Origin: Psychroflexus planctonicus
GTDB lineage: Bacteria; Bacteroidota; Bacteroidia; Flavobacteriales; Flavobacteriaceae
Reading direction: 5' to 3'
Assembly: GCF_014640195.1 (NCBI RefSeq)
Contig: NZ_BMGM01000005.1
Coordinates: forward strand, 186,001-250,000
Length of the DNA stretch: 64,000 bases
Shown: piece by piece, positions 1 through 64,000 of the stretch
Layout: every line of letters begins with the position of its first letter
Position numbering within the stretch: position 1 is the first letter of the stretch
Translations under genes and position numbers: made by a program
Notes under the pieces: model-generated
What the model saw: only the letters and a program-made list of their open reading frames with translations
Told to the model about the DNA's origin: nothing
Database searches by the model: none

Positions 1-1674
1 ACACTAAGTCCAGCGCTTTGTGCTTTGATTTTCAAACCCAAAAATCAGCAGAAAAAATCTTTTTTAAATCGATTTTATACTGCATTCAATACAGGATTTG
101 ACGCCACAAAACAAAAATACTCCAAATCGCTTGGCTTTTTAATTCGCTACAAATGGATAAGCTTCGGAATATTGGCTCTTGCCATCGGTGCTATTTTTTG
201 GATAGACAATAGCACACCCAAAGGTTTTGTCCCGACCGAAGACCGTGGCGTCATTTTCATGAACGTAGAACTTCCACCCGGCGCCAGTTTAGATCGAACT
301 TTTACAGCGACCGACAGCATTTATCAAAGCATAAAAAAAATCAAAGGTATTCGGAATGCTTCCATCACCAGCGGACGAAATTTCTTCGCCGGTTCAGGAA
401 GCTCTTACGCACAAGGCTTCATCATTTTAGATGCTTGGGAAGAACGCACAAGCGATGAAACCAGTGTTGACGCTTTAATCGCTAAAATGAATGAAGCAAC
501 AAGTGATATTTACGATGCCAACATCATTTTTTTCACACCATCAAGTGTTCCGGGATATGGAAGCGCCGATGGATTTGAAGTGCAATTAGTCGATCAAAAA
601 TACGGTAGCTTAGACGATTTAGACAAAGCAGCAAAAGAATTTGTGAGCCTACTAAATCAAGATCAACGGGTTGCTTTTGCATCCAATTCCTTCAACACTA
701 ATTTTCCACAATTGCGATTGGATATTGATGTGGCTAAAGCTAAAACCAGCGGAATACAAATTAATAATATCGTAGGAACACTTCAGGCTTACATCGGTGG
801 TTTTTACGTAAGCGATTTCAACCGATTTGGAAAACAGTTTCGGGTTTTTGTACAGGCATATCCAGAAGACCGACAAAAAATAGACGATCTGAACAGTATT
901 TTTGTGAAAACGCAAAACGAAGAAATGGCACCCATCTCTGAATTTGTGAGTTTAAACAAAGTTTACGGTCCACAAACGGTAAAACGCTTCAATTTGTTTA
1001 ATGCAGTTGCCATCAATGGTTCATCTGCACCCGGATTTAGCTCGGGAGAAGCAATTGAAGCCGTTCGGGAAGCAGCGGAACAACTCCCCAATAATTATGG
1101 AATCGATTTTTCTGGAATCACACGTGAAGAAGTAAACGTAGCAGGTCAATCTATAATTGTATTTTTACTTAGTGTGTTGTTTGCCTATTTCTTCTTAGCT
1201 GCACAGTACGAAAGTTATTTGCTTCCATTTGTGGTCATTTTATCTTTGCCAACTGGAGTAATGGGCGCCTATTTAGTTACCTTTATCTTTGGTTTAGAAA
1301 ACAATATCTATTTTCAAATCGCTTTGGTAATGCTGGTCGGTTTGTTGGCTAAAAATGCTATTTTAATTGTAGAATTTGCTATTCAACGCAGGCGACAAGG
1401 CTACAGCATTGTGCGCTCTTCTTTAGATGCTGCCAATACTAGATTACGCCCGATTTTAATGACTTCACTGGCATTTGTGCTTGGTTTGTTGCCTCTGGTT
1501 TTAGCGACAGGTGTTGGAGCAAAAGGAAACCAATCCATCGGAACGGGAGCTGCCGGTGGTTTACTAATTGGTACTATTTTCGGAATATTTATCATTCCTG
1601 TATTCTTCAGTATCTTTCAATTTCTACAGGAAAAAATTACAGGTAAACCCGAAATTACAAAACCAACTGAATGA
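1..1674 (+). CDS. RND efflux transporter permease, HAE1/AcrB type (5' truncated by window edge)
   Basis: This is the C-terminal 557 residues of an inner-membrane proton-driven drug/solute exporter of the AcrB type. The reading frame is already open at base 1 and begins with TLSPALCA, the conserved end of a membrane helix in the middle of AcrB proteins, so the start codon lies upstream of the window; the TTG at 25 is not the start. What follows is the second periplasmic porter/docking half, then helices 8-12, with the family signatures AQYESYLLP, GLLAKNAILIVEFA and RPILMTSLAFVLGLLPL. The stop overlaps the next gene's ATG (ATGA), which encodes the matching outer-membrane factor, so the two are translationally coupled parts of one tripartite pump. 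The periplasmic adaptor is presumably upstream. Substrate cannot be inferred. Confidence 0.95.
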   Translation, partial: TLSPALCALIFKPKNQQKKSFLNRFYTAFNTGFDATKQKYSKSLGFLIRYKWISFGILALAIGAIFWIDNSTPKGFVPTEDRGVIFMNVELPPGASLDRTFTATDSIYQSIKKIKGIRNASITSGRNFFAGSGSSYAQGFIILDAWEERTSDETSVDALIAKMNEATSDIYDANIIFFTPSSVPGYGSADGFEVQLVDQKYGSLDDLDKAAKEFVSLLNQDQRVAFASNSFNTNFPQLRLDIDVAKAKTSGIQINNIVGTLQAYIGGFYVSDFNRFGKQFRVFVQAYPEDRQKIDDLNSIFVKTQNEEMAPISEFVSLNKVYGPQTVKRFNLFNAVAINGSSAPGFSSGEAIEAVREAAEQLPNNYGIDFSGITREEVNVAGQSIIVFLLSVLFAYFFLAAQYESYLLPFVVILSLPTGVMGAYLVTFIFGLENNIYFQIALVMLVGLLAKNAILIVEFAIQRRRQGYSIVRSSLDAANTRLRPILMTSLAFVLGLLPLVLATGVGAKGNQSIGTGAAGGLLIGTIFGIFIIPVFFSIFQFLQEKITGKPEITKPTE

Positions 1675-3080
1675 TGAAAAATTGGAAATCTTATAGCTTA
1701 TTATTTACTTTTTTCAGCTTCATTTTGTTGATGCAATCCTGTTTTGTGGCGAAAGATTATGAAACTCCAGAAGATTTTAAACCAGATGAAAAGCTTTTTA
1801 GAACCGATGAAATTCAGCAAGACTCCACTTCTATAGTCGATTTTTCATGGAAGGAAGTATTTACAGACAGCATACTTCAAAATCACATTGAAACCGCCTT
1901 AGAAAACAACTTAGATATTCGTATTGCATTGCAACAAATCGCCATAGCTAATTCCTATTCCAAAGAAGGAAAGGCAGGTTATTTCCCAAGTTTGGAATTG
2001 GGTGGTGGTGTGAATTATCAAAATTTAGCTCCCAATTCGCAGTTTGGAGATTTCTTTAACTCCATTACACAATATGAATCTTCGGTAACATTAGCATGGG
2101 AAGCCGATGTGTGGGGAAAAATTAGAAGCAATCGCAGAGCTACACAAGCAGAATTTTTCCAGAGCATTGCGGGACATCAAGCCGTAAAAACCAGACTTGT
2201 TGCCGATGTAGCTTCAACTTATTTTGAACTTTTATCCTTGGACGAGCGTATTTCCATTACAGAAGAAACCATAGCGACACGCGAAAAAAGCCTAGCTACA
2301 ACGGAAGCCTTAAAAGAAGCTGGACAACTTACCGCTGTTGCCGTAAAACAAACCGAAGCACAATTGTACACGGCAAAAGCCATTTTAATCGATTTAAAAA
2401 ATGAATTGCGCATAGCGGAAAATACCCTGTCCATTTTAAAAGGCGAAGAACCCAAGTCTCAAAAGCGTTCGAGCTTGCAACAACAAGACATCAATCAGGA
2501 AATGAAAACAGGTGTGCCTTTAAATTTGCTGAGTAACAGACCCGATGTATTGCAGGCGGAAGCTTCATTTAGAAATGCATTTGAATTGACCAACGTAGCA
2601 CGAACCAACTTTTACCCATCATTCAATTTAACTTCCAATGTAGGTTTACAAAGTTTAAGCTGGAGCGATTTTTTCAGTTTAAACTCGGTATTTTCGAATG
2701 TATTAGGCAATTTCACTCAACCTTTATTTAATCGTAGAGCCATCAAAACCCAATTGGAAGTAAGCGAAGCCCAACAAGAAATCGCTGCCTTGCAATTTCA
2801 ACAAACCTTATTAACTGCGGGTAGAGAAGTTTCAGATGCTTTATACAGCTACGAAATGCTTTCTGAAAAAGTAGAAATAAAAGAAAAGGAATTCCAAGCT
2901 TATGAAAAAGCCTTCGATTATTCAGAAGAGTTGCTTAAAAAGGGACTTGCCAATTATTTAGAAGTACTTACTGCGCAAGAAAATGTGCTCAATACGGAAT
3001 TGGATTTGGTAAACAATCAACAAGCTTTACTGCAATCCAGCATCGATTTATACCGCGCTTTAGGCGGTGGTTGGCGGTAA
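1671..3080 (+). CDS. TolC/NodT-family outer-membrane efflux lipoprotein
   Basis: Outer-membrane channel of a tripartite efflux pump, 469 residues. The N-terminus is a lipoprotein signal peptide with lipobox MQSC (Cys at about residue 24). Two OEP repeats of long helices and short strands follow, including the typical LNLLSNRPDVLQAEASF near the middle and a C-terminal helix ending in SSIDLYRALGGGW, the usual end of NodT-type factors. Its ATG overlaps the stop of the upstream RND permease by four bases, so it is the last gene of that operon. It converges on the next gene with only six bases between the stops. Family assignment is firm; the exported compound is unknown. Confidence 0.95.
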   Translation: MMKNWKSYSLLFTFFSFILLMQSCFVAKDYETPEDFKPDEKLFRTDEIQQDSTSIVDFSWKEVFTDSILQNHIETALENNLDIRIALQQIAIANSYSKEGKAGYFPSLELGGGVNYQNLAPNSQFGDFFNSITQYESSVTLAWEADVWGKIRSNRRATQAEFFQSIAGHQAVKTRLVADVASTYFELLSLDERISITEETIATREKSLATTEALKEAGQLTAVAVKQTEAQLYTAKAILIDLKNELRIAENTLSILKGEEPKSQKRSSLQQQDINQEMKTGVPLNLLSNRPDVLQAEASFRNAFELTNVARTNFYPSFNLTSNVGLQSLSWSDFFSLNSVFSNVLGNFTQPLFNRRAIKTQLEVSEAQQEIAALQFQQTLLTAGREVSDALYSYEMLSEKVEIKEKEFQAYEKAFDYSEELLKKGLANYLEVLTAQENVLNTELDLVNNQQALLQSSIDLYRALGGGWR

Positions 3081-3086
3081 TTGACA

Positions 3087-5132
3087 TCAATTTTCTGTTT
3101 TAATATCTTCTTCTGATTGTTCTTTTCTTGGTGGCCAGAAAAATACACTTGGACTGTTAAAAAAATAAGTGCCTACAGAAATAATAATCGCTTTAAACTC
3201 AAAAAGTGGAATCCTTCTCGACCTAAAAGCTAATAACATTGACAGACCAAAACTCACCCAAAAATTCATAAAACCAATACCAAAAATTCCAATGAAAGAC
3301 CAAATCATCATCTCTGTAGAAAGGGTGAAACCTGAACCATACATACCCAAAGCAAAATTTCCACTAGAAAAGGCAATGTGACGAATGTCTAAATTCAATC
3401 CAAGAAAAACACCAATAGAAGCTGTACTTCCCATAAACACACCAAACCAAAAATTAGACATGATGCCAGCCCATTTTTTTTCAATAAATTGAGCCAGTTT
3501 TAAAGCAAATTTTTTACCGAAGCGCTTTTTAAGAAAAGGGTGTTTACCTATTCTGGCATAAATGTTATTAAATTTATTTCGGTTGGCTATTCCACCAGCA
3601 ATAACGCCAGATAAAAATAAAAATATACCTGCAATACCTGCATGAAATATGGCAAGCGATTTACTAGGGTTTAGGTTTTTAATCAGTTTTTCCCATTTGG
3701 CTTCTGGAATATTGTAATCGATATTCAAATCTACTAGATAAACCACCAACATGGCTACGGGAAAAGCCATGATGACGTTTCCGATAAATGCCACAATTTG
3801 AGAACGAAATACTTCCGAAAAAAGCTTCGCAAAAACCTTGTGCTTGGTGCGTTTGGAACCTTCTTTTTTTAATCCCTTTTCTAAAGCAGAAATCAAAGTA
3901 GAAGCCGTCATGGCAGGTTGCTTGGTGGCTAAAGTAAAGCCGAGCAAATACAAAATTACAAAGCCTATAGAATAATTCATACTAAACACAAAAGCTTCGC
4001 CAAAACTGCTAAGTTCCAACTTAGAAAGCAACACCTTAGATACACACATCAAACCAACAATAAGGCCACCACCTATGGATGTTCGCAACATATTAAAGTA
4101 ACCTTTTTTGTTTTCTGTAATGTAATGTTCTCCCGTTTTGGCAGTTTGTTCAGTAATTTCGTAAGACAAAAGTCGGGTGCCTTCATCAAAAAACTTTCTG
4201 ATGTTGTTTTTGTAGCAATTGTGTTTGATGAGTCTTTTACCCAGATTAATGGTATTTTCTCTCAAGTCATTTTCATCATTCCCAGCAAGAAAAGGCAAAG
4301 TAACTTCAAGGCGAATAAGTTGTCTTTTAATGCGCATTAAAATTTGATTTACCCGAAGTGAAATGCCAAATTTCTTACTGTTTTTAAAGGCTTGATTTAC
4401 ATAATCTTTACATTGTTGAAGCAATACAAAAAGATGTTTAAAATCTTCATCATCTGGATCGATGCAATGTTTATCATCATTTAAAATTCGTTTTTCAATA
4501 AGGCTCAAATCGTTTTGAAAAGCCACAAACGGACTTTCCAAATTGTTGTATTCGGGAACCATTTTCATCACTTTAGCTTCCAAAGCATTGCCACAAATCC
4601 GCAAGGTCATGACTTCAAAAGCAAACAGCAATTCAGATAGTGGTGATGCTACTTCTTTAGATGTGTGAAAAGGCTTAAATTCTAAAAGGGTGAATAAAAT
4701 TCTAAATTCACCCGGATCGATTTTTTCTATCCACTCTGGGTCTGTCGACTTATAAAAAACTTGATTTAAGATGTATTCTAAATTGCTTTCTTCAGGTTGC
4801 TTGGGCAAGAACCTATCGAATAATTTTTCTTTTATTTCATACAAAAAATCAGATTCTTCGGGTATGCCTGCATCGCTGATAATGGCATGGAAAACTTTTT
4901 CTTTTAATAGTGCATTAATGTAGGCGGCAAAATTCGCTCTGTAGGAGTTATTGCTTTCTAAAATTTCGATGAAAGGAACTATTGAAACAGCTTGGTCTTC
5001 CTTTATTTTTTTTGGTCTGAAAAAATCTACCAATTTCACCAACAAGTCTAGTTGAGAGCTTACATTTTCCCATGAATCATCTTTAAAATAGGTGTTGAAA
5101 TACTCCTGTAAATCTTGTTTTTTATCGGTCAT
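3087..5132 (-). CDS. Gcr/SpecificRecomb-family (PF10136) polytopic membrane protein, so-called site-specific recombinase
   Basis: A 681-residue protein with a soluble, mostly helical N-terminal half (about 1-345) and a C-terminal half with several hydrophobic segments (about 350-650). The segment FALNY/FSMNYSIGFV followed by TLATKQPAMTA is the hallmark of the family named after gonococcal Gcr. The recombinase label is historical: the sequence has no serine- or tyrosine-recombinase active site and looks like an integral membrane protein, so I would not treat this as a mobile-element gene. The function of the family is unknown to me. It is a single gene, convergent with the efflux operon and followed upstream by the S9 peptidase on the same strand. 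Confidence 0.8.
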   Translation of the reverse strand: MTDKKQDLQEYFNTYFKDDSWENVSSQLDLLVKLVDFFRPKKIKEDQAVSIVPFIEILESNNSYRANFAAYINALLKEKVFHAIISDAGIPEESDFLYEIKEKLFDRFLPKQPEESNLEYILNQVFYKSTDPEWIEKIDPGEFRILFTLLEFKPFHTSKEVASPLSELLFAFEVMTLRICGNALEAKVMKMVPEYNNLESPFVAFQNDLSLIEKRILNDDKHCIDPDDEDFKHLFVLLQQCKDYVNQAFKNSKKFGISLRVNQILMRIKRQLIRLEVTLPFLAGNDENDLRENTINLGKRLIKHNCYKNNIRKFFDEGTRLLSYEITEQTAKTGEHYITENKKGYFNMLRTSIGGGLIVGLMCVSKVLLSKLELSSFGEAFVFSMNYSIGFVILYLLGFTLATKQPAMTASTLISALEKGLKKEGSKRTKHKVFAKLFSEVFRSQIVAFIGNVIMAFPVAMLVVYLVDLNIDYNIPEAKWEKLIKNLNPSKSLAIFHAGIAGIFLFLSGVIAGGIANRNKFNNIYARIGKHPFLKKRFGKKFALKLAQFIEKKWAGIMSNFWFGVFMGSTASIGVFLGLNLDIRHIAFSSGNFALGMYGSGFTLSTEMMIWSFIGIFGIGFMNFWVSFGLSMLLAFRSRRIPLFEFKAIIISVGTYFFNSPSVFFWPPRKEQSEEDIKTEN

Positions 5133-5221
5133 ATTCAGTAAAAACTCAAATTTAGCACGCTTTTATGGATTATGGGTACTATTTATTTTGGTTTTAACCA
5201 AGTGCAGCTGTCATAAACAAA

Positions 5222-7585
5222 TTAATATTTCTCTAGCAAAGTTTCATCAAACAACTTTAAAATGCGTTTGTATTCATCTATCCAACTACTGGGTTGGGTA
5301 AATCCGTGACCTTCTATGGGATAAACTGCCATTTCCCAATTATCCTTTTGCAACTCAATTAAGCGTTGAGATAAGCGTACCACATCTTGAAAATGCACAT
5401 TGGTGTCAATCATGCCGTGCGCAATGAGCAGGTTTCCTTCTAAACCTTCAGCAAAGTAAATGGGACTGGATTTTCGGTAAGCATCTGGGTCGGTAGTCGG
5501 TTCGTTTAAAATGTTGCTGGTATACGCATGATTGTAGTGTGCCCAATCGGTAACCGAACGCAAAGCCGCGCCGGCAGCAAAAGTTTCTGCTTCATTAAAC
5601 ATTGCCATTAAGGTGATGAATCCGCCATAGCTTCCACCGTAAATTCCTACTTTTTCTGAATCAATCCCATACTTTTCTACTAAAAACTGAACTGCATCTA
5701 CTTGGTCACTTAAATCTTTTCCGCCCATATGTCTATAAATTCCAGTTCGCCAATCGGCTCCATAACCTGCACTTCCACGGTAATCTACATCAATTACGGT
5801 GTAGCCTAAATCGCTTAGCAAATTATGAAACATGTATTCCCGAAAATAACTCGACCACCATCGATGCGCATTTTGTAAATAACCTGCACCGTGCACAAAA
5901 ACTACTGCCGCATTGTTCTTTGCTTCGGAAGTGGGTTGATATAATCTAGCATGTACTTCAGCTCCATCAGAAGCTGTAAACGTGATGAATTCAGGCGTTT
6001 TCCAATTATACGCTGTAAATTCATTTGAAGCTCCATTGGTCAACTGAACGGGTTTTGCTTTAGTCGAATTTTTCTGCAAATACAATTCCAAAGGTTGATT
6101 GGCGGTAGAATGTAAAATAGCCAAGTGCTTTTCGTCTGGCGAAAGGCTAACCATATTGCTTCCCTTCATGGAAGTGAGCTGTTGTTTTTTACTTCCGTCC
6201 ATCTTCATTTTATAAAAATGTCGTTCGCCGGAATGCACTTCTGAAGATGTGAAATACCAATGTTTTTTATCATTAGAAATAAAAGAATCAAAAATTTCAA
6301 ATTCACCAGAAGTCAATGCTTTTTTAGTATTCGTTTTCAAATTGAAGCGGTACAAATGTGAATAACCCGTTTCTTCAGATTGAAAATAAATTTCATCGTG
6401 ATTTGGTATAAATCCCCAAGTTGCATAATTAGCGTAGGAGTTTATGCCAGGTCCACCAATCCAAGCTTCGTTGTGTTGATGGTCGAGCACTTTTAAGGAT
6501 TTGTTTTCAGCATCAATACTGCAAATCCAGCGATGTTTATTGTCGTTAGAACGAATGTCTATCACTGCGAAATCACCTCTTTCAGAAAACTTTACTTCCG
6601 AAAATTGAAGGCTTCTTTCCCAAACGCTCCAATCTTTGTCGGGATAATCTTTTGTGAATTCTGGGAGTTTGGTTAAATCAGGCAAGTCAGGTGTTTCAAT
6701 TTGAAAAACCGTATCTTGTTTTATATCATACAGGTATAGTTCTTCGGCAGCGGGTTTTTGTCCTACTTTTGGACGTGTAGAAAGCTCTTCGGTATACCCT
6801 GATTCATCAACAAAATCAGGAACAAAAGTAGCTTTGCTTTTGCTGGGTAAGCGTAGCGAAAAATAAATGTGTTCTAAGTTTGGCGAAAGTTGAATCTGCC
6901 GAAGTTGCTTGTCTTCTTGGTAAAACACAAACTTATCTTCACGTTCTTTTCGTTGATTTTTTCTAGCTTCGGAAGCTTCCTTTTTAGCTTTAACTTCTGC
7001 TAACAAGTTTCGGTTTTCTTCTTCCAACCAAGTTTCGGTTTCATTTTTTGAAGAATTGGAACCGGAAGGCTTATTTCCTTTTTTGAAGTTAGTTAACTTT
7101 TCTAGTTTCATACGTTCTACATCCAAAAGAAATAGATTCCCATTGTGTTGAAAGCTGATGTGTTGATCTGAAATAAATTCAGCATTACCTATTCGACCAT
7201 CCAGTTCTAAAATGGTCTTGGATTCGTTTTTAGAAAGCTTATAAATGATAAGTTGGTTTCCTTCGGTTTTTAATTTACGTTTTTGGTCTTTACTGTATGA
7301 TGCAAAAGTGGAAGCGGTTTCTTCTTTTTCATGTCTTGCAATTTTTTGAAGCTTTTCAAAATTTTTACCGCTCAGCATATAAATGGAATCGTCTTCAGGA
7401 CGGCTATTTCGGTCCTGAAAATAAATGATTTTACTTTGTTCATCCCATTGAATGTTCTCTGGAGAAACTCCCATCCAACTCGGATGCTGCATGATGTGTT
7501 CTACGCTTAAATTTGAAGTTTGGGCGTAAAAAACGGTGTTTGCAAACAACAAAACGAAGCTAATTATAGTGTATTTATATTTCAT
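5222..7585 (-). CDS. Secreted S9-family prolyl oligopeptidase (dipeptidyl-peptidase-like)
   Basis: A 787-residue serine peptidase with a cleavable signal peptide (about 1-22, ending FYAQ), a long beta-propeller-like N-terminal part and a C-terminal alpha/beta-hydrolase domain from about residue 540. The nucleophile motif GGSYGG places Ser652; Asp727 (GMIDTNVHFQD) and His760 (EGHGF) complete the triad in the expected order. Family S9 enzymes cleave short peptides, often after proline, and the signal peptide places this one in the periplasm or outside, in peptide scavenging. A lysine- and glutamate-rich stretch near residues 165-220 interrupts the propeller, as is common in flavobacterial members. 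It is downstream of the DUF1028 gene but separated from it by 198 bases holding two repeat elements. Confidence 0.9.
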   Translation of the reverse strand: MKYKYTIISFVLLFANTVFYAQTSNLSVEHIMQHPSWMGVSPENIQWDEQSKIIYFQDRNSRPEDDSIYMLSGKNFEKLQKIARHEKEETASTFASYSKDQKRKLKTEGNQLIIYKLSKNESKTILELDGRIGNAEFISDQHISFQHNGNLFLLDVERMKLEKLTNFKKGNKPSGSNSSKNETETWLEEENRNLLAEVKAKKEASEARKNQRKEREDKFVFYQEDKQLRQIQLSPNLEHIYFSLRLPSKSKATFVPDFVDESGYTEELSTRPKVGQKPAAEELYLYDIKQDTVFQIETPDLPDLTKLPEFTKDYPDKDWSVWERSLQFSEVKFSERGDFAVIDIRSNDNKHRWICSIDAENKSLKVLDHQHNEAWIGGPGINSYANYATWGFIPNHDEIYFQSEETGYSHLYRFNLKTNTKKALTSGEFEIFDSFISNDKKHWYFTSSEVHSGERHFYKMKMDGSKKQQLTSMKGSNMVSLSPDEKHLAILHSTANQPLELYLQKNSTKAKPVQLTNGASNEFTAYNWKTPEFITFTASDGAEVHARLYQPTSEAKNNAAVVFVHGAGYLQNAHRWWSSYFREYMFHNLLSDLGYTVIDVDYRGSAGYGADWRTGIYRHMGGKDLSDQVDAVQFLVEKYGIDSEKVGIYGGSYGGFITLMAMFNEAETFAAGAALRSVTDWAHYNHAYTSNILNEPTTDPDAYRKSSPIYFAEGLEGNLLIAHGMIDTNVHFQDVVRLSQRLIELQKDNWEMAVYPIEGHGFTQPSSWIDEYKRILKLFDETLLEKY

Positions 7586-7614
7586 AGTTTTTGAGATTTA
7601 ATACCATTGTTTTT

Positions 7615-7664
7615 GTCACAAATACTCGTCAATAAAGCTTCGTGTTGATTAGCGCATTAGTGAC
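7615..7664. repeat. ATTAGTG-family hairpin element, copy 1 (GTCAC/GTGAC ends)
   Basis: A 50-bp element bounded by GTCAC (7615-7619) and its reverse complement GTGAC (7660-7664), containing ttcgtgttgattagcgcattag. It matches copy 2 at 7693-7770 in its right half. The outer stem pair differs from the GCCAC/GTGGC of copies 2 and 3 in a base-paired way, so the stem seems to have been kept. Confidence 0.6.
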
Positions 7665-7692
7665 TTTTCATTTTAATTTCCACAACTTTTTT

Positions 7693-7770
7693 GCCACAAA
7701 CCTACTTACAGTAAGCAGGTTCACGAATGTACACCAATAAATACTTCGTGTTAATTAGTGCATTAGTGGC
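7693..7770. repeat. ATTAGTG-family hairpin element, copy 2, with inner CCTACTTAC/GTAAGCAGG stem
   Basis: A 78-bp element running from GCCAC (7693-7697) to GTGGC (7766-7770). The right end has two tandem ATTAGTG words (7754-7760 and 7762-7768). Nested inside the left end is a second near-perfect hairpin CCTACTTAC-a-GTAAGCAGG (7701-7719). Related copies lie at 7615, 60590, 61087 and 61191. Confidence 0.65.
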
Positions 7771-7783
7771 TATTTCAAAAAAC

Positions 7784-8773
7784 CTATTTTTCTAATACTT
7801 TTAAATCTTCTCTGGTAAGAGAAATTACTTCCACTTCTACCAATCGGTATAACAAATGTTGCCAATTAGAATGTTTACTAATAATTTTCTTCATTTCTCG
7901 AGTTCCTTTTTCTTTTTGAGGAGATTGCATCATGGCCAATGCTTTCCAAAATTGAATTTCGATGTTTTCGGGCTGAAGTTTTTCTGCTTCTAGGTACAAA
8001 TTAAGTGCTTTGCTGAAATCTTTTTTCTCTAAAGCTACATCGGCTTCATTCATGTATTCATAGGCACGATGAACTTCTAAAAGTCGCTCCAATTCATCTA
8101 ATGGATAGGCTGCATCATCAACCCGTAAATCAATTTTTTTAACCGCGGGATTTATTGTTTTGTCTGATTTTCCATCTACAACCACCAAAGCAGCAGATTG
8201 CATTCCACGAATATCGCCACCGGCATTTTGTGCTTCTTTTAAGGTAGCTAAAACACGCTCAGCTAAAGGCAAATTTCTATTTCGTTGATAGGCTTCAACC
8301 ATGGCAGGAACAACATTTTTATTACTCATCATATTGGCTTGAACCGAAAAATTGGTTCCTACATAATGTGAAGCTTCTGCAATGCATTGTTCGCCTGTGT
8401 AAGCAAAAACTTCTCCCCGACTATTCATGATAGCTACTTGCCGAAAAGCTGCACCTTCATCTTTACTCATCACTTCTGAAAAAGCTTCTTTAGGCTGCGC
8501 ACCTTCTTCTAAAAATTCAAGTCCTTTAATACCATAATCTACATTTGCAAAAGATTGGGTTGCTACCACACCTACGCCTGCTTTAACCCAGGGTACCACT
8601 TTGCCAACCGCAAACCAATGGCTTTGCACACCCACAGCCATTTCGCCTGTTTTTTCATCGTAAGCAACTATGGAATAGGTATGGGCAAAATCGTCTTGTA
8701 AAGGAATTTTTTGCGATGTAGCATATTGAATAAAAACAGCTGAAAATAGCAGTGCGAAAAGTATATTTTTCAT
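7784..8773 (-). CDS. DUF1028 family Ntn-hydrolase-like secreted protein with C-terminal TPR-like region
   Basis: A 329-residue protein with a signal peptide (about 1-20) and then the DUF1028 (PF06267) fold: HTYSIVAYDEKTGEMAVGVQ, then AGVGVVATQSFANVDYG and MQSAALVVV. The family is structurally related to N-terminal nucleophile hydrolases, but its substrate is not established. Residues about 230-300 contain a helical repeat resembling a tetratricopeptide unit (ALEKKDFSKALNLYLEAEKL), a fusion seen in other Bacteroidota members as far as I recall. The gene is followed on the same strand by the S9 peptidase but separated from it by two repeat elements, so co-transcription is uncertain. Confidence 0.85.
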   Translation of the reverse strand: MKNILFALLFSAVFIQYATSQKIPLQDDFAHTYSIVAYDEKTGEMAVGVQSHWFAVGKVVPWVKAGVGVVATQSFANVDYGIKGLEFLEEGAQPKEAFSEVMSKDEGAAFRQVAIMNSRGEVFAYTGEQCIAEASHYVGTNFSVQANMMSNKNVVPAMVEAYQRNRNLPLAERVLATLKEAQNAGGDIRGMQSAALVVVDGKSDKTINPAVKKIDLRVDDAAYPLDELERLLEVHRAYEYMNEADVALEKKDFSKALNLYLEAEKLQPENIEIQFWKALAMMQSPQKEKGTREMKKIISKHSNWQHLLYRLVEVEVISLTREDLKVLEK

Positions 8774-8827
8774 TGAAAAGTTTTTAGAATTGAATAAAAT
8801 TGAAACAAAATTTGATTTTTTTGAAGC

Positions 8828-9481
8828 TTACAACTTCATCTCAGGCACCTCGTTTGGAACAATCATTTCACCTTCAGTAGCATTTTTTATTTCTTCTACA
8901 CTCACGCCTGGTGCTCGCTCTAGTAATTTGAATTTTCCACCTACCACTTCTAAAACGGCTAAATTGGTTACAATTTTAGTTACGCATTTTACTCCAGTAA
9001 GCGGTAATGAACAGGATTTGAGTAACTTTGAAGCGCCCGCTCTATTGGTATGCATCATGGCCACAATAATGTTTTCGGCAGAACCCACCAAATCCATTGC
9101 GCCGCCCATTCCTTTTACCATTTTACCTGGAATTTTCCAGTTGGCAATATCGCCTTCTTGCGAAACTTCCATCGCACCCAAAATGGTTAAATCTACGTGC
9201 TGACCACGAATCATTCCGAAACTCATAGCCGAATCGAAAAAACTGGCTCCTGGACGAGCCGTGATGGTTTGCTTTCCCGCGTTGATTAAATCGGGATCCA
9301 CTTCGCCTTCTAAAGGAAATGGTCCCATGCCTAAAATTCCATTTTCGCTTTGAAATTCTACTTCTATATCGTCTCTAACAAAGTTGGCTACCAAGGTAGG
9401 AATGCCAATTCCTAAATTTACGTAGTATCCATCTTTTACTTCTTTGGCTATGCGTTGTGCTATTCCGTTTTTGTCTAACAT
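8828..9481 (-). CDS. scoB: 3-oxoacid CoA-transferase subunit B
   Basis: Beta subunit (217 residues) of succinyl-CoA:3-ketoacid CoA-transferase, which moves CoA from succinyl-CoA to acetoacetate or a similar 3-oxoacid. The catalytic glutamate that forms the enzyme-CoA thioester is Glu46 in the motif SENGILGMGPF. The glycine-rich VNLGIGIPTLVANF at residues 21-34 and the LTGVKCVTKIVTNLAV segment near the end are typical. Its partner, subunit A, lies immediately upstream on the same strand, 126 bases away. That gap contains a strong inverted repeat (9561-9593), so the two genes are not as tightly coupled as in many scoAB operons. Function is secure; physiological substrate is inferred. Confidence 0.93.
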   Translation of the reverse strand: MLDKNGIAQRIAKEVKDGYYVNLGIGIPTLVANFVRDDIEVEFQSENGILGMGPFPLEGEVDPDLINAGKQTITARPGASFFDSAMSFGMIRGQHVDLTILGAMEVSQEGDIANWKIPGKMVKGMGGAMDLVGSAENIIVAMMHTNRAGASKLLKSCSLPLTGVKCVTKIVTNLAVLEVVGGKFKLLERAPGVSVEEIKNATEGEMIVPNEVPEMKL

Positions 9482-9560
9482 GTTTTATAATTTGAAAATT
9501 ATCTAATTTGATAATTTTGTTTTTTTTGCTGTTGAAATTATTTTCATAGGGATTGATTTA

Positions 9561-9593
9561 TTGTAGAGATGTTATAATATAGCATCTCTACAA
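9561..9593. repeat. Perfect 11-bp inverted repeat between scoA and scoB (REP-like hairpin)
   Basis: TTGTAGAGATG (9561-9571) and CATCTCTACAA (9583-9593) are exact reverse complements around an 11-base AT-rich loop. There is no T-run on the minus strand after it, so it does not look like a scoA terminator. Palindromes built on TGTAGAGA/TCTCTACA are, from memory, dispersed repeats in Bacteroidota; no second copy is seen in this window. Confidence 0.6.
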
Positions 9594-9607
9594 CCAAAAA
9601 AATCATA

Positions 9608-10303
9608 TTATTTCCTCACCGTTCGTTGCTCAATTCGTTTTTCGTAATTTTTTCCTTGGTAAATGCGTTGTACAAAAATGCCAGGAATGTGCACAAAATT
9701 AGGATCCAACTCGCCTGGTTTTACCAATTCTTCCACCTCAACAACTGTAATTTTTGCTGCTCCGCACATATTGGGATTGAAATTTCTAGCCGTTCCTTTA
9801 AAAATTAAATTTCCCGCTTCGTCTCCTTTCCATGCTTTTACAAAGGCAAAATCGGCTTTAAAAGCAAGTTCCATGATGTGCGGTTTACCATCGAATTCAC
9901 GTACTTCTTTTCCTTCTGCGACTTCGGTTCCGTAACCTGCTGGAGTATAAAATGCGGGTATTCCGTGTTGAGCCGCTCGACAACGTTCGGCTAAAGTTCC
10001 TTGCGGAATTAAATCTACCTCCAACTCACCACTGAGCATTTGACGTTCAAATTCAGCATTTTCGCCCACGTAGGAAGAAATCATTTTTTTGATTTGCTTT
10101 TGTTGAAGCAAAAGACCCAAGCCAAAATCGTCTACTCCTGCATTGTTTGAAATACAGGTCACATTTTTTACATTTCTGCGTACCAACTCGGCTATGCTAT
10201 TTTCTGCAATTCCGCTTAAACCGAAGCCACCCAACATAAAGGTCATTCCATCTTCAACCCCTTCGAGTGCTTCTTGAGCGTTTGCTACTACCTTTTTAAT
10301 CAT
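9608..10303 (-). CDS. scoA: 3-oxoacid CoA-transferase subunit A
   Basis: Alpha subunit (231 residues) of the two-subunit 3-oxoacid CoA-transferase. Near the start it has the family's glycine-rich loop [17 protein letters not shown], then VTCISNNAG and [19 protein letters not shown], followed by [27 protein letters not shown]. Length and motif order match intact subunits. It lies upstream of scoB on the same strand and would work with it in ketone-body or branched-chain and fatty-acid breakdown. The 258 bases upstream separate it from the divergent YefM-YoeB module. Confidence 0.93.
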
Positions 10304-10528
10304 CTTTCAAAATTTTAGTGAAAAATACTTAAATTTTAGGCTTTCGGCAAAAATTGACTGATAAAAATTAGTAATCTTGAAATTGCAAAGCAGCATAGTC
10401 AGAGTAAAGATATAAGGTCTTTCTTATTCAATATGCTTCACATTTTGTAGCATTCACGAATTCTTAGAAATATGAATTGGTTTTAATGGCTTGATGAATA
10501 GTCTATTTTAAATTCAAAAATCAAAATA

Positions 10529-10543
10529 TTGTACATATATTTG
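10529..10543 (+). promoter_or_regulatory. Promoter and operator core of the first YefM-YoeB module
   Basis: TATATTTG (10536-10543) fits the Bacteroidota -7 consensus TAnnTTTG, 18 bases before the antitoxin ATG. Immediately upstream, TGTACA (10530-10535) is the core hexamer known for YefM operators, and TTGTAC recurs just downstream at 10541-10546, so the antitoxin probably binds across the promoter. Confidence 0.5.
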
Positions 10544-10561
10544 TACTAAATGTAGTTTTCA

Positions 10562-10816
10562 ATGTTAACCACAAGTGTTTCAAATTTCAGAAAAGACATC
10601 AAGTCTTACATCGATAAAGTAATTAACAACTTTGAAACTTTAATTATTAATCGGGGAAAAAACTCGGGAATTGTTGTTATTTCTTTAGAAGAATACAATT
10701 CCTTGATGGCTACTCAGCACGAATTATCGTCTAAGAAAAACGAAAAACGACTTGATTCTGCTATAGAAAAAATCAACAGTAATAAAACTTTTAAAAAAGA
10801 ACTAATTTCAGATTAA
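10562..10816 (+). CDS. yefM: YefM/Phd-family antitoxin
   Basis: An 84-residue antitoxin. The N-terminal Phd/YefM fold is recognisable in MLTTSVSNFRKDIKSYIDKV, followed by NRGKNSGIVVISLEEYNSL, the strand-helix part typical of the family. The C-terminal third is charged and probably unfolded until it wraps around the toxin. The stop is one base before the toxin ATG, the usual arrangement. It should neutralise the YoeB product and repress its own promoter through the TGTACA-containing site just upstream. A related but distinct module occurs at 57128. Confidence 0.88.
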   Translation: MLTTSVSNFRKDIKSYIDKVINNFETLIINRGKNSGIVVISLEEYNSLMATQHELSSKKNEKRLDSAIEKINSNKTFKKELISD

Positions 10817-10817
10817 T

Positions 10818-11075
10818 ATGAAATATGTTTTTGTTGATGAATCTTGGGAAGATTATCTGTATTGGCAAAAAACAGATAAACGAAAACTGAAAAAAATTAA
10901 TCAATTATTAAAAGATATAGCTAGAAATCCTTTTGAAGGAATTGGCAAATCTGAGCCCTTAAAACACAAATATACTGGTTTTTGGTCAAGACGAATAGAT
11001 AGTGAGCACCGATTGATTTATAAATACAATGAAAATGAAATCCTAATCGCTAAATGTAGGTTTCATTATGATTAA
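10818..11075 (+). CDS. yoeB: YoeB-family mRNA interferase toxin
   Basis: An 85-residue Txe/YoeB toxin of the RelE superfamily, which cleaves mRNA in the ribosomal A site. Visible family residues are SWEDYLYWQKTD at the N-terminus, NPFEGIGKSEPLKH in the middle, then FWSRRIDSEHRLIYKY containing the catalytic Glu-His-Arg cluster, and the terminal CRFHYD with the conserved His-Tyr. All catalytic positions are present, so the toxin looks intact. It forms a two-gene operon with the antitoxin. It is similar to the second YoeB at 57377 over the whole length, but clearly not a recent duplicate. Confidence 0.9.
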   Translation: MKYVFVDESWEDYLYWQKTDKRKLKKINQLLKDIARNPFEGIGKSEPLKHKYTGFWSRRIDSEHRLIYKYNENEILIAKCRFHYD

Positions 11076-11089
11076 TCACCAACAGACTA

Positions 11090-12121
11090 CTATTTTTCAA
11101 GCATTTCAGTTGTAGCTACCGTTCTAAACCCAACATGGTCTGAACTGGAATTTTCGGCATTGCCCATTCTGGCTGAAATTCGAAAACTGGCACAGTAAGA
11201 CTCGTGGCATAAAAATGAACCGCCTTTGATGACGTGTTCTACTTCATTCGGATTGTTAGGACTGTATGATGTTTCTGCTCCTTTGGGGTTTTGGTGAATT
11301 GTATTTTGATCTAAATTGGCATAGTAATTTACGTTTAGGTAATCGCTTGTTATTTCCCAAACATTGCCCATCATATCATATATACCAAGTGAATTTGACG
11401 GATAAGATTTTACTGGGGCCACAAAATCAAATCCATCTTTAATTGGGTAATCGTCACCAAAAACCATTAATTTTTCTCGGATTCCGACAGCGGTTTGGGT
11501 AATGTACGGCATCAAATTATTTGGGATGCCGTTGGGTAATTCGCCAATTAAACCCGATTCATGTGCACCGATGGGATTAAAATATCGCAGGGAAATGGCT
11601 GAAAAATCAGGTTGAGCTTTAATCACATCATCTAAAATTTCTTCGGCTATTTTTTTGGTATTTCCATAAGGAGAAAAAGGACGCTGTGTAGGTTCGTTTT
11701 CGGTGATGGGTAAATTTTCTGGAGTTCCCTACACCGTTGCCGAAGATGAAAAAATAAAGTTTGAAATGGTATTTTCTTGTAGAGCTGATAGTAAATTTAT
11801 TAAAGAAAACAAGTTGTTTTGGTAGTACATCAAAGGTTTTTCAACCGATTCCCCTACTGCTTTATGCGCCGCAAAATGAATTACCGCTTTGGCGTCTTTA
11901 TGTTTTTTTATGACTGCATAAGCTTGCTGTTCGTCAGCTAAATTTACTTCTTCAAATTGAAGCAAAACGCTTGTTATTTGTTCAATTCTACTTAAGGATT
12001 TTTTTGAAGAATTGGACAAATCATCTACAATTACCACTTCAAAATTGTTTTCAATTAACTCAATTACAGTGTGTGAACCAATGTATCCACAACCACCAGT
12101 TACTATTACTTTAGCTTTCAT
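11090..12121 (-). pseudogene. galE: galE pseudogene: in-frame amber stop and 3' fusion to a formylglycine-generating-enzyme-like tail
   Basis: Read from 12121, the frame gives a normal UDP-glucose 4-epimerase N-terminus (KVIVTGGCGYIGSHTVIEL, an NAD-binding Rossmann motif) up to SSSATV. The next codon, Tyr in the family (TVYG), is TAG at 11729-11731. The same frame then continues without shift through GalE residues, including the catalytic SPYGNTK, the substrate loop LRYFNPIGAH and VFGDDYP. At about 11430-11446 the match switches abruptly to the C-terminal third of a sulfatase-modifying-factor protein: APVKSYPSNSLGIYDMMGNVWE, then KGGSFLCHESYC with both cysteines that bind copper in true FGEs, ending HVGFRTV. 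About 110 C-terminal GalE residues are missing. It is divergent from the GntR regulator of the intact galactose genes. A functional epimerase must be encoded elsewhere. Confidence 0.9.
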
Positions 12122-12158
12122 AAGAATAAATTTTAAAACACAATAGTAGGATTTTTCA

Positions 12159-12191
12159 AACTAACAACCAACCAGTACCTACCAGTTAGTT
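12159..12191. promoter_or_regulatory. Candidate operator shared by gntR and galE
   Basis: In the 99-bp divergent intergenic region, AACTAAC (12159-12165) and GTTAGTT (12185-12191) form a perfect 7-bp inverted repeat 19 bases apart. Between them lies a direct repeat of ACCAGT (12171-12176 and 12181-12186). This sits at about the -33 position of the regulator's promoter, so self-repression by the GntR protein and joint control of both directions is plausible. Confidence 0.45.
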
Positions 12192-12208
12192 TTATTGAAA
12201 TATTAATT

Positions 12209-12216
12209 TATATTTG
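12209..12216 (+). promoter_or_regulatory. -7 promoter box of the galactose regulator gene, placed for a leaderless transcript
   Basis: TATATTTG is an exact match to the Bacteroidota -7 consensus and ends four bases before the ATG at 12221. With the usual distance from box to transcription start, the mRNA would begin at or next to the start codon. Confidence 0.5.
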
Positions 12217-12220
12217 CTTT

Positions 12221-13219
12221 ATGAGTTTGGTCAATCTGAATACAAAATCGAGCGTGCCTAAGTACCGGCAAATTGTTTCTTCTATTGAAGAAGCCATTTT
12301 GGCGGGAAATTTAAAAAAAGGCGATCAGCTTCCTTCCTTAAATAGCGTCAAAAATAGGCATTCAGTTTCTAGAGACACCGTTTTAGTAGCTTTTAATGAA
12401 TTAAAAAATCGTGGCATTATTACTTCCCGAGCTGGAAAAGGCTATTTTGTAAGTAGTGAAGAAGTAGCGATTGCACAAAAAATATTCGTATTGTTTGATG
12501 AGTTGAACGCCTTTAAAGAAGATTTGTACAATTCTATTATTCAATCTTTTGGCGATCACATTCAAATAGATGTCTACTTTCATCATTTTAATGAAAAAAT
12601 CTTTTCGCAGATTATTCATGAAAACCTGGGTGATTATAGTTACTATGTGATTATGCCTGCTAACCTTAAAAATACGGAAGTGGCCTTGGCTGAGCTTCAA
12701 CAAGATAAAGTTTTTATGTTGGACCAAGTGCATCCTGAGCATGCTAATTTTCCGGCAGTGTATCAAAATTTTGAAAAAGATGTTTTTGAAGGGCTTTTTC
12801 AACTAAAAAATAAAATTAAAGTCTACAAAAAATTCAATTTAATTTATTCTGAAAACAAGCAACCCAAAGGAATTCTTGACGGGTTTTTGAAATTTTGTAC
12901 TACCGCTAAAGTTCCTTATCAGATTTTAAATACATTTGAAGCAGAAAGCATTCAAAAAAACGAAGCGTATTTTGTTTTGGAGGACAAGCCGCTGATCCAA
13001 ATCATCAAACAAATGAAGGCTAATGAATTTGAGTTTGTAAAAGATATTGGAATGATTTCCTATAACGATTCACTTTTAAAAGAAGTGATTGAAGGTGGAA
13101 TTACCACCATTTCAACCGATTTTAAATTGATGGGAAAACAACTCGCAGAAATGATAAAAAACAATACCCCTAGACGAATTGCCAATACAAGTCAGTTGCG
13201 ACTTCGAAAATCAATTTAA
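12221..13219 (+). CDS. GntR-family transcriptional regulator with LacI-like sugar-binding domain
   Basis: A 332-residue regulator, probably of the galactose locus. Residues 8-75 are a winged helix-turn-helix of the GntR type (SVPKYRQIVSSIEEAI, then GDQLPSLNSV, SVSRDTVLVAFNELKNRGII, GKGYFV). From about residue 80 to the end the sequence resembles the periplasmic-binding-protein fold used by LacI-type effector domains (FKLMGKQLAEMI near the end), a combination typical of Bacteroidota sugar regulators. It is divergent from the broken galE and is followed by the epimerase gene, whose GTG start lies two bases beyond this stop, so it is the first gene of the gal operon. Effector sugar is inferred from context. 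Confidence 0.85.
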   Translation: MSLVNLNTKSSVPKYRQIVSSIEEAILAGNLKKGDQLPSLNSVKNRHSVSRDTVLVAFNELKNRGIITSRAGKGYFVSSEEVAIAQKIFVLFDELNAFKEDLYNSIIQSFGDHIQIDVYFHHFNEKIFSQIIHENLGDYSYYVIMPANLKNTEVALAELQQDKVFMLDQVHPEHANFPAVYQNFEKDVFEGLFQLKNKIKVYKKFNLIYSENKQPKGILDGFLKFCTTAKVPYQILNTFEAESIQKNEAYFVLEDKPLIQIIKQMKANEFEFVKDIGMISYNDSLLKEVIEGGITTISTDFKLMGKQLAEMIKNNTPRRIANTSQLRLRKSI

Positions 13220-13220
13220 T

Positions 13221-14114
13221 GTGAAAACAAAAGAACACATCAAGCCCAATTTAGAAGGTGAATTAAGCCTTACAAGTCCTAATGGAAAAATGCAAGCAAC
13301 ATTTTCATTAAAAGAAGGCGGACGCTTGAAATCGCTTCATTACAAAGGCAAAGCTGTTATTGCTGACCCAGAAAATTCTCCATATACCAATCACTTTGCT
13401 TCTTCTGTGTTGTTTCCATTTGCAAACCGAATTAAAGATGGAAAATATAATTTTGAAGGAAAAGATTTTCAACTGGATAGCAACGAAAAGGATAGTACAA
13501 ATGCAATACATGGCCTGATTTACGACAAGCAATTTCAATTAGCTAAGAAGGATACAAATCAAGATAATTCTAGCATTCATTTAGTTTACGAAGAACAAAA
13601 CCCACCACAGGGTTTTCCTTTTGCCTTTGCAATTGAATTAACGTACAGACTAAACGATAAAAATTTTGAACTGATTATAAAAGTTGAAAATAAAAGTCTT
13701 CAAAATTTTCCGTTTACTTTAGGTTGGCATCCTTATTTTGTAGTAACCAACTTAAACCATTGCATGCTAGAGTTTGATAGTTTAAAACGAATTTTATTCA
13801 ATCAAGAACAAATTACCATTGGCATTACCAACGGATTTGCTCCAAGACCATTTCCTTTGAAAAACCCATATTTAGACGATTGTTTTGTACTTCACGATAA
13901 AAAAGTAAGCTTTAAAACTCCTGATTATCAAATAGAATTTAACAACAGTAATCATTCTAAATATTTACAGTTGTATTCACCACCAAATGAAGAACGAATT
14001 GCTATTGAACCTATGACTGGAATTTCAGATAGCTTCAACAATAAAAAAGGGATGAAAGTTTTAAATCCAAACGAAATATTTGTAGAAAAGTGGAAAATAA
14101 ATTTTATAAACTAA
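13221..14114 (+). CDS. galM: Aldose 1-epimerase (galactose mutarotase family)
   Basis: Interconverts the alpha and beta anomers of galactose or glucose, feeding the alpha form to galactokinase. The protein has the family's features in order: FANRIKDGKYNFEGKDFQL, NAIHGLIYDK with the conserved His, LGWHPYF with the second catalytic His, and IAIEPMTGISDSFN with the catalytic Glu. I place the start at the GTG at 13221, two bases after the regulator stop; the in-frame TTG at 13179 would overlap the regulator by 41 bases and add residues not typical of the family. Length is 297 residues. Position in the gal operon supports a galactose role. Confidence 0.85.
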   Translation: MKTKEHIKPNLEGELSLTSPNGKMQATFSLKEGGRLKSLHYKGKAVIADPENSPYTNHFASSVLFPFANRIKDGKYNFEGKDFQLDSNEKDSTNAIHGLIYDKQFQLAKKDTNQDNSSIHLVYEEQNPPQGFPFAFAIELTYRLNDKNFELIIKVENKSLQNFPFTLGWHPYFVVTNLNHCMLEFDSLKRILFNQEQITIGITNGFAPRPFPLKNPYLDDCFVLHDKKVSFKTPDYQIEFNNSNHSKYLQLYSPPNEERIAIEPMTGISDSFNNKKGMKVLNPNEIFVEKWKINFIN

Positions 14115-14129
14115 CCTAAAACCTAACAT

Positions 14130-15782
14130 ATGTCAACCAATTTCGAACTCTTAGATTATGTAATATTTATCGGTTACGCCATCCTAATCTTAGGGATTGG
14201 ACTGTGGGTATCGAGAGATAAAAAAGGCCATCAAAAAACGGCTGAAGATTATTTTTTAGCTAGTAAATCGCTTCCTTGGTGGGCAATTGGTGCTTCTTTA
14301 ATTGCAGCTAATATTTCAGCAGAACAATTTATCGGCATGTCTGGCTCTGGTTTTGCATCGGGTTTAGCCATTGCTTCTTACGAATGGATGGCCGCCATCA
14401 CGTTGATTATTGTGGGTAAATATTTCTTGCCTATTTTTATTAAAAAAGGAATTTACACCATTCCTGGGTTTGTAGAAAGTAGGTACTCAACCAACCTAAA
14501 AACCATATTAGCTGTTTTTTGGATTGCATTATACGTTTTTGTTAATTTAGCTTCAGTATTGTATTTAGGTGCATTGGCTTTAGAAACCATCATCGGTGTT
14601 CCTATGTTGTACGGCGTAATTGGTTTAGCACTATTTTCAGCGGCCTATTCGTTGTATGGTGGATTGTCAGCCGTGGCTTGGACCGATGTTATTCAAGTTG
14701 TATTTTTGGTTTTAGGTGGAGTAGTAACCACCTATCTTGCACTCAATACCGTTTCTGGTGGCGATGGTGTTATCGCTGGGTTTAAAGTAATTTACGAAGA
14801 AGTACCAGGTCGATTTGAAATGATTCTGGACAAGTCTAATCCAGAATACAAAAACCTACCCGGATTAGGCGTTCTAGTTGGTGGAATGTGGGTTGCTAAT
14901 TTGTATTATTGGGGGTTCAACCAATACATCATTCAGCGTACTTTGGCGGCTAAATCACTTAAGGAATCGCAGAAAGGAATTTTGTTTGCGGCTTTTCTAA
15001 AATTAATTATTCCTGTAATTGTGGTTATCCCCGGAATTGCAGCCTATGTAATCGTAAACGACCCAGAATTACTAGCAAGTTTAGGCGAAATTGGACAGAA
15101 AAATTTACCTAGCGTTCAAGAAGCAGACAAAGCTTATCCGTGGTTGCTTCAACTTTTACCTGTTGGTTTAAAAGGCTTAGCTTTTGCTGCACTTTCTGCT
15201 GCAATTGTTTCTTCTTTAGCTTCTATGCTGAATTCCACTTCTACCATTTTTACCATGGATATTTACAAGCCTTACATCAATACCAATGCAGATGATAAAA
15301 CTACGGTAAATGTAGGACGATTATCAGCTGGAGTTGCTTTGGTAATCGGTTGTATTGTAGCGCCACTTTTGGGCGGAATAGATCAAGCTTTTCAATACAT
15401 CCAAGAATATACTGGTATAGTAAGCCCAGGTATTTTAGCCGTATTTTTACTAGGATTGTTCTGGAAAAAAACAACCAACAAAGCAGCCATTGTGGGTGTA
15501 TTGAGTTCCATTCCGATAGCCATGTACTTTAAAGTTGGTGCAAAGGAATGGTCAACGCATCCTGCTTTTGTAAATGTTCCATTTTTAGACCAAATGGGCT
15601 ATACTTTACTATTAACCATGTTGATTATTGCAGTGTATAGTTATATTCAGCATAAAGGCAAAGATGACGAAAAAGGCATTCCGATTACAAAAGAATTGTT
15701 TAAAACATCACCCCTATTTAATATTGGTGCGTTTGCTATCATGATTATATTGGTTGTGCTATATGCCATGTTTTGGTCATAA
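14130..15782 (+). CDS. Sodium/sugar symporter (SSS family, SGLT-like)
   Basis: A 550-residue polytopic membrane protein with about 14 hydrophobic segments. The SSS signature is clear: DYFLASKSLPWWAIGASLIAANISAEQFIGMSG near residues 38-70, GGLSAVAWTDVIQVV near 175-190 and AALSAAIVSSLASMLNSTSTIFTMDIYKP near 355-380, which includes the helix-8 sodium-site serines. It is most like vSGLT, the sodium/galactose carrier, in these motifs. It lies between the epimerase and galactokinase genes, so galactose uptake into the cytoplasm is the likely job. Spacing to both neighbours (15 and 48 bases) fits one operon. Confidence 0.92.
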   Translation: MSTNFELLDYVIFIGYAILILGIGLWVSRDKKGHQKTAEDYFLASKSLPWWAIGASLIAANISAEQFIGMSGSGFASGLAIASYEWMAAITLIIVGKYFLPIFIKKGIYTIPGFVESRYSTNLKTILAVFWIALYVFVNLASVLYLGALALETIIGVPMLYGVIGLALFSAAYSLYGGLSAVAWTDVIQVVFLVLGGVVTTYLALNTVSGGDGVIAGFKVIYEEVPGRFEMILDKSNPEYKNLPGLGVLVGGMWVANLYYWGFNQYIIQRTLAAKSLKESQKGILFAAFLKLIIPVIVVIPGIAAYVIVNDPELLASLGEIGQKNLPSVQEADKAYPWLLQLLPVGLKGLAFAALSAAIVSSLASMLNSTSTIFTMDIYKPYINTNADDKTTVNVGRLSAGVALVIGCIVAPLLGGIDQAFQYIQEYTGIVSPGILAVFLLGLFWKKTTNKAAIVGVLSSIPIAMYFKVGAKEWSTHPAFVNVPFLDQMGYTLLLTMLIIAVYSYIQHKGKDDEKGIPITKELFKTSPLFNIGAFAIMIILVVLYAMFWS

Positions 15783-15830
15783 TGCAATCATTTTGAAAAC
15801 TGAAAAAGCAGAGCATCTAAATCATTAGTT

Positions 15831-16979
15831 ATGAAGATAAAACTGATTAGTAATGTAAAAAAGAAGTTTAAAGAACTGTATAATAAAACGGAAGTGATGG
15901 TTTTTTCACCTGGAAGAATTAACCTTATTGGCGAACATACAGATTATAACGATGGTTATACTTTTCCTGCGGCGATCAATAAAGGAATTGCTTTAGCTAT
16001 AGCAAAAACAGATAAAGAAACATCAACCGCATTTGCTTTAGACAAAGATGAAAGCTACTCCTTTTCTTTGAAAGAAGTGAAACCCTTAAACAAAGGTGGT
16101 TGGCGAAATTACATTTTAGGGGTAGTTGGTGAGCTTCAAAAAAAAGGAATTGAGCTTGGGAATTTCAATCTTGTTTTTTCAGGAAATATTCCAGGTGGTG
16201 CGGGAATGTCTTCTTCTGCTGCTTTAGAAAACAGCGTGGTTTTTGCCTTAAACGAATTGTTTCAATTGAATTTGAGCAAAAACGAAATGATATTGATTTC
16301 GCAAAAAGCAGAGCATAATTTTGCCGGTGTACATTGTGGAATTATGGATCAATATGCCAGTATGTTCGGCGAAAAGAAAAGTGCATTATTGATGGATTGC
16401 CGAAGCATTTCTTCGGAAGCATTTCAAATTGATTTTAAAGAATACAAACTATTGCTTATCAATACCAACGTAAAACACAATCTATCTGAAAGTGCTTACA
16501 ACAATCGAAGGTTGGTGTGTGAAAAAGTGTCTGAAATGTTGAAAGTTCCTGCCTTAAGAGATGCAACAGAGCAAGGTTTGATGCGTATCAAAAATCAACT
16601 TAAAGAAGAAGATTTTCAGAAAGCCTTGTACGTTATTCAAGAAAACAAACGGGTGAGAGCATTTACCGCTGCAGTAGAAAATAACGACATTAAAACCATT
16701 GGCGAATTGTTGTATCAATCGCATGAAGGTTTAAGTGAACAATACCAAGTGAGTTGTGCTGAATTGGACTTTTTGGTTGGTTTTGCAAAAACTTCATCTG
16801 CAGTTATCGGAGCAAGAATGATGGGTGGCGGTTTTGGTGGTTGCACCATTAATTTGGTGCATAAAAAGCAACTTAAAAACTTCAAAAAAGAAGTAAGTCA
16901 GGCTTTTAAAGAAGCATTTAATAAAGATTGCTCCATTTACAAAGTCAAGCTTTCTAAAGGAACCTATTTAGTAGACTAA
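15831..16979 (+). CDS. galK: Galactokinase
   Basis: Phosphorylates alpha-galactose to galactose 1-phosphate with ATP, the first Leloir step. All three GHMP-kinase motifs are present: FSPGRINLIGEHTDYNDGY near residue 25 (the galactokinase signature), the ATP loop GGAGMSSSAALENS near residue 122, and GGGFGGCTINLV near residue 327. The catalytic Asp lies in CGIMDQYASMFG. Length (382 residues) is normal. It is 48 bases after the transporter and 11 bases before galT in the same operon. Confidence 0.97.
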   Translation: MKIKLISNVKKKFKELYNKTEVMVFSPGRINLIGEHTDYNDGYTFPAAINKGIALAIAKTDKETSTAFALDKDESYSFSLKEVKPLNKGGWRNYILGVVGELQKKGIELGNFNLVFSGNIPGGAGMSSSAALENSVVFALNELFQLNLSKNEMILISQKAEHNFAGVHCGIMDQYASMFGEKKSALLMDCRSISSEAFQIDFKEYKLLLINTNVKHNLSESAYNNRRLVCEKVSEMLKVPALRDATEQGLMRIKNQLKEEDFQKALYVIQENKRVRAFTAAVENNDIKTIGELLYQSHEGLSEQYQVSCAELDFLVGFAKTSSAVIGARMMGGGFGGCTINLVHKKQLKNFKKEVSQAFKEAFNKDCSIYKVKLSKGTYLVD

Positions 16980-16990
16980 AACACGAAATC

Positions 16991-18022
16991 ATGAATACAG
17001 ATTTACAAGATTTTTCGCACAGAAGATATAATATTTTAACCGGAGAATGGGTGTTGGTTTCTCCACATCGAACCAAAAGGCCTTGGCAAGGCAAACAAGA
17101 AGAAGTAGCTAACGAAGCGAGACCTGCACACGACCCTGATTGTTATTTATGTGCTGGAAATACACGTATTAATGGCGAAGTAAATCCAGATTACAAAGAC
17201 GTATTTGTATTTACTAATGATTTTGCTGCTCTACAATCAGACACCAAAGAATTTAAAGTTAATGATGGCTTGCTTCTAGCAGAAAGTGAAAGCGGTATTT
17301 GCAAAGTCATCTGTTTTAGTCCAGACCACTCCAAAAGCCTTCCTGATATGGCAGTTGAAGACATTACAAAAGTGGTAAAAGCCTGGCAAAAAGAATATAA
17401 AGAATTGGGTTCAGAAGCTCATATTAATCACGTTCAAATTTTCGAAAATAAAGGTGCGGTCATGGGTTGTAGCAATCCACATCCGCATGGTCAAATATGG
17501 AGCCAATCTACCATTCCAAATGAAGCTGCTAAGAAACATAAACATCAAGCCAAATACTATCAAAAAAACAAGCGTAGTTTATTAGGCGATTATTTAAAAC
17601 AAGAATTGAAATTACAAGAGCGTATTATTTACGAAAATGATCATTTTGTTGTACTTGCTCCATTTTGGGCAGTATGGCCATTTGAAGTAATGATTACTCC
17701 AAAAAAACACTACCAGAGCATATTAGACTTATCTGAAGAAGAAGCTATGGCGTATGCGGAAGCAATTTCGGTTTTAACCAAAGCTTACGATCAATTATTC
17801 AATTGTTCGTTTCCCTATTCAGCGGGAATTCATCAAGCGCCAACCAACGGTGAAGCAAATGAACACTGGCATTGGCACATGAGTTTTTATCCACCACTTT
17901 TACGCAGCGCAACCGTGAAGAAATTTATGGTAGGCTACGAAATGTTTGGAACCCCACAACGCGATATTACAGCTGAGCAAGCTTGTGAAAGATTGAAAAA
18001 GTTAACCGCCATTATTCACTGA
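16991..18022 (+). CDS. galT: Galactose-1-phosphate uridylyltransferase
   Basis: Exchanges UMP between UDP-glucose and galactose 1-phosphate, the second Leloir step. The active-site motif NPHPHGQIW with the nucleophilic His is intact near residue 160, followed by the family's WPFEVMITPKKH and the C-terminal HWHWHMSFYPP. Two zinc-binding cysteines occur in DPDCYLCAGN near residue 50. Length (343 residues) is full. It is the last gene of the gal operon. Because galE next to the operon is broken, the UDP-galactose made here needs an epimerase from another locus to re-enter the pathway. Confidence 0.96.
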   Translation: MNTDLQDFSHRRYNILTGEWVLVSPHRTKRPWQGKQEEVANEARPAHDPDCYLCAGNTRINGEVNPDYKDVFVFTNDFAALQSDTKEFKVNDGLLLAESESGICKVICFSPDHSKSLPDMAVEDITKVVKAWQKEYKELGSEAHINHVQIFENKGAVMGCSNPHPHGQIWSQSTIPNEAAKKHKHQAKYYQKNKRSLLGDYLKQELKLQERIIYENDHFVVLAPFWAVWPFEVMITPKKHYQSILDLSEEEAMAYAEAISVLTKAYDQLFNCSFPYSAGIHQAPTNGEANEHWHWHMSFYPPLLRSATVKKFMVGYEMFGTPQRDITAEQACERLKKLTAIIH

Positions 18023-18375
18023 TTTTAATAATCTTGTTGTTTTTGGCGGTTAACCCCGATTTAGAAAAACTCAAATTTGAGGCACGAAAATTCTAGTTTT
18101 TCTTAGTCGCTACAAGGCGTAAATACTTTTTGAATGAATATTACGGGCTAATCTAATAAGCTCCATTTTTTTAACTAACCTACTATTTTCAAATAGTTTG
18201 CTGTGGTCTCATATTGTATAGCCTTCAGTGATGTACATCATTGCAATATGAAAAATTACTGTGTTTTATACAATAGCCTGTAAGCGTAGATGTTAAACAA
18301 TGTTATTATGCTTTACTTCTTTCGTAACATTATACAGCTTTGAAGTCACTGACTTCGCAGAGCAAATAATTGAAC
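18023..18375. other. Non-coding interval between convergent galT and manA with nested inverted repeats
   Basis: I find no gene in these 353 bases. The middle part is structured: CATATTG (18210-18216) pairs with CAATATG (18244-18250), TTGTATA (18214-18220) pairs with TATACAA (18267-18273), and TGATGTACATCA (18229-18240) is a perfect 12-bp palindrome between them. No strong T-run follows on either strand, so it is not a textbook terminator, although it sits where one is expected. Confidence 0.4.
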
Positions 18376-19347
18376 TTAATAATAGATTTCTAAAACTTCA
18401 GCTTCTTTATCTACATTCAATTGAACTTGATCGATACAAGCGGGAAGTAATATGGTTTCTCCCATTTGTAGACTGTACGAAGTGTTATTCACCATTAGAT
18501 CAATTGAACCGCTGATACACATATAAATGACAAATGAATCTAAATGGCTGTAGTCTTTTTCTAAGCTATCTTTTATAGGCAAGTAATTGGTCTTAAAATA
18601 CGGAGAATGCACCAACTTATTAGAAATATTTACCACCTGTTTATAATCTGTCTTATACTTGCTATGCACTTCAAAATCAATGGCATCTATGGCTAAATTG
18701 TTGTGTAAATCTCGTTTAGCACCTGTTTTTTTATCCACTCGGTTGTAATCGTAAATACGGTAGGTTACATCAGAAGTTTGTTGAATTTCCGCTAACAAAA
18801 CACCAGCTCCAATGGCATGAACTCTTCCTGTTGGGATGTAAAACGTATCTCCTTTTTGTACATTTTCGTGATGCATTACATCGAGAATGGTATTGGCTTT
18901 GAGATGCTCGTTGTATGTATTTTTGTTCAATTTTTCATCAAAACCAACGATAAGCTCTGCATCTTCATCGGCTTGCATGACATACCACATTTCATTTTTC
19001 CCAAAAGATTGATGTCTTTTTCTGGCCATTTCATCGCTAGGATGCACTTGAATTGACAATGGTGTTTTGGCATCTATAAACTTGATAAGCAAAGGAAATT
19101 CATTTCCAAATTTTTCGTAAACGGACTGCCCCACCAAATCACCTTTATATTTGTCGATGAGTTGCTTCAGATTCATCCCTTGTAAAGGACCATCTGCTAC
19201 TTTGGTTTCGTCGCCTTCAACATCAGAAATTTCCCAGGATTCACCGCAATTTTCAGTATTAAATCCTTTGTTTAAAACAGTATCTAATTTATTGCCTCCC
19301 CAAATTCTGTATTTGGAGATGGGTGTAAATTTGAGTGGGTACAGCAT
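18376..19347 (-). CDS. manA: Mannose-6-phosphate isomerase, class I
   Basis: Interconverts mannose 6-phosphate and fructose 6-phosphate, linking mannose use and GDP-sugar synthesis to glycolysis. The 323-residue length is that of the short Firmicutes/Bacteroidota form. Zinc-site motifs are present: SIQVHPSDEMARKRH and GKNEMWYVM near residues 100-125, and VHAIGAGVLLAEIQQTSDVTYRIYDY near 180-205. It points towards galT and probably has its own promoter in the 524-bp gap upstream. Proximity to the galactose genes suggests a sugar-use neighbourhood but not a shared operon. Confidence 0.93.
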   Translation of the reverse strand: MLYPLKFTPISKYRIWGGNKLDTVLNKGFNTENCGESWEISDVEGDETKVADGPLQGMNLKQLIDKYKGDLVGQSVYEKFGNEFPLLIKFIDAKTPLSIQVHPSDEMARKRHQSFGKNEMWYVMQADEDAELIVGFDEKLNKNTYNEHLKANTILDVMHHENVQKGDTFYIPTGRVHAIGAGVLLAEIQQTSDVTYRIYDYNRVDKKTGAKRDLHNNLAIDAIDFEVHSKYKTDYKQVVNISNKLVHSPYFKTNYLPIKDSLEKDYSHLDSFVIYMCISGSIDLMVNNTSYSLQMGETILLPACIDQVQLNVDKEAEVLEIYY

Positions 19348-19871
19348 TGAAATAGATTTAAAATTGAAATTGAATTATTTGTTCAAACAATGTCATTTAG
19401 AAAAGCCTCATTATAGAAGCCATAAAAGTAATGATTATGGTGTTGAACTTAAAATTTACTAGTTGATTAAATTATTAAAAAAACACCTTTCAACTAATTT
19501 GGACTATACAAAGCTTTATTCTTTTTTGTAGGCCACTTTTGTTTTTATAGCGTTTCCATTTGATGGTTTTTCTTCTATATTTTGCTTCATCGAGTTGGTC
19601 TTGCATCCAAGTATTTAAATAAGGCTTATCTGCTCTATTTAGAAAAGCATCCAGCACATAATCATTAGTTTTTTCTTTTTTTCTGCTTTTCTCAAATATT
19701 TCTTTTAATATTTATATCGACTCACGTTTATTTAAAATAAAAAAACTGAGATTCATTTTCTGAGAATTATCTTTAATTTATTGAATGACTTTTTTATTTC
19801 AGCTGGATTCAAATTTTGAAAACTCAAAGATTCTACTATCTTTATGATTCAGATTTAAATTAACTTTTGAA
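19348..19871. other. Long interval upstream of manA and of the 57-residue membrane protein gene
   Basis: A 524-base stretch with no intact gene. The part nearest manA should hold its promoter and the right end that of the small membrane protein gene, although I cannot fix exact boxes. The middle contains a minus-strand open frame without a start codon, listed separately as a probable gene remnant. Base composition is very AT-rich. Confidence 0.4.
19490..19711 (-). pseudogene. Possible gene remnant: start-less open frame of about 73 codons
   Basis: On the minus strand an uninterrupted frame runs from just after a TAA (19712-19714) to a TGA at 19490-19492. It has no ATG near its beginning. The residues look protein-like rather than random, for example NDYVLDAFLNRADKPYLNTW followed by MQDQLDEAKYRRKTIKWKRY, with a basic, tryptophan-containing tail. 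I do not recognise the family. It may be the 3' end of a decayed gene. Confidence 0.3.
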
Positions 19872-20045
19872 ATGTTAGAAGAAATTTCAGCAGAAATCCA
19901 ACTTATTTTTGTCATCATTGTTATCGCAATACTTTTTGTTTTGGTTTTATGGAATAACAAGCGAAACCGAAAAAAACGTTTTGATCGCGAACAGAGAAAC
20001 TTCAGAAAAAACATTCACGAGAAAAGAAAAAATAGAAAACGCTAG
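19872..20045 (+). CDS. 57-residue single-pass membrane protein, unknown function
   Basis: An ATG-initiated frame of 57 codons that ends two bases before the ATG of the cobalamin adenosyltransferase gene. The protein starts MLEEISAEIQ, then has one strongly hydrophobic segment (about residues 11-26, LIFVIIVIAILFVLVL), and ends in a highly basic tail of Arg, Lys and Asn (residues 28-57). This topology suggests an inner-membrane anchor with a positive cytoplasmic tail. The tight spacing implies co-translation with the downstream gene. I believe small proteins at this position recur in flavobacteria, but cannot confirm it here. No function is assigned. Confidence 0.6.
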   Translation: MLEEISAEIQLIFVIIVIAILFVLVLWNNKRNRKKRFDREQRNFRKNIHEKRKNRKR

Positions 20046-20047
20046 AA

Positions 20048-20623
20048 ATGAAAATATATACTAAAACAGGAGATAAAGGTACTACTGCCCTATTTGGCGG
20101 TACTCGAGTTCCCAAATCGCATTTGCGAATCGATGCCTACGGAACGGTAGACGAATTAAATTCGCACATCGGATTGGTAAAAGACACTTATGAAAATAAA
20201 GATGTAAAAAATCTTTTAAACCGAATACAAGATCGATTATTTACCATCGGAGCTATTCTTGCCACCGATCCCGAAAAAGCAAAACTAAAAAATGGTAAAG
20301 AACGTTTAACCATTCCAAAAATTAGTCAAGAAGACATTGAAAAATTGGAACAAGAGATTGACCAAATGAATGAAAGCTTGCCCGAAATGACACATTTTAT
20401 TTTACCTGGTGGTCACCCGAGTGTTTCCAACTGCCACATTACCCGTTGTGTTTGTCGGAGAGCTGAACGATTAGCAACAGCGCTATATAATCTCGAACCA
20501 TTCGATGAAGAAGTTTTGCAGTACCTCAACCGACTTTCGGATTACTTATTTGTCCTCGCTCGCAAAATTAGTCAAGATGTTGATGCTGAAGAAGTAAAAT
20601 GGATACCCGAAAAGACTAAATAA
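20048..20623 (+). CDS. Cob(I)alamin adenosyltransferase, PduO type
   Basis: Transfers the adenosyl group of ATP to cob(I)alamin to make the coenzyme B12 form used by mutases. The 191-residue protein begins KIYTKTGDKGTTALFGGTRVPK, the PduO nucleotide-binding signature, followed by DAYGTVDELNSHIG. The second half has FILPGGHPSVSNCHITRCVCRRAERL, containing the conserved Arg-rich ATP-binding helix, and a C-terminal LNRLSDYLFVLAR. Length and motifs match a complete enzyme. It is followed by DUF2795 and secA, an order I recall from other flavobacteria, which reflects conserved neighbourhood rather than shared function. Confidence 0.93.
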   Translation: MKIYTKTGDKGTTALFGGTRVPKSHLRIDAYGTVDELNSHIGLVKDTYENKDVKNLLNRIQDRLFTIGAILATDPEKAKLKNGKERLTIPKISQEDIEKLEQEIDQMNESLPEMTHFILPGGHPSVSNCHITRCVCRRAERLATALYNLEPFDEEVLQYLNRLSDYLFVLARKISQDVDAEEVKWIPEKTK

Positions 20624-20706
20624 AACACTACATAACAGGACAAAAAAAGGCAAAACACCCTAAAATACAGAGATTTGACTTAACTTTTAAATTAATGTAA
20701 TTTTAG

Positions 20707-20736
20707 TTGACATTTACCGCAAAAAAATTACATTTG
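20707..20736 (+). promoter_or_regulatory. Promoter of the DUF2795 gene (TTGACA, 19-bp spacer, TACATTTG)
   Basis: TTGACA at 20707-20712 and TACATTTG at 20729-20736 fit the Bacteroidota pattern TTG-N19-TAnnTTTG. The box ends 22 bases before the ATG at 20759. This is the clearest two-element promoter in the window. Confidence 0.65.
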
Positions 20737-20758
20737 CAAAAATTATAATTTACGTAAA

Positions 20759-20980
20759 ATGTACTGGACATTAGAATTAGCTTCGTACTTGAGTGACGCT
20801 CCTTGGCCGGCAACTAAAGATGAATTGATAGATTACGCAATTCGAACTGGAGCTCCATTAGAAGTGGTAGAAAACCTTCAGTCTATTGAAGACGAAGAAG
20901 ACACATACGATTCTATGGATGAAATTTGGCCGGATTATCCTACAGATGAAGATTACCTCTGGAACGAAGACGAATATTAA
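20759..20980 (+). CDS. DUF2795 domain protein
   Basis: A 73-residue acidic protein. The first 45 residues (LELASYLSDAPWPATKDELIDYAIRTGAPLEV) match the DUF2795 (PF11387) helical domain; the rest is rich in Asp, Glu and Tyr and probably extended. No catalytic role is known to me. It has its own strong promoter and is followed by a good intrinsic terminator before secA, so it is a monocistronic unit, and a well-expressed one judging from the promoter. Confidence 0.8.
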   Translation: MYWTLELASYLSDAPWPATKDELIDYAIRTGAPLEVVENLQSIEDEEDTYDSMDEIWPDYPTDEDYLWNEDEY

Positions 20981-21003
20981 AGAATTTACAAATACAAAGC
21001 TAT

Positions 21004-21031
21004 AAAGTCTCACTTCGAGACTTTTTTTTTT
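21004..21031 (+). terminator. Intrinsic terminator after the DUF2795 gene
   Basis: AAAGTCTC (21004-21011) and GAGACTTT (21017-21024) form a perfect 8-bp stem with a 5-base loop, followed by an unbroken T-run to 21031. It separates DUF2795 from secA. Confidence 0.85.
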
Positions 21032-21089
21032 CATTACCTTTGGCAAGCTGATTTATTTTCAGCTAAAGCACTATAAAATTGCATCCAAT

Positions 21090-24000
21090 ATGGGATTATT
21101 AGACTCCGTTTTAAAAATATTTGTTGGTGATAAATCAAAAAAAGATGTAAAAGCTCTTGAACCTATCATCAATAAAATAAGATCGTTTGAAGATGAATTT
21201 GAAAAATTTAGCCTAGACGAACTAAGGAATAACACTACTCGATTTAAACAAAAAATTGCAGAAGCTACAGCAGAACTGAATAAGCAAGTTGAAGAACTTT
21301 CTGAAAAAGCTGAAAACGCAAAAGATATTGTTGAAAAAGAAGACATCTACGCAGAAATTGATGCTTTAGAAGAACAAATCTATGATGCTTCAGAAAAAGT
21401 ATTAGAAGAAATTTTACCCGAAGCTTTTGCCACGGTAAAAGAGACCGCAAAACGCTTTTTTCATAACACCGAATTAGAAGTAGAAGCTAACGAATTTGAT
21501 CGTACACTTTCTGCTTCAAAAGATTATATCAAGTTAAACGGAGAAAAAGCCATTTGGAAAAATTCGTGGAACGCCGCAGGGAAAGAAGTAACCTGGGATA
21601 TGATTCATTACGATGTGCAGCTAATCGGTGGTTTGGCGCTTCATCAAGGAAAAATTGCAGAAATGCAAACCGGTGAAGGTAAAACTTTGGTAGCAACTCT
21701 ACCTGTTTACTTAAACGCTCTAACCGGAAAAGGAGTTCACTTGGTAACCGTGAACGATTACCTAGCCAAACGGGATAGTTTGTGGATGGCACCTTTATTC
21801 GAATTTCATGGAATGCGCGTAGATTGTGTAGATTATTACAAACCCAATTCGCAAGAACGTCGCGATGCCTACAACGCAGATATTACCTACGGTACCAACA
21901 ACGAGTTTGGTTTTGATTACCTACGAGACAACATGAGCCACTCACCAAAAGATTTGGTGCAACGCAAACCCAATTATGCCATTGTAGATGAAGTAGATTC
22001 TGTGTTAATTGATGATGCACGAACTCCGTTGATTATTTCTGGTCCTGTGCCTAAAGGAGATGTTCATGAATTTGAAGTACTTAAACCACAGATTAATAAA
22101 ATTGTGGAAGCTCAACGCGCTTACCTTACTGGCGTTTTAGCAGAAGCCAAAAAGTTAATTAAATCTGGCGATACAAAAGAAGGTGGATTTAAATTACTTC
22201 GGGTGTTTAGAGGTTTGCCTAAAAACAAAGCTTTAATTAAATTTTTAAGTGAAGAAGGCGTAAAACAATTGCTTCAAAAAACCGAAAACTACTACATGCA
22301 GGACAACAATCGGGAAATGCATAAAGTAGATGAAGAATTGTATTTCGTGATTGAAGAAAAAAGCAATCAAATTGATTTAACCGATAAAGGAGTAGAATTC
22401 CTTTCAGGGAAAGAAGATCCAGACTTCTTCGTAATGCCAGAAATCGGTGTTGAAATTGCTAAAATTGAAAATGAAAACTTTCCTAAGGAAGAAGAAATTT
22501 CAAAAAAAGAAGAATTATACCGAGAGTTTAGCGTAAAAAGCGAACGCATTCACACCTTACGCCAATTGCTAAAAGCTTACACTTTATTCGAAAAAGACAC
22601 CGAATATGTCGTGATGGAAAACAAGGTGAAAATAGTTGACGAGCAAACCGGCCGTATTATGGATGGTCGCCGTTATAGCGATGGACTTCATCAAGCTATT
22701 GAAGCCAAAGAAAACGTAAAAATTGAAGATGCAACCCAAACTTTTGCAACGGTTACGCTTCAAAATTATTTCAGAATGTACCGTAAACTTTCAGGAATGA
22801 CGGGTACAGCGGTTACAGAAGCAGGAGAATTCTGGGAAATTTACAAACTAGATGTTGTTGAAATCCCAACCAACAAACCCATTGCGCGAGACGATAAACA
22901 AGACATGGTTTTTAAAACCAAACGTGAAAAATACAATGCCATTATAGATGAAGTAGTTGGACTTTCTAAAGCAGGAAGACCTGTTTTAATTGGTACAACT
23001 TCTGTTGAAATTTCGGAACTGCTAAGCCGAATGTTGAAAATAAGAAGCATCAATCACAACGTATTGAATGCCAAATTGCATAAACGAGAAGCAGATATTG
23101 TTGCTGAAGCAGGTAATGCAGGCATTGTTACTATTGCTACCAACATGGCTGGTCGTGGTACCGACATTAAATTGTCTGACGAAGTTAAAAAAGCAGGCGG
23201 ACTTGCCATTATTGGTACAGAACGCCACGATTCTAGACGTGTAGACAGACAGCTACGTGGTAGAGCGGGACGTCAGGGAGATCCAGGAAGTTCACAATTT
23301 TATGTGTCCTTAGAAGACAACTTGATGCGTTTATTTGGTTCAGAACGTATTGCTAAATTAATGGACAGAATGGGATTACAGGAAGGCGAAGTAATTCAAC
23401 ATTCCATGATTTCAAAATCCATTGAACGTGCTCAACGTAAGGTAGAAGAAAACAACTTTGGTATTCGTAAGCGATTGTTGGAATACGATGATGTAATGAA
23501 TGCTCAAAGAGAAGTGATTTATAAACGCCGTTACAACGCGCTTTTCGGAGAACGCCTTCGCATTGATATTGCCAACATGATTTTTGATACGGCAGAATCC
23601 ATCACCGAAAGCAACAAAGTGGCTAACGACTATGAAAACTTTGAGTTTGAGAGCATCCGTTTTTTCTCGATAGAGCCACCGCTTACTAAGGAAGAGTTCG
23701 AAAAAATGCAGCCGCAAAAAATTGCGGGTCAGTTGTATAAAGCAGCTTATCAAAACTACGAAGAAAAAATGCTGCGTAATGCAGAAGTTGCTTTTCCAGT
23801 AATTAAGCAAGTTTACGAAGAACATGGAGAGCGATTTGAGCGCATTGCCGTTCCGTTTACAGACGGTACGAAAACATTACAAGTAGCCACCAATCTTAAA
23901 AGTGCGTACGAAAGCGAAGGAAAAGAATTGGTAACCGATTTTGAAAAGAACATTACCTTAGCCATTATAGACGAAGCTTGGAAAAATCACTTGCGCAAAA

Positions 24001-24455
24001 TGGACGAACTGAAGCAAAGTGTTCAGTTAGCGGTTCACGAACAAAAAGATCCTTTGCTTATCTATAAATTTGAAGCATTTGAACTCTTTAAAGTCATGTT
24101 AGATGAAGTAAATAAAGATGTCATTTCCTTTTTGTTTAAAGGGGAAATTCCACAGCGTGATTCTGCAAATATTCAAGAAGCAAGAAGTCAACGGCCAAAA
24201 GAACAAATACAAACGCGTAAGGAAGAAGTCCAGAATTTAGATGAACAAGCAGCACAAAATAGAGCTGCTGGACAACAAGCTGGAGGCTCTCGACCTCAAG
24301 TAACCGAAACCATTACAAGAGAGCAACCCAAGATTGGTAGAAACGATAAAGTTACTATCAAAAACGTGACCAATGGCGAAGAAAAAGTAGTAAAGTATAA
24401 ACAAGCTTTACCTTTAATTCAGAAAGGAGAATGGGTGCTTACTAAACACAATTAA
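21090..24455 (+). CDS. secA: Preprotein translocase ATPase SecA
   Basis: The motor that pushes unfolded precursors through SecYEG. At 1,121 residues it has the long form typical of Bacteroidota. Visible landmarks are the Walker A loop MQTGEGKTLVATLP (about 195-210), the DEAD-type Walker B VDEVDSVLIDDARTPLIISG, the variable insert carried by Bacteroidota at about 330-480, the second nucleotide domain motif TNMAGRGTDIKL and ERHDSRRVDRQLRGRAGRQGDPG, and the helical scaffold. The C-terminus ends GEWVLTKHN, preceded by a Gln/Arg-rich linker, and has no cysteine zinc motif for SecB binding, as I recall for this phylum. It follows a terminator and leads into a small DUF4199 membrane gene 17 bases downstream. 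Confidence 0.98.
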   Translation: MGLLDSVLKIFVGDKSKKDVKALEPIINKIRSFEDEFEKFSLDELRNNTTRFKQKIAEATAELNKQVEELSEKAENAKDIVEKEDIYAEIDALEEQIYDASEKVLEEILPEAFATVKETAKRFFHNTELEVEANEFDRTLSASKDYIKLNGEKAIWKNSWNAAGKEVTWDMIHYDVQLIGGLALHQGKIAEMQTGEGKTLVATLPVYLNALTGKGVHLVTVNDYLAKRDSLWMAPLFEFHGMRVDCVDYYKPNSQERRDAYNADITYGTNNEFGFDYLRDNMSHSPKDLVQRKPNYAIVDEVDSVLIDDARTPLIISGPVPKGDVHEFEVLKPQINKIVEAQRAYLTGVLAEAKKLIKSGDTKEGGFKLLRVFRGLPKNKALIKFLSEEGVKQLLQKTENYYMQDNNREMHKVDEELYFVIEEKSNQIDLTDKGVEFLSGKEDPDFFVMPEIGVEIAKIENENFPKEEEISKKEELYREFSVKSERIHTLRQLLKAYTLFEKDTEYVVMENKVKIVDEQTGRIMDGRRYSDGLHQAIEAKENVKIEDATQTFATVTLQNYFRMYRKLSGMTGTAVTEAGEFWEIYKLDVVEIPTNKPIARDDKQDMVFKTKREKYNAIIDEVVGLSKAGRPVLIGTTSVEISELLSRMLKIRSINHNVLNAKLHKREADIVAEAGNAGIVTIATNMAGRGTDIKLSDEVKKAGGLAIIGTERHDSRRVDRQLRGRAGRQGDPGSSQFYVSLEDNLMRLFGSERIAKLMDRMGLQEGEVIQHSMISKSIERAQRKVEENNFGIRKRLLEYDDVMNAQREVIYKRRYNALFGERLRIDIANMIFDTAESITESNKVANDYENFEFESIRFFSIEPPLTKEEFEKMQPQKIAGQLYKAAYQNYEEKMLRNAEVAFPVIKQVYEEHGERFERIAVPFTDGTKTLQVATNLKSAYESEGKELVTDFEKNITLAIIDEAWKNHLRKMDELKQSVQLAVHEQKDPLLIYKFEAFELFKVMLDEVNKDVISFLFKGEIPQRDSANIQEARSQRPKEQIQTRKEEVQNLDEQAAQNRAAGQQAGGSRPQVTETITREQPKIGRNDKVTIKNVTNGEEKVVKYKQALPLIQKGEWVLTKHN

Positions 24456-24472
24456 ACTAAAATTATAGCATT

Positions 24473-24958
24473 TTGAAAAAGTTTGAAATCGAATTCAAAT
24501 GGGCTTTGTATTTTACAGCTTTCAATATGTTGTGGCTCTCTTTAGAGAAGTTTTTAGGTTGGCATGATGAGCTTATTCAAATGCACATTATGTACAGTTT
24601 ACTCATAATTTTCCCTCAAGCTCTTTTTTATTATTTAGCGTTACGTGAAAAGAAATTCAAGTATTATAAGGGAAAAATAAATTGGCAACAAGCTTTTTTA
24701 TCTGGTGGAATTTTATCTGTAATTATCGCTGGACTTTCTCCAGCAACAATCTATTACATGAACACTTTCCTTTCGCCAGAGTTTATAGATTTAGCAATAG
24801 AACGCTACGTTATTAGTGGCGGCAAAGAAGCTTCAGCTAAAAACTTCCATAGCTTAGAAGCCTACATTAAAAACGCTATTTTATTCAATGTTTCAATTGG
24901 AATAGTTATTTCTGGTATTGTAGCGCTTCTTATCAAAACTAAAGAAACAGAAAAGTAA
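24473..24958 (+). CDS. DUF4199-like small integral membrane protein
   Basis: A 161-residue protein with four hydrophobic segments (about 11-25, 38-57, 74-100 and 132-155). The pattern, with an EIEFKWALYFTAFNMLW start and a TIYYMNTFLSPEF-like loop, resembles DUF4199 proteins of Bacteroidota. Function is unknown. No ATG is available near the beginning of the conserved region, so the start appears to be the TTG at 24473, 17 bases after the secA stop; this suggests it is read from the secA transcript. Confidence 0.65.
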   Translation: MKKFEIEFKWALYFTAFNMLWLSLEKFLGWHDELIQMHIMYSLLIIFPQALFYYLALREKKFKYYKGKINWQQAFLSGGILSVIIAGLSPATIYYMNTFLSPEFIDLAIERYVISGGKEASAKNFHSLEAYIKNAILFNVSIGIVISGIVALLIKTKETEK

Positions 24959-25198
24959 TTTTTTAATCTAATAATTAGATTTGTAAGCAATTGGCAGTCA
25001 ATTAACAAAATGCATAATAGATGTTTTGCAAAAACTTCTAATAAGAACGTTTTAAACAGTAATTACATTTAATATTTGCATCTTCAATACTTTACCAATA
25101 AGTTTAAACAATTTACAAATGTTAAAATATTAGGTGTTTTAAGCACTTGTTCTTTGTAAAACTTGACTTATGTAGTATTTTGGAGAAAATTATACTAA

Positions 25199-27826
25199 AT
25201 GATTATAAAAAAACTACTCCTAATTTGCATGTGTGTTTGCACATTAACTTCGGTCAACGCACAAAATTTTGAAAATAGTATAGAAGCTAAATTACGCTTA
25301 GAAGTAGCGGAGGGAAGTTTCAACGAAGAAGATGTTTCCAACTTTGAAATAGATTCTTATCATTATGCAAAAAGCACCAATACCAACAACGTTTATGTAA
25401 TACAAAAATACAATAACGTTCCTATATTTAATGCAATTGGTGTTTTTGCTATTAGAAATCAAGATGTGCTGCATTTTTCAAACTCATTTGAAGCTAACTT
25501 AAAAGATAAGGTAAATGGGTTGTTGGCAAACATTTCACCAGCAGAAGCTATTCATTCAGCTGCAACTCAACTTGGCTTAGAAAGCCCGACTAATTTGAAT
25601 GTAATCAATACAAGAAGTAGTTCACATTTTTTATTCAATACAGGAGATATCTCATTTGAAGATATACCCGTAAAACTAGTTTACCAAAAAATTGCTAAAA
25701 CTGGACAACTTCACTTGGCTTGGGATCTTTCTATTCACGCAAAAAACAGTGAAGATTGGTGGAGTGTTCGAGTAGATGCTCAAAGTGGAGAAATAATTAG
25801 CCGACACAATTGGACATTAACTTGCAGTCAAAATCATGAACACCAAACCAAAGTACCAACTGAAAAAAATATTCAATTTCAAGCCAAAAAGTTAGCAGAA
25901 ACTGCTTACCAAAACTTTACAGGTACAACTGATGGTGCGCAATACAATGTGTTTCCCTTTCCGGTTGAATCTCCGAATCACGGAGTACGAAGCTTAGAAG
26001 TAGACCCAGCTGATGAAAATGCTTCTCCTTTTGGTTGGCATGACACAGATGGTATTGCAGGAGCTGAATTTACCATAACTAGAGGCAATAATGTTTGGGC
26101 GCAGGAAGATAGAGCTGGAACAAATGCAGTTGGTCACGCTCCAGATGGTGGCGATGATTTAATTTTCGATTTTGCTTTAGATTTAAATGCACCACCAACC
26201 ACTTATGAAGACGCTGCTATTACCAATTTATTTTATTGGAATAACGTAATGCATGATGTTTTGTACCAATACGGTTTTGATGAAGCAGCTGGAAATTTTC
26301 AAGAAACCAACTATACATCAGAAGGTGAAGGAAATGACTTTGTTTATGCAGATGCGCAAGATGGCGCAGGAGTAAACAACGCTACTTTTGGTACTCCGCC
26401 AGATGGAAACAATCCATCCATGACAATGTATTTGTGGAATCCACCAGGACCTGTAAATGCTCCACTTACTATAGAAAGTCCTGCTTCAATAGCAGGAGAC
26501 ATTAACGGTGATGAAGCTAGTTTTGGTCCAGCACTAACAGCCACGCCTATTACAGAAGATTTGGTTTTGGTAGAAGATAGTAGCTTCTTTCCGCCCGATT
26601 ATTTAGCTTGTGAAACACTTACAAATTCAGCTAATATCAATGGAAAAATTGCACTTATCAGAAGAGGCGAATGTACTTTTGTTTCTAAAGTTCAAAAAGC
26701 TCAAGACGCAGGTGCATTAGCCGTTATCGTGGTTAATAATGAAGGTGGAGACACTTTCAATATGGGAGGAACGAGTAACACAATTAATATTCCTTCAATT
26801 ATGATTAGTCAAGCTGACGGAGAAGCATTAATTTCAGAAATTGAAGACGGAACAACTATAAATGCAACTTTAGTTAACAATGGACCATTCATGATCGATG
26901 GCGATTTTGACAATGGAATTATTGCTCATGAGTTTGGTCATGGTGTTTCCACACGATTAACCGGTGGTAAATTTCAAGCTGATTGTCTTTTTAATGCAGA
27001 GCAAATGGGTGAAGGTTGGAGTGATTTTATTGGCTTGCTAATGACCATGAAAACTTCAGATTTAGCTGCAGATGGTCGAGGTTATGGAACATACGCAATA
27101 TCTCAAGAAACAAGTGGCGGTGGTATTCGTCCAACTCAATACTCAACTGATACTAGTATAAATCCGTTTACCTATAATATTACCAATAATGCCAACATAA
27201 CTCAACCTCACGGAATTGGTTATGTATGGGCACAAATGTTATGGGATATGACTTGGGCTTTGATAGATGAATATGGTTTTGATCCTGACTTATACAATGG
27301 TACCGGCGGAAATAACATTGCTTTACAATTGGTAACAGATGGTTTAAAGCTTCAATCTTGTAGCCCAGGATTTGTAGATGGAAGAGATGCCATTTTAATG
27401 GCAGATGAATTGGCTTTCGATGGAGCTAACCAATGTTTAATTTGGCAAACTTTTGCAGATCGTGGTTTAGGATGGAGTGCAGACCAAGGTGATGCTGACG
27501 ACCGTTCAGACCAAATTGAAGCCTTCGATATGCCACCAACTGATGAATTGGACTGTGAAACCTTTAGCAATGAAACTTTTGGTACAGAAGAATTCAAAAT
27601 GTGGCCCAATCCAGCTGAAAATATAGTCAACATTCAAGTTGGTTTAAATGCTACTGGAGATGTAGGTATTTCAATTTACAACATCAATGGTAAAAAAGTA
27701 GCTAGCTTTGAAAAAGATGCTTCACAAGAAATTCAATTGAATATAGATGAATTAAATGCTGGTGTTTACCTTGTAAAAGTAACTTCAAATGAAGCTACCT
27801 TCACTAAAAAATTATTGGTAAAATAA
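25199..27826 (+). CDS. Secreted M36 fungalysin-type metallopeptidase with PA domain and T9SS sorting domain
   Basis: An 875-residue exported peptidase. Order of parts: signal peptide (1-21), FTP/propeptide region (about 25-210), M36 catalytic domain interrupted by a protease-associated domain at about 441-561, and a C-terminal type A sorting domain from about 800 (MWPNPAENIVNIQV to KKLLVK). The zinc motif is HEFGH at 577-581 and the third ligand is Glu605 in GEGWSDF. M36 enzymes degrade proteins outside the cell; the sorting domain means export by the type IX system and attachment or release at the surface. It stands alone, with 240 non-coding bases upstream and a terminator downstream, suggesting separate control. 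Confidence 0.95.
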   Translation: MIIKKLLLICMCVCTLTSVNAQNFENSIEAKLRLEVAEGSFNEEDVSNFEIDSYHYAKSTNTNNVYVIQKYNNVPIFNAIGVFAIRNQDVLHFSNSFEANLKDKVNGLLANISPAEAIHSAATQLGLESPTNLNVINTRSSSHFLFNTGDISFEDIPVKLVYQKIAKTGQLHLAWDLSIHAKNSEDWWSVRVDAQSGEIISRHNWTLTCSQNHEHQTKVPTEKNIQFQAKKLAETAYQNFTGTTDGAQYNVFPFPVESPNHGVRSLEVDPADENASPFGWHDTDGIAGAEFTITRGNNVWAQEDRAGTNAVGHAPDGGDDLIFDFALDLNAPPTTYEDAAITNLFYWNNVMHDVLYQYGFDEAAGNFQETNYTSEGEGNDFVYADAQDGAGVNNATFGTPPDGNNPSMTMYLWNPPGPVNAPLTIESPASIAGDINGDEASFGPALTATPITEDLVLVEDSSFFPPDYLACETLTNSANINGKIALIRRGECTFVSKVQKAQDAGALAVIVVNNEGGDTFNMGGTSNTINIPSIMISQADGEALISEIEDGTTINATLVNNGPFMIDGDFDNGIIAHEFGHGVSTRLTGGKFQADCLFNAEQMGEGWSDFIGLLMTMKTSDLAADGRGYGTYAISQETSGGGIRPTQYSTDTSINPFTYNITNNANITQPHGIGYVWAQMLWDMTWALIDEYGFDPDLYNGTGGNNIALQLVTDGLKLQSCSPGFVDGRDAILMADELAFDGANQCLIWQTFADRGLGWSADQGDADDRSDQIEAFDMPPTDELDCETFSNETFGTEEFKMWPNPAENIVNIQVGLNATGDVGISIYNINGKKVASFEKDASQEIQLNIDELNAGVYLVKVTSNEATFTKKLLVK

Positions 27827-27848
27827 ATTTTCATTTCAGAAATAATTG

Positions 27849-27883
27849 AAATCTGCTTCAACCTTGGGGCAGATTTTTTTTTT
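27849..27883 (+). terminator. Intrinsic terminator after the M36 peptidase gene
   Basis: AAATCTGC (27849-27856) pairs with GCAGATTT (27869-27876) and is followed by a T-run to 27883. The end of this T-run also supplies the TTTG used by the promoter of the next gene. Confidence 0.85.
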
Positions 27884-27910
27884 GAATAATTGGCTTTTCA
27901 CATACTTTTG
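27881..27910 (+). promoter_or_regulatory. Promoter of the Lhr-like helicase gene, overlapping the upstream terminator
   Basis: TTTG (27881-27884), an 18-base spacer and TACTTTTG (27903-27910) fit the Bacteroidota -33/-7 pattern. The box ends six bases before the ATG at 27917, so the transcript is predicted to have almost no 5' leader, and the in-frame TTG at 27890 would lie upstream of the transcription start. Confidence 0.55.
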
Positions 27911-27916
27911 ATACGA

Positions 27917-30376
27917 ATGATGAATATGAAAAAAGAAGTATTTCAACAGAAAATTGAAAACTGGTTTCAAAAACAAGGCTGGACTGCATTTCAATTTCAA
28001 AAAGATACTTGGGAAGCATACTTAAGTGGAAAGAATGGCTTGCTCAACGCGCCAACAGGCAGCGGAAAAACCTACGCGCTATGGATTCCCATTCTTACTG
28101 AATTGGTGGAAGCAGCCGAAAAACCTAAGGAAAACAAAGGTTTAAAAGCAGTTTGGATTACTCCACTTCGTGCCCTTTCTTTAGAAATAAAACAATCTAT
28201 TGAACGGCTTGTGAATGATTTGGATTTGCCATTCAGCGTTGGTATACGAACAGGCGATACACCACAAAATGAAAGGGCTAAACAAAAACGAAACATGCCC
28301 GATTTTTTAATTACTACCCCAGAAAGTTTGCAGCTTTTGTTGGCCAGTAAAAATTACCCTAAAACCTTCAAAAATTGCAAAGCCATTGTAGTAGACGAAT
28401 GGCACGAATTGCTCGGCACCAAACGCGGAGTACAAATGGAATTAGCGCTTTCCAGATTAAAAAACTGTACAGATAATCTGAAAATTTGGGGAATTTCTGC
28501 TACCATCGGAAACCTAAATCAAGCCTTGGAAGTTTTACTTGGCAATGCTGCTTCAAATAAAAAGCAAACCGCTTTAATCAAAGCCAACCTAAAAAAGAAA
28601 ATTATCGTGGAAAGTGTGATTCCTAAGGAAATGGAAAAGTTTCCCTGGCGAGGTCATTTGGGAATTCATCTGTTAGAACAAATTATTCCCATTATTAAAA
28701 ATTCCAAAACCACCTTGATTTTTACCAACACGCGTTCGCAATGCGAAATTTGGTTTCAAAAAATACTAGAACAATATCCTGAGTTTGCGGGAGAATTGGC
28801 CATGCACCACGGAAGCATCAACAAAGAAACCCGAATTTGGGTAGAACAAGCCATTAGGAATGAAAGCTTAAAAGCCGTGGTTTGTACTTCCAGTTTAGAT
28901 TTGGGAGTGGATTTTGCTCCAGTAGAAACCATCATACAAATCGGTGGACCAAAAGGAGTAGCTCGATTTCTCCAACGCGCCGGACGAAGCGGACACCAAC
29001 CGGGAAAGACCAGTAAAATTTACTTTTTGCCCACCCATGCCATCGAGTTAATCGAAGCTTCTGCATTACAAAAAGCCGTTGAGCAAGAAGCGGTGGAAGA
29101 CCGATTGCCATACCTAAATTCCTACGATGTATTGGTGCAGTATTTAATCACTTTAGCAGTTTCGGATGGGTTTTATCCTAATGAAATTTTCCCTGAAATA
29201 CAATCTACCTTTTGCTTTCAAGCCATTACAGAAGAACAATGGAATTGGGCTTTGAATTTCATTGTATACGGTGGGCAATCGCTTCAAAATTACGCTGAAT
29301 ACAAAAAAGTGGAGATTGAAGAAGATGGCAAATTTAAAGTAAATCACCGTGGTATTGCCATGCGACATCGCCTTCAAATTGGCACCATTGTTAGCGATGC
29401 GGTGTTAACGGTGAAGTACATCAGCGGTGGCTTTTTAGGTTCGATTGAAGAATGGTTCATTTCAAAATTAAAACCTGGCGATGTTTTCACTTTCGCAGGT
29501 AGAAATTTGGAATTGGTGCGCATTAAAAGTATGCAGGTTTTGGTTCGAAAATCCAAACAAAAAACAGCAAAAGTTCCCAGTTGGATGGGCGGAAGATTGA
29601 GTTTGTCTTCCCAAATGTCGGAGCTATTAAGAGCCGAATTGTACGCAGCTCATCAGCCAAATAAGTCAAAAGAATTGCAAGCCCTAGCCCCTATTTTTGA
29701 ACGCCAAGAATTGGAATCTATCATTCCAACAGACAAGGAGTTTTTAATCGAAACTTTTTCAACTAGAGAAGGAAATCACCATGTATTTTATCCTTTTGAA
29801 GGTCGATTTGTTCATGAAGCTTTGGCGAGTTTATTGGCTTACCGAATTAGTCTTTTGCAACCCATTTCCTTTTCCATCGCCTTTAACGATTATGGATTTG
29901 AATTGCTTTCCGACCAAAAAGTAGACATGCAACAGGTGTTGGACAACAATTTATTTTCTTCAGCTTACTTGATGGAAGACTTGCAAAAAAGTTTGAATGC
30001 CACCGAAATGGGAAGAAGAAAATTTAGAGATATTGCCGTAATTGCAGGCTTAGTATTTACAGGCTATCCCAACAAAAGTGTACAGAACAAACATTTGCAA
30101 TCCAGTTCGCAATTAATATTTGATGTGTTTAAAGATTTTGATGCAGATAATTTATTGTATCAACAAGCTTTTGTAGAAACTTTTGAACACAGCTTGGAAC
30201 AAGGGCGGTTGCAATTGGCAATAGAGCGCATTCAAAAACAAAACATCATTTGGAAGGATTGCCAGTATCCTACTCCGTTTTCGTTTCCAATAATCACCGA
30301 CCGCTTGCGCGAAAAGCTTTCTTCAGAAAAACTAAAAGACCGTATTCAACGTATGATTAAAAAGCTTCAATCTTAA
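27917..30376 (+). CDS. Lhr-like DEXH-box helicase, ligase-associated DNA damage response type
   Basis: An ATP-dependent 3'-5' nucleic-acid helicase of about 819 residues. It carries Q-motif and Walker A (FQFQKDTWEAYLSG, NAPTGSGKTYALW), motif Ia TPLRAL, a Walker B box VVDEWHEL (DEWH), motif III SATIGN, motif IV LIFTNTRSQCEIW, motif V SSLDLGVDF and motif VI RFLQRAGRSGHQPG. The C-terminal half (about 430-819) matches the extra DNA-contacting domains of Lhr. Size and motifs fit the bacterial version normally encoded with an ATP-dependent ligase, an exonuclease and a phosphoesterase; none of these partners is adjacent here. I chose the ATG at 27917 because a promoter -7 box ends six bases upstream. 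Its stop overlaps the convergent LysE gene's stop by four bases. Confidence 0.88.
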   Translation: MMNMKKEVFQQKIENWFQKQGWTAFQFQKDTWEAYLSGKNGLLNAPTGSGKTYALWIPILTELVEAAEKPKENKGLKAVWITPLRALSLEIKQSIERLVNDLDLPFSVGIRTGDTPQNERAKQKRNMPDFLITTPESLQLLLASKNYPKTFKNCKAIVVDEWHELLGTKRGVQMELALSRLKNCTDNLKIWGISATIGNLNQALEVLLGNAASNKKQTALIKANLKKKIIVESVIPKEMEKFPWRGHLGIHLLEQIIPIIKNSKTTLIFTNTRSQCEIWFQKILEQYPEFAGELAMHHGSINKETRIWVEQAIRNESLKAVVCTSSLDLGVDFAPVETIIQIGGPKGVARFLQRAGRSGHQPGKTSKIYFLPTHAIELIEASALQKAVEQEAVEDRLPYLNSYDVLVQYLITLAVSDGFYPNEIFPEIQSTFCFQAITEEQWNWALNFIVYGGQSLQNYAEYKKVEIEEDGKFKVNHRGIAMRHRLQIGTIVSDAVLTVKYISGGFLGSIEEWFISKLKPGDVFTFAGRNLELVRIKSMQVLVRKSKQKTAKVPSWMGGRLSLSSQMSELLRAELYAAHQPNKSKELQALAPIFERQELESIIPTDKEFLIETFSTREGNHHVFYPFEGRFVHEALASLLAYRISLLQPISFSIAFNDYGFELLSDQKVDMQQVLDNNLFSSAYLMEDLQKSLNATEMGRRKFRDIAVIAGLVFTGYPNKSVQNKHLQSSSQLIFDVFKDFDADNLLYQQAFVETFEHSLEQGRLQLAIERIQKQNIIWKDCQYPTPFSFPIITDRLREKLSSEKLKDRIQRMIKKLQS

Positions 30377-31056
30377 GTATCAGGCATTATTTCTTCCACG
30401 TCTGGGTCAAATTTTTCACTTTGTTCAGGGAAGATTCCTCTAAAGATCAATACCACCCCAAACACAATTATGGTGATGCTTATTATTTTTTTGCTAATCG
30501 CTACTCGGGTTGGAGTTAGCTTCTTATTCAGTTTTTTAGCTAATAAAATTTTAAAAATATCAATGACTAAGTATGTAATTAAAACCGTGCTAAAAAATGT
30601 AATTAAACGCTTTGGTTGCATATCTAAAGTAGGGCCAAAAATCAGGATTAAACTCAGCCAAAACCCCAGAACGCCAATGTTAATGAAATTGAGTAAAAAA
30701 CCTTTACCGGCGATGCCTATGTAATCTTTTCCTTTCAATTTTTGAATTTGAAATTTAGCTGAATTTAAAGTGGTTTTTCTAACTTTCAAAAAGCTGATAA
30801 TGCCATAAGTAGTTAAAACGGTTCCACCAAAAAGAAACAATGCTGGGTCATCTTTAATGCGCATTAATAATTGATTGGTTCCAAAATATGCGATACAAAG
30901 AAAAACGACATCGGCTACAATTACGCCTAAATCGAAAGAAAGTGCAGCTCGAAAACCACGCATAGCAGCTGTCTCTAACAAAACAAAAAAAACAGGACCG
31001 ATTAAAAAGGCCAAAAATAGACCCAACGGTAAAGCAGCTAAAATATCTTGAAGCAT
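30373..31056 (-). CDS. LysE/RhtB-family amino-acid exporter
   Basis: A 227-residue membrane protein with six hydrophobic segments. The start, ALPLGLFLAFLIGPVFFVLLETAAMRGFRAALSFDLGV, is the conserved first helix pair of the LysE superfamily (GPVF with a following glycine-rich stretch). Such proteins export amino acids or related small molecules out of the cytoplasm. The substrate cannot be read from the sequence. It is a single gene that converges on the helicase with overlapping stop codons and is divergent from glnS across 175 bases. Confidence 0.85.
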   Translation of the reverse strand: MLQDILAALPLGLFLAFLIGPVFFVLLETAAMRGFRAALSFDLGVIVADVVFLCIAYFGTNQLLMRIKDDPALFLFGGTVLTTYGIISFLKVRKTTLNSAKFQIQKLKGKDYIGIAGKGFLLNFINIGVLGFWLSLILIFGPTLDMQPKRLITFFSTVLITYLVIDIFKILLAKKLNKKLTPTRVAISKKIISITIIVFGVVLIFRGIFPEQSEKFDPDVEEIMPDT

Positions 31057-31231
31057 AAATTTGACTTATGAGTCAAAGTTAATAAAGATTCGCATTTAAG
31101 GCTTCAATTCCTAAGGTTTTCGTTGAAGCTTATATAGCTATTCGAAGTTTTGGACTTCACTCTGTATTTCTTTTTCTGCATTGACCAAGATGAAGTAGAA
31201 AATCAGTAAATTCGCAGCTTAATACAAGCTT

Positions 31232-32917
31232 ATGTCAGCAGAGAAAAAATCACTCAATTTTATTGAGCAAATTATAGAAGAAGATTTACAAAACGGGTAC
31301 ACAAAAGATCAATTGAAATTTCGTTTTCCGCCTGAACCCAATGGGTATTTACACATTGGTCATGCTTCTTCCATTTGCCTGAATTTTGGTTTGGGTTTAA
31401 AATACAATGCACCTGTTAATCTACGCTTTGATGATACCAACCCTATCAAAGAAGAAAAGGAGTTTGTAGATTCAATAAAAGCTGATGTAGAATGGCTAGG
31501 CTTTAAATGGGCGAAAGAATGTTACGCCTCCGATTATTTTCAACAATTGTATGATTGGACAGTTGAACTCATTAAAAATGGCGATGCTTATGTAGACAGC
31601 CAAACTTCTGAAGAAATTGCGTCACAAAAAGGAACGCCATCTCAACCCGGTGAAGCAAGCCCGTTTAGAGAACGAAGTGTAGCAGAAAACTTGACTTTAT
31701 TTGAAGCCATGAAGAATGGAGAAACCAGAGAAAAAGAGCACGTAGTTCGTGCTAAAATAGACATGGCTTCTCCCAATATGCTAATGCGCGACCCAGTGAT
31801 GTATCGCTGTTTGCACAAAGCGCATCACCGTACAGGAAAGGATTGGAACATTTACCCAATGTACGATTGGGCGCATGGAGAATCAGATTTTATTGAACAA
31901 ATTTCGCACTCGTTTTGTACGTTAGAATTTCTGCCTCACCGCGAATTGTACAATTGGTTTATCGATAAAGTTTGTAAGCCTGGTGAATTTCCACCCAAAC
32001 AAAGAGAATTTGCTAGAAGAAACCTAAGCCATACAGTGGTAAGTAAGCGCAAATTGGCTCATTTAGTTGAAAAAGGAATTGTACAAAGTTGGGACGATCC
32101 TAGAATGCCTACTATTTCTGGCTTACGTCGCAGAGGCTACACTCCTACTTCCATTAGAAATTTTGCCGATAGCATTGGTATTGGAAAACGTGAAAACAGA
32201 ATCGATCTTTCGCATTTGGAATTTTGTGCAAGAGAAGATTTAAATAAAACCGCACCTAGAGTAATGGGCGTTTTAGATCCCTTAAAAGTAGTCATTACCA
32301 ATTATCCAGAAGGAAAAGAAGAATGGTTAACGGCAGAAAACCTGCCTGCTGAACAAGCAGGCAATCCTGAAGATGCTGGAGAACGTCAAGTTCCCTTTTC
32401 TCGTGAAATTTATATCGAAAAAGAAGACTTTAGAGAAGAAGCCAACCGTAAGTTTTTTAGATTGAAATTAGACAAGGAAGTCCGTTTAAAGAATGCCTAC
32501 ATCATCAAAGCGGAAAAAGCCATAAAAGATGAAGCAGGAAACATTATAGAAGTGCATTGCACTTACGATGAAGAAAGCAAAAGCGGCAGCGGTACAGAAG
32601 CTTCTAAACGAAAAGTAAAAGGAACTTTGCATTGGGTTTCCGTTCCACATGCGGTGCCAGCAGAAGTGCGTTTATACGATCGTTTATTTAGTGTAGAAGA
32701 CCCAACGGAAGACAAAGAAAAAGACTTTTTAGATTTTGTAAACCCTGATTCCTTAGAAGTAATTACGGCCTACGTAGAACCAAGTTTAAAAGAAGCAAAG
32801 GTCGAAGAAGCTTTTCAATTTCAACGCATAGGATATTTTTGTGTAGATCGAGATTCATCAGCAGAAAATTTGGTATTTAACCGCACCGTTACGCTTCGTG
32901 ATAATTGGAAAGGGTAA
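31232..32917 (+). CDS. glnS: Glutaminyl-tRNA synthetase
   Basis: Charges tRNA-Gln with glutamine. The class I signature HIGH is at residues 41-44 (PPEPNGYLHIGHA), and the KMSKS counterpart is VVSKRKLAHLV near 270. Catalytic and acceptor domains are followed by the two beta-barrel anticodon-binding domains ending LRDNWKG; 561 residues is full length. At codons about 370-377 the frame contains LPAEQAG, encoded by a perfect 8-bp inverted repeat (32343-32363). By comparison with the GlnRS sequences I remember, these residues look like an extra in-frame insert between the two anticodon-domain strands. It is followed by an intrinsic terminator. Confidence 0.97.
   Translation: MSAEKKSLNFIEQIIEEDLQNGYTKDQLKFRFPPEPNGYLHIGHASSICLNFGLGLKYNAPVNLRFDDTNPIKEEKEFVDSIKADVEWLGFKWAKECYASDYFQQLYDWTVELIKNGDAYVDSQTSEEIASQKGTPSQPGEASPFRERSVAENLTLFEAMKNGETREKEHVVRAKIDMASPNMLMRDPVMYRCLHKAHHRTGKDWNIYPMYDWAHGESDFIEQISHSFCTLEFLPHRELYNWFIDKVCKPGEFPPKQREFARRNLSHTVVSKRKLAHLVEKGIVQSWDDPRMPTISGLRRRGYTPTSIRNFADSIGIGKRENRIDLSHLEFCAREDLNKTAPRVMGVLDPLKVVITNYPEGKEEWLTAENLPAEQAGNPEDAGERQVPFSREIYIEKEDFREEANRKFFRLKLDKEVRLKNAYIIKAEKAIKDEAGNIIEVHCTYDEESKSGSGTEASKRKVKGTLHWVSVPHAVPAEVRLYDRLFSVEDPTEDKEKDFLDFVNPDSLEVITAYVEPSLKEAKVEEAFQFQRIGYFCVDRDSSAENLVFNRTVTLRDNWKG
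32343..32363. repeat. REP-like palindrome inside the glnS reading frame
   Basis: TGCCTGCT (32343-32350), a five-base loop, and AGCAGGCA (32356-32363) are exact reverse complements. GC content is far above the surrounding coding DNA. The core CCTGC/GCAGG recurs inside the repeat elements at 7701-7719 and 60602-60616. Confidence 0.6.
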
Positions 32918-32938
32918 TATTTATTGATTTTTAAAACT

Positions 32939-32965
32939 ATTGAAATCGGTTTTATTTCAATTTTA
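32939..32965 (+). terminator. Intrinsic terminator after glnS
   Basis: ATTGAAAT (32939-32946) pairs with ATTTCAAT (32954-32961) across a 7-base loop and is followed by a T-rich tail. The stem is AT-rich, so the call is moderate. Confidence 0.55.
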
Positions 32966-33262
32966 TTTTAATAGCCTATATTTTAAACCATGGGCTATGG
33001 ATTTAATACACCATTCAAACAAACTCCTTTTCTATTTTAGATTGAATGCTTAGCTGCTAAAATAATTTGTAGCAAAAAATGTGTTTTTTAACAATTGTCA
33101 GAAATTGGTTTGCAAATTAGGAACAAGCTCTAAAAAATTTGGATTTTAATGAAAGTAAAGATTTTCAGGTTGTCAAAATTATTTTCAAGTTCAATAAATA
33201 TAAAAGAAAGGACGAATACTAGCTATGTTCAAATTAAATCAGTGAATTTTTGTAACTATATA

Positions 33263-33322
33263 TGTTTACATTTTAGTATATTTGTATATTTACATGTTTA
33301 CTTATTATCAAAAATGTAAACA
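33263..33322 (+). promoter_or_regulatory. Operator with three TGTTTAC boxes over the promoter of the mobile mystery A/B module
   Basis: TGTTTACATTTT (33263-33274) has its exact reverse complement at 33311-33322, and a third TGTTTAC box lies at 33295-33301. The -7 box TATATTTG (33277-33284) is enclosed by them. This is the geometry expected for self-repression by the helix-turn-helix product of the first gene. Confidence 0.55.
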
Positions 33323-33335
33323 TTTAAGATGACAC

Positions 33336-33800
33336 ATGATGAGAAACAAGAGAAGTCTTTTAATTGAACAGCTTGATCAAAAATTGAAACCATTTACAAG
33401 AGCAAAATCAGTTACGGTTCCTGAACGTGGTTGGGTCAATGCAATTCGTACGACCTTGAATATGACTTTAGCTCAGTTAGGTAATAAATTAAATATAACT
33501 AGACAAGGTGTTAGTAGAATAGAAAAAAGTGAAGCAAAAGGGACAATTTCACTAAATACACTTAAAGAAGTAGCCAACGCAATGGATTTAAAATTGGTTT
33601 ATGCTTTGGTTCCTAAAAATGAAAATATAGACCAACTCATACAAGACAAAGCAGATAAGTTAGCTAAGAATATAGTTTCAAGAACTCACCAAAACATGAA
33701 ATTGGAAGACCAAGCTATTCAAGATGAAAAGATCAACAAAACCATTCAAGAATTAGCTTTTGAAATAAAAAGGGAAGTAAGAAAGTCGATATGGGATTAA
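33336..33800 (+). CDS. Mobile mystery protein A (XRE-type helix-turn-helix antitoxin/repressor)
   Basis: A 154-residue protein. The opening NKRSLLIEQLDQKL and the GWVNAIRTTLNMTLAQLGNKL segment, followed by the recognition helix ITRQGVSRIEKSE and ISLNTLKEVANAMDLKLVYALVP, match the family named mobile mystery protein A (TIGR02612). The last 50 residues are charged and helical. It overlaps the Fic-domain gene by 10 bases, so the pair is translationally coupled. By analogy with other HTH-Fic pairs it probably represses the operon and may neutralise the partner; this is inference. The repeated TGTTTAC boxes just upstream are its likely binding sites. Confidence 0.85.
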   Translation: MMRNKRSLLIEQLDQKLKPFTRAKSVTVPERGWVNAIRTTLNMTLAQLGNKLNITRQGVSRIEKSEAKGTISLNTLKEVANAMDLKLVYALVPKNENIDQLIQDKADKLAKNIVSRTHQNMKLEDQAIQDEKINKTIQELAFEIKREVRKSIWD

Positions 33801-34387
33801 AACTACAATACATCGATGGCCAAACTCCTTTAGATGAAGACGAAAAAGAAGGACTCAAAATAAAATCGATAACTACTCAAGGTGAGCTTAACGAATTTGA
33901 ACAATTAAATATTGAAAAGGCTGTGGAATGGTCTATTCACGCCAATTTGAAAGCTGAAAAAATACTAACTGAAACCTTTATTAAAGCTTTTCACAAGAAA
34001 ATGTATGGCGAAGTATGGAGTTGGGCAGGACATTTTAGAAAATCCGACAAGAATATAGGAGTAGAATGGACGCAAATTGGTATAGAATTAATAAAACTTT
34101 TGGACGATACCAGGTTTTGGATTGAAGAAACAAAAATGCCGGCAGAAGAAGTTGCAATTCGGTTTAAGCATAGGCTAGTTTCTATACATTGTTTTCCGAA
34201 TGGAAACGGGAGACATTCTAGGCTTTTAGCAGATATAATTATGGATTCTGTCTATAAAAAAGAACCTTTTACTTGGCAAAAGTCTAACATGGTTAAGGCA
34301 AATACAACCAGAAAACAATACATTGATGCTTTGAAAAAAGCTGATCAAGGTAATATTGAATCACTTATAGAATTTGCTAAAAAATAA
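33791..34387 (+). CDS. Mobile mystery protein B, Fic/Doc-domain protein
   Basis: A 198-residue protein with a Fic fold. The N-terminus (DGQTPLDEDEKEGL, then ITTQGELNEFEQLNIEKA) is that of mobile mystery protein B (TIGR02613). The Fic motif is HCFPNGNGRHSR (about residues 134-145), in which the usual acidic residue before GNGR is Asn; this is the usual form in the subfamily as I recall, and may change the chemistry from AMP transfer. The flap WSWAGHFRKSDKNIGV precedes it. Fic enzymes modify proteins with nucleotide or phosphate groups, and some act as toxins. With the overlapping helix-turn-helix gene it forms a toxin-antitoxin-like unit. Confidence 0.87.
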   Translation: MGLKLQYIDGQTPLDEDEKEGLKIKSITTQGELNEFEQLNIEKAVEWSIHANLKAEKILTETFIKAFHKKMYGEVWSWAGHFRKSDKNIGVEWTQIGIELIKLLDDTRFWIEETKMPAEEVAIRFKHRLVSIHCFPNGNGRHSRLLADIIMDSVYKKEPFTWQKSNMVKANTTRKQYIDALKKADQGNIESLIEFAKK

Positions 34388-34413
34388 TTCTATTACAAAA
34401 AATGTCTAAGAGT

Positions 34414-35952
34414 CTAGATTTTCAACTCCATTCCCGGATGTAGTCGAATGCTTTTTAGCTGGTTTTTTTCTTTGATTTCCTTAATACTGACCTGCGGAAA
34501 CTTACGTGCAATTTTCCACAGCGAATCGCCTTGTTGTACTACATAAGTTTGAAATTCTTTGTTTGTATCGGAAGTGTTTTCAGCTTTAGCTGCTGCATCT
34601 TTGTTTGTATTTTGTTTGGTGCCTGCTGAAGCAACAGCCGATAAGTTCTTAGGTTGAATCCGCAAACGTTGACCAATTCTCAGTCGGTCTGAGCGCAAAT
34701 TATTCCATCGTTTAATGTAGCTTACGCGTACGCCATATCGATTGGCTATGCTTCCTAAGAAATCGCCCGAACGAACTCGATAAGTAATTTGATCTGATGT
34801 TTTTACGTAAGCCGGCATCTGTTTTTCTTCTACCGCAATTTGATAGGCTTGGTAACCGTAAATTTCATCTTCATTACTTACAAAAACACCTGCCTGTGGT
34901 CTCGGTAAACGCAAGTAATAATTTCGTTTGGCATCGTCTGGAACAATCCCTATTTTGTAACTCGGATTCAAAAAACCTAACCATTCTTCGTCCATGTTTA
35001 GGTAATTAGCTACTTCTTTTAATTCCAATAAACCTTTAGTTTGTATAGTGTCTGTTGTAAAATAGCTTTCCTTCGGAATATGATTCGAAAAACCGTGATC
35101 TTCTGCATACTCAAATAAATACATGACTGCCTGAAAAGATGGAACATAGCCCGCAGTTTCTCTAGGCAAATAACGTCTGATTTCCCAGTAGTTGGTTTTC
35201 CCACCACTTCTGCGGATGGCTTTGTTAACATTTCCAGGTCCCGAATTGTAAGCAGCTAAAGCCAAATCCCAATCGTCAAAAATTCCGTATAACTTTTTTA
35301 AATATTTTGCAGCGGCTTCGGTAGATTTTACGGGATCCATGCGTTCGTCTACATAACTGCTCACTTCCAAATCAAACATTTTTCCGGTAGGATACATAAA
35401 TTGCCAAATTCCAGTAGCACCAACTGGCGATTTTGCTCTCGGGTTTAAAGCCGATTCTACCACAGCTAAATATTTCATTTCTAATGGAATGTCATACCGA
35501 TCAAAAACTTCTTCAAATAAAGGAAAATAAAAATGACTCAATTCGATAAGTTGCTGTGTCGTTTCAGGGTCGCGCTTCAAATAAAAACCAATTACACTAG
35601 CTAAGCTGTTAGTGTATTCTATGTTAAATGGTGTTTTTTTGTTCAGTTGTTCAATTCTTTGTTTAAGCAAATCATCATCAACTTGAAATTGAACACTGTC
35701 TAAAGCAGCTAACATCCGTGCTTCATCTACTGTGTTTTTCAAACGGTTTTCACTCAATTTTTTTTGCCAAAGTGAATCGATTTGAATGCTATGCAAATAA
35801 TCTTTTAAAGCCAACTCAAATTGATTTTCAAAAACCTGATGATAAATGATGTAATCATCAACACGATTAGCGGTTGCTGATTTATTTTTATGTTGTGCCA
35901 GTGCGGTAAAGCTGCTTAAACACAAGGCAAAGCAAATAATGAATATACGCAT
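34414..35952 (-). CDS. Membrane-bound lytic murein transglycosylase D-like protein with two LysM domains
   Basis: Cleaves the glycan strands of peptidoglycan. A signal peptide (about 1-19, ending ALAQ) is followed by a helical region, an SLT domain with the catalytic Glu166 in VVESALNPRAKSPVGATGIWQF and later LALAAYNSGPGNVNKAI, and two LysM modules near residues 390-437 (YRVRSGDFLGSIANRYGV) and 466-512 (YVVQQGDSLWKIARKF). Domain order matches MltD. The 512-residue length is normal. It is transcribed alone, convergent with the Fic module. Confidence 0.93.
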   Translation of the reverse strand: MRIFIICFALCLSSFTALAQHKNKSATANRVDDYIIYHQVFENQFELALKDYLHSIQIDSLWQKKLSENRLKNTVDEARMLAALDSVQFQVDDDLLKQRIEQLNKKTPFNIEYTNSLASVIGFYLKRDPETTQQLIELSHFYFPLFEEVFDRYDIPLEMKYLAVVESALNPRAKSPVGATGIWQFMYPTGKMFDLEVSSYVDERMDPVKSTEAAAKYLKKLYGIFDDWDLALAAYNSGPGNVNKAIRRSGGKTNYWEIRRYLPRETAGYVPSFQAVMYLFEYAEDHGFSNHIPKESYFTTDTIQTKGLLELKEVANYLNMDEEWLGFLNPSYKIGIVPDDAKRNYYLRLPRPQAGVFVSNEDEIYGYQAYQIAVEEKQMPAYVKTSDQITYRVRSGDFLGSIANRYGVRVSYIKRWNNLRSDRLRIGQRLRIQPKNLSAVASAGTKQNTNKDAAAKAENTSDTNKEFQTYVVQQGDSLWKIARKFPQVSIKEIKEKNQLKSIRLHPGMELKI

Positions 35953-36129
35953 AAATGGTTTTGAAATTGGGTATTATTAGAAATACAATAATATTACTTT
36001 CAGGTAGAACTATCAACTCTTTGTTTTATTATTAAGCTTTGCAGATTATTTGTGTTGAATAATCTTTATTTTTTTAATAAAATGGAATACAAAGTTGCAA
36101 AAGCTGTTATTTTTGCCGAAAAATTAAAC

Positions 36130-37167
36130 ATGAGTAAAGCTTATTCACTTCATATAAAAGATATTCAGAGAGCAACTGAAAAAGCAGTGAAAATTATATT
36201 TGATGTGCCAGAAACCCTTCAACAGGAGTTTACTTTTCAGCCTGGACAATACCTCAATTTAGAAACTACTATTGATGGTGAAAAGGTTCGCCGTTCCTAT
36301 TCCATTTGTTCTTCACCTTCAGAAGAATTGGCCGTTGCAGTAAAAGAATTAGAAGGCGGCGTATTTTCTACCTATGTCAACCGAACTTTAAAAGTAGGCG
36401 ATGCTTTAGCTGTTTTTCCACCCGAAGGAAACTTTTTGTTACAACCTGCTGAAAACGCAGATACCTATTGCGCTTTTGCTGCAGGTAGCGGAATTACCCC
36501 GATGCTTTCCATGATCAAGCAGGTTTTAAAAGAAGGGAAAAACAAATTTGTGTTGGTTTACGGAAATCGTTCGCCAGAAGAAACCATGTTTTTGGAAGAA
36601 CTGCTGAACCTACAAAAACAACATCCCGAACATTTGTTTGTAGATTATATATATAGTAGAAAACAAGCCGAAGGGGCGACTTTTGGCAGAATTGAGCGTG
36701 CAACTATTAATTATGTGCTGAAAAATAAATATGCTGGTGTCGGATTTGCACAATTTTTATTATGCGGACCAGAAGAAATGATTAACCACGCACAAGAAGT
36801 TTTGCTGGAAAATGAAGTAAATGAAGACCAAATTGCGTTTGAATTATTTCATACCACCGAAGAAGGAGAAGATGTGGCTAAAGAAGGTTTTTCTGAAATA
36901 GAAATCCGTGTAGATGATGAAAGCTACACATTTAGCATGAATCAACAGGATGTAATTTTAGATGCTGCATTAGAAAAAGACATCGATGCTCCCTATTCTT
37001 GCCAAGGTGGAATTTGCAGCAGTTGTGTAGCTAAGGTAGTTGAAGGTCAAGCCAAAATGCGAAAAAACCAAATTTTAACCGATGAAGAAATTGAAGAAGG
37101 CTTAATTTTAACTTGTCAAGCGCATCCTATTTCCAATCGAATCATCATTGATTATGATGATGTTTAG
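36130..37167 (+). CDS. FAD/NAD(P)H and 2Fe-2S flavodoxin-reductase-type electron transfer protein (PaaE-like)
   Basis: An oxygenase-reductase-type protein of 345 residues. The FAD-binding barrel (FQPGQYLNLE, RRSYSICSSP) is followed by the nucleotide-binding Rossmann part (FAAGSGITPMLSMI, VYGNRSPEETMF, LLCGPEEMI) and a C-terminal plant-type ferredoxin domain with ligands in CQGGICSSC and the fourth Cys in ILTCQAHP. This order is that of PaaE, the reductase of phenylacetyl-CoA oxygenase, but no paaABCD genes are here, so the oxidised partner is unknown. The frame is open upstream to 36052, but I favour the ATG at 36130: homologs begin near this point and a TATTTTTG box lies at 36108-36115. Confidence 0.82.
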   Translation: MSKAYSLHIKDIQRATEKAVKIIFDVPETLQQEFTFQPGQYLNLETTIDGEKVRRSYSICSSPSEELAVAVKELEGGVFSTYVNRTLKVGDALAVFPPEGNFLLQPAENADTYCAFAAGSGITPMLSMIKQVLKEGKNKFVLVYGNRSPEETMFLEELLNLQKQHPEHLFVDYIYSRKQAEGATFGRIERATINYVLKNKYAGVGFAQFLLCGPEEMINHAQEVLLENEVNEDQIAFELFHTTEEGEDVAKEGFSEIEIRVDDESYTFSMNQQDVILDAALEKDIDAPYSCQGGICSSCVAKVVEGQAKMRKNQILTDEEIEEGLILTCQAHPISNRIIIDYDDV

Positions 37168-37222
37168 AAATTAGTAGTCATTAACACAAAAAACTTTGCT
37201 GAATAAAACTAATGTTGTTACT

Positions 37223-37234
37223 TTGTAATTACAA
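37223..37234. promoter_or_regulatory. Palindromic operator candidate for MazEF
   Basis: TTGTAATTACAA is a perfect 12-bp palindrome 10 bases before the mazE ATG. It overlaps a near-consensus -7 box (TACTTTG, 37219-37225), the usual place for self-repression by an AbrB-fold antitoxin. Confidence 0.45.
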
Positions 37235-37244
37235 TTAAATTGCT

Positions 37245-37490
37245 ATGGAAACTGCCATTATAAAAATTGGAAATTCTAAAGGATTACGTTTAAGTAAAAC
37301 TGTTTTGGAGAAGTACAACATTAAAGACAAAGTAGAAATGATTTTAGAAAAAGGTCAAATTATTCTAAAACCAATTGATACTCCTAGAAAAAATTGGGAA
37401 AAAGCATTTAAGGAAATGAATGCGAATGATGATGATAAATTATTATTTGACGACGTTTTTGATGATGAAAATTTTGACGAATGGAACTAA
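37245..37490 (+). CDS. mazE: MazE-like AbrB-fold antitoxin
   Basis: An 81-residue protein with the swapped-hairpin AbrB/MazE DNA-binding domain at residues 1-45 (IIKIGNSKGLRLSKTVLEKYNI, then EMILEKGQIILKP). The acidic C-terminus (DDDKLLFDDVFDDENFDEWN) is the part that blocks the toxin surface. Its stop overlaps the start of the toxin gene by 10 bases. It should bind the palindrome just upstream and neutralise MazF. Confidence 0.9.
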   Translation: METAIIKIGNSKGLRLSKTVLEKYNIKDKVEMILEKGQIILKPIDTPRKNWEKAFKEMNANDDDKLLFDDVFDDENFDEWN

Positions 37491-37804
37491 AACAATATTC
37501 AATTGTACTCGTAAATTTAGACCCAACAATTGGAAGCGAAATCAAAAAAACTCGCCCTTGTGTAGTTGTATCGCCTAATGAAATTAATAAGTATCTAAGG
37601 ACTATTGTTGTGGCTCCAATGACAACAAACCTAAAAAAGTATCCAACAAGAATTGAAGTTAGCCATAACGGAAAAAATGGAATGATTGCGATTGACCAAA
37701 TTAGAACAATTGACAAAACTCGAATTCTTAGGAGATTTGACCGATTAACGAAATCTGAAATTGCGAATTGCAAGAGCATTATAAAAGAAACATTTGTTGA
37801 CTAA
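37481..37804 (+). CDS. mazF: MazF/PemK-family endoribonuclease toxin
   Basis: A 107-residue toxin that cleaves RNA at short sequence motifs. Family landmarks are the IVLVNLDPTIGSEIKKTRPCVVVSP start containing the catalytic Arg, IVVAPMTTNLKKYPTRIEV with the catalytic Thr region, and MIAIDQIRTIDKTRI. The whole domain is present and looks functional. It is coupled to mazE by a 10-base overlap. The cleavage specificity cannot be told from the sequence. Confidence 0.92.
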   Translation: MELKQYSIVLVNLDPTIGSEIKKTRPCVVVSPNEINKYLRTIVVAPMTTNLKKYPTRIEVSHNGKNGMIAIDQIRTIDKTRILRRFDRLTKSEIANCKSIIKETFVD

Positions 37805-37941
37805 ATTCTGATTGACAATAAATCAAGCTTCTCAAAAAAGTACTAATGCTAATTATGCAAAACATAAGTAGGTAGAGCATTTTCTTAGGGTCACTAAGTA
37901 TTTTGTACATTAGCATATTATACTTGCAAATTCTTAAACCT

Positions 37942-38382
37942 ATGAAAAAGATAATTTTGTTATTTGCTTTTTTGGGAATGCTTCTTATTTCTTGCTCGAA
38001 TGATGATCAGCCTAATCCTCCAACTGCAAACGAATGCGATGATGTAGCTGAAATTCTTGAAGAAGCAGATTTTAGTTCCATTGAAACATCCAACTACACC
38101 ATCATAGATGCTCAAATAAACGATGATTGTTTGGAAATACGTTTTGGCGCTAGCGGATGCGACCCTGAACCTTGGGAAGTGTATTTGTATAGCACAGATG
38201 CATTTTATGCTGTTTTCCCTTTACAGAGAGCAGTAAAAATGGAATTGATCAATAATCAAGACTGTGCAGCCTCTTTTGAAGTTGACATTTCATTCGATTT
38301 AACAGCTTTTCAAATTGAAGGGCAAAACGAAATCCCATTACAAATTGAAGGCTGGGATGAACAAGTGGTATACGAATATTAA
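37942..38382 (+). CDS. Small putative lipoprotein, unknown function
   Basis: A 146-residue protein with a lipoprotein signal (MKKIILLFAFLGMLLISC; Cys at residue 18) followed by an Asn/Asp/Pro-rich linker. The mature part has several cysteines (ANECDDV, DDCLEIRFGASGCDP, QDCAASFEVD) and alternating strands, suggesting a small beta-rich, possibly disulfide-linked periplasmic domain. I do not recognise the family beyond small flavobacterial lipoproteins. I use the ATG at 37942 because it begins the signal peptide; an upstream in-frame alternative at 37903 would put 13 extra residues in front of it. It stands alone between MazEF and a methyltransferase. Confidence 0.7.
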   Translation: MKKIILLFAFLGMLLISCSNDDQPNPPTANECDDVAEILEEADFSSIETSNYTIIDAQINDDCLEIRFGASGCDPEPWEVYLYSTDAFYAVFPLQRAVKMELINNQDCAASFEVDISFDLTAFQIEGQNEIPLQIEGWDEQVVYEY

Positions 38383-38417
38383 ATCAATTAGAACAAGCTT
38401 TTTAATCGCACATAAAA

Positions 38418-39053
38418 TTGAACAAATTGGAAGATTTAAACAGAGAAAAACACTGGAACCATATCTACGAAACCAAAGAATTGAAAGAAGTGAGTTGGTA
38501 TCAACCAAAACCTGAAACTTCTTTAGCGTTTATTGAAGCTTTACAACTTCCAAAATCGGCTAGTATAATCGATATGGGTGGTGGCGATAGTTTTTTGGTA
38601 GATCATTTGTTAGCCGCTGGTTTTGAAAACATCACGGTGCTCGATATTTCTGAAAAGGCCATTGAAAAAGCAAAACACCGATTAGGCGATGAAGCTCAAA
38701 AAGTGGAATGGGTAGTAGCTGATGTGGCTCGATTTCAAGCCGAAGAAAAATATGATGTTTGGCATGACCGAGCTGCTTTTCATTTTCTGACAGATGAAGT
38801 TGAAGTTTCAAACTACGTAAAATCTACAAAACAACATGTGAAGCCAAAAGGCCACTTAATTATAGGAACTTTTTCTGAAAACGGCCCAAAAAAATGCAGC
38901 GGAATTGAAATCAAACAATATTCAAAAGAAGCTTTAACGGCTCAATTTCAAGAAGGTTTCGAAAAAGTTGAATGCATAAACCACAACCACGAAACGCCAT
39001 CTGGCTCCATTCAGAATTTTACGTTTTGTAAGTTCAAAAAAGTTGAAGCTTAA
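38418..39053 (+). CDS. Class I SAM-dependent methyltransferase
   Basis: A 211-residue methyltransferase of the UbiE/Methyltransf_11/12 type. The SAM-binding motif I is SIIDMGGGDSFLVDHLL, motif II region ITVLDISEKAIEKAKHRL, and motif post-II WVVADVARF. The N-terminus REKHWNHIYETKELKEVSWYQ is shared with many small bacterial methyltransferases of unknown substrate, some annotated as thiopurine or tellurite methyltransferase-like. No ATG precedes the conserved region, so TTG at 38418 appears to be the start, 35 bases after the lipoprotein gene. Confidence 0.8.
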   Translation: MNKLEDLNREKHWNHIYETKELKEVSWYQPKPETSLAFIEALQLPKSASIIDMGGGDSFLVDHLLAAGFENITVLDISEKAIEKAKHRLGDEAQKVEWVVADVARFQAEEKYDVWHDRAAFHFLTDEVEVSNYVKSTKQHVKPKGHLIIGTFSENGPKKCSGIEIKQYSKEALTAQFQEGFEKVECINHNHETPSGSIQNFTFCKFKKVEA

Positions 39054-39057
39054 AGAT

Positions 39058-39933
39058 TTACTGCTTGCCTGCAAGTCGGTTAGTGCGTTCTATGGCTAGT
39101 TTTTCCTTGTATTTCATCCAAGCATCACCACGGAGTTTGCGCATTAAATTTTCTACATTTCGCATAACGGCTAAATTGTAAACCGCTTTGCCGATGTTCA
39201 TAGCGCTTCTAGGTATGGCACGTAAACTCATCGAAAATCCTGGCGTTAAATAATGCATGTGATGCCAGTAACCTTCTGGCATATAAAGCGTATCGCCATG
39301 ATTTAATTCAGTTACCATACCTTGTGCATGTTGCAAGGCAGGAAAACGTTCAAAATCAGGATTATCAAAATCAATCTCGTTTAGCGTAACTAAAGAATTA
39401 GGTACTTTATATAGGTATTTGGTTTCAGAAGGTGGAAACAAAATACAGCGTTTTTTACCTTCAAAATGAACATGTAAAATATTGGCAAAATCGATATCGT
39501 AATGCATGAACACTTTGGAATCTTTTGCACCAAAAAACAAGAAGGGTAAGTCTTTTAAAAACTTAATTCCTAGTTTGGGTGCTTCAAAGTGATTCTGCAA
39601 TTCAGGAACTTCTTTAATTAAATTGAAAAGAAATATTCGATAAGATGTTTTCTCTGATTTTAGCAAATCAATATATTCTTCGAGTTTCATTTTAGCATGT
39701 GGCTCGTTGAATTTATTTTTATGACTAATAGGGCGATTATCGTATAAAGGAACCTCTACATTACCAGCAATTTCTTTGAAATAATCAAATCTCCAAAGAT
39801 CGAAAGCTTTCCAGTTATTGGTCAAGCCTTCAATAACCACAGGTTTCTGTGGTTTTACGAAACGCTCAACAAAATCAACACTAGAAATTGATTTTACACG
39901 TGGAATTTCAGTTAAATTCAATGTTTTGCTCAT
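39058..39933 (-). CDS. Cupin-like JmjC-domain protein (Fe(II)/2-oxoglutarate hydroxylase-like)
   Basis: A 291-residue protein of the cupin_8 type. The iron-binding triad is visible as His144 and Asp146 in FMHYDIDF and His224 in EGYWHHMHYL; FEGKKRCILFPP supplies the usual basic residue for 2-oxoglutarate. Such proteins hydroxylate protein side chains or small molecules; the target here is unknown. The C-terminal 50 residues are helical and basic. It ends five bases from the stop of the convergent methyltransferase gene. Confidence 0.85.
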   Translation of the reverse strand: MSKTLNLTEIPRVKSISSVDFVERFVKPQKPVVIEGLTNNWKAFDLWRFDYFKEIAGNVEVPLYDNRPISHKNKFNEPHAKMKLEEYIDLLKSEKTSYRIFLFNLIKEVPELQNHFEAPKLGIKFLKDLPFLFFGAKDSKVFMHYDIDFANILHVHFEGKKRCILFPPSETKYLYKVPNSLVTLNEIDFDNPDFERFPALQHAQGMVTELNHGDTLYMPEGYWHHMHYLTPGFSMSLRAIPRSAMNIGKAVYNLAVMRNVENLMRKLRGDAWMKYKEKLAIERTNRLAGKQ

Positions 39934-40047
39934 TTAATTCATGTTTAATCACTTAAGTTTCACTTAAACAACTCCACAAAAATACAAAAAGAAAATTTGA
40001 TTTAACTACAATGTTCCTAAAGCAGTTTTTTTGCTTTCAAAAACAAC

Positions 40048-41169
40048 TTAAACCTTGGTCTTTGCTGCTTTTGCTTTTTCCTTTGCTTCCAAATTTCTAT
40101 CGATTGTATGCCCTGGTCTAGTCCATTTTGGTTTTTCGCCCAAGGGTTTGTATTCAGATTGATCAGCATCTACTGTTTTGGGTTGAGACTTTTTAGTAAA
40201 AGGCTTCATCGGTTCTAGGCCTAAAAGCTTAAACAACTCCATGTCTTCGTTTACATCAGGGTTAGGTGTAGTTAACAATTTATCTCCAGCAAAAATAGAA
40301 TTTGCTCCGGCGAAAAAGCACAATGCTTGTCCTTCTCTACTCATATCTGTACGCCCAGCAGAAAGACGAACTTGAGTTTGGGGCATTACAATTCTTGTAG
40401 TAGCAACCATACGAACCATTTCCCAAATGGAAACACGCTCTTGTTCGGCTAATGGAGTTCCTTCAACAGGAACTAACGCATTAATTGGAACAGATTCAGG
40501 TTGCGGGTTTAAACTAGACAAAGCTACCAACATGCCTGCTCGGTCTTCAAGATTTTCACCCATACCAATTATTCCACCGCTACATACGGTAACATTGGTT
40601 TTTCTAACATTGCTTAAGGTTTCCAAACGGTCTTCGTAACCGCGTGTAGAAATTACTTCTTTGTAATATTCTTCAGATGAATCTAAATTATGGTTGTAGG
40701 CATACAAACCTGCTTCCGCTAAGCGTTTAGCTTGGTTTTCGGTAATCATCCCTAGCGTACAACATACTTCCATATCTAGTTTATTGATGGTACGCACCAT
40801 TTCTAGAACTTGCTCAAATTCTTCACCATCTTTCACATTTCGCCAAGCTGCACCCATACAAACTCTAGAGCTTCCTGATGATTTTGCACGTAAAGCCTGT
40901 GCTTTTACTTGGCTAACACTCATTAAATCGTTTCCTTCTATATCGGTATGGTAACGCGCTGCTTGTGGGCAATAGCCACAGTCTTCTGGGCAACCACCCG
41001 TTTTTATAGAAAGTAAAGTAGAAACTTGTACTTGATTTGGATTGTGTTCTACTCGATGAACGCTTGCTGCTTGGTACAGCAAATCCATTAAAGGTTGATT
41101 GTAAATCTCTAAAATCTCTTCTTTTGTCCAGTCGTGTCTTTGCATGTGATTCAATATTGTATGTTTCAA
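40048..41169 (-). CDS. bioB: Biotin synthase
   Basis: Radical SAM enzyme that inserts sulfur into dethiobiotin, the last step of biotin synthesis. The 4Fe-4S cluster ligands are Cys60, Cys64 and Cys67 in GGCPEDCGYCPQAARY. Further motifs are SSGSSRVCMGAAWRN, YNHNLDSSEEYY, VCSGGIIGMGE and RLSAGRTDMS, all expected for the 2Fe-2S site and substrate pocket. The 373-residue protein has a Lys-rich C-terminal tail of about 40 residues beyond the core. The gene follows a ketosynthase gene on the same strand with 56 bases between, a pairing that hints at a shared biotin or pimelate role. Confidence 0.97.
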   Translation of the reverse strand: MKHTILNHMQRHDWTKEEILEIYNQPLMDLLYQAASVHRVEHNPNQVQVSTLLSIKTGGCPEDCGYCPQAARYHTDIEGNDLMSVSQVKAQALRAKSSGSSRVCMGAAWRNVKDGEEFEQVLEMVRTINKLDMEVCCTLGMITENQAKRLAEAGLYAYNHNLDSSEEYYKEVISTRGYEDRLETLSNVRKTNVTVCSGGIIGMGENLEDRAGMLVALSSLNPQPESVPINALVPVEGTPLAEQERVSIWEMVRMVATTRIVMPQTQVRLSAGRTDMSREGQALCFFAGANSIFAGDKLLTTPNPDVNEDMELFKLLGLEPMKPFTKKSQPKTVDADQSEYKPLGEKPKWTRPGHTIDRNLEAKEKAKAAKTKV

Positions 41170-41225
41170 AAGTAATAAAAGATGTAGTTTATTAAATTGA
41201 ATTTGAAATTATTCTCTTGAAGAAT

Positions 41226-42404
41226 TTATAATTTACTAATTATCAAGCTGACAGCATTTCCGCCAAAACCAACCGCATTAACCATAATATGATTGATTTC
41301 TTGTGGAATTTCAGCATTTTTATAAAACGGATTAGGTATACATTCCTGATGTTGAAGCATGAGCAAAGCTAACTCTAAACTCATGGCTCCGGATGCAGCA
41401 TACGTGTGGCCTATTTTCCATTTGTTGGTGGTTAAAAATGGTGTTTTTTCAAATACGTTTTGAATGGCATTTAATTCAGCTTCATCGCCTTTTATGGTTC
41501 CTGGGGCATGCATTATAATGGCATCAACTTGTTTTAAACGAGCATCGGTAAGAGCCATTTTCATTGAATCTTGAAAGCATTTTGCATCCGAAGAAATAGC
41601 AATACTATGTTTAATTTGCTCGTTTGCAAATCCTAAACCAGAAATTCGAGCTACTGCATTTTCAGATTGAGTAGAAAGTGCGAAAACACTGGCCGCTTCG
41701 CCCAAAACCAAAGTGTTACTTTGTTTATTGAAGTTTAAACTATGGCAAGGAAATTTCTCATTAAGGTTTGAGTATAATTTCAAGGCTTCTAGTTGAGCTA
41801 GTGTAAACGGAGTTAAAGGTGCTTCGGTGCCACCAACTATAAAACTTGTAGCCATTCCAGATTGTAGCCATGCAGCAGCATTCAAAATTCCATGCAAAGC
41901 CGTTGAGCAAGTAATGGAATGCGAAATTACAGCACCTGATGTTCCTAAATCTTGTGCAACCCAAGAAGATAAATTACCAAGTGTGGTTGTGGGAGAAGTT
42001 CGGCTAGCTACACTTCCTGTTTCTAAAAATTCTTGATGATGCTGTTCAAATAATTGAGTCGCACCACGGGAAGAACCCAAATTTACTCCTGTATTGTTTA
42101 ATGGAAAATCTGAAGATTTAGCGAGGTTTTTTTTTAATTTTCTTGATGCTAAAATGGCAAATAACACACTTTCATCTAGGTATTGATATGTTTTTTTTTC
42201 GCTTTTAAGCAACTCTGCTTCAACTTTCACTTTAGCTGATACTGGACTCACCCAATATTCCTTTTCTACATGTTTTCTTCGTTTGAAATAAGCTCGTGGA
42301 TTTTGGTAAGCTTCCCAGACTTCGCTTGCCGATATCCCTAAAGCAGAAACAGAAGCAAATCCGTTGATGTATAAGTCTTTTTTCAAAGCCAAAATTTTGG
42401 GCAA
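41226..42404 (-). CDS. Beta-ketoacyl synthase (KAS I/II-like) next to bioB
   Basis: A 392-residue thiolase-fold condensing enzyme. The active-site Cys166 is in SITCSTALHGIL, and the two His residues are in MHAPGTIKGDEAEL and KIGHTYAASGAMSLEL, so the Cys-His-His triad is complete. It lacks the extended N-terminus of the housekeeping FabF. Its location directly upstream of bioB suggests a part in making the pimeloyl chain, but it could also serve an unrelated lipid pathway; this is inference. No ATG lies before the conserved region, so the start is TTG at 42404 or the in-frame TTG six codons later. A 12-bp hairpin lies just upstream at 42421-42450. Confidence 0.83.
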   Translation of the reverse strand: MPKILALKKDLYINGFASVSALGISASEVWEAYQNPRAYFKRRKHVEKEYWVSPVSAKVKVEAELLKSEKKTYQYLDESVLFAILASRKLKKNLAKSSDFPLNNTGVNLGSSRGATQLFEQHHQEFLETGSVASRTSPTTTLGNLSSWVAQDLGTSGAVISHSITCSTALHGILNAAAWLQSGMATSFIVGGTEAPLTPFTLAQLEALKLYSNLNEKFPCHSLNFNKQSNTLVLGEAASVFALSTQSENAVARISGLGFANEQIKHSIAISSDAKCFQDSMKMALTDARLKQVDAIIMHAPGTIKGDEAELNAIQNVFEKTPFLTTNKWKIGHTYAASGAMSLELALLMLQHQECIPNPFYKNAEIPQEINHIMVNAVGFGGNAVSLIISKL

Positions 42405-42420
42405 ATATCGGTTACAAATA

Positions 42421-42450
42421 ACAAAATCCCTTGCAATAAAGGGATTTTGT
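42421..42450 (-). terminator. Perfect 12-bp inverted repeat between the helicase-nuclease gene and the ketosynthase gene
   Basis: ACAAAATCCCTT (42421-42432) and AAGGGATTTTGT (42439-42450) pair perfectly around a 6-base loop. On the minus strand it would end the transcript of the upstream helicase gene, although only a short T-rich stretch follows. It may instead be a leader hairpin of the ketosynthase mRNA. Confidence 0.5.
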
Positions 42451-42678
42451 AGTATTGGTCTAAAGATGAAGCCAAAATAGTTGGTAAGGATGAAGCCTAA
42501 ACGAGATTATAGCAACAAGACAGCAAATATAACTGTTTATGAAAGTCTGCGGAATACCTTCTAATGGGTATATTTAGAATGAAATATTAGATAATGAAAT
42601 AAGATTGATTTCTGTAATAATGTATGAATAGACCTTTTCTAAAAATCACATATACAGTGGATTATAGACAAGGCTTTA

Positions 42679-45600
42679 TTACACCTCCACCACTTCCAAA
42701 TTATCATTTAAATACACCAAGAATGTTTTTTCTACCTGATAACCCAAAGCCTCAACGGCAATTTGATAGGTTTTGATTTGCTGCTGGTGGTTGGCGTTCG
42801 GACTTCCGGTTTTGTAGTCGATAATAACCGCTGTTTTTCCTTTTAAGCAAATTCGGTCAGGCCTAAAAAGTTGCTGCTGATAAGCGATTTCTTGTTCATT
42901 TAAAATTTGCCAATCGGTTTCAAAATAAGCCGTTAAGTCAGGATGCATGGTGATTTGTTGAAGCCAATCCTGATAGAGTTGAGCTTCGTCTTTGGCAATC
43001 CAACCGGCTAAAATGCCTTTGTTTAAAGCTAGTAATACATCGGCTTTGCCTTTGATGTTTGCCATGAGTTCGTGCAGAATATTTCCGCGTTCTATCGCTA
43101 ATTGAAGCTCGTCATTAAACAAATTTGCTGCATTGGTGAGCAAGCTTAAATGGGTATTGGGTCTGTTGAATTGCAATTGCAAATTATGCTTAGCTGTTTC
43201 TGTCGGAGCTGGAAATATAAAGTCATTTCCAAAATGGTATTGAAATTTGTCTTCTTCCCAATCTCCACGAACTTGCAAAAATTCATAAAACATAGCGGAA
43301 TAGGAATTTTCCACAAATCCAATTCCATTTTTGTTTTCCTTGTATGCACTAAAAATATACATTTCCTTAGCAGCTCGCGTCAAAGCGACATAAAGTAAAT
43401 TAATAGAATTAAAGGTCGTTTTGTTTTTTAGTTCGGTATAAATCTTTGCTTTTTCTTGATCGAGTTCCTTGTAAATGGTCGATTTTCCGCTTGCCAACAC
43501 AAAAGGCATTTCTGGGTTTTCTGTGGGAATCCAAAATTTTTCAAGATTGGTATCGTCCATTTTTTCGGTGGCAAAAGGAAACAACACAATGGAAAACTGC
43601 AAACCTTTACTCTTATGAATGGTCATGATTTGCACTGCATTTTCACCTTCGGGTGCGCTTATGCTTTTATTATCTTGAACCCGTTCCCAATACACCAGAA
43701 AGCTTTGCAAATCGCCAGCTTGTTTGTTGGAAAACGCAAAGACTTCATCTAAGAAAAACTGCAAATAGGCATCTGCTTTTTCCAAATCTAAAAAACAATG
43801 AATGGTATATTCCACTGCATCGTATATGGGCAAAGCTGCACATTTCAGTGGGGAAAACGCAAAACCCAATTCGGCTATGCTGTTCCAAATGTTTTTTTGT
43901 TGAAAAGCTTCCGCTAAAAAGTTGTGTTTTTCAGTGGTACTAAATTGCCTTTCATTTAACAAATAATCCAATAATAGGTAAGCTTCTTCTTGGTTGTTTT
44001 CGTTTTCTAAACACTTCAACAAAGCGATTAAAAACTGGACTTCTTTGCTGTTGGAAATCAATAAAGTTTCAGATGAAATAATAGGAATTTGTACTTCATT
44101 TAAAGCTTTAGCCACGGCAATTCCCTGTTTTTTCTTCCTCACTAACACACAAAAATCTTTGTATTGTACTTCATTTGAAGCCATTCGGGTTTGAATACAA
44201 CGCACTACTTTCTGCGGAAAAACTTCCAAGGCTTCTTCGGCGTTTTGAATCGGAGAAAAATCGATGCTTACTTTACCCAATTGTTCTTTTTTGGGTGATT
44301 TTTGAGCAGCTTGGCTATATAATGCTTGCACTTCTGGAACTTCAATTGAAGCGGCAACAAATTCAAAAAAAGCATTGTTGAATTGTATGATTTCTTGTTC
44401 ACTACGGTAATTGTAATCCAAACTTTTTGCAGTAACTTCAATAGGAAACGGCGTTTGGCCATTGCTTAAATTGATGAATTGTTGCGCATCGCCACCACGC
44501 CAAGCGTAAATGGATTGCTTGGCATCGCCGATTAAACTCAAGCTGCCATGGCCATATTCGGGATGTGCTATTACCAAAGCTTCTTCCACCAAAGGAATCA
44601 AATTTTCCCATTGCATGCTAGACGTATCCTGAAATTCGTCGATAAAATAATGCTGAAAACGTTCGCCCAATCGTTCATAAATAAATGGCGCGGGTTGCTG
44701 TTTTACTTGTTCGCTTATCTTTTTGTTGAAATCGGATATCAACACCAAATTGCGTTCGGTTTTAATGTCTGCCAACTCTTGTTGAACCACATTCAGCAAC
44801 GAAAGTTGAGTGATATAACTTTTAATTTTTTGGGTGTAGTTGTGTTCAAAATAGGTTTGCTTGGACTGTTTGTAAAGTTGAACAATTTCATCTCGAAGCG
44901 CATCTATGCTTGCTTTTTGGTCTTCAGCTGTGCTTTTGTTGTAAAAGGCAGTGGTTTCAATTTCATCTTGCCATTTGGTATTGAACGAAAGGCTTGGGTT
45001 TTCATTATTTAATTTTTCAAAATACTTTGGAATGCTACCACGTGTAAAACTACTTGCTTCAATTTGATGATTTTCAAGTAATTCAAAAAAACCTTTGCCG
45101 ATATCATTAAGTTTTTTCAGCAAGTCTTTTTCTTTTTGTTTAAGCGCTTTTTTATGTTTTATAAAGGCACTTAATCGAAGCGCTTGCAATGCCGCAATAG
45201 GTTCAGCATCTTGTTCTTTCAGTAATAATTTTGAAGCTTCAAACACATCTTTGCTGATGTTTCCACTTTTGTCTTCTTCGGTTTTTTCCAAAGCAAAATC
45301 TACTAAAACCTGAGTGAGTTGCTCGTCTTCTCCGGCTTTATCGATTACTCTGTCTACGGCTTCTTCTAAAATAACCTGAGTTTCCAATTCAATTTCAAAA
45401 TTGTTGGTCAGCCCCAAATCTTTAGCAAACGTACGAATGATGCGCTGCGTAAAGGCATCGATAGTAGAAATTTCAAAAGCGGCGTAATTGGCAAGCAAGT
45501 GTTTCAAAATCTGACCTGCTTTTTCCGAAATCGCTTCATCGGTTAATTGCGTTTTTGCTTTTACTTGTTCGTACAGCGCTTTTTTGTCATCGGGAATTTC

Positions 45601-45807
45601 GGTTTTGCTAAATGCAATCAGGTGTTCTAGCACACGCGATTTCATTTCGCCAACGGCTTTGTTGGTAAACGTAATGGCCAACACCCGCTGAAAAGCAAAA
45701 GGATCTTTGGCCAGTAGTAAAATAGACAAATAATCTACGGTAAGCGTAAAGGTCTTACCCGAACCGGCGGATGCATTGTAAATTACGAAAGGAGAAGATT
45801 TTTCCAT
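42679..45807 (-). CDS. UvrD-family helicase-nuclease, AddA/RecB-like
   Basis: A 1,042-residue superfamily 1A helicase fused to a nuclease, probably one half of a double-strand-break resection complex. Motifs in order: Walker A NASAGSGKTFTL near the start, Ia ITFTNKAVGEMKSR, Walker B IDEFQDTSSMQW, III IGDAKQSIYAWRGGDAQQF, IV LDYNYRSEQEI, V IMTIHKSKGLQF, VI LLYVALTRAAKEMYIF, and at the C-terminus the PD-(D/E)XK nuclease core DRICLKGKTAVIIDYKTG. I start it at the ATG at 45807 (MEKSSPF) because the upstream in-frame TTG adds only five residues. It is 18 bases after the acidic gene upstream, so the two form an operon. The likely AddB-like partner is at the right edge of the window. Confidence 0.92.
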   Translation of the reverse strand: MEKSSPFVIYNASAGSGKTFTLTVDYLSILLLAKDPFAFQRVLAITFTNKAVGEMKSRVLEHLIAFSKTEIPDDKKALYEQVKAKTQLTDEAISEKAGQILKHLLANYAAFEISTIDAFTQRIIRTFAKDLGLTNNFEIELETQVILEEAVDRVIDKAGEDEQLTQVLVDFALEKTEEDKSGNISKDVFEASKLLLKEQDAEPIAALQALRLSAFIKHKKALKQKEKDLLKKLNDIGKGFFELLENHQIEASSFTRGSIPKYFEKLNNENPSLSFNTKWQDEIETTAFYNKSTAEDQKASIDALRDEIVQLYKQSKQTYFEHNYTQKIKSYITQLSLLNVVQQELADIKTERNLVLISDFNKKISEQVKQQPAPFIYERLGERFQHYFIDEFQDTSSMQWENLIPLVEEALVIAHPEYGHGSLSLIGDAKQSIYAWRGGDAQQFINLSNGQTPFPIEVTAKSLDYNYRSEQEIIQFNNAFFEFVAASIEVPEVQALYSQAAQKSPKKEQLGKVSIDFSPIQNAEEALEVFPQKVVRCIQTRMASNEVQYKDFCVLVRKKKQGIAVAKALNEVQIPIISSETLLISNSKEVQFLIALLKCLENENNQEEAYLLLDYLLNERQFSTTEKHNFLAEAFQQKNIWNSIAELGFAFSPLKCAALPIYDAVEYTIHCFLDLEKADAYLQFFLDEVFAFSNKQAGDLQSFLVYWERVQDNKSISAPEGENAVQIMTIHKSKGLQFSIVLFPFATEKMDDTNLEKFWIPTENPEMPFVLASGKSTIYKELDQEKAKIYTELKNKTTFNSINLLYVALTRAAKEMYIFSAYKENKNGIGFVENSYSAMFYEFLQVRGDWEEDKFQYHFGNDFIFPAPTETAKHNLQLQFNRPNTHLSLLTNAANLFNDELQLAIERGNILHELMANIKGKADVLLALNKGILAGWIAKDEAQLYQDWLQQITMHPDLTAYFETDWQILNEQEIAYQQQLFRPDRICLKGKTAVIIDYKTGSPNANHQQQIKTYQIAVEALGYQVEKTFLVYLNDNLEVVEV

Positions 45808-45825
45808 GCCATGAAAATACAAATC

Positions 45826-46791
45826 TTATCCTAATTTAGCTTCCAAAATCTCCAAAAAACGTTGTTTCACAGCTTCGTGTTCTTCCCAAGCATAGTTGGG
45901 TTTTACTTGAGTAGTTAAATAGGTTTTAGCTTCTTGAAAACTAGAAAACTCACTCATTTTTGCCATTACTCTATTGTAGGCTTCAATATTTCCATCAAAA
46001 AGTTTTTTGGTAAATGCCAAACGGTCGTTCAAACCGATTTTCAATTCCGTTTTAAGCTGATCGTTCAAGGATTTTTTGTCTTGTGAAAACAAATCCATAG
46101 TCCGTTGTGGTTTTGGCTTTTCTTCTTCGGTATTTGGTTCTTCCGATTCATCTTTATTTTCAATAGATGCGTCTTCAGTTACATCTGAAACTCTCTCCGT
46201 TGTTTCTTCTGTTGAAACTTCCTTAGATTTAGCTTCTTCTTTGCTGGGTTGGTTTACTTCTTCGGCAGGTTTTTGAGTTGAAGCTTTTTCTGGTGCGGGT
46301 TCAAAGTCGGGCAATTCGTCAAAATGAACGCCAAAATCTTCTTCGCTTAAGCCATGTGTTTTGGGTTGAAAAGTAGCTTGCTTTTCAGTTGAAATGGCTT
46401 CTGTTGGAGTTGAATTTTCTTCCTTTTCTTCAGCAGCTTCAATTTGAGTTGATTCCTCTTCTTCTGAAATGGATTTTTCAGGTGCTAGGTTTTCAGTTGA
46501 AGCATTTTCTTTAGTTTCCGATTTTTCAACTGGTAAGCTTTCTTTTTCAGGTTTTGGTGTGGTTTCATCTGGCGTAATAACTTCATCTAAATCCATTTCA
46601 AAAGCACTTTTAAATGCCGCTTTACCAATATTGGGTTGCTTGCCTGCAAAATGTTTTTCAGCAAAGGAAAGCACACAAAGTTTTTCGTAAAGTAAGCCCG
46701 CTTTTTCTTTTAGTTCGTGCACATTATCGCCTTTCGATTTTAAAATGCTGTGGGCAAGGCTGGTTAATTCGCCTTCTAATACTTTCTTCAT
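45826..46791 (-). CDS. Acidic, low-complexity protein co-transcribed with the AddA-like gene
   Basis: A 321-residue protein of unknown function. Residues 1-70 are a helical domain (VLEGELTSLAHSILKSKG to FKSAFEMDLDEV), residues about 70-225 are a Glu/Ser/Thr/Pro/Lys-rich, probably disordered linker, and residues about 230-321 are a second conserved helical domain (RTMDLFSQDKKSLNDQLK, then LNDRLAFTKKLFDGN and a WEEHEAVKQRFLEILEA end). Two ordered ends joined by a long acidic linker suggest an adaptor. The gene is 18 bases upstream of the helicase-nuclease and divergent from tdk. I recall similar proteins in flavobacteria at this place, without an assigned role. Confidence 0.7.
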   Translation of the reverse strand: MKKVLEGELTSLAHSILKSKGDNVHELKEKAGLLYEKLCVLSFAEKHFAGKQPNIGKAAFKSAFEMDLDEVITPDETTPKPEKESLPVEKSETKENASTENLAPEKSISEEEESTQIEAAEEKEENSTPTEAISTEKQATFQPKTHGLSEEDFGVHFDELPDFEPAPEKASTQKPAEEVNQPSKEEAKSKEVSTEETTERVSDVTEDASIENKDESEEPNTEEEKPKPQRTMDLFSQDKKSLNDQLKTELKIGLNDRLAFTKKLFDGNIEAYNRVMAKMSEFSSFQEAKTYLTTQVKPNYAWEEHEAVKQRFLEILEAKLG

Positions 46792-46890
46792 AACTTTATG
46801 ATTTAGTTTTTTCTCCGCTTTTATTTTTTAGTAATTTTACGCATTACTTGGCACAAATCTACGAATTATTATACCGTTTTAATACACAAA

Positions 46891-47535
46891 ATGTTTCTTG
46901 AAAATACAGTAAATCACGAAGAACAATTTGGCTGGATAGAAGTTATCTGCGGCAGTATGTTCTCAGGAAAAACCGAAGAACTGATTCGCCGCCTAAAGCG
47001 AGCGCAGTTTGCCAAACAACGCATCGAGATTTTTAAGCCCGAAATTGACCGCCGTTACGACGATGAAGATGTGGTTTCTCACGATGAAAATGCCATTCGG
47101 TCTACACCTGTTCCTGCGGCGGCAAACATTCGATTATTAGCTGATGGCTGCGATGTGGTAGGCATCGATGAAGCCCAATTTTTTGATGATGAAATTGTTT
47201 CGGTGTGCAACGATTTAGCCAACCAAGGCATCCGTGTAATTGTAGCGGGATTGGATATGGATTTTAAAGGAAATCCGTTTGGTCCCATGCCTAATTTAAT
47301 GGCTACGGCAGAATATGTAACTAAAGTGCACGCGGTTTGTACACATACTGGAAATTTGGCGCAGTACAGTTTTCGGAAATCTACCAAAGACGACTTGGTT
47401 TTGTTAGGCGAAACAGACGAGTATGAACCGTTGAGCCGAGCCGCTTTTTTTAAAGCAATGCGTGTGCAAAAACAAGCCGAACAAATCAAAAAAGAGCCAA
47501 CAGAAACAAAAAATAACTTCCATGCCAAAGGTTGA
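46891..47535 (+). CDS. tdk: Thymidine kinase (type II)
   Basis: Phosphorylates thymidine with ATP in nucleoside salvage. The P-loop is [15 protein letters not shown] (about residues 17-31), the Walker B region [13 protein letters not shown] contains the catalytic Glu, and the lasso region with [22 protein letters not shown] follows. In many type II kinases this last loop has a CxxC zinc pair; here it reads C-T-H-T, so the structural zinc site may be absent or use other ligands, as I believe is usual for Bacteroidota. Length (214 residues) is normal. It overlaps alr by 14 bases. Confidence 0.95.
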
Positions 47536-48631
47536 TGAAACGCGCTTAGAAATTGACCTAAAAGCGCTTACACACAATTACCAACTTCTTGCCCAAAAGC
47601 TGCCCGAGCAAACCCAAATTATGGGTGTAGTCAAGGCTTTCGCTTATGGTACCGATTCGATTACAATTGGAAAAAAACTAGTTGATTTAGGCGCAACTCA
47701 CCTAGCCGTTGCTTATATTGAAGAAGGTATGCGCTTTAGACGACGCGGAATTGAAGTTCCTATTTTGGTGTTTTATCCGCAATTGGAAGATTTGCCTAAA
47801 TTATTGGAATACAACCTGATTCCGAGTGTGTACAATTTTCATTTTTTGAGAAAGCTAAAAACGGCTTTAGTTGAAGAAGATATTAACAACTTCCCGATTC
47901 ATATAAAAATAAATACCGGAATGAATCGCTTGGGCTTCGATTTGAAAGATGTAGATGAATTACAAAATGAATTAACTTCTGGTAATTACTTTAAATTAGA
48001 AGGTGTTTTTTCGCATTTATCTTCTGCGGGAATGCCTTCTGAAGATGATTTTACACAAGCACAAATCAACAAGTTTACCGGTGTAGTTGAAGCATTTCGG
48101 AAAAATGTAAATCCTAATTTCATAGCCCATTTGTGCAATTCTAGCGGAATTTTAAGTCATCCAGAAGCCGCTTTCGATATGGTACGAGCCGGCATTGCTT
48201 TGTACGGATATGGAAACAATCCTGAAGAACAAAAGGAATTGCAAATCGTTGCTAGTTTAAAAACTCGAATCGCTCAATTAAGGGAAATTCCCAAAGGTGC
48301 CAGCGTAGGTTACGACAGAAAATTCAAGGCTGAAAAAACTTCCAAAATAGCCACTTTGCCTTTGGGTTATGCAGATGGAATTTCCCGCACCTACGGGAAC
48401 CAAAAAGCAGAAGTGCTTATACGTGGGAAAAAAGCACCGATTGTTGGCAATGTTTGTATGGATACTATGATGGTAGATGTAACCGAAATCGAATGTCAAG
48501 AAGGCGATGAAGTCTTGGTATTTGGTAAAGCGCATACCGCTTTAGACTTTGACAAAGAAAAACAAAGCATTCCTTACGAATTGATTACCCGAATTTCACA
48601 ACGCGTGACGCGAGTGGTTTTGGAAGATTGA
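47522..48631 (+). CDS. alr: Alanine racemase
   Basis: Makes D-alanine for peptidoglycan. The PLP-binding Lys38 is in [13 protein letters not shown] (the family norm is VKANAYG), and the opposite-face catalytic Tyr is in [23 protein letters not shown] and [14 protein letters not shown] are further signatures. I start the gene at the ATG at 47522 ([16 protein letters not shown]), which is where homologs begin; this gives 369 residues. It overlaps the end of tdk in another frame by 14 bases, so the two are co-translated. It is a stand-alone Alr, not the MurF fusion found in some Bacteroidota. Confidence 0.95.
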
Positions 48632-48658
48632 TTTTTAGGCATTGTTAGTTAGTCTTTG

Positions 48659-49006
48659 TTATTCATCTTCAATTAACTTGTTAATCTCGGATTTCAATTT
48701 TGGAAGGTGAATAATTAAAACCGACCAAATATTCTCATCAGAAATAGTATCATAAGCATGTATAACCTGATTTCTGAGTCCGATAATTGATTTTGCATTA
48801 GCGATTTTATTTTCAAACGAAGTATCTCTTTTCAATATTCTATTCATTGCTTCCCCGATTATTTCAAGATTTCTTTCGATAGCTCTTTTAAGCATGATAT
48901 TCTTACGATATTGAAAAAAGTCTTTTTGTTTATTATCAAAATATCCATCTATCTCTTCAATTGCAAATTTAATATCATACAACCACTTGTGAATCTTCTC
49001 ATCCAT
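48659..49006 (-). CDS. HepT-like HEPN-domain ribonuclease toxin (DUF86)
   Basis: A 115-residue helical protein. The HEPN active-site motif Rx4-6HxY is present as RNQVIHAY, so the nuclease centre looks intact. MDEKIHKWLYDIKFAIEEID and RNLEIIGEAMNRIL are typical of the HepT family. Its start overlaps the upstream nucleotidyltransferase by eight bases if the ATG at 49006 is used, which I prefer to the in-frame start at 49030. In known HepT/MntA pairs the nucleotidyltransferase adds AMP to the Tyr of the HEPN motif and so silences the toxin. Confidence 0.88.
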   Translation of the reverse strand: MDEKIHKWLYDIKFAIEEIDGYFDNKQKDFFQYRKNIMLKRAIERNLEIIGEAMNRILKRDTSFENKIANAKSIIGLRNQVIHAYDTISDENIWSVLIIHLPKLKSEINKLIEDE

Positions 49007-49304
49007 AAACAAGCTCTTTATTTTTATCAATTGAATTAATTAGAATTGGATTTCGTAAGGTTTGTTCTTCAACCAAATCAATTTCTCGACCAAATAATTC
49101 TTTTAAATTTTCTTTGAGATCTATATAATTATCAAAATATTCAGCTAAATCAATTTGTTTAAACCTTACCAAAAAGTCAAGATCACTTTTAGCATTAAAG
49201 TTAGGAGTAAGAGCAGAACCAAATAGATACATTTTTTCTACATGATATGTATCACAAAGATTCTTTAATTTTTTGATATGTTTGTCCTGTAGGTTCATAT
49301 TCAA
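48999..49304 (-). CDS. MntA-like minimal nucleotidyltransferase antitoxin
   Basis: A 101-residue minimal nucleotidyltransferase. The catalytic motif GSx10DxD is complete (LFGSALTPNFNAKSDLDFLV), and a third acidic residue lies in GREIDLVEE. It is the first gene of the pair and overlaps the HEPN gene. By analogy with characterised MntA proteins it should AMPylate the HepT toxin. The pair lies downstream of and convergent with alr. Confidence 0.88.
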   Translation of the reverse strand: MNMNLQDKHIKKLKNLCDTYHVEKMYLFGSALTPNFNAKSDLDFLVRFKQIDLAEYFDNYIDLKENLKELFGREIDLVEEQTLRNPILINSIDKNKELVYG

Positions 49305-49444
49305 ATTTAATTAAAAAATATTATTCAAATTGTTTTTTTCGACTTAATAATAAATACTAACATTCAACTAACAACAAATAAATTTTTACCTTTATAAAAT
49401 AAAAAAATAGCCACCGCTATACTACTTATTTATGAACCCCTAAG

Positions 49445-49470
49445 CCACACCTTTTGAGTGTGGTTTTTTT
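49445..49470 (+). terminator. Orphan intrinsic terminator with no upstream gene on its strand
   Basis: CCACAC (49445-49450) pairs with GTGTGG (49458-49463) across a 7-base loop and is followed by seven Ts. The nearest plus-strand gene ends at 48631, more than 800 bases away, with an oppositely oriented operon between. The preceding 60 bases contain a second small hairpin ATAGC-cacc-GCTAT, so a short non-coding transcript or a leader attenuator of the next gene are both possible. Confidence 0.6.
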
Positions 49471-49518
49471 AGATTAATTTGGCACGGTTATTACTATATT
49501 TTGTCAAAATATTCAATT

Positions 49519-50124
49519 ATGAAAAAAACGCTTTTGCTCGTTTTGACTATTTTAGTGTTTTATCAATTTAGTATTGGACAAGAAGAGCGATCTAAAGGTT
49601 CATTTGAGTTTAGTGTTTTGGGTTCAGAATTTGTAGATAAAACATCCATTGGTTTTTCTTTAGCTGCTAGTACAAGCTGGCATGAATATTTTCAAATTGG
49701 ATTTGGATTTCAGTCTGCTTTTCATAGTCAAGAAAATTCCTTTAGTTATGCAGTTGGCTCTCCTTATTATACTGCTTCTGCCTTAACTATAAATAATATT
49801 GCTCAGTTGTATTCTATAGGTGATTTTTTTATTGAAGCCAATGCCAATTTTGGGGTCTTAAACATAAGTTTACAGGATCAAGATTTTCAAGACTTTAATC
49901 CTGTTTTAGGAATTTCCGAATCAGAAGCAATTGCTCAGGAATTTTTTCGGCTTTTTCAAGGCGGTATAACTTTGAGTTACATTATTACTAAAAAAGATCG
50001 TGCAAACATTTCCATTTTTGTTAGAACTCTAAATAATCAAGCTTTTGGAAACGTTCGTTTTGGAGGAAAAAACGGAAATAGTAATTTTCAGTTTAATTTA
50101 GGTATAAAATTAAACGCCTTTTAA
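49519..50124 (+). CDS. Putative outer-membrane beta-barrel protein, unknown function
   Basis: A 201-residue exported protein with a signal peptide (about 1-20, ending SIGQ). The mature part is made of alternating polar and hydrophobic stretches rich in Phe, Gly and Ser (ASTSWHEYFQIGFGFQSAF, ITKKDRANISIFVRTL) and ends FQFNLGIKLNAF, a terminal Phe strand usual for outer-membrane barrels. It is about the size of an eight-stranded barrel. I do not recognise a named family. I start at the ATG at 49519 because it begins the signal peptide. The stop overlaps that of the convergent large gene by four bases. Confidence 0.65.
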   Translation: MKKTLLLVLTILVFYQFSIGQEERSKGSFEFSVLGSEFVDKTSIGFSLAASTSWHEYFQIGFGFQSAFHSQENSFSYAVGSPYYTASALTINNIAQLYSIGDFFIEANANFGVLNISLQDQDFQDFNPVLGISESEAIAQEFFRLFQGGITLSYIITKKDRANISIFVRTLNNQAFGNVRFGGKNGNSNFQFNLGIKLNAF

Positions 50125-53100
50125 AAATAAGCTCTCAACTGTACGTTTCCGGTATGAATTGCTCTTGTTCCTTCACTTTTTCGACCGAAGTAGGAAAGGT
50201 TTAAATCTAAAAATTTGGTTATTTTTTTCTGAACAAATAATGACCAAGTAAAGTTGTTATCGGGTTGCAAACCTTCCATCATTTGGTAGGCAACAGGGGT
50301 AAAAGTACTGCCTTCAAATTCATTTTGAATAAAGTTGAATTCCCCGTTTATACTGTATTCTTGACCTTTGTTGAAGGTAAAGGAAGTTCCTAATTTACGT
50401 TGGTTTAATTGTTCTTGACCTTGTAATTGATTTTCCTGAATGGCATATTCTACAAAGGCATCAAAACGGGTGTTTCCGCTTAGTAAATAAGATAGTTTTG
50501 GATTGATGCTGAAACCTTCGAGTAGGAAATTTCGGTTTTCAAAATTTTCAGAAAAACTCTCCGATGTATTCAATTGATTCTTCAAAGTAATCAGCCAAGT
50601 GTCTTTCATTTTATGTATAAAATTAAGCTGATGACTTTCGGTATTGTTGTCCTGCAAACCGATGGAAAGCAAATTCCGAGCCTGAGATGAAATGTAGGTG
50701 TACGAAGTAGTGTAACGCTGTTTTCCACGATTAAAAAACAAGGTGTTTCTGAAATTAACATTCAAACCTAGCTCGTCTGCACCATTGGCACTAAACGGAT
50801 TCAAATTGAGTAAATTCCCATCTCTAGCCACTTTGCGATCTATTAAATAAGAAGTTTGATTGAAGAATTTACTGATTAATTTTTTGATGCCTTCTTTTCC
50901 TGCCCAAGAACGAAAATTAGCGGTAATTTGTTGGCTAAATCGGTTTTGGTTGGTGCGAATAAAAACTTGATTGGGTAGCAAAACCCGCACATAATCGGCT
51001 TCACCTGGAAATTGAGCAATTTCAAATTCGTCTAATTCCTGAACTCCGTTTTCATTATAATCTATCCAAACGTACTGGCCGTCGCCAGGATTTACTTCCA
51101 AATACGTGAATTCCTGTTGTGCAATGCTTCCGCTATTGGTTTCATAAGAAGTGGTGAAATTTAGTTTTCTATCAAATAAAAATTGGTTGTATACCACACG
51201 TGAATTCAAGGTGTTTTCATCTTCAACATTTTCATCTAAGTTATTCAGATTTCGGTAGCTGGCAAAAATAGAAAGCTTGCTGCTGGCTGAATTGACCAAA
51301 GTAGAATTGACGTAAAAATTATTAGAGTTATTTACCCGCTTCAACTGATTGCTGCGTAAACTGTCATTTTCTCTGTAACGGTAGCCTACTTCTACAAAAA
51401 CCTTGGTGCTATCTCCTACTCCTGTAAATACTTCGTAACTTTTAAAAGCTTGGGTGTTGATGGTAAACTCATTGGTTTCTACTTGGTTTTCTTGGTTGTC
51501 TTCGTGCGCAAATTTGGCACCTGCCCAGTATTTTCCGAAGTCGTAAATGCCAAAAATATGCGAACGCGAAAATTCTGAATCCAAAACCCTTCCTTCAGAT
51601 TTTAAATAACTTCCTGCTCCATTCAACCGCAATTTATCAAGTTGAACCGCTGCTGAAAGGACTTGACGGTTTCCGGTGAAACTTTCGCTAAAATCCAAAT
51701 GCTGAAATTGATATTGAACTTGCCCCTTCTCGGCATTTTGCAATTGGAAACCTGTGTCTACATACAATTGATTTCCAGCGGGTTCAAAAATATTCCAATC
51801 CCTTTGAAATTCTACATTATACAAGCGTTCTATGCTGGTGTAGTTTTTTCCGATGTAATCGATGTTTCCCAAATAATCGAGATTCCATTTGGCTTCCTCT
51901 TTGGTAAGGCGTTGTTTGGTTTGAATTTTAGCTGCTGTACCTTGATTGTCTTCATTATCTATTTTGGAAAAAGTGTTTAAGTCGTTGTTACTTACCGCCA
52001 ATTCGCCATTGATTTGTGAAAAATCTCCATTTTGATATGCCGCTTGCACCACACCTATTTGCAATAAAGTGGGAGCAAACAGTTGAGTAACCGGCTCAAA
52101 ATCGCCTTGCGGAACACCGTTGATGGGTGGCACATATTCAAAAACACGGCTGATGTTTTCTGTGCTACTCACCACATAATTTCCTTGGTTGGCACCCACA
52201 TTGGAAAACCGAACACTAAACAATTCATCTTCTGGATCAGTGGAAAACACAAAAATTTCCGTTCCGTTGAAGGTTTCTTTTCGGTACAAAACCCGGTTTT
52301 CAGAAAACTCACTTTCAACTGCACTGGGTGCTAACATTTGCTCTTGGTCGTCTCCGGCTTCTTGCAACACCTGTACTTGTTCATCGGTTAAATTTTGGCG
52401 CAAAGGCTGATTTTTTAAATCACTTTCATTGAAAACAAAACTGCTGATTTGCAATTTTTTAGTAGCATAACTTCCACCTGCGGTAGCGATGATTCGTGAG
52501 AAATTCTGGTCGGCATATTGGTATTCCACCACGATTCGCATTTCAGAAGAAATAGGAAAAGTGGAGTTAAAAATAATTTCACCTGCATTGTAATCGATAA
52601 TGTAATCTTCGGCTTCACCCCGTTTTAAGCGAACTCCGTTAACAAACACTGCTTCACTTCCCGAAATAATCAGTACAAACAATTCGCCGTTGGGTCCGCG
52701 AAGTTTATACGGACCTTGATTACCTTCTTGACCCACTAACTCACTTCTGGTAAACACACCACGAACCAAGGCACCAGACACGTAAGCTTCAGCTTGGTAA
52801 TTCTCATTTCCAAATTGTGTAGAAACCAATAATCCTTGTACTTTTTTGGTGTAACTGGCAAAAAAGGACTTGGTTTCCATCAAATCGATATCGCCGGCTC
52901 GGATGCCCCAATTTTTCCCTTCCAATTCAATAAACACTTGGTCAAATTCATTCAAACGTTGTGAATATCCACCTTCTTGTGTGGGAACATTGGCGTCTTT
53001 AATGGAAGCACGCAGTGTAACATCATCCGATAAGTTACCTGAAATTTGCAAATCCAATTCGGAGTTTACTACCGCATTTTGATTGTTACCAACGCGGATT

Positions 53101-53531
53101 CCACGTGAAATACTTCCGCTGGTGTTCAGTCCATCAAATGGAACAAATTCTTTTTTTACGTTACTTTGTTGTAGACTGTATAAATTTTCTTCCGAAGCAT
53201 TTGCAGGCAAAATAATATGCTCGTCTAGGTTTTTGTAAGTTTTGGTTAAAAAGCTGGGAAAACGCGTGTAACTTACAACAAGTGAGTCGTTTTCTTGTTG
53301 AAGTTGTTTAGAAGGTAGCAAAATAGCCTTCATAAAGTCAGCATGATAAGCTGAAACTGGAATAGTATCTAAATTGAGTTTTTGCACTTTAAAATTCAAG
53401 CTGCTGATGCTCACGGAATCCAGTACAATACTGTCTTTTGTAGCGAGTTTTTTGGTCACATAGGTTTGTTCTTGAGCTTGAACACCCCAAGTTAAACATC
53501 CCAATACAAACACCAAAAGCCACTCCCGCAT
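50121..53531 (-). CDS. Very large outer-membrane beta-barrel-like protein, unknown function
   Basis: A 1,136-residue exported protein with a signal peptide (about 1-19, ending VQAQ). An N-terminal region is followed near residues 125-250 by SGSISRGIRVGNNQN and ASIKDANVP, then RGPNGELFVLIISGSEAVFV and YIIDYNAGEIIFN near 280-330. The last 700 residues are a long run of amphipathic strands (for example NFRNTLFFNRGKQRYTTSY), ending VQLRAYF. It looks like a large barrel with a periplasmic N-terminal part. The iterative short motifs recall surface proteins of the SprA type, but it is half that length and I would not equate them. It is a lone gene; function unknown. Confidence 0.7.
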   Translation of the reverse strand: MREWLLVFVLGCLTWGVQAQEQTYVTKKLATKDSIVLDSVSISSLNFKVQKLNLDTIPVSAYHADFMKAILLPSKQLQQENDSLVVSYTRFPSFLTKTYKNLDEHIILPANASEENLYSLQQSNVKKEFVPFDGLNTSGSISRGIRVGNNQNAVVNSELDLQISGNLSDDVTLRASIKDANVPTQEGGYSQRLNEFDQVFIELEGKNWGIRAGDIDLMETKSFFASYTKKVQGLLVSTQFGNENYQAEAYVSGALVRGVFTRSELVGQEGNQGPYKLRGPNGELFVLIISGSEAVFVNGVRLKRGEAEDYIIDYNAGEIIFNSTFPISSEMRIVVEYQYADQNFSRIIATAGGSYATKKLQISSFVFNESDLKNQPLRQNLTDEQVQVLQEAGDDQEQMLAPSAVESEFSENRVLYRKETFNGTEIFVFSTDPEDELFSVRFSNVGANQGNYVVSSTENISRVFEYVPPINGVPQGDFEPVTQLFAPTLLQIGVVQAAYQNGDFSQINGELAVSNNDLNTFSKIDNEDNQGTAAKIQTKQRLTKEEAKWNLDYLGNIDYIGKNYTSIERLYNVEFQRDWNIFEPAGNQLYVDTGFQLQNAEKGQVQYQFQHLDFSESFTGNRQVLSAAVQLDKLRLNGAGSYLKSEGRVLDSEFSRSHIFGIYDFGKYWAGAKFAHEDNQENQVETNEFTINTQAFKSYEVFTGVGDSTKVFVEVGYRYRENDSLRSNQLKRVNNSNNFYVNSTLVNSASSKLSIFASYRNLNNLDENVEDENTLNSRVVYNQFLFDRKLNFTTSYETNSGSIAQQEFTYLEVNPGDGQYVWIDYNENGVQELDEFEIAQFPGEADYVRVLLPNQVFIRTNQNRFSQQITANFRSWAGKEGIKKLISKFFNQTSYLIDRKVARDGNLLNLNPFSANGADELGLNVNFRNTLFFNRGKQRYTTSYTYISSQARNLLSIGLQDNNTESHQLNFIHKMKDTWLITLKNQLNTSESFSENFENRNFLLEGFSINPKLSYLLSGNTRFDAFVEYAIQENQLQGQEQLNQRKLGTSFTFNKGQEYSINGEFNFIQNEFEGSTFTPVAYQMMEGLQPDNNFTWSLFVQKKITKFLDLNLSYFGRKSEGTRAIHTGNVQLRAYF

Positions 53532-53668
53532 ATCAAATAAACTAAAGCTGGGTTAGATTATTTTGCAAAAGAAGCTAAGAAATGCGATTAAATGCATTTC
53601 TGCACTTAAAAATGTAATTTCTTTTGTGGAAAGTGTAAGTAAAATTTCTTTTTAGAAAGCAGCTTTCA

Positions 53669-54859
53669 TCAATACATAAAGCCAAAAAGCCAAATAGGAA
53701 TTACATTCCCAAAGCCAATTTCAATTCCATCTTTTGCAATGTACGCGTCTGAAACTCCCGAAATCTGTTTTCGGGTTTTGCTTTTACCACCAATTTCAAA
53801 AGTATATTTTTGGTTGATGAGGAAATCGGCTTGCTGTGATAAATGAACTTGGTGCACATCTGTAAATTGATTTAAAAAAAAGGTTTCTCTTATGTTACCC
53901 ACATTCGTGTTTACTTTAGCTAATGTGTACATTAAATTGGTGTTGTGTAAGTACAATTTTTCTGGTTTGGTTAAGACGCCTATTCCTTTTGTGTTTTTAT
54001 AAAGCTCAATCATTAAATTAGCTCTGCACAGTACTTTTATAGCATGAACAAGACTATTTCTGGTCAGTCCGATTTTTTCACTCAATTTTGAAATATTTGG
54101 TGTGAATGGCGCACTTGATGCAACTGCAATCAGTAATTTTTTTAGCCTTACTAAGGTGTCAAAACTCATATCTTCTATCGCATTAATATCCGTTTCAATT
54201 ACTAAATTGATGGTATTTAGTAGTTTTTGGGAATAAGCATCTTCATTTTCGATAAAATAAGGATATGCACCGATTTTTAAGTATTTGTCAAACAAAGCTA
54301 GAGGTTTGATGGATTGCAGTAATTCATTTGAAATGCTTTGGTGGTTGTTCAGGATATCTTCAAAAGAATAAAAGGGTAATTTTTGCTTCGTTTCTAATTC
54401 AATAAATTCTCTAAATGATAATTCTTTTAAATGATAGCTAACCGCTCTTCTACTTAAATCAGATTCAGATTTATATATCTGCAACAATGACGATGATGTA
54501 AAAATTACTTTTAGATTAGGAAAAGTATCGTAGATTAGTTTTATTTCTCTTGACCAATTTGGGTATTTGTGTACTTCATCTAACAAAAGGAACTTGCCTC
54601 CAAAAAGCTCGAATGTTTTTGCAAGTTCAAATAAAGTTTTATCATAAAAGTAAATGTGATCTAAGCTTACATATAAACTACTATTGGTGGGCAAATGAAA
54701 CTTTGCCAATTGCAGAAGTAAGGTGGTTTTGCCTGCACCGCGAGCTCCTTTTATCGCTATCAGTCGATTATTTAAGTCTAAATTCTGAAGTAAATAACGC
54801 TCAAAATCTTTTGATACGCCCAATAATTTTTGCTGAAATTCTAATTGTAAGTCTTCCAT
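53669..54859 (-). CDS. AAA ATPase with DUF4143 C-terminal domain
   Basis: A 396-residue ATPase of the family often labelled archaeal-type AAA/DUF4143. Walker A is GARGAGKTT (residues 38-46) and Walker B FLLLDEVHK (90-97). A winged-helix segment lies in the middle (ISKLSEKIGLTRNSLVHAIKVL), and the C-terminal part (HQVHLSQQADFLINQKYTFEIGGKSKTRKQ) has the DUF4143 nuclease-like fold, with the ordering ADF..FEIG-K of a PD-(D/E)XK core. Biological role is not established. Its promoter is covered by three evenly spaced 17-bp palindromes, an unusually elaborate control region for a single gene; the winged helix makes self-regulation possible. Confidence 0.87.
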   Translation of the reverse strand: MEDLQLEFQQKLLGVSKDFERYLLQNLDLNNRLIAIKGARGAGKTTLLLQLAKFHLPTNSSLYVSLDHIYFYDKTLFELAKTFELFGGKFLLLDEVHKYPNWSREIKLIYDTFPNLKVIFTSSSLLQIYKSESDLSRRAVSYHLKELSFREFIELETKQKLPFYSFEDILNNHQSISNELLQSIKPLALFDKYLKIGAYPYFIENEDAYSQKLLNTINLVIETDINAIEDMSFDTLVRLKKLLIAVASSAPFTPNISKLSEKIGLTRNSLVHAIKVLCRANLMIELYKNTKGIGVLTKPEKLYLHNTNLMYTLAKVNTNVGNIRETFFLNQFTDVHQVHLSQQADFLINQKYTFEIGGKSKTRKQISGVSDAYIAKDGIEIGFGNVIPIWLFGFMY

Positions 54860-54861
54860 AG

Positions 54862-54942
54862 TGCTTTTATAAAAAGCAAATATACAAATATAATGCTTTT
54901 TTTAAAAGCACTTTTAATATTATTTTGCTTTTTCAAAAAGCA
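54862..54942 (-). promoter_or_regulatory. Array of three 17-bp palindromes at 32-bp period over the DUF4143 ATPase promoter
   Basis: Three copies of TGCTTTT-N3-AAAAGCA occupy 54862-54878, 54894-54910 and 54926-54942. Start-to-start distance is exactly 32 bp both times, about three helical turns, so all sites face one side of the DNA. Two tandem minus-strand -7 boxes TATATTTG (complements of 54885-54892 and 54877-54884) lie between the first two palindromes. The third site can extend to 9-bp arms. Confidence 0.75.
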
Positions 54943-55189
54943 ATGTTGATATTATCAAATTTTAAAACTAAACTTGATAATTATAGTGGTGTATGCTTCC
55001 TTGATCACTTTTTATTCAAGGAATTTAAATTCATCAACAATCAAAAACATCCATCTTTAGTCTTCCCAGAATGGAATAAGTTCGGTTTGAATTTATATTT
55101 AAAGCCGTTTTATGTAATTCAGATTTAACTATCAAAAATAGTTTATAGAATAATTAAGTTCATTTCAATATAAAAAAGCGAAATTCCAT

Positions 55190-55197
55190 TACTTTTG
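55190..55197 (+). promoter_or_regulatory. -7 promoter box of the exonuclease III gene
   Basis: TACTTTTG matches TAnnTTTG and ends 17 bases before the ATG at 55215, leaving a short 5' leader. No clear -33 partner is seen. Confidence 0.4.
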
Positions 55198-55214
55198 AAA
55201 TCAAATACTTTTCA

Positions 55215-55976
55215 ATGAAAATACTTTCCTACAACGTCAACGGAATTCGCGCAGCTTTAAAAAAAGATTTGATCAGTTGGTTGAAAGCAGCCGATGCAGA
55301 TGTGGTTTGTTTTCAAGAAACCAAAGCCCAACCCGAACAAATAGACAATTCGCTTTTTGAGGACATTGGATACAAGTATTGCTATTGGTTTTCTGCCCAG
55401 AAAAAAGGCTATAGCGGTGTGGGAATCATCAGCAAAACTGAACCTAAAAATATAGTGTACGGAACAGGAATAGATTATATGGATGCAGAAGGGCGAAATC
55501 TCCGTGCCGATTTTGAAGAGATTTCCATCATGAGCATGTATTTGCCTTCGGGAACAAATGATGCTCGATTAGATTTTAAATTGAAATATATGGACGATCT
55601 TCAAACCTACATCAATCAATTAACCAAAGAAGTTCCCAACTTAAACATTTGTGGCGATTACAATATTTGTCATGAACCCATAGACATTCACGATCCAGTT
55701 CGACTCAAAAATGTATCTGGATTTTTACCTGTTGAACGCGAATGGCTTTCAGCCTTTTTAGCAAGTGGATTTACAGACACCTTTCGTTTGCAACATCCAG
55801 AAGAAACCGCTTATTCGTGGTGGAGTTACCGTGCCAATGCAAGAGCCAATAACAAAGGCTGGCGATTGGATTATCATTTATTAGCCAATCACTTACAAGA
55901 TAAAATAAAACGAACAGCCATCTTGAATCAAGCCAAACACAGCGATCATTGTCCTGTACTTTTAGAACTCAAATAA
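55215..55976 (+). CDS. xth: Exodeoxyribonuclease III (AP endonuclease family)
   Basis: Cuts at abasic sites and trims 3' ends in base-excision repair. The 253-residue protein has the exonuclease-endonuclease-phosphatase fold: SYNVNGIRAALKK with the conserved Asn, VVCFQETKA with the metal-binding Glu, ICGDYNICHEPIDIHDP with the catalytic Asp-Asn, WRLDYHLLA with Asp, and the terminal SDHCPVLLEL with the Asp-His pair. All catalytic residues are present. It is followed after 43 bases by an OmpA lipoprotein gene on the same strand. Confidence 0.95.
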   Translation: MKILSYNVNGIRAALKKDLISWLKAADADVVCFQETKAQPEQIDNSLFEDIGYKYCYWFSAQKKGYSGVGIISKTEPKNIVYGTGIDYMDAEGRNLRADFEEISIMSMYLPSGTNDARLDFKLKYMDDLQTYINQLTKEVPNLNICGDYNICHEPIDIHDPVRLKNVSGFLPVEREWLSAFLASGFTDTFRLQHPEETAYSWWSYRANARANNKGWRLDYHLLANHLQDKIKRTAILNQAKHSDHCPVLLELK

Positions 55977-56019
55977 ATACGAAACCCAACTTAAAACCGT
56001 TCAACTTAAAAAACAAATC

Positions 56020-56985
56020 ATGAAAATAATACGTTTATTTATTGCTATCGTGCTTCCAGTAGTATTGCTTACTTCTTGTGTAAGTCAGAAAAAATTCAAG
56101 GATTTAGAAGGAAATTACAATCGTTTAGTAGACGATTATCAAGAATTAAAAGATAATCATAATGATACAAAAGCAGAGCTGAGCGATGTAAAAAGCAAAT
56201 TAGCCAACCTAGAAAGCGAATACAATCAGCTAAAAGAAAAAGAAGAAGAATTGCGTATGGAATATGCCAATATGCAAACTAATTATTTGAATTTATCTAA
56301 ATCTTACGATGCTTTAGAAAAAAATAGCTCTTCTGCTTTGGCTGAAAACTCAAAAAGAAATCGTGAATTATTAAAAGAATTAGAAGAAAAAGAAAAAACT
56401 TTAGCGGAAGAGCAAACCCGATTAGAAAAGCTTCAAAAAGATTTAGCTTCTCGTTCTGAGCGCATCGATGAGCTTGAAGGCTTAATTGCAGATAAAGAAC
56501 AAAAAATGAATAATTTACGCGAAAACTTGTCTAAAGCCTTAACGAATTTTGAAGGCAAAGGCTTAAGTGTAGAGCAACGCGATGGCAAAGTATATGTTTC
56601 TATGGAAAACAAATTATTGTTTAGTTCAGGAAGCTGGTCTGTTGGAAGCGAAGGGAAAAAAGCAGTAACTGAATTAGGAAAAGTACTAGCACAAAATCCA
56701 GATATTGCCGTTTCTATTGAAGGACATACCGACGACGACCCGTACCGCGGAACGGGACAACTTACTGATAATTGGGATTTATCAACTAAGCGCGCTACCG
56801 AAGTTTTAAAATTGTTGTTGAAAAATAACAACATCGATCCACAAAACTTAACCGCAGCCGGAAAAGGAGAACATGCTCCGGTTGCTAGCAATGAAACTGC
56901 AGAAGGCAAAGCGAAAAATCGTAGGATTGAAGTGGTTTTAACACCTAAGTTAGATGAAATTTCAAATATGTTGAATGAGATGTAG
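56020..56985 (+). CDS. OmpA-family lipoprotein with coiled coil
   Basis: A 321-residue outer-membrane lipoprotein that probably anchors the envelope to peptidoglycan. A lipoprotein signal ends in LLTSC (Cys at about residue 20). Residues about 25-180 form a long coiled coil rich in Glu, Lys and Leu. Residues about 190-312 are an OmpA-like domain with SIEGHTDDDPYRG, LSTKRATEVLKLL and AAGKGEHAPVASNETAEGKAKNRRIEVVL, including the Asp and Arg that bind diaminopimelate. The domain order resembles Bacteroidota OmpA proteins rather than Pal. It is followed by an intrinsic terminator. Confidence 0.93.
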   Translation: MKIIRLFIAIVLPVVLLTSCVSQKKFKDLEGNYNRLVDDYQELKDNHNDTKAELSDVKSKLANLESEYNQLKEKEEELRMEYANMQTNYLNLSKSYDALEKNSSSALAENSKRNRELLKELEEKEKTLAEEQTRLEKLQKDLASRSERIDELEGLIADKEQKMNNLRENLSKALTNFEGKGLSVEQRDGKVYVSMENKLLFSSGSWSVGSEGKKAVTELGKVLAQNPDIAVSIEGHTDDDPYRGTGQLTDNWDLSTKRATEVLKLLLKNNNIDPQNLTAAGKGEHAPVASNETAEGKAKNRRIEVVLTPKLDEISNMLNEM

Positions 56986-57008
56986 GAAAAAATTAATTTT
57001 AAATTTAG

Positions 57009-57043
57009 AGTTCCAAATCTTGAATTAGGTTTGGAACTTTTTT
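57009..57043 (+). terminator. Intrinsic terminator after the OmpA lipoprotein gene
   Basis: AGTTCCAAA (57009-57017) pairs perfectly with TTTGGAACT (57030-57038) over a 12-base loop and is followed by a T-run to 57043. Confidence 0.85.
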
Positions 57044-57090
57044 ATGTTCTAAAATTATTTTACTTCAAGTCAGGTCATTTTAAAACCGAA

Positions 57091-57123
57091 AAGTACTTTT
57101 TTAAGTACTTTAAAGTATATTTG
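57091..57123 (+). promoter_or_regulatory. Operator and promoter of the second YefM-YoeB module
   Basis: Two identical palindromes AAGTACTT (57091-57098 and 57103-57110) lie 12 bp apart centre to centre, followed by a degenerate third (AAAGTATA). The -7 box TATATTTG (57116-57123) ends four bases before the antitoxin ATG, predicting a leaderless transcript. The 12-bp spacing is what I recall for YefM-YoeB operators elsewhere, although the core here is AGTACT rather than TGTACA. Confidence 0.55.
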
Positions 57124-57127
57124 TATT

Positions 57128-57376
57128 ATGGAAACAGTTAATTATACAAATTTTCGTTCAAATCTAAAGCATTGGTTTGATAAAGTTGTGGATGATGTAA
57201 GCGACATTATCATTAAACGCAAAAATGGTAAAGACCTTGTTTTGATATCATTAGACGAATACAATTCTTTAAAGGAAACATCTTATCTGTTGACAGGTAA
57301 AAATAGAGATGTTTTATTAAACGCTATTAAAGAACTGGAATCAGGAAATGGGACGCAAAAAGACTTAATCGAATAG
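57128..57376 (+). CDS. yefM: YefM/Phd-family antitoxin (second module)
   Basis: An 82-residue antitoxin of the same family as that at 10562. The fold is visible in VNYTNFRSNLKHWFDKV and KRKNGKDLVLISLDEYNSLKET, and the C-terminal third is charged. Its stop codon directly adjoins the toxin ATG. The N-terminal DNA-binding half differs from the first module, matching the different palindrome in its promoter, so cross-regulation between the two modules is not obvious. Confidence 0.9.
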   Translation: METVNYTNFRSNLKHWFDKVVDDVSDIIIKRKNGKDLVLISLDEYNSLKETSYLLTGKNRDVLLNAIKELESGNGTQKDLIE

Positions 57377-57637
57377 ATGAAATTAACTTGGTCAACTTCA
57401 TCTTGGGAAGATTATTTGTATTGGCAGAAAGTTGATAAAAAAATAGCTAAGCGAATAAATGAACTTATTAAGAGTTGCATGCGAACACCTTTTGAAGGAA
57501 TTGGAAAACCCGAAGCTTTAAAAGGTGACTTACAAAGGTATTGGTCTAGGCGAATAACATCTGAACATCGATTGGTTTATAAATACGATAATGAACACAT
57601 TATGATAGCAGCTTGTCGTTACCATTACGGAAAATGA
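57377..57637 (+). CDS. yoeB: YoeB-family mRNA interferase toxin (second module)
   Basis: An 86-residue YoeB toxin. SWEDYLYWQKVDKKIAKRI, TPFEGIGKPEALKGDL, YWSRRITSEHRLVYKY and the terminal CRYHYGK reproduce all conserved positions, including the catalytic Glu, Arg, His and C-terminal His-Tyr. It is similar to but clearly diverged from the first copy (10818). It is read from the same transcript as its antitoxin, then followed at once by a palindromic repeat. Confidence 0.92.
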   Translation: MKLTWSTSSWEDYLYWQKVDKKIAKRINELIKSCMRTPFEGIGKPEALKGDLQRYWSRRITSEHRLVYKYDNEHIMIAACRYHYGK

Positions 57638-57670
57638 TAATCTGTCTAGCTCAAATTTGAAATCTCGCTA

Positions 57671-57691
57671 GCGCGGATTTGTAATCCGCGC
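57671..57691. repeat. GCGCGGATT palindrome, left copy
   Basis: GCGCGGATT and AATCCGCGC pair perfectly with a 3-base loop TGT. Context is CTA before and C after. An otherwise identical copy with loop ACA lies at 58596-58616, on the other side of the ankyrin lipoprotein gene. Confidence 0.8.
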
Positions 57692-57736
57692 CTTTACAGC
57701 AAACAATATCAACCAATAAATTAAACCAATTATAAC

Positions 57737-58564
57737 ATGAAAAAATATATTGTATTTTTAATACCCTTAATATTTTATAGCTGTCTAGATTTTAGACCAC
57801 CATCTCATAATTTTTCAAATTTTTATGATACGCCTGCTGAACGCATTGTAAAAGCTATTGAGAAAAATGATTTAGAAGTTATTAGAGAAGAAGCAAATAA
57901 AAATGAAGAAATCTTAAATTTTAAAGACCCTAAATATAACATTTCTTTACTATCAATAGCCATTCTCAACGACAGGAAAAAAGCTTTTGAAGAATTGCTA
58001 AAATTGGGAGCTAACCCAAATATTATAAATGGGCGGCGGTGTGATACACCGCTCGGGGCTGCAGTAAAGTTTGAACCGCCAAACTGCAACATGTTTTTTA
58101 TTAATAAGCTCGTCGAGTATAATGCAGATGTTAGATTAAGGTATGGTGATGAATATGGAGAAGCCTGTAATAATGTCTTGAATAATGAAGCTATCGTAGA
58201 TGTAATTGTTTACAAGAGTGATGATATGAAATGTGGTATTAGGATGTTACAAGCATTGACGGCTAATATAGGTTGTGTTGATTTAAATGTTAATAATAAT
58301 CCTGAAGATTTTTATCATAATATAATTAATAGTAGCTTAGTCGAAGCTAATTTAGAAGCGCTTAAATTTTTTATTATTGATTTAAAATGCGAAGTCCCTG
58401 ATAAAATATTTGTAAATGGTGCAGCTGTAGAAGACTTTGGAAGTGGGTACTTTACTTTAGAAGAAATACTTGCAAGTGATTCTTTTCCTACAAGGAATAA
58501 ACCTTTTAATGCTGAAGTTAGAGAGGAGCTATTAAATTATTTAAAAAACAACGGTACAGATTAA
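57737..58564 (+). CDS. Ankyrin-repeat putative lipoprotein
   Basis: A 275-residue protein with a lipoprotein signal ending IFYSC (Cys at residue 16). Residues about 33-130 contain ankyrin-like repeats (PAERIVKAIEKNDLEVIREE, then ISLLSIAILNDRKKAFEELL and KLGANPNIINGRRCDTPLGAAV, followed by INKLVEYNADVRLRYGD); later repeats are degenerate. Ankyrin repeats bind other proteins; the partner is unknown. The gene is bracketed by two GC-rich palindromes of one family and is more AT-rich than its neighbours, so it may be a late arrival. I do not recognise a closer family. Confidence 0.75.
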   Translation: MKKYIVFLIPLIFYSCLDFRPPSHNFSNFYDTPAERIVKAIEKNDLEVIREEANKNEEILNFKDPKYNISLLSIAILNDRKKAFEELLKLGANPNIINGRRCDTPLGAAVKFEPPNCNMFFINKLVEYNADVRLRYGDEYGEACNNVLNNEAIVDVIVYKSDDMKCGIRMLQALTANIGCVDLNVNNNPEDFYHNIINSSLVEANLEALKFFIIDLKCEVPDKIFVNGAAVEDFGSGYFTLEEILASDSFPTRNKPFNAEVREELLNYLKNNGTD

Positions 58565-58595
58565 TGCTCTGACAGAGTGTATTCATAATTTACTA

Positions 58596-58616
58596 GCGCG
58601 GATTACAAATCCGCGC
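58596..58616. repeat. GCGCGGATT palindrome, right copy with inverted loop
   Basis: GCGCGGATT and AATCCGCGC with loop ACA, again preceded by CTA and followed by C. Relative to the left copy at 57671 the flanking bases are in direct orientation but the loop is reverse-complemented. Confidence 0.8.
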
Positions 58617-58717
58617 CGTCGGAATCTAGGTCAACTTCTACAAAAACAAAAAATTTCTAACCTTAACTTAACCTAAAAAACAAGATTTACTTTTAAGTTT
58701 GAAGCAAATATATAAAC

Positions 58718-60139
58718 ATGATGAACCGAAGAAAGTTTTTTAAAAATGGTGCTTTAGCTACCGTAGGAGTTGGATTATTAGGTGCTTGTAATGAGGTAGA
58801 TCAAATTTCAAAAACAACTGAATCATCTTCCAAAAAAGCCAAAAACATCATTTTTTTAGTGAGTGACGGAATGAGCCAAGGAACTTTGACTATGGCTGAT
58901 TCGCTAAAGCAACGCATGTATGGAAAAGCTTCGGTTTGGTTAGATTTATATAGAAACAACAAAGTGAATCGTGCTTTAATGGACATGGCTTCAGCAAGTT
59001 CGATTGTAACCGATTCGGCGGCGGCTTCTTCATCTTGGGGTGGCGGTCACCGTATTCCCAATGGCGGAATAAACGTGGGACGTGGCGGAGTTGAACACAA
59101 ACCCATTTGGCAAAAGTTTTTAAACGCAGGTAAAAAAGCTGGAATAGTTACTACCGTTCCTATTACGCATGCCACTCCAGCAGGATTTTGTGTAAATAGC
59201 GAAAGTAGAAACGACCAAGATGGTATTGCAGAAAAATACCTCGATTTGGGGTTAAGCGTAATGTTGGGCGGTGGCCAAGATTATTTTGACGCTAATTTTC
59301 GGGAAGACGGGAAAGATATGTATCAAGCTTTTGCTAATAACGGCTACACTGTAACTACTGAACGTGATGAAATGTTGGCTTCCGCAAACAACAAAATTCT
59401 AGGGGTTTTCGATAAAAGTGGATTGGCTTATACATTAGATCGAAATAACGAGAAAGAAATAGAAAAGCAAACGCCTTCTTTAGCTGAAATGACCCAAAAA
59501 GCTATTGATGTAATGAAAAATTCTCCTGAAGGATTTGTTTTACAAGTAGAAGGCGGAAAAGTAGATTGGGCTGCACATGCAAATGATGCCGGCGCCTTAA
59601 TTTACGATCAAATGGCATTTGATGATGCGGTTGAAGTAGCTATGAAATTTGCTGAAGCCGATGAAGAAACTTTGGTAATTATCACTACCGACCATGGCAA
59701 TGCAAATCCTGGAATAATGTATGGAAAGGATGTAAATGAAAATTTTGATCGTTTGCAAAGCTTTAAACATAGTAACGACTGGATTTTACAAGAAATCACA
59801 AAAAATGATAGCGTAGAACAAGTTAGAGAACGTATTGAATATGCTAATAACTATGGAATTAGCAAAGCGCAAGCACAATCTATTTTAGATTATTACAAAG
59901 GTTTAGAAAAGCCTGAAGAAGGTGTTTACAATTACAAAAAACTACCCTTTAAGTTGCTTTCTGAAATTCAGCAAGAATATCATTCGGTGGGTTGGATCAG
60001 TACCAATCATTCTGGAGATTTTGTTGAATTAGCTATGTATGGACCACATAGTAATCAATTGAATTCTTTTATGCGTAATACCGATTTACATAATTTTATG
60101 TTGAAGGCTACAGAAGTTGAAGATTTTGCAACCTACTAA
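58718..60139 (+). CDS. Alkaline phosphatase, predicted Tat-exported lipoprotein
   Basis: A 473-residue periplasmic or surface phosphomonoesterase that releases phosphate from organic compounds. The N-terminus has both a twin-arginine motif (NRRKFFKNGA) and a lipobox (LLGAC, Cys at about 24), so it is probably folded before export and then lipid-anchored. The metal site starts with FLVSDGMS, the nucleophile Ser is in VTDSAAASS, and IITTDHGNANPG and the late STNHSGDFVELAMYGP supply further metal ligands. This is the PhoA-like superfamily arrangement. No phosphate-regulated promoter motif is evident. It stands alone. Confidence 0.93.
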   Translation: MMNRRKFFKNGALATVGVGLLGACNEVDQISKTTESSSKKAKNIIFLVSDGMSQGTLTMADSLKQRMYGKASVWLDLYRNNKVNRALMDMASASSIVTDSAAASSSWGGGHRIPNGGINVGRGGVEHKPIWQKFLNAGKKAGIVTTVPITHATPAGFCVNSESRNDQDGIAEKYLDLGLSVMLGGGQDYFDANFREDGKDMYQAFANNGYTVTTERDEMLASANNKILGVFDKSGLAYTLDRNNEKEIEKQTPSLAEMTQKAIDVMKNSPEGFVLQVEGGKVDWAAHANDAGALIYDQMAFDDAVEVAMKFAEADEETLVIITTDHGNANPGIMYGKDVNENFDRLQSFKHSNDWILQEITKNDSVEQVRERIEYANNYGISKAQAQSILDYYKGLEKPEEGVYNYKKLPFKLLSEIQQEYHSVGWISTNHSGDFVELAMYGPHSNQLNSFMRNTDLHNFMLKATEVEDFATY

Positions 60140-60223
60140 TGCTTAATACGTTAAAATTAAGTTTATTGATGTTATTTTAAGATTACTCAAAGCTTTTCGT
60201 TTTAAATTTAAATAAAAAAAGCT

Positions 60224-60445
60224 ATGAAACTATCTGCCATTTCATTTTTAATTATCACCACATTTATACTTATTGCTGTAAGTATAATGGCTGCGCTAGA
60301 TGTAAGTTTCTCTTGGGTATTTTTCGCAACAGTACTTGGTCAAATTTTTTTGGTTTACACAGTATATAAAGTATTGATAGACAATTATAAAACCGACAAA
60401 ACTTTTGATGATTGGTATGAAGATGAGCCCATTGAGAAAGAATAA
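60224..60445 (+). CDS. Small two-helix membrane protein, unknown function
   Basis: A 73-residue protein with two hydrophobic segments (about 4-25 and 30-50) and an acidic cytoplasmic tail (DDWYEDEPIEKE). The pattern of two helices with a conserved-looking SWVFFATVLGQIFLVYTVYKVL stretch suggests a real gene, and an ATG with a purine-rich stretch before it supports the start. I do not recognise a named family. Confidence 0.65.
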   Translation: MKLSAISFLIITTFILIAVSIMAALDVSFSWVFFATVLGQIFLVYTVYKVLIDNYKTDKTFDDWYEDEPIEKE

Positions 60446-60589
60446 TTTGAGTTGTCAATATCCTGTGAATTAGAAAAGAGAAATTGTTAGTGTACTAGTC
60501 AAAAATAGTCTGATTATTGTTGATGCTCAGCTAACTTAAATAAACCGCAATAGGAACTTTTCATTATATATTACGATTTTAAAATGCTT

Positions 60590-60647
60590 GCCACTAACCA
60601 GCCTGCTGCTGGCAGGTGCACGAATAATTAATTAGTGTATTAGTGGC
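60590..60647. repeat. ATTAGTG-family hairpin element, copy 3, upstream of the GxxExxY pseudogene
   Basis: A 58-bp element whose ends GCCACTAA (60590-60597) and TTAGTGGC (60640-60647) are perfect reverse complements. A nested CCTGC/GCAGG stem (60602-60616) takes the place of the inner hairpin seen in copy 2. Confidence 0.75.
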
Positions 60648-60685
60648 TAATTTTATGTATTTTAGATAAAAAATTAGGTTTTCTT

Positions 60686-61060
60686 ATGGCTAATTTAATA
60701 TATAAAGATGAAGCTTACGAAATTATAGGTAAGTGTATGGAAGTACACAACCAACTAGGTGCTGGTTTCTTAGAAATTGTCTACAAAGATGCATTGGAAT
60801 TCGAATTTAAAAAATCAAACATTACCTATCAAAGAGAGAAATAATATAAAGTGAATTATAAAGGCATTATCTTACCTCATCACTTTTACGCAGACTTTGT
60901 TGTTTTGGGTAAAATAATTTTGGAAGTAAAAGCAGTTTCTGCCATTTCTGACGAATTTGTTGCACAAGCCATCAATTATTTAAAAGTTTCACAGAACAAG
61001 TTAGCTTTAATTGTAAATTTTGGAGAACATAAATTGACCTATAAACGGATTGTTTTATAA
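60686..61060 (+). pseudogene. GxxExxY-family gene interrupted by one nonsense codon
   Basis: The frame from the ATG at 60686 encodes a typical GxxExxY protein (PF13366): YEIIGKCMEVHNQLGAGFLE with the family-naming G-x-x-E-x-x-Y in GFLEIVY, then TYQREK. The next codon, TAA at 60842-60844, interrupts the frame, and the same frame continues as YKVNYKGIILPHHFYADFVV, LEVKAVSAI and LIVNFGEHKLTYKRIVL to a normal end. Total length would be 124 residues, that of the family. An AAA-to-TAA change would explain it. Function of the family is unknown, but it has a PD-(D/E)XK-like core (DFVV..LEVKA). It lies among copies of the ATTAGTG repeat. Confidence 0.85.
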
Positions 61061-61086
61061 GTTAAAATTCTGAAAGTTGAATATTA

Positions 61087-61134
61087 CCACTGATGCACTA
61101 ATATTATTCGTTAATCCATTCGTGTATTCGCGGC
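61087..61134. repeat. ATTAGTG-family element, copy 4 (degenerate)
   Basis: Begins CCACTGATGCACTAAT and ends ATTCGCGGC, with an internal ATTCGTG word. The ends no longer pair perfectly. It lies 26 bases after the GxxExxY pseudogene. Confidence 0.5.
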
Positions 61135-61190
61135 TATTTCTTTCTTATTTTAAATCACGGAATCTTATTTATAGTTACTTTAAGAGACTT

Positions 61191-61241
61191 GCCACTAATG
61201 CACTAATTTTAATTTTATTTGTTAATCCTGATCAGTGATTA
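61191..61241. repeat. ATTAGTG-family element, copy 5, abutting the recJ stop codon
   Basis: Begins GCCACTAATGCACTAAT, the complement of the right ends of copies 2 and 3, and ends in CAGTGATTA, whose last three bases are the recJ stop codon on the minus strand. Confidence 0.5.
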
Positions 61242-62942
61242 GGTTTTTTCTAAGCGCACATCTCGCAATCGTAGCTGAAGACTTACTTGGTTATTCCATT
61301 CGTTTTCTTCGATACTGTAAATGGTTTCAAAAGCTGCTTTCTGGCGGATGGCTTCTGCATGTTTTCCCAATCCAAACCCAATGGCTGAAATCCGTTCGCG
61401 TTTATTTTTTTGGTACAAACTGCATTTTAAGTGTTCTTGATCTTTTCCAACTCCTTTAGCATAACCTGTATCTTTTATGTCCTTACTGTAAAATAACGGA
61501 CTCATATTTCCTGGTCCAAAAGGAGCAAATTGTTTTAAAATTCGATAAAACTTTGGCGTAATATCTTCTAAATTTAATTCTAAATCATAATTCAATTCTG
61601 GTTGTAGTAATTCTGGCGCGATGCTGTTTTTTACTACTTCTTCAAACTTAGCTTTAAACTTAGGATAGTTTTTTTCTTCTAAAGTAAGTCCAGCTGCATA
61701 TTTGTGTCCACCGAATTGCTCGATAAATTCAGCGCTTTCTTCTAAAGCATTATACACATCAAATCCTTTCACCGAACGAGCCGAAGCCGCTAGTTTTTCA
61801 CCGCTTTTTGTAAAAACCAAAGTCGGTCTGTAATAAGTTTCTGTTAAACGGCTTGCTACAATGCCAATTACACCTTTATGCCAATGTTCTTGGTATACTA
61901 CCGATGTGTAATTTTTTTGTTCGTTTTGTGCTTCAATTAAAGCCAAAGCTTCCGCTGTGATATTTTGGTCGGTTTCTCTTCGGTCTGCGTTGTATTTTTC
62001 AATTTCGGCTGCAAAAGTTTCTGCTTGTTTTATGTCTTCTTCAATCAGCAATTCCACTGCATGCAAACCATGTTTCATTCTTCCTGCTGCGTTAATTCTT
62101 GGCCCGATGATAAAAACCACATCGGTTATGCTTAATTCTTTCTTTTTAGTAAGTTGAATGATAGCTTGAAATCCAGGTCTAGGCTGAAGATTTATTTGCT
62201 TTAACCCATGATACGCCAAGATTCTGTTTTCGCCACTAATCGGAACAATATCCGAACCAATGGCGGTGGCAACCAAATCTAAATATGGAACTAATTCTTT
62301 AAAATTTCTTTGTTCTTTTTCATGAAAAGCTTGCAATAATTTAAAACCTACTCCACAACCACAAAGCTCTTTATACGGATATTTACAATCTTCTTGTTTA
62401 GGGTCTAAAACGGCGACAGCTTCAGGAATTTCCGCTCCAGGTCGGTGGTGATCGCAAATGATGAAATCAATTCCTTTTTCTTTGGCATAAGCTACTTTGT
62501 CGATGGCTTTGATGCCACAATCTAAAGCAATGATTAAGCTAATTTCATTGTCGGAAGCAAAGTCAATTCCTTGATAAGAAACGCCATAACCTTCTTGATA
62601 GCGATCAGGAATATAAGGCGTATTATGTGGATAAAATTTACTGAAATAAGAATACAAAAGCGCAACACTGGTGGTTCCATCTACATCGTAATCTCCATAA
62701 ATTAAAATACGTTCTTGATTTTTAATCGCCTTTTGAATGCGTTCCACAGCTTTTTCCATTCCCTTCATTAACCAAGGGGAATGCAATTGATTTAGGCTTG
62801 GCCTAAAGAAGTTTTTCGCTTCTTCATAAGTAGAAATATCACGTTGAGCCAATAAATAAGCAATTGTATAATCTACTTGAAGCACTTCTTGAAGATGTGC
62901 TACAATTTCTGGTTTCGGTGAAGCTTTGGCGGTCCATTTCAT
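61239..62942 (-). CDS. recJ: Single-stranded-DNA-specific exonuclease RecJ
   Basis: A 5'-3' single-strand exonuclease used in recombination and mismatch repair. The 567-residue protein has the DHH-superfamily metal motifs: IYGDYDVDGTTSVALL (motif I), IALDCG (II), IICDHHRPG (the DHH box), and ATAIGSDIVPI. The DHHA1 domain carries GRMKHGLHAVELL-type residues and the later SARSVKGFDVYNAL and FGGHKYAAGLTL. The C-terminal OB-fold part ends LRLRDVRLEKT. It is 11 bases downstream of the AddB-like gene on the same strand, so the two repair genes form an operon. Confidence 0.95.
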   Translation of the reverse strand: MKWTAKASPKPEIVAHLQEVLQVDYTIAYLLAQRDISTYEEAKNFFRPSLNQLHSPWLMKGMEKAVERIQKAIKNQERILIYGDYDVDGTTSVALLYSYFSKFYPHNTPYIPDRYQEGYGVSYQGIDFASDNEISLIIALDCGIKAIDKVAYAKEKGIDFIICDHHRPGAEIPEAVAVLDPKQEDCKYPYKELCGCGVGFKLLQAFHEKEQRNFKELVPYLDLVATAIGSDIVPISGENRILAYHGLKQINLQPRPGFQAIIQLTKKKELSITDVVFIIGPRINAAGRMKHGLHAVELLIEEDIKQAETFAAEIEKYNADRRETDQNITAEALALIEAQNEQKNYTSVVYQEHWHKGVIGIVASRLTETYYRPTLVFTKSGEKLAASARSVKGFDVYNALEESAEFIEQFGGHKYAAGLTLEEKNYPKFKAKFEEVVKNSIAPELLQPELNYDLELNLEDITPKFYRILKQFAPFGPGNMSPLFYSKDIKDTGYAKGVGKDQEHLKCSLYQKNKRERISAIGFGLGKHAEAIRQKAAFETIYSIEENEWNNQVSLQLRLRDVRLEKT

Positions 62943-62953
62943 AACATATACTT

Positions 62954-64000
62954 TTAAACTTCTTTTTCTGTAAAAGGAATTTCTGGGTTAACAATTTCTT
63001 GAATTAATTCACTTAAATGCATTTCAAAATCGTGCATAATTTCATCAGAAATTTCATGTTCTTTTTGATGTCCTTTTCCTGTTTTCTTTCCAAATTTAAG
63101 AAATCCTTCATTTAGGTTTTTAAATGAAAAAATTCCGCTTTCCATGGGTTTGTGTTTTGCTTCATTTTTAAACAATAAGCCATAAAATAAAACTTGAAAA
63201 GCTTTGCTGTACTTGTAATCTTCAGTAAAATTATCCCATTCGTTTTCTACAACTAATTCATTTTGTTGGACTTTACCGGTTTTGTAATCGATAATTCTAA
63301 AAGTGCCGTCCAGCAAATCAACTCGGTCTGCTTTTCCTTTTAAGAAAATTGGAAAGTCTAAGTTTTTCACTTTTAGCGGAATTTTTCTGGTTTCTTCAAT
63401 ACTTATTATTTGAAGCTGATGGTGTTCTATGGATTTCAATTCTTGTTTCAAGAAGCGTTCGCATTGCTGTTTGGCAATTTCAAAAGCAATTAAATTTTTT
63501 CCTTTTTTGATAGCCTCTGCATTGTAATGTTTACTAAATTGGTGATGTAATTCGGTTTCATAATTAGCTAAAAAGTCTTCAACATTAGCTTTTGTAAGTT
63601 GTTTTCCTTTATAAGGTTCGTATAAAGATTGAAGCGTATCGTGTAAAATATTTCCATACACTCGATAGCTTACTTCTTCTTCAATTTCTTCGGTTTCATT
63701 TATTTTTAATACATATCTTTTGTAAAAATCCAATGGATTTCTAATGTAAGTGGTCAATGCTGAAGGTGAAATTCCATTAGCCAATAAAGCTTTCAATTTT
63801 TCGATAATTGCAGGTGTTTTCGGAATTTCTTGAAGGCTTTGTAAACTGGCTTTAGTAGAAGCACTCACCACATGATGCTGGTATTGATGTTTGGCTTGTG
63901 GAAAAACTTCTAAATGCCGTAAAAAGCGACTTTGCTCGGCTTTTTCCATTCCTGAAGCATCATTATTGTATAACAAATGAATGTTTTTTGCCCGTTGCAA
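62954..64000 (-). CDS. PD-(D/E)XK nuclease, AddB-like (5' part beyond window)
   Basis: The C-terminal 348 residues of a larger protein whose start lies beyond base 64000. It contains ALTTYIRNPLDFYKRYVLKI, typical of the region before the nuclease domain in AddB/RecB-type proteins, then the nuclease core: HDTLQSLYE with the first His, and GKADRVDLLDGTFRIIDYKTGK with the catalytic Asp and Lys. The first visible residues (RAKNIHLLYNNDASGMEKAEQSRF) match the end of an AddB-like inactive helicase part. It is 11 bases upstream of recJ. The AddA-like partner is at 42679-45807, about 17 kb away. Confidence 0.85.
   Translation of the reverse strand: MQRAKNIHLLYNNDASGMEKAEQSRFLRHLEVFPQAKHQYQHHVVSASTKASLQSLQEIPKTPAIIEKLKALLANGISPSALTTYIRNPLDFYKRYVLKINETEEIEEEVSYRVYGNILHDTLQSLYEPYKGKQLTKANVEDFLANYETELHHQFSKHYNAEAIKKGKNLIAFEIAKQQCERFLKQELKSIEHHQLQIISIEETRKIPLKVKNLDFPIFLKGKADRVDLLDGTFRIIDYKTGKVQQNELVVENEWDNFTEDYKYSKAFQVLFYGLLFKNEAKHKPMESGIFSFKNLNEGFLKFGKKTGKGHQKEHEISDEIMHDFEMHLSELIQEIVNPEIPFTEKEV

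Follow-up and report, generated by a model that had tools for sequence, protein, structure and literature searches.

A palindrome array upstream of a STAND-like AAA_14 ATPase gene in Psychroflexus planctonicus as a probable gene-specific self-operator

Three perfect 17-bp palindromes of the form TGCTTTT-N3-AAAAGCA lie directly upstream of the gene for an AAA_14 ATPase in the window, the whole stretch of 64,000 nucleotides of Psychroflexus planctonicus DNA that was analysed; the array is real and non-random, and its best explanation appears to be that a STAND-like ATPase regulates its own gene through an operator specific to that gene. Very probably, the palindromes together form this operator, to which the ATPase would bind through its recognition helix, thereby blocking its own transcription. 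The palindromes, all located by exact sequence match and assigned to neither strand, occupy positions 54862..54878 (TGCTTTTATAAAAAGCA), 54894..54910 (TGCTTTTTTTAAAAGCA) and 54926..54942 (TGCTTTTTCAAAAAGCA); their starts are 32 bp apart, and they are separated by AT-rich 15-bp spacers. The ATPase gene (396 aa, 53669..54859, minus strand), assigned by profile match and structure model and proposed here to encode a self-binding repressor, has its ATG 2 bp from the end of palindrome 1; palindrome arms are found at this one side of the gene only.

The three palindromes and their exact 32-bp period had been described in an earlier sequence-only reading of this DNA, and the sequence confirms both; they are the only exact copies of TGCTTTT-N3-AAAAGCA in the entire genome of 3.11 Mb on 34 contigs. 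Sites with one mismatch number seven elsewhere in the genome, compared to six for a reversed-pattern control, so that nothing elsewhere stands out; within the window, loose matches with up to three mismatches (26 vs. 20.5 expected) remain at chance level. The genome scan that the same reading had recommended thus yielded three exact sites and nothing further beyond background, and a regulon of such sites in this genome was rejected. The -7 box has the consensus TAnnTTTG, and two boxes of this type, both TATATTTG, are recognizable by sequence on the minus strand. The last two bases of the proximal box (54877..54884) also open palindrome 1, such that the TG of the box is the minus-strand TG of the palindrome; a second -7-like box (54885..54892) abuts the proximal one inside the 15-bp spacer. 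Both boxes postulated earlier are therefore present, but side by side without the overlap proposed for them; palindrome 1 shares its TG with the proximal box, the second in reading order.

The predicted ATPase matches the Pfam family AAA_14 (PF13173) with 101.1 bits (E 5.9e-29), above the curated cut-off of 27; its earlier designation as a DUF4143 ATPase holds clearly for the ATPase part, but the DUF4143 score (PF13635) of 16.8 bits falls below the cut-off of 28.1. Eight homologs scored between 15.9 and 37.5 bits against DUF4143, and two of them (L033 and L185) exceeded the cut-off; because the homologs straddle this limit, the window protein borders on DUF4143. Conservation identifies a Walker A motif, GARGAGKTT, at residues 38-46 (54722..54748, minus strand), in which G38, G41, G43, K44, T45 and T46 are invariant in 73 sequences. 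In the AlphaFold2 monomer model (mean pLDDT 90.7, pTM 0.90), residues 256-286 (54002..54094, minus strand) form a winged helix-turn-helix, consisting of a helix (256-263), the recognition helix (267-279; RNSLVHAIKVLCR; 54023..54061, minus strand, with the N268 codon at 54056-54058) and a wing strand (283-286); the same segment holds the co-variation peak obtained without the 389-aa clade. Foldseek places the ATPase model near DnaA and Cdc6/Orc1, and its structural neighbours also include SSO1545, CED-4 and NLRs; judged from this monomer model, the combination of an NTPase fold with a winged helix as in CED-4 and SSO1545 would make the protein a member of the STAND/NLR type. The C-terminal domain (53672..54001, minus strand; model pLDDT 73.6) shows conservation of D345, E355, GG357-358, K361 and Q365. 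Although D345, E355 and K361 are kept, EIGG stands in place of the E-X-K of PD-(D/E)XK-type enzymes; the top fold matches are restriction enzymes at E 0.12 and above, and the domain, without a significant fold match, is nuclease-like at best.

The array has counterparts at the promoters of related ATPase genes. The discovery set of 190 hits was reduced to 183 by length and duplicate filters, to 179 by requiring at least 110 bp of upstream sequence, and to 170 by removal of near-duplicates. The array score counts, over the 28 letters of four half-sites, those matching the consensus of these half-sites; scores of at least 25 were reached by 102/219 genes, compared to 3/876 shuffles and 0/876 AT-matched flank windows, and the strong palindrome pairs in these 102 genes are spaced 31-34 bp. 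At a score of at least 24, the numbers are 139/219 genes, 24/876 shuffles and 27/876 flank windows; the remaining 80/219 genes score below 24 and are without a clean array by this measure, and no convincing array was seen at the promoter of a homolog on an Aliarcobacter plasmid. A chance origin of the arrays is excluded. Among 106 genes, palindromes with at least 6/7 paired positions average 2.24 per promoter vs. 1.10 in shuffles, and their centre distances peak at 32 bp (18 vs. 1.0) and 33 bp (11 vs. 0.45). Two 18-bp palindromes sharing one common half-site and separated by 15 bp occur in 46/170 genes (0.2 expected), and the corresponding 17-bp arrangement occurs in 18/170 genes (0 expected); peaks at double the period indicate that third copies are present.

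The period of 32 bp had been read as three helical turns that would align dimers on one face of the DNA. Most of the family conforms, with a best period of 32 or 33 in 126/158 genes scoring at least 24; in 9/158 the best period is 29, and seven of these nine fit an LLDxLD-type helix pattern. Conversely, the 12 LLDxLD-pattern genes with scores of at least 24 comprise seven with a 29-bp period, three with 32-33 bp and two with other periods. The second copy of the gene in the genome of P. planctonicus itself, on contig 1, belongs to a subclade with a 29-bp period; three 18-bp repeats at -78, -49 and -20 are spaced 29 bp, with a different and lopsided word, TGCTTT...TTAACA, and a palindrome score of just 23. 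Because this subclade uses 29 bp, "three turns, one face" is not a rule. The layout persists across the family while the operator word varies by gene (TGCTTTT, TGTTGTT, TGCACTA, TGATCTT, TGACTTG, TGTCGAA and others); the comparison of ortholog promoters, in which absence of the sites or their spacing was to count against the array, thus found the spacing kept and the word changing. A start with TG was found in 67/80 first-set genes scoring at least 25, a count that includes a small tie-break of 0.6 in favour of TG starts, applied in the first-set word listing and in the hold-out; without the tie-break, 91/100 Arg267 genes with scores of at least 25 keep a best or tied-best half-site starting with TG or CG. 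A distant branch with 37-42% identity (L111, L117, L120, L123, L125, L127, L128) carries, in place of a 32-bp array, one longer palindrome (TTTGC-N12-GCAAA type) before the -7 box.

Homologs are patchily distributed; at E <= 0.001 they occur in 20/60 genomes, the source genome included, at E <= 1e-30 in 62/395 genomes of Bacteroidia, and at E <= 1e-80 in 42/299 genomes of another order, where, as in the Bacteroidia survey, copy numbers per genome are lower bounds based on the first four or six candidates scored. The best 80 of 560 named-contig homologs are mostly from Bacteroidota; single records from Treponemataceae, Lentisphaeria and Fibrobacter also carry promoter pairs (scores 23, 25 and 24). 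Plasmid homologs amount to 34 records, in 26 of which a single locus spans at least 80% of the query; phage homologs are limited to one record, and viral homologs to four loci, one at 24% identity, after a first viral scan with a single protein as query had found none. The close homologs L209, L210 and L211 (45-47% identity) lie on contigs classed as viral, which are possibly prophages.

In many genes the arrays hold a fixed position relative to the -7 box. A TAnnTTTG box is found within the last 130 bp in 120/139 genes with scores of at least 24; in 48 of these 120 genes the TG of the box is precisely where the nearest operator begins, and in 35 further genes the operator begins 30-33 bp before this TG. 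Bound protein would lie over both the -7 element and the start of transcription, and the overlap with the -7 box supports the earlier suggestion of a multi-site operator over the promoter, as far as sequence can indicate. In the 389-aa clade, the two sites are found upstream of the -7 box; because of this position, activation is possible in that clade.

That the ATPase itself reads the operator is indicated by the co-variation of the operator word with the recognition helix. Operator similarity was compared with per-window protein similarity, controlling for whole-protein identity, in 94/170 genes that score at least 24 and have half-sites starting with (T/C)(G/C). Without the 389-aa clade (n = 77), the best protein window is residues 261-271 (EKIGLTRNSLV) with a partial r of 0.242, compared to a permutation maximum of 0.19 (100 permutations, on a subsample of windows); with all 94 genes, window 173-183 ranks first (0.281) and the recognition helix forms the second peak (0.233). 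Residues 165-185 were rejected as the reader, being on top only when the 389-aa clade is included. Single-column mutual information without this clade ranks column 224 first, followed by 145 and 271, with 268 in twelfth place; by column sum, 268 is second in the same set, and in the full set of 94 genes the highest mutual information belongs to columns 294 and 297.

Residue 268, the second of the recognition helix, is linked to half-site position 3. Asn268 is found in 40/45 genes with C at this position, vs. 11/49 without (94 genes); counted from the protein side, 54/67 Asn268 genes have C3 compared to 5/52 non-Asn genes, leaving 13 and 5 exceptions among 119. Of the closest matched pairs, 27 agree in N268 and C3, none disagree and 16 are unchanged, which is the strongest combination among 5,678 residue-base combinations leaning one way; the number tried is larger, and these are closest pairs, not tree pairs. 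Columns outside the helix also lean strongly in this ranking (H173/T3 18:0, K253/C5 18:0, K241/T3 21:1). On a tree of a quick kind, from which the winged helix was left out, there are at least 24 changes of Asn268 and at least 21 of C3; among 11 independent tree pairs on supported branches, on average 6.4 change the same way, 0.0 the opposite way and 4.6 not at all (median p 0.031, range 0.008-0.375). Column H173, the only one of the outside-helix columns 173, 241 and 253 covered by the tree test, is a weaker rival, with 3.3 same, 0.3 opposite and 3.5 unchanged of 7 pairs and a median p of 0.25. The hold-out genes repeat the pattern, with C3 in 14/16 genes with Asn268 vs. 0/9 without; from 65 raw hits, 49 were kept after removal of five discovery-like sequences, nine duplicates, one short sequence and one with too little upstream DNA, and 25 of the 49 have usable operators, representing new genes rather than new clades. 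The neighbouring Arg267, present in 207/219 genes, is associated with the outer TG of the operator, and sites of the type ATCAA..TTGAT accompany 8/8 proteins with Leu or Ile at 267 vs. 2/207 with Arg267, although the eight may be one clade. A nominal association of H266 with A4 (8/10 vs. 33/109) was discarded, being without support on the tree.

Co-variation, hold-out and tree pairs thus support the earlier suggestion that the ATPase could bind the sites through its winged helix; since the word tracks the protein's own recognition helix, it is most likely the ATPase that binds to the promoter of its gene and represses it. The proposed operator overlaps the gene's own promoter and appears to match its own reading helix, as in an autoregulated repressor; binding by the ATPase, dimer stoichiometry and repression rather than activation are what we infer from these patterns. 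The recognition helix would be the part with which the ATPase, probably as a dimer, binds each palindrome of 17-18 bp, and dimers on adjacent sites would probably touch; the protein at the promoter-proximal site would cover the -7 box and transcription start and block transcription of its own gene. The gene would thus silence itself by means of an operator word of its own, and the words of its relatives would have changed as the recognition helix changed. As a guess, the nucleotide state or a trigger might release repression.

The most obvious competing explanation, already raised as an alternative in the sequence-only reading, is that an unlinked repressor, and not the ATPase, binds the palindromes; 17-bp palindromes are used by many repressors, and binding by the ATPase is itself deduced from sequence. 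Yet the word varies by gene and follows residue 268 of the ATPase, and even within one genome the words differ (0/37 paralog pairs have a word in common), so that every copy in a genome would require its own repressor; a single unlinked repressor for the whole family is very unlikely, and an unlinked repressor at the window gene is highly improbable. For the 37 paralog pairs, the genome of each locus was assigned by hand. Tandem ATPase genes in the same orientation with different operator words occur in three places (L017/L034 on G024 C19, L036/L016 on G012 C3, L052/L089 on G184 C2). Selection for differing words among co-resident copies was considered and is not claimed, because such copies are no less alike than matched cross-genome pairs (p 0.39).

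An assembly role deserves somewhat more weight while still being unlikely; the array could mainly serve as a platform on which the ATPase oligomerises in the manner of DnaA or Orc1, remodelling DNA or sensing a state, with a secondary effect on transcription. The structural neighbours of the model, the two or three evenly spaced sites and the invariant P-loop residues agree with such a platform, but the exact -7 box offset in 48/120 genes is directly explained by transcription control. Activation by the ATPase of its own or its neighbour's promoter would fit the 389-aa clade with both sites upstream of the -7 box; it is improbable in view of the proximal site covering this box in the window and in the same 48/120 genes, and of the exoIII promoter, which is kept in a P. 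salis stretch where no such sites were seen. Finally, the patchy distribution of the family would be compatible with palindromes that are remnants of mobile elements or RNA hairpins, but the fixed period, the fixed -7 box offset, a word that tracks a protein residue, and the restriction of the arms to one side of the window gene make this scarcely credible. Self-repression by the ATPase remains the preferred reading.

The array belongs to the ATPase gene, and not to the divergent exoIII gene (55215-55976), which has its own -7 box (TACTTTTG, 55190-55197). Homology of P. salis to this region begins at 55178, and the matching box TACTTTTG precedes exoIII there; palindromes of the TGCTTTT type were not seen in the P. 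salis stretch before exoIII. An empty site that would mark a clean insertion at the exoIII locus cannot be read, because collinearity with the P. salis counterpart is lost upstream; the region adjoining exoIII thus shows no clean empty site either way. Shortly past exoIII and an OmpA-family gene, the window contains a YefM/Phd antitoxin and YoeB toxin pair (57128-57637, plus strand; Pfam E 1.4e-16 and 1e-39).

The earlier suggestion of a defence role finds its one point of contact in the resemblance to candidate models; in PADLOC, the window protein matches seven PDC-S01 models (best E 2e-23, residues 26-327), which are without a curated cut-off, and it resembles PDC-S01 in this way yet stays under the Pfam DUF4143 cut-off. 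The neighbouring genes do not point to defence; taking the two nearest ORFs at each of 46 loci, 62 PADLOC families were matched (E<=1e-10), each by one of the 92 neighbours and none by more, in a comparison without a background set. PDC-S01 is reported to rank fourth by frequency among candidate defence systems in prokaryotes, and most of these candidates are described as unvalidated; the available part of this description does not mention operators (PMC12988326).

The archaeal ATPases SSO1545 (2fna) and PABY2304 (2qen) resemble the window protein in fold, at about 18% identity. The winged helix of NLR proteins is usually a structural element; compared to STAND/NLR proteins (CED-4, RPP1) and Orc proteins, the winged helix of the window family seems to be a sequence reader instead. 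Type II toxin-antitoxin systems and phage-type autorepressors also repress themselves via several palindromes at their own promoters, and related copies have diverged in specificity; in contrast, no partner gene is proposed here, and the ATPase itself would be the repressor. In the available portions of the respective papers, potato Rx1 binds DNA via its NB-ARC domain without a defined operator (PMC4599002), and the mycobacterial signal-transduction ATPase regulator IniR, whose ATPase domain was modelled on SSO1545, controls a promoter; IniR differs in having a separate C-terminal DNA-binding domain and in targeting another operon, iniBAC (PMC5760070). A prior account of the operators described here was not found in the titles, opening parts of abstracts and selected passages of the freely available, published papers searched.

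If the interpretation is true, a STAND-type winged helix acts as a sequence-specific and readily re-targeted reader, and the dozens of natural half-site words constitute a ready specificity table; the self-operator would also provide a concrete and cheap handle on PDC-S01, in the form of a specified DNA site, a residue predicted to read it, and a promoter that could report on the trigger. A wider generalization is offered tentatively, and may well prove wrong; in the very large family of lone NLR-like ATPases, the winged helix might serve as sequence reader, a private and fast-changing operator array might self-silence the gene, and the arming nucleotide switch might also free the promoter, so that one protein would combine sensor, repressor and effector, and private words would stop cross-silencing of co-resident copies.

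Genes found with the DUF4143 model (n = 68) show a similar arrangement. Among their palindrome pairs a period of 32 bp is the most frequent (20 genes vs. 1.3 in shuffles), no other period from 20 to 59 bp exceeds six genes, and their words include TGGATTCAAATCCA and TTTGGATTCTATTCCAAA; self-operators with a 32-bp period thus seem to be shared by a considerable portion of the superfamily. A DUF4143 gene of Thermus thermophilus (TT_P0211) appears with the value 6.6 in a table on expression changes in the presence of plasmid DNA (PMC4406477). The DUF4143 genes L304, L305, L307, L335, L346, L350 and L352 have a long inverted repeat near the start and no paired palindromes; several of these inverted-repeat genes have a TGPRQSGK-type P-loop, and the repeat may be a self-operator of a different form. 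An ATPase of a second kind, with a DUF4143 score of 64.5 bits that exceeds the cut-off, is encoded on contig 5 at 262190-262687, approximately 21 kb from the window gene.
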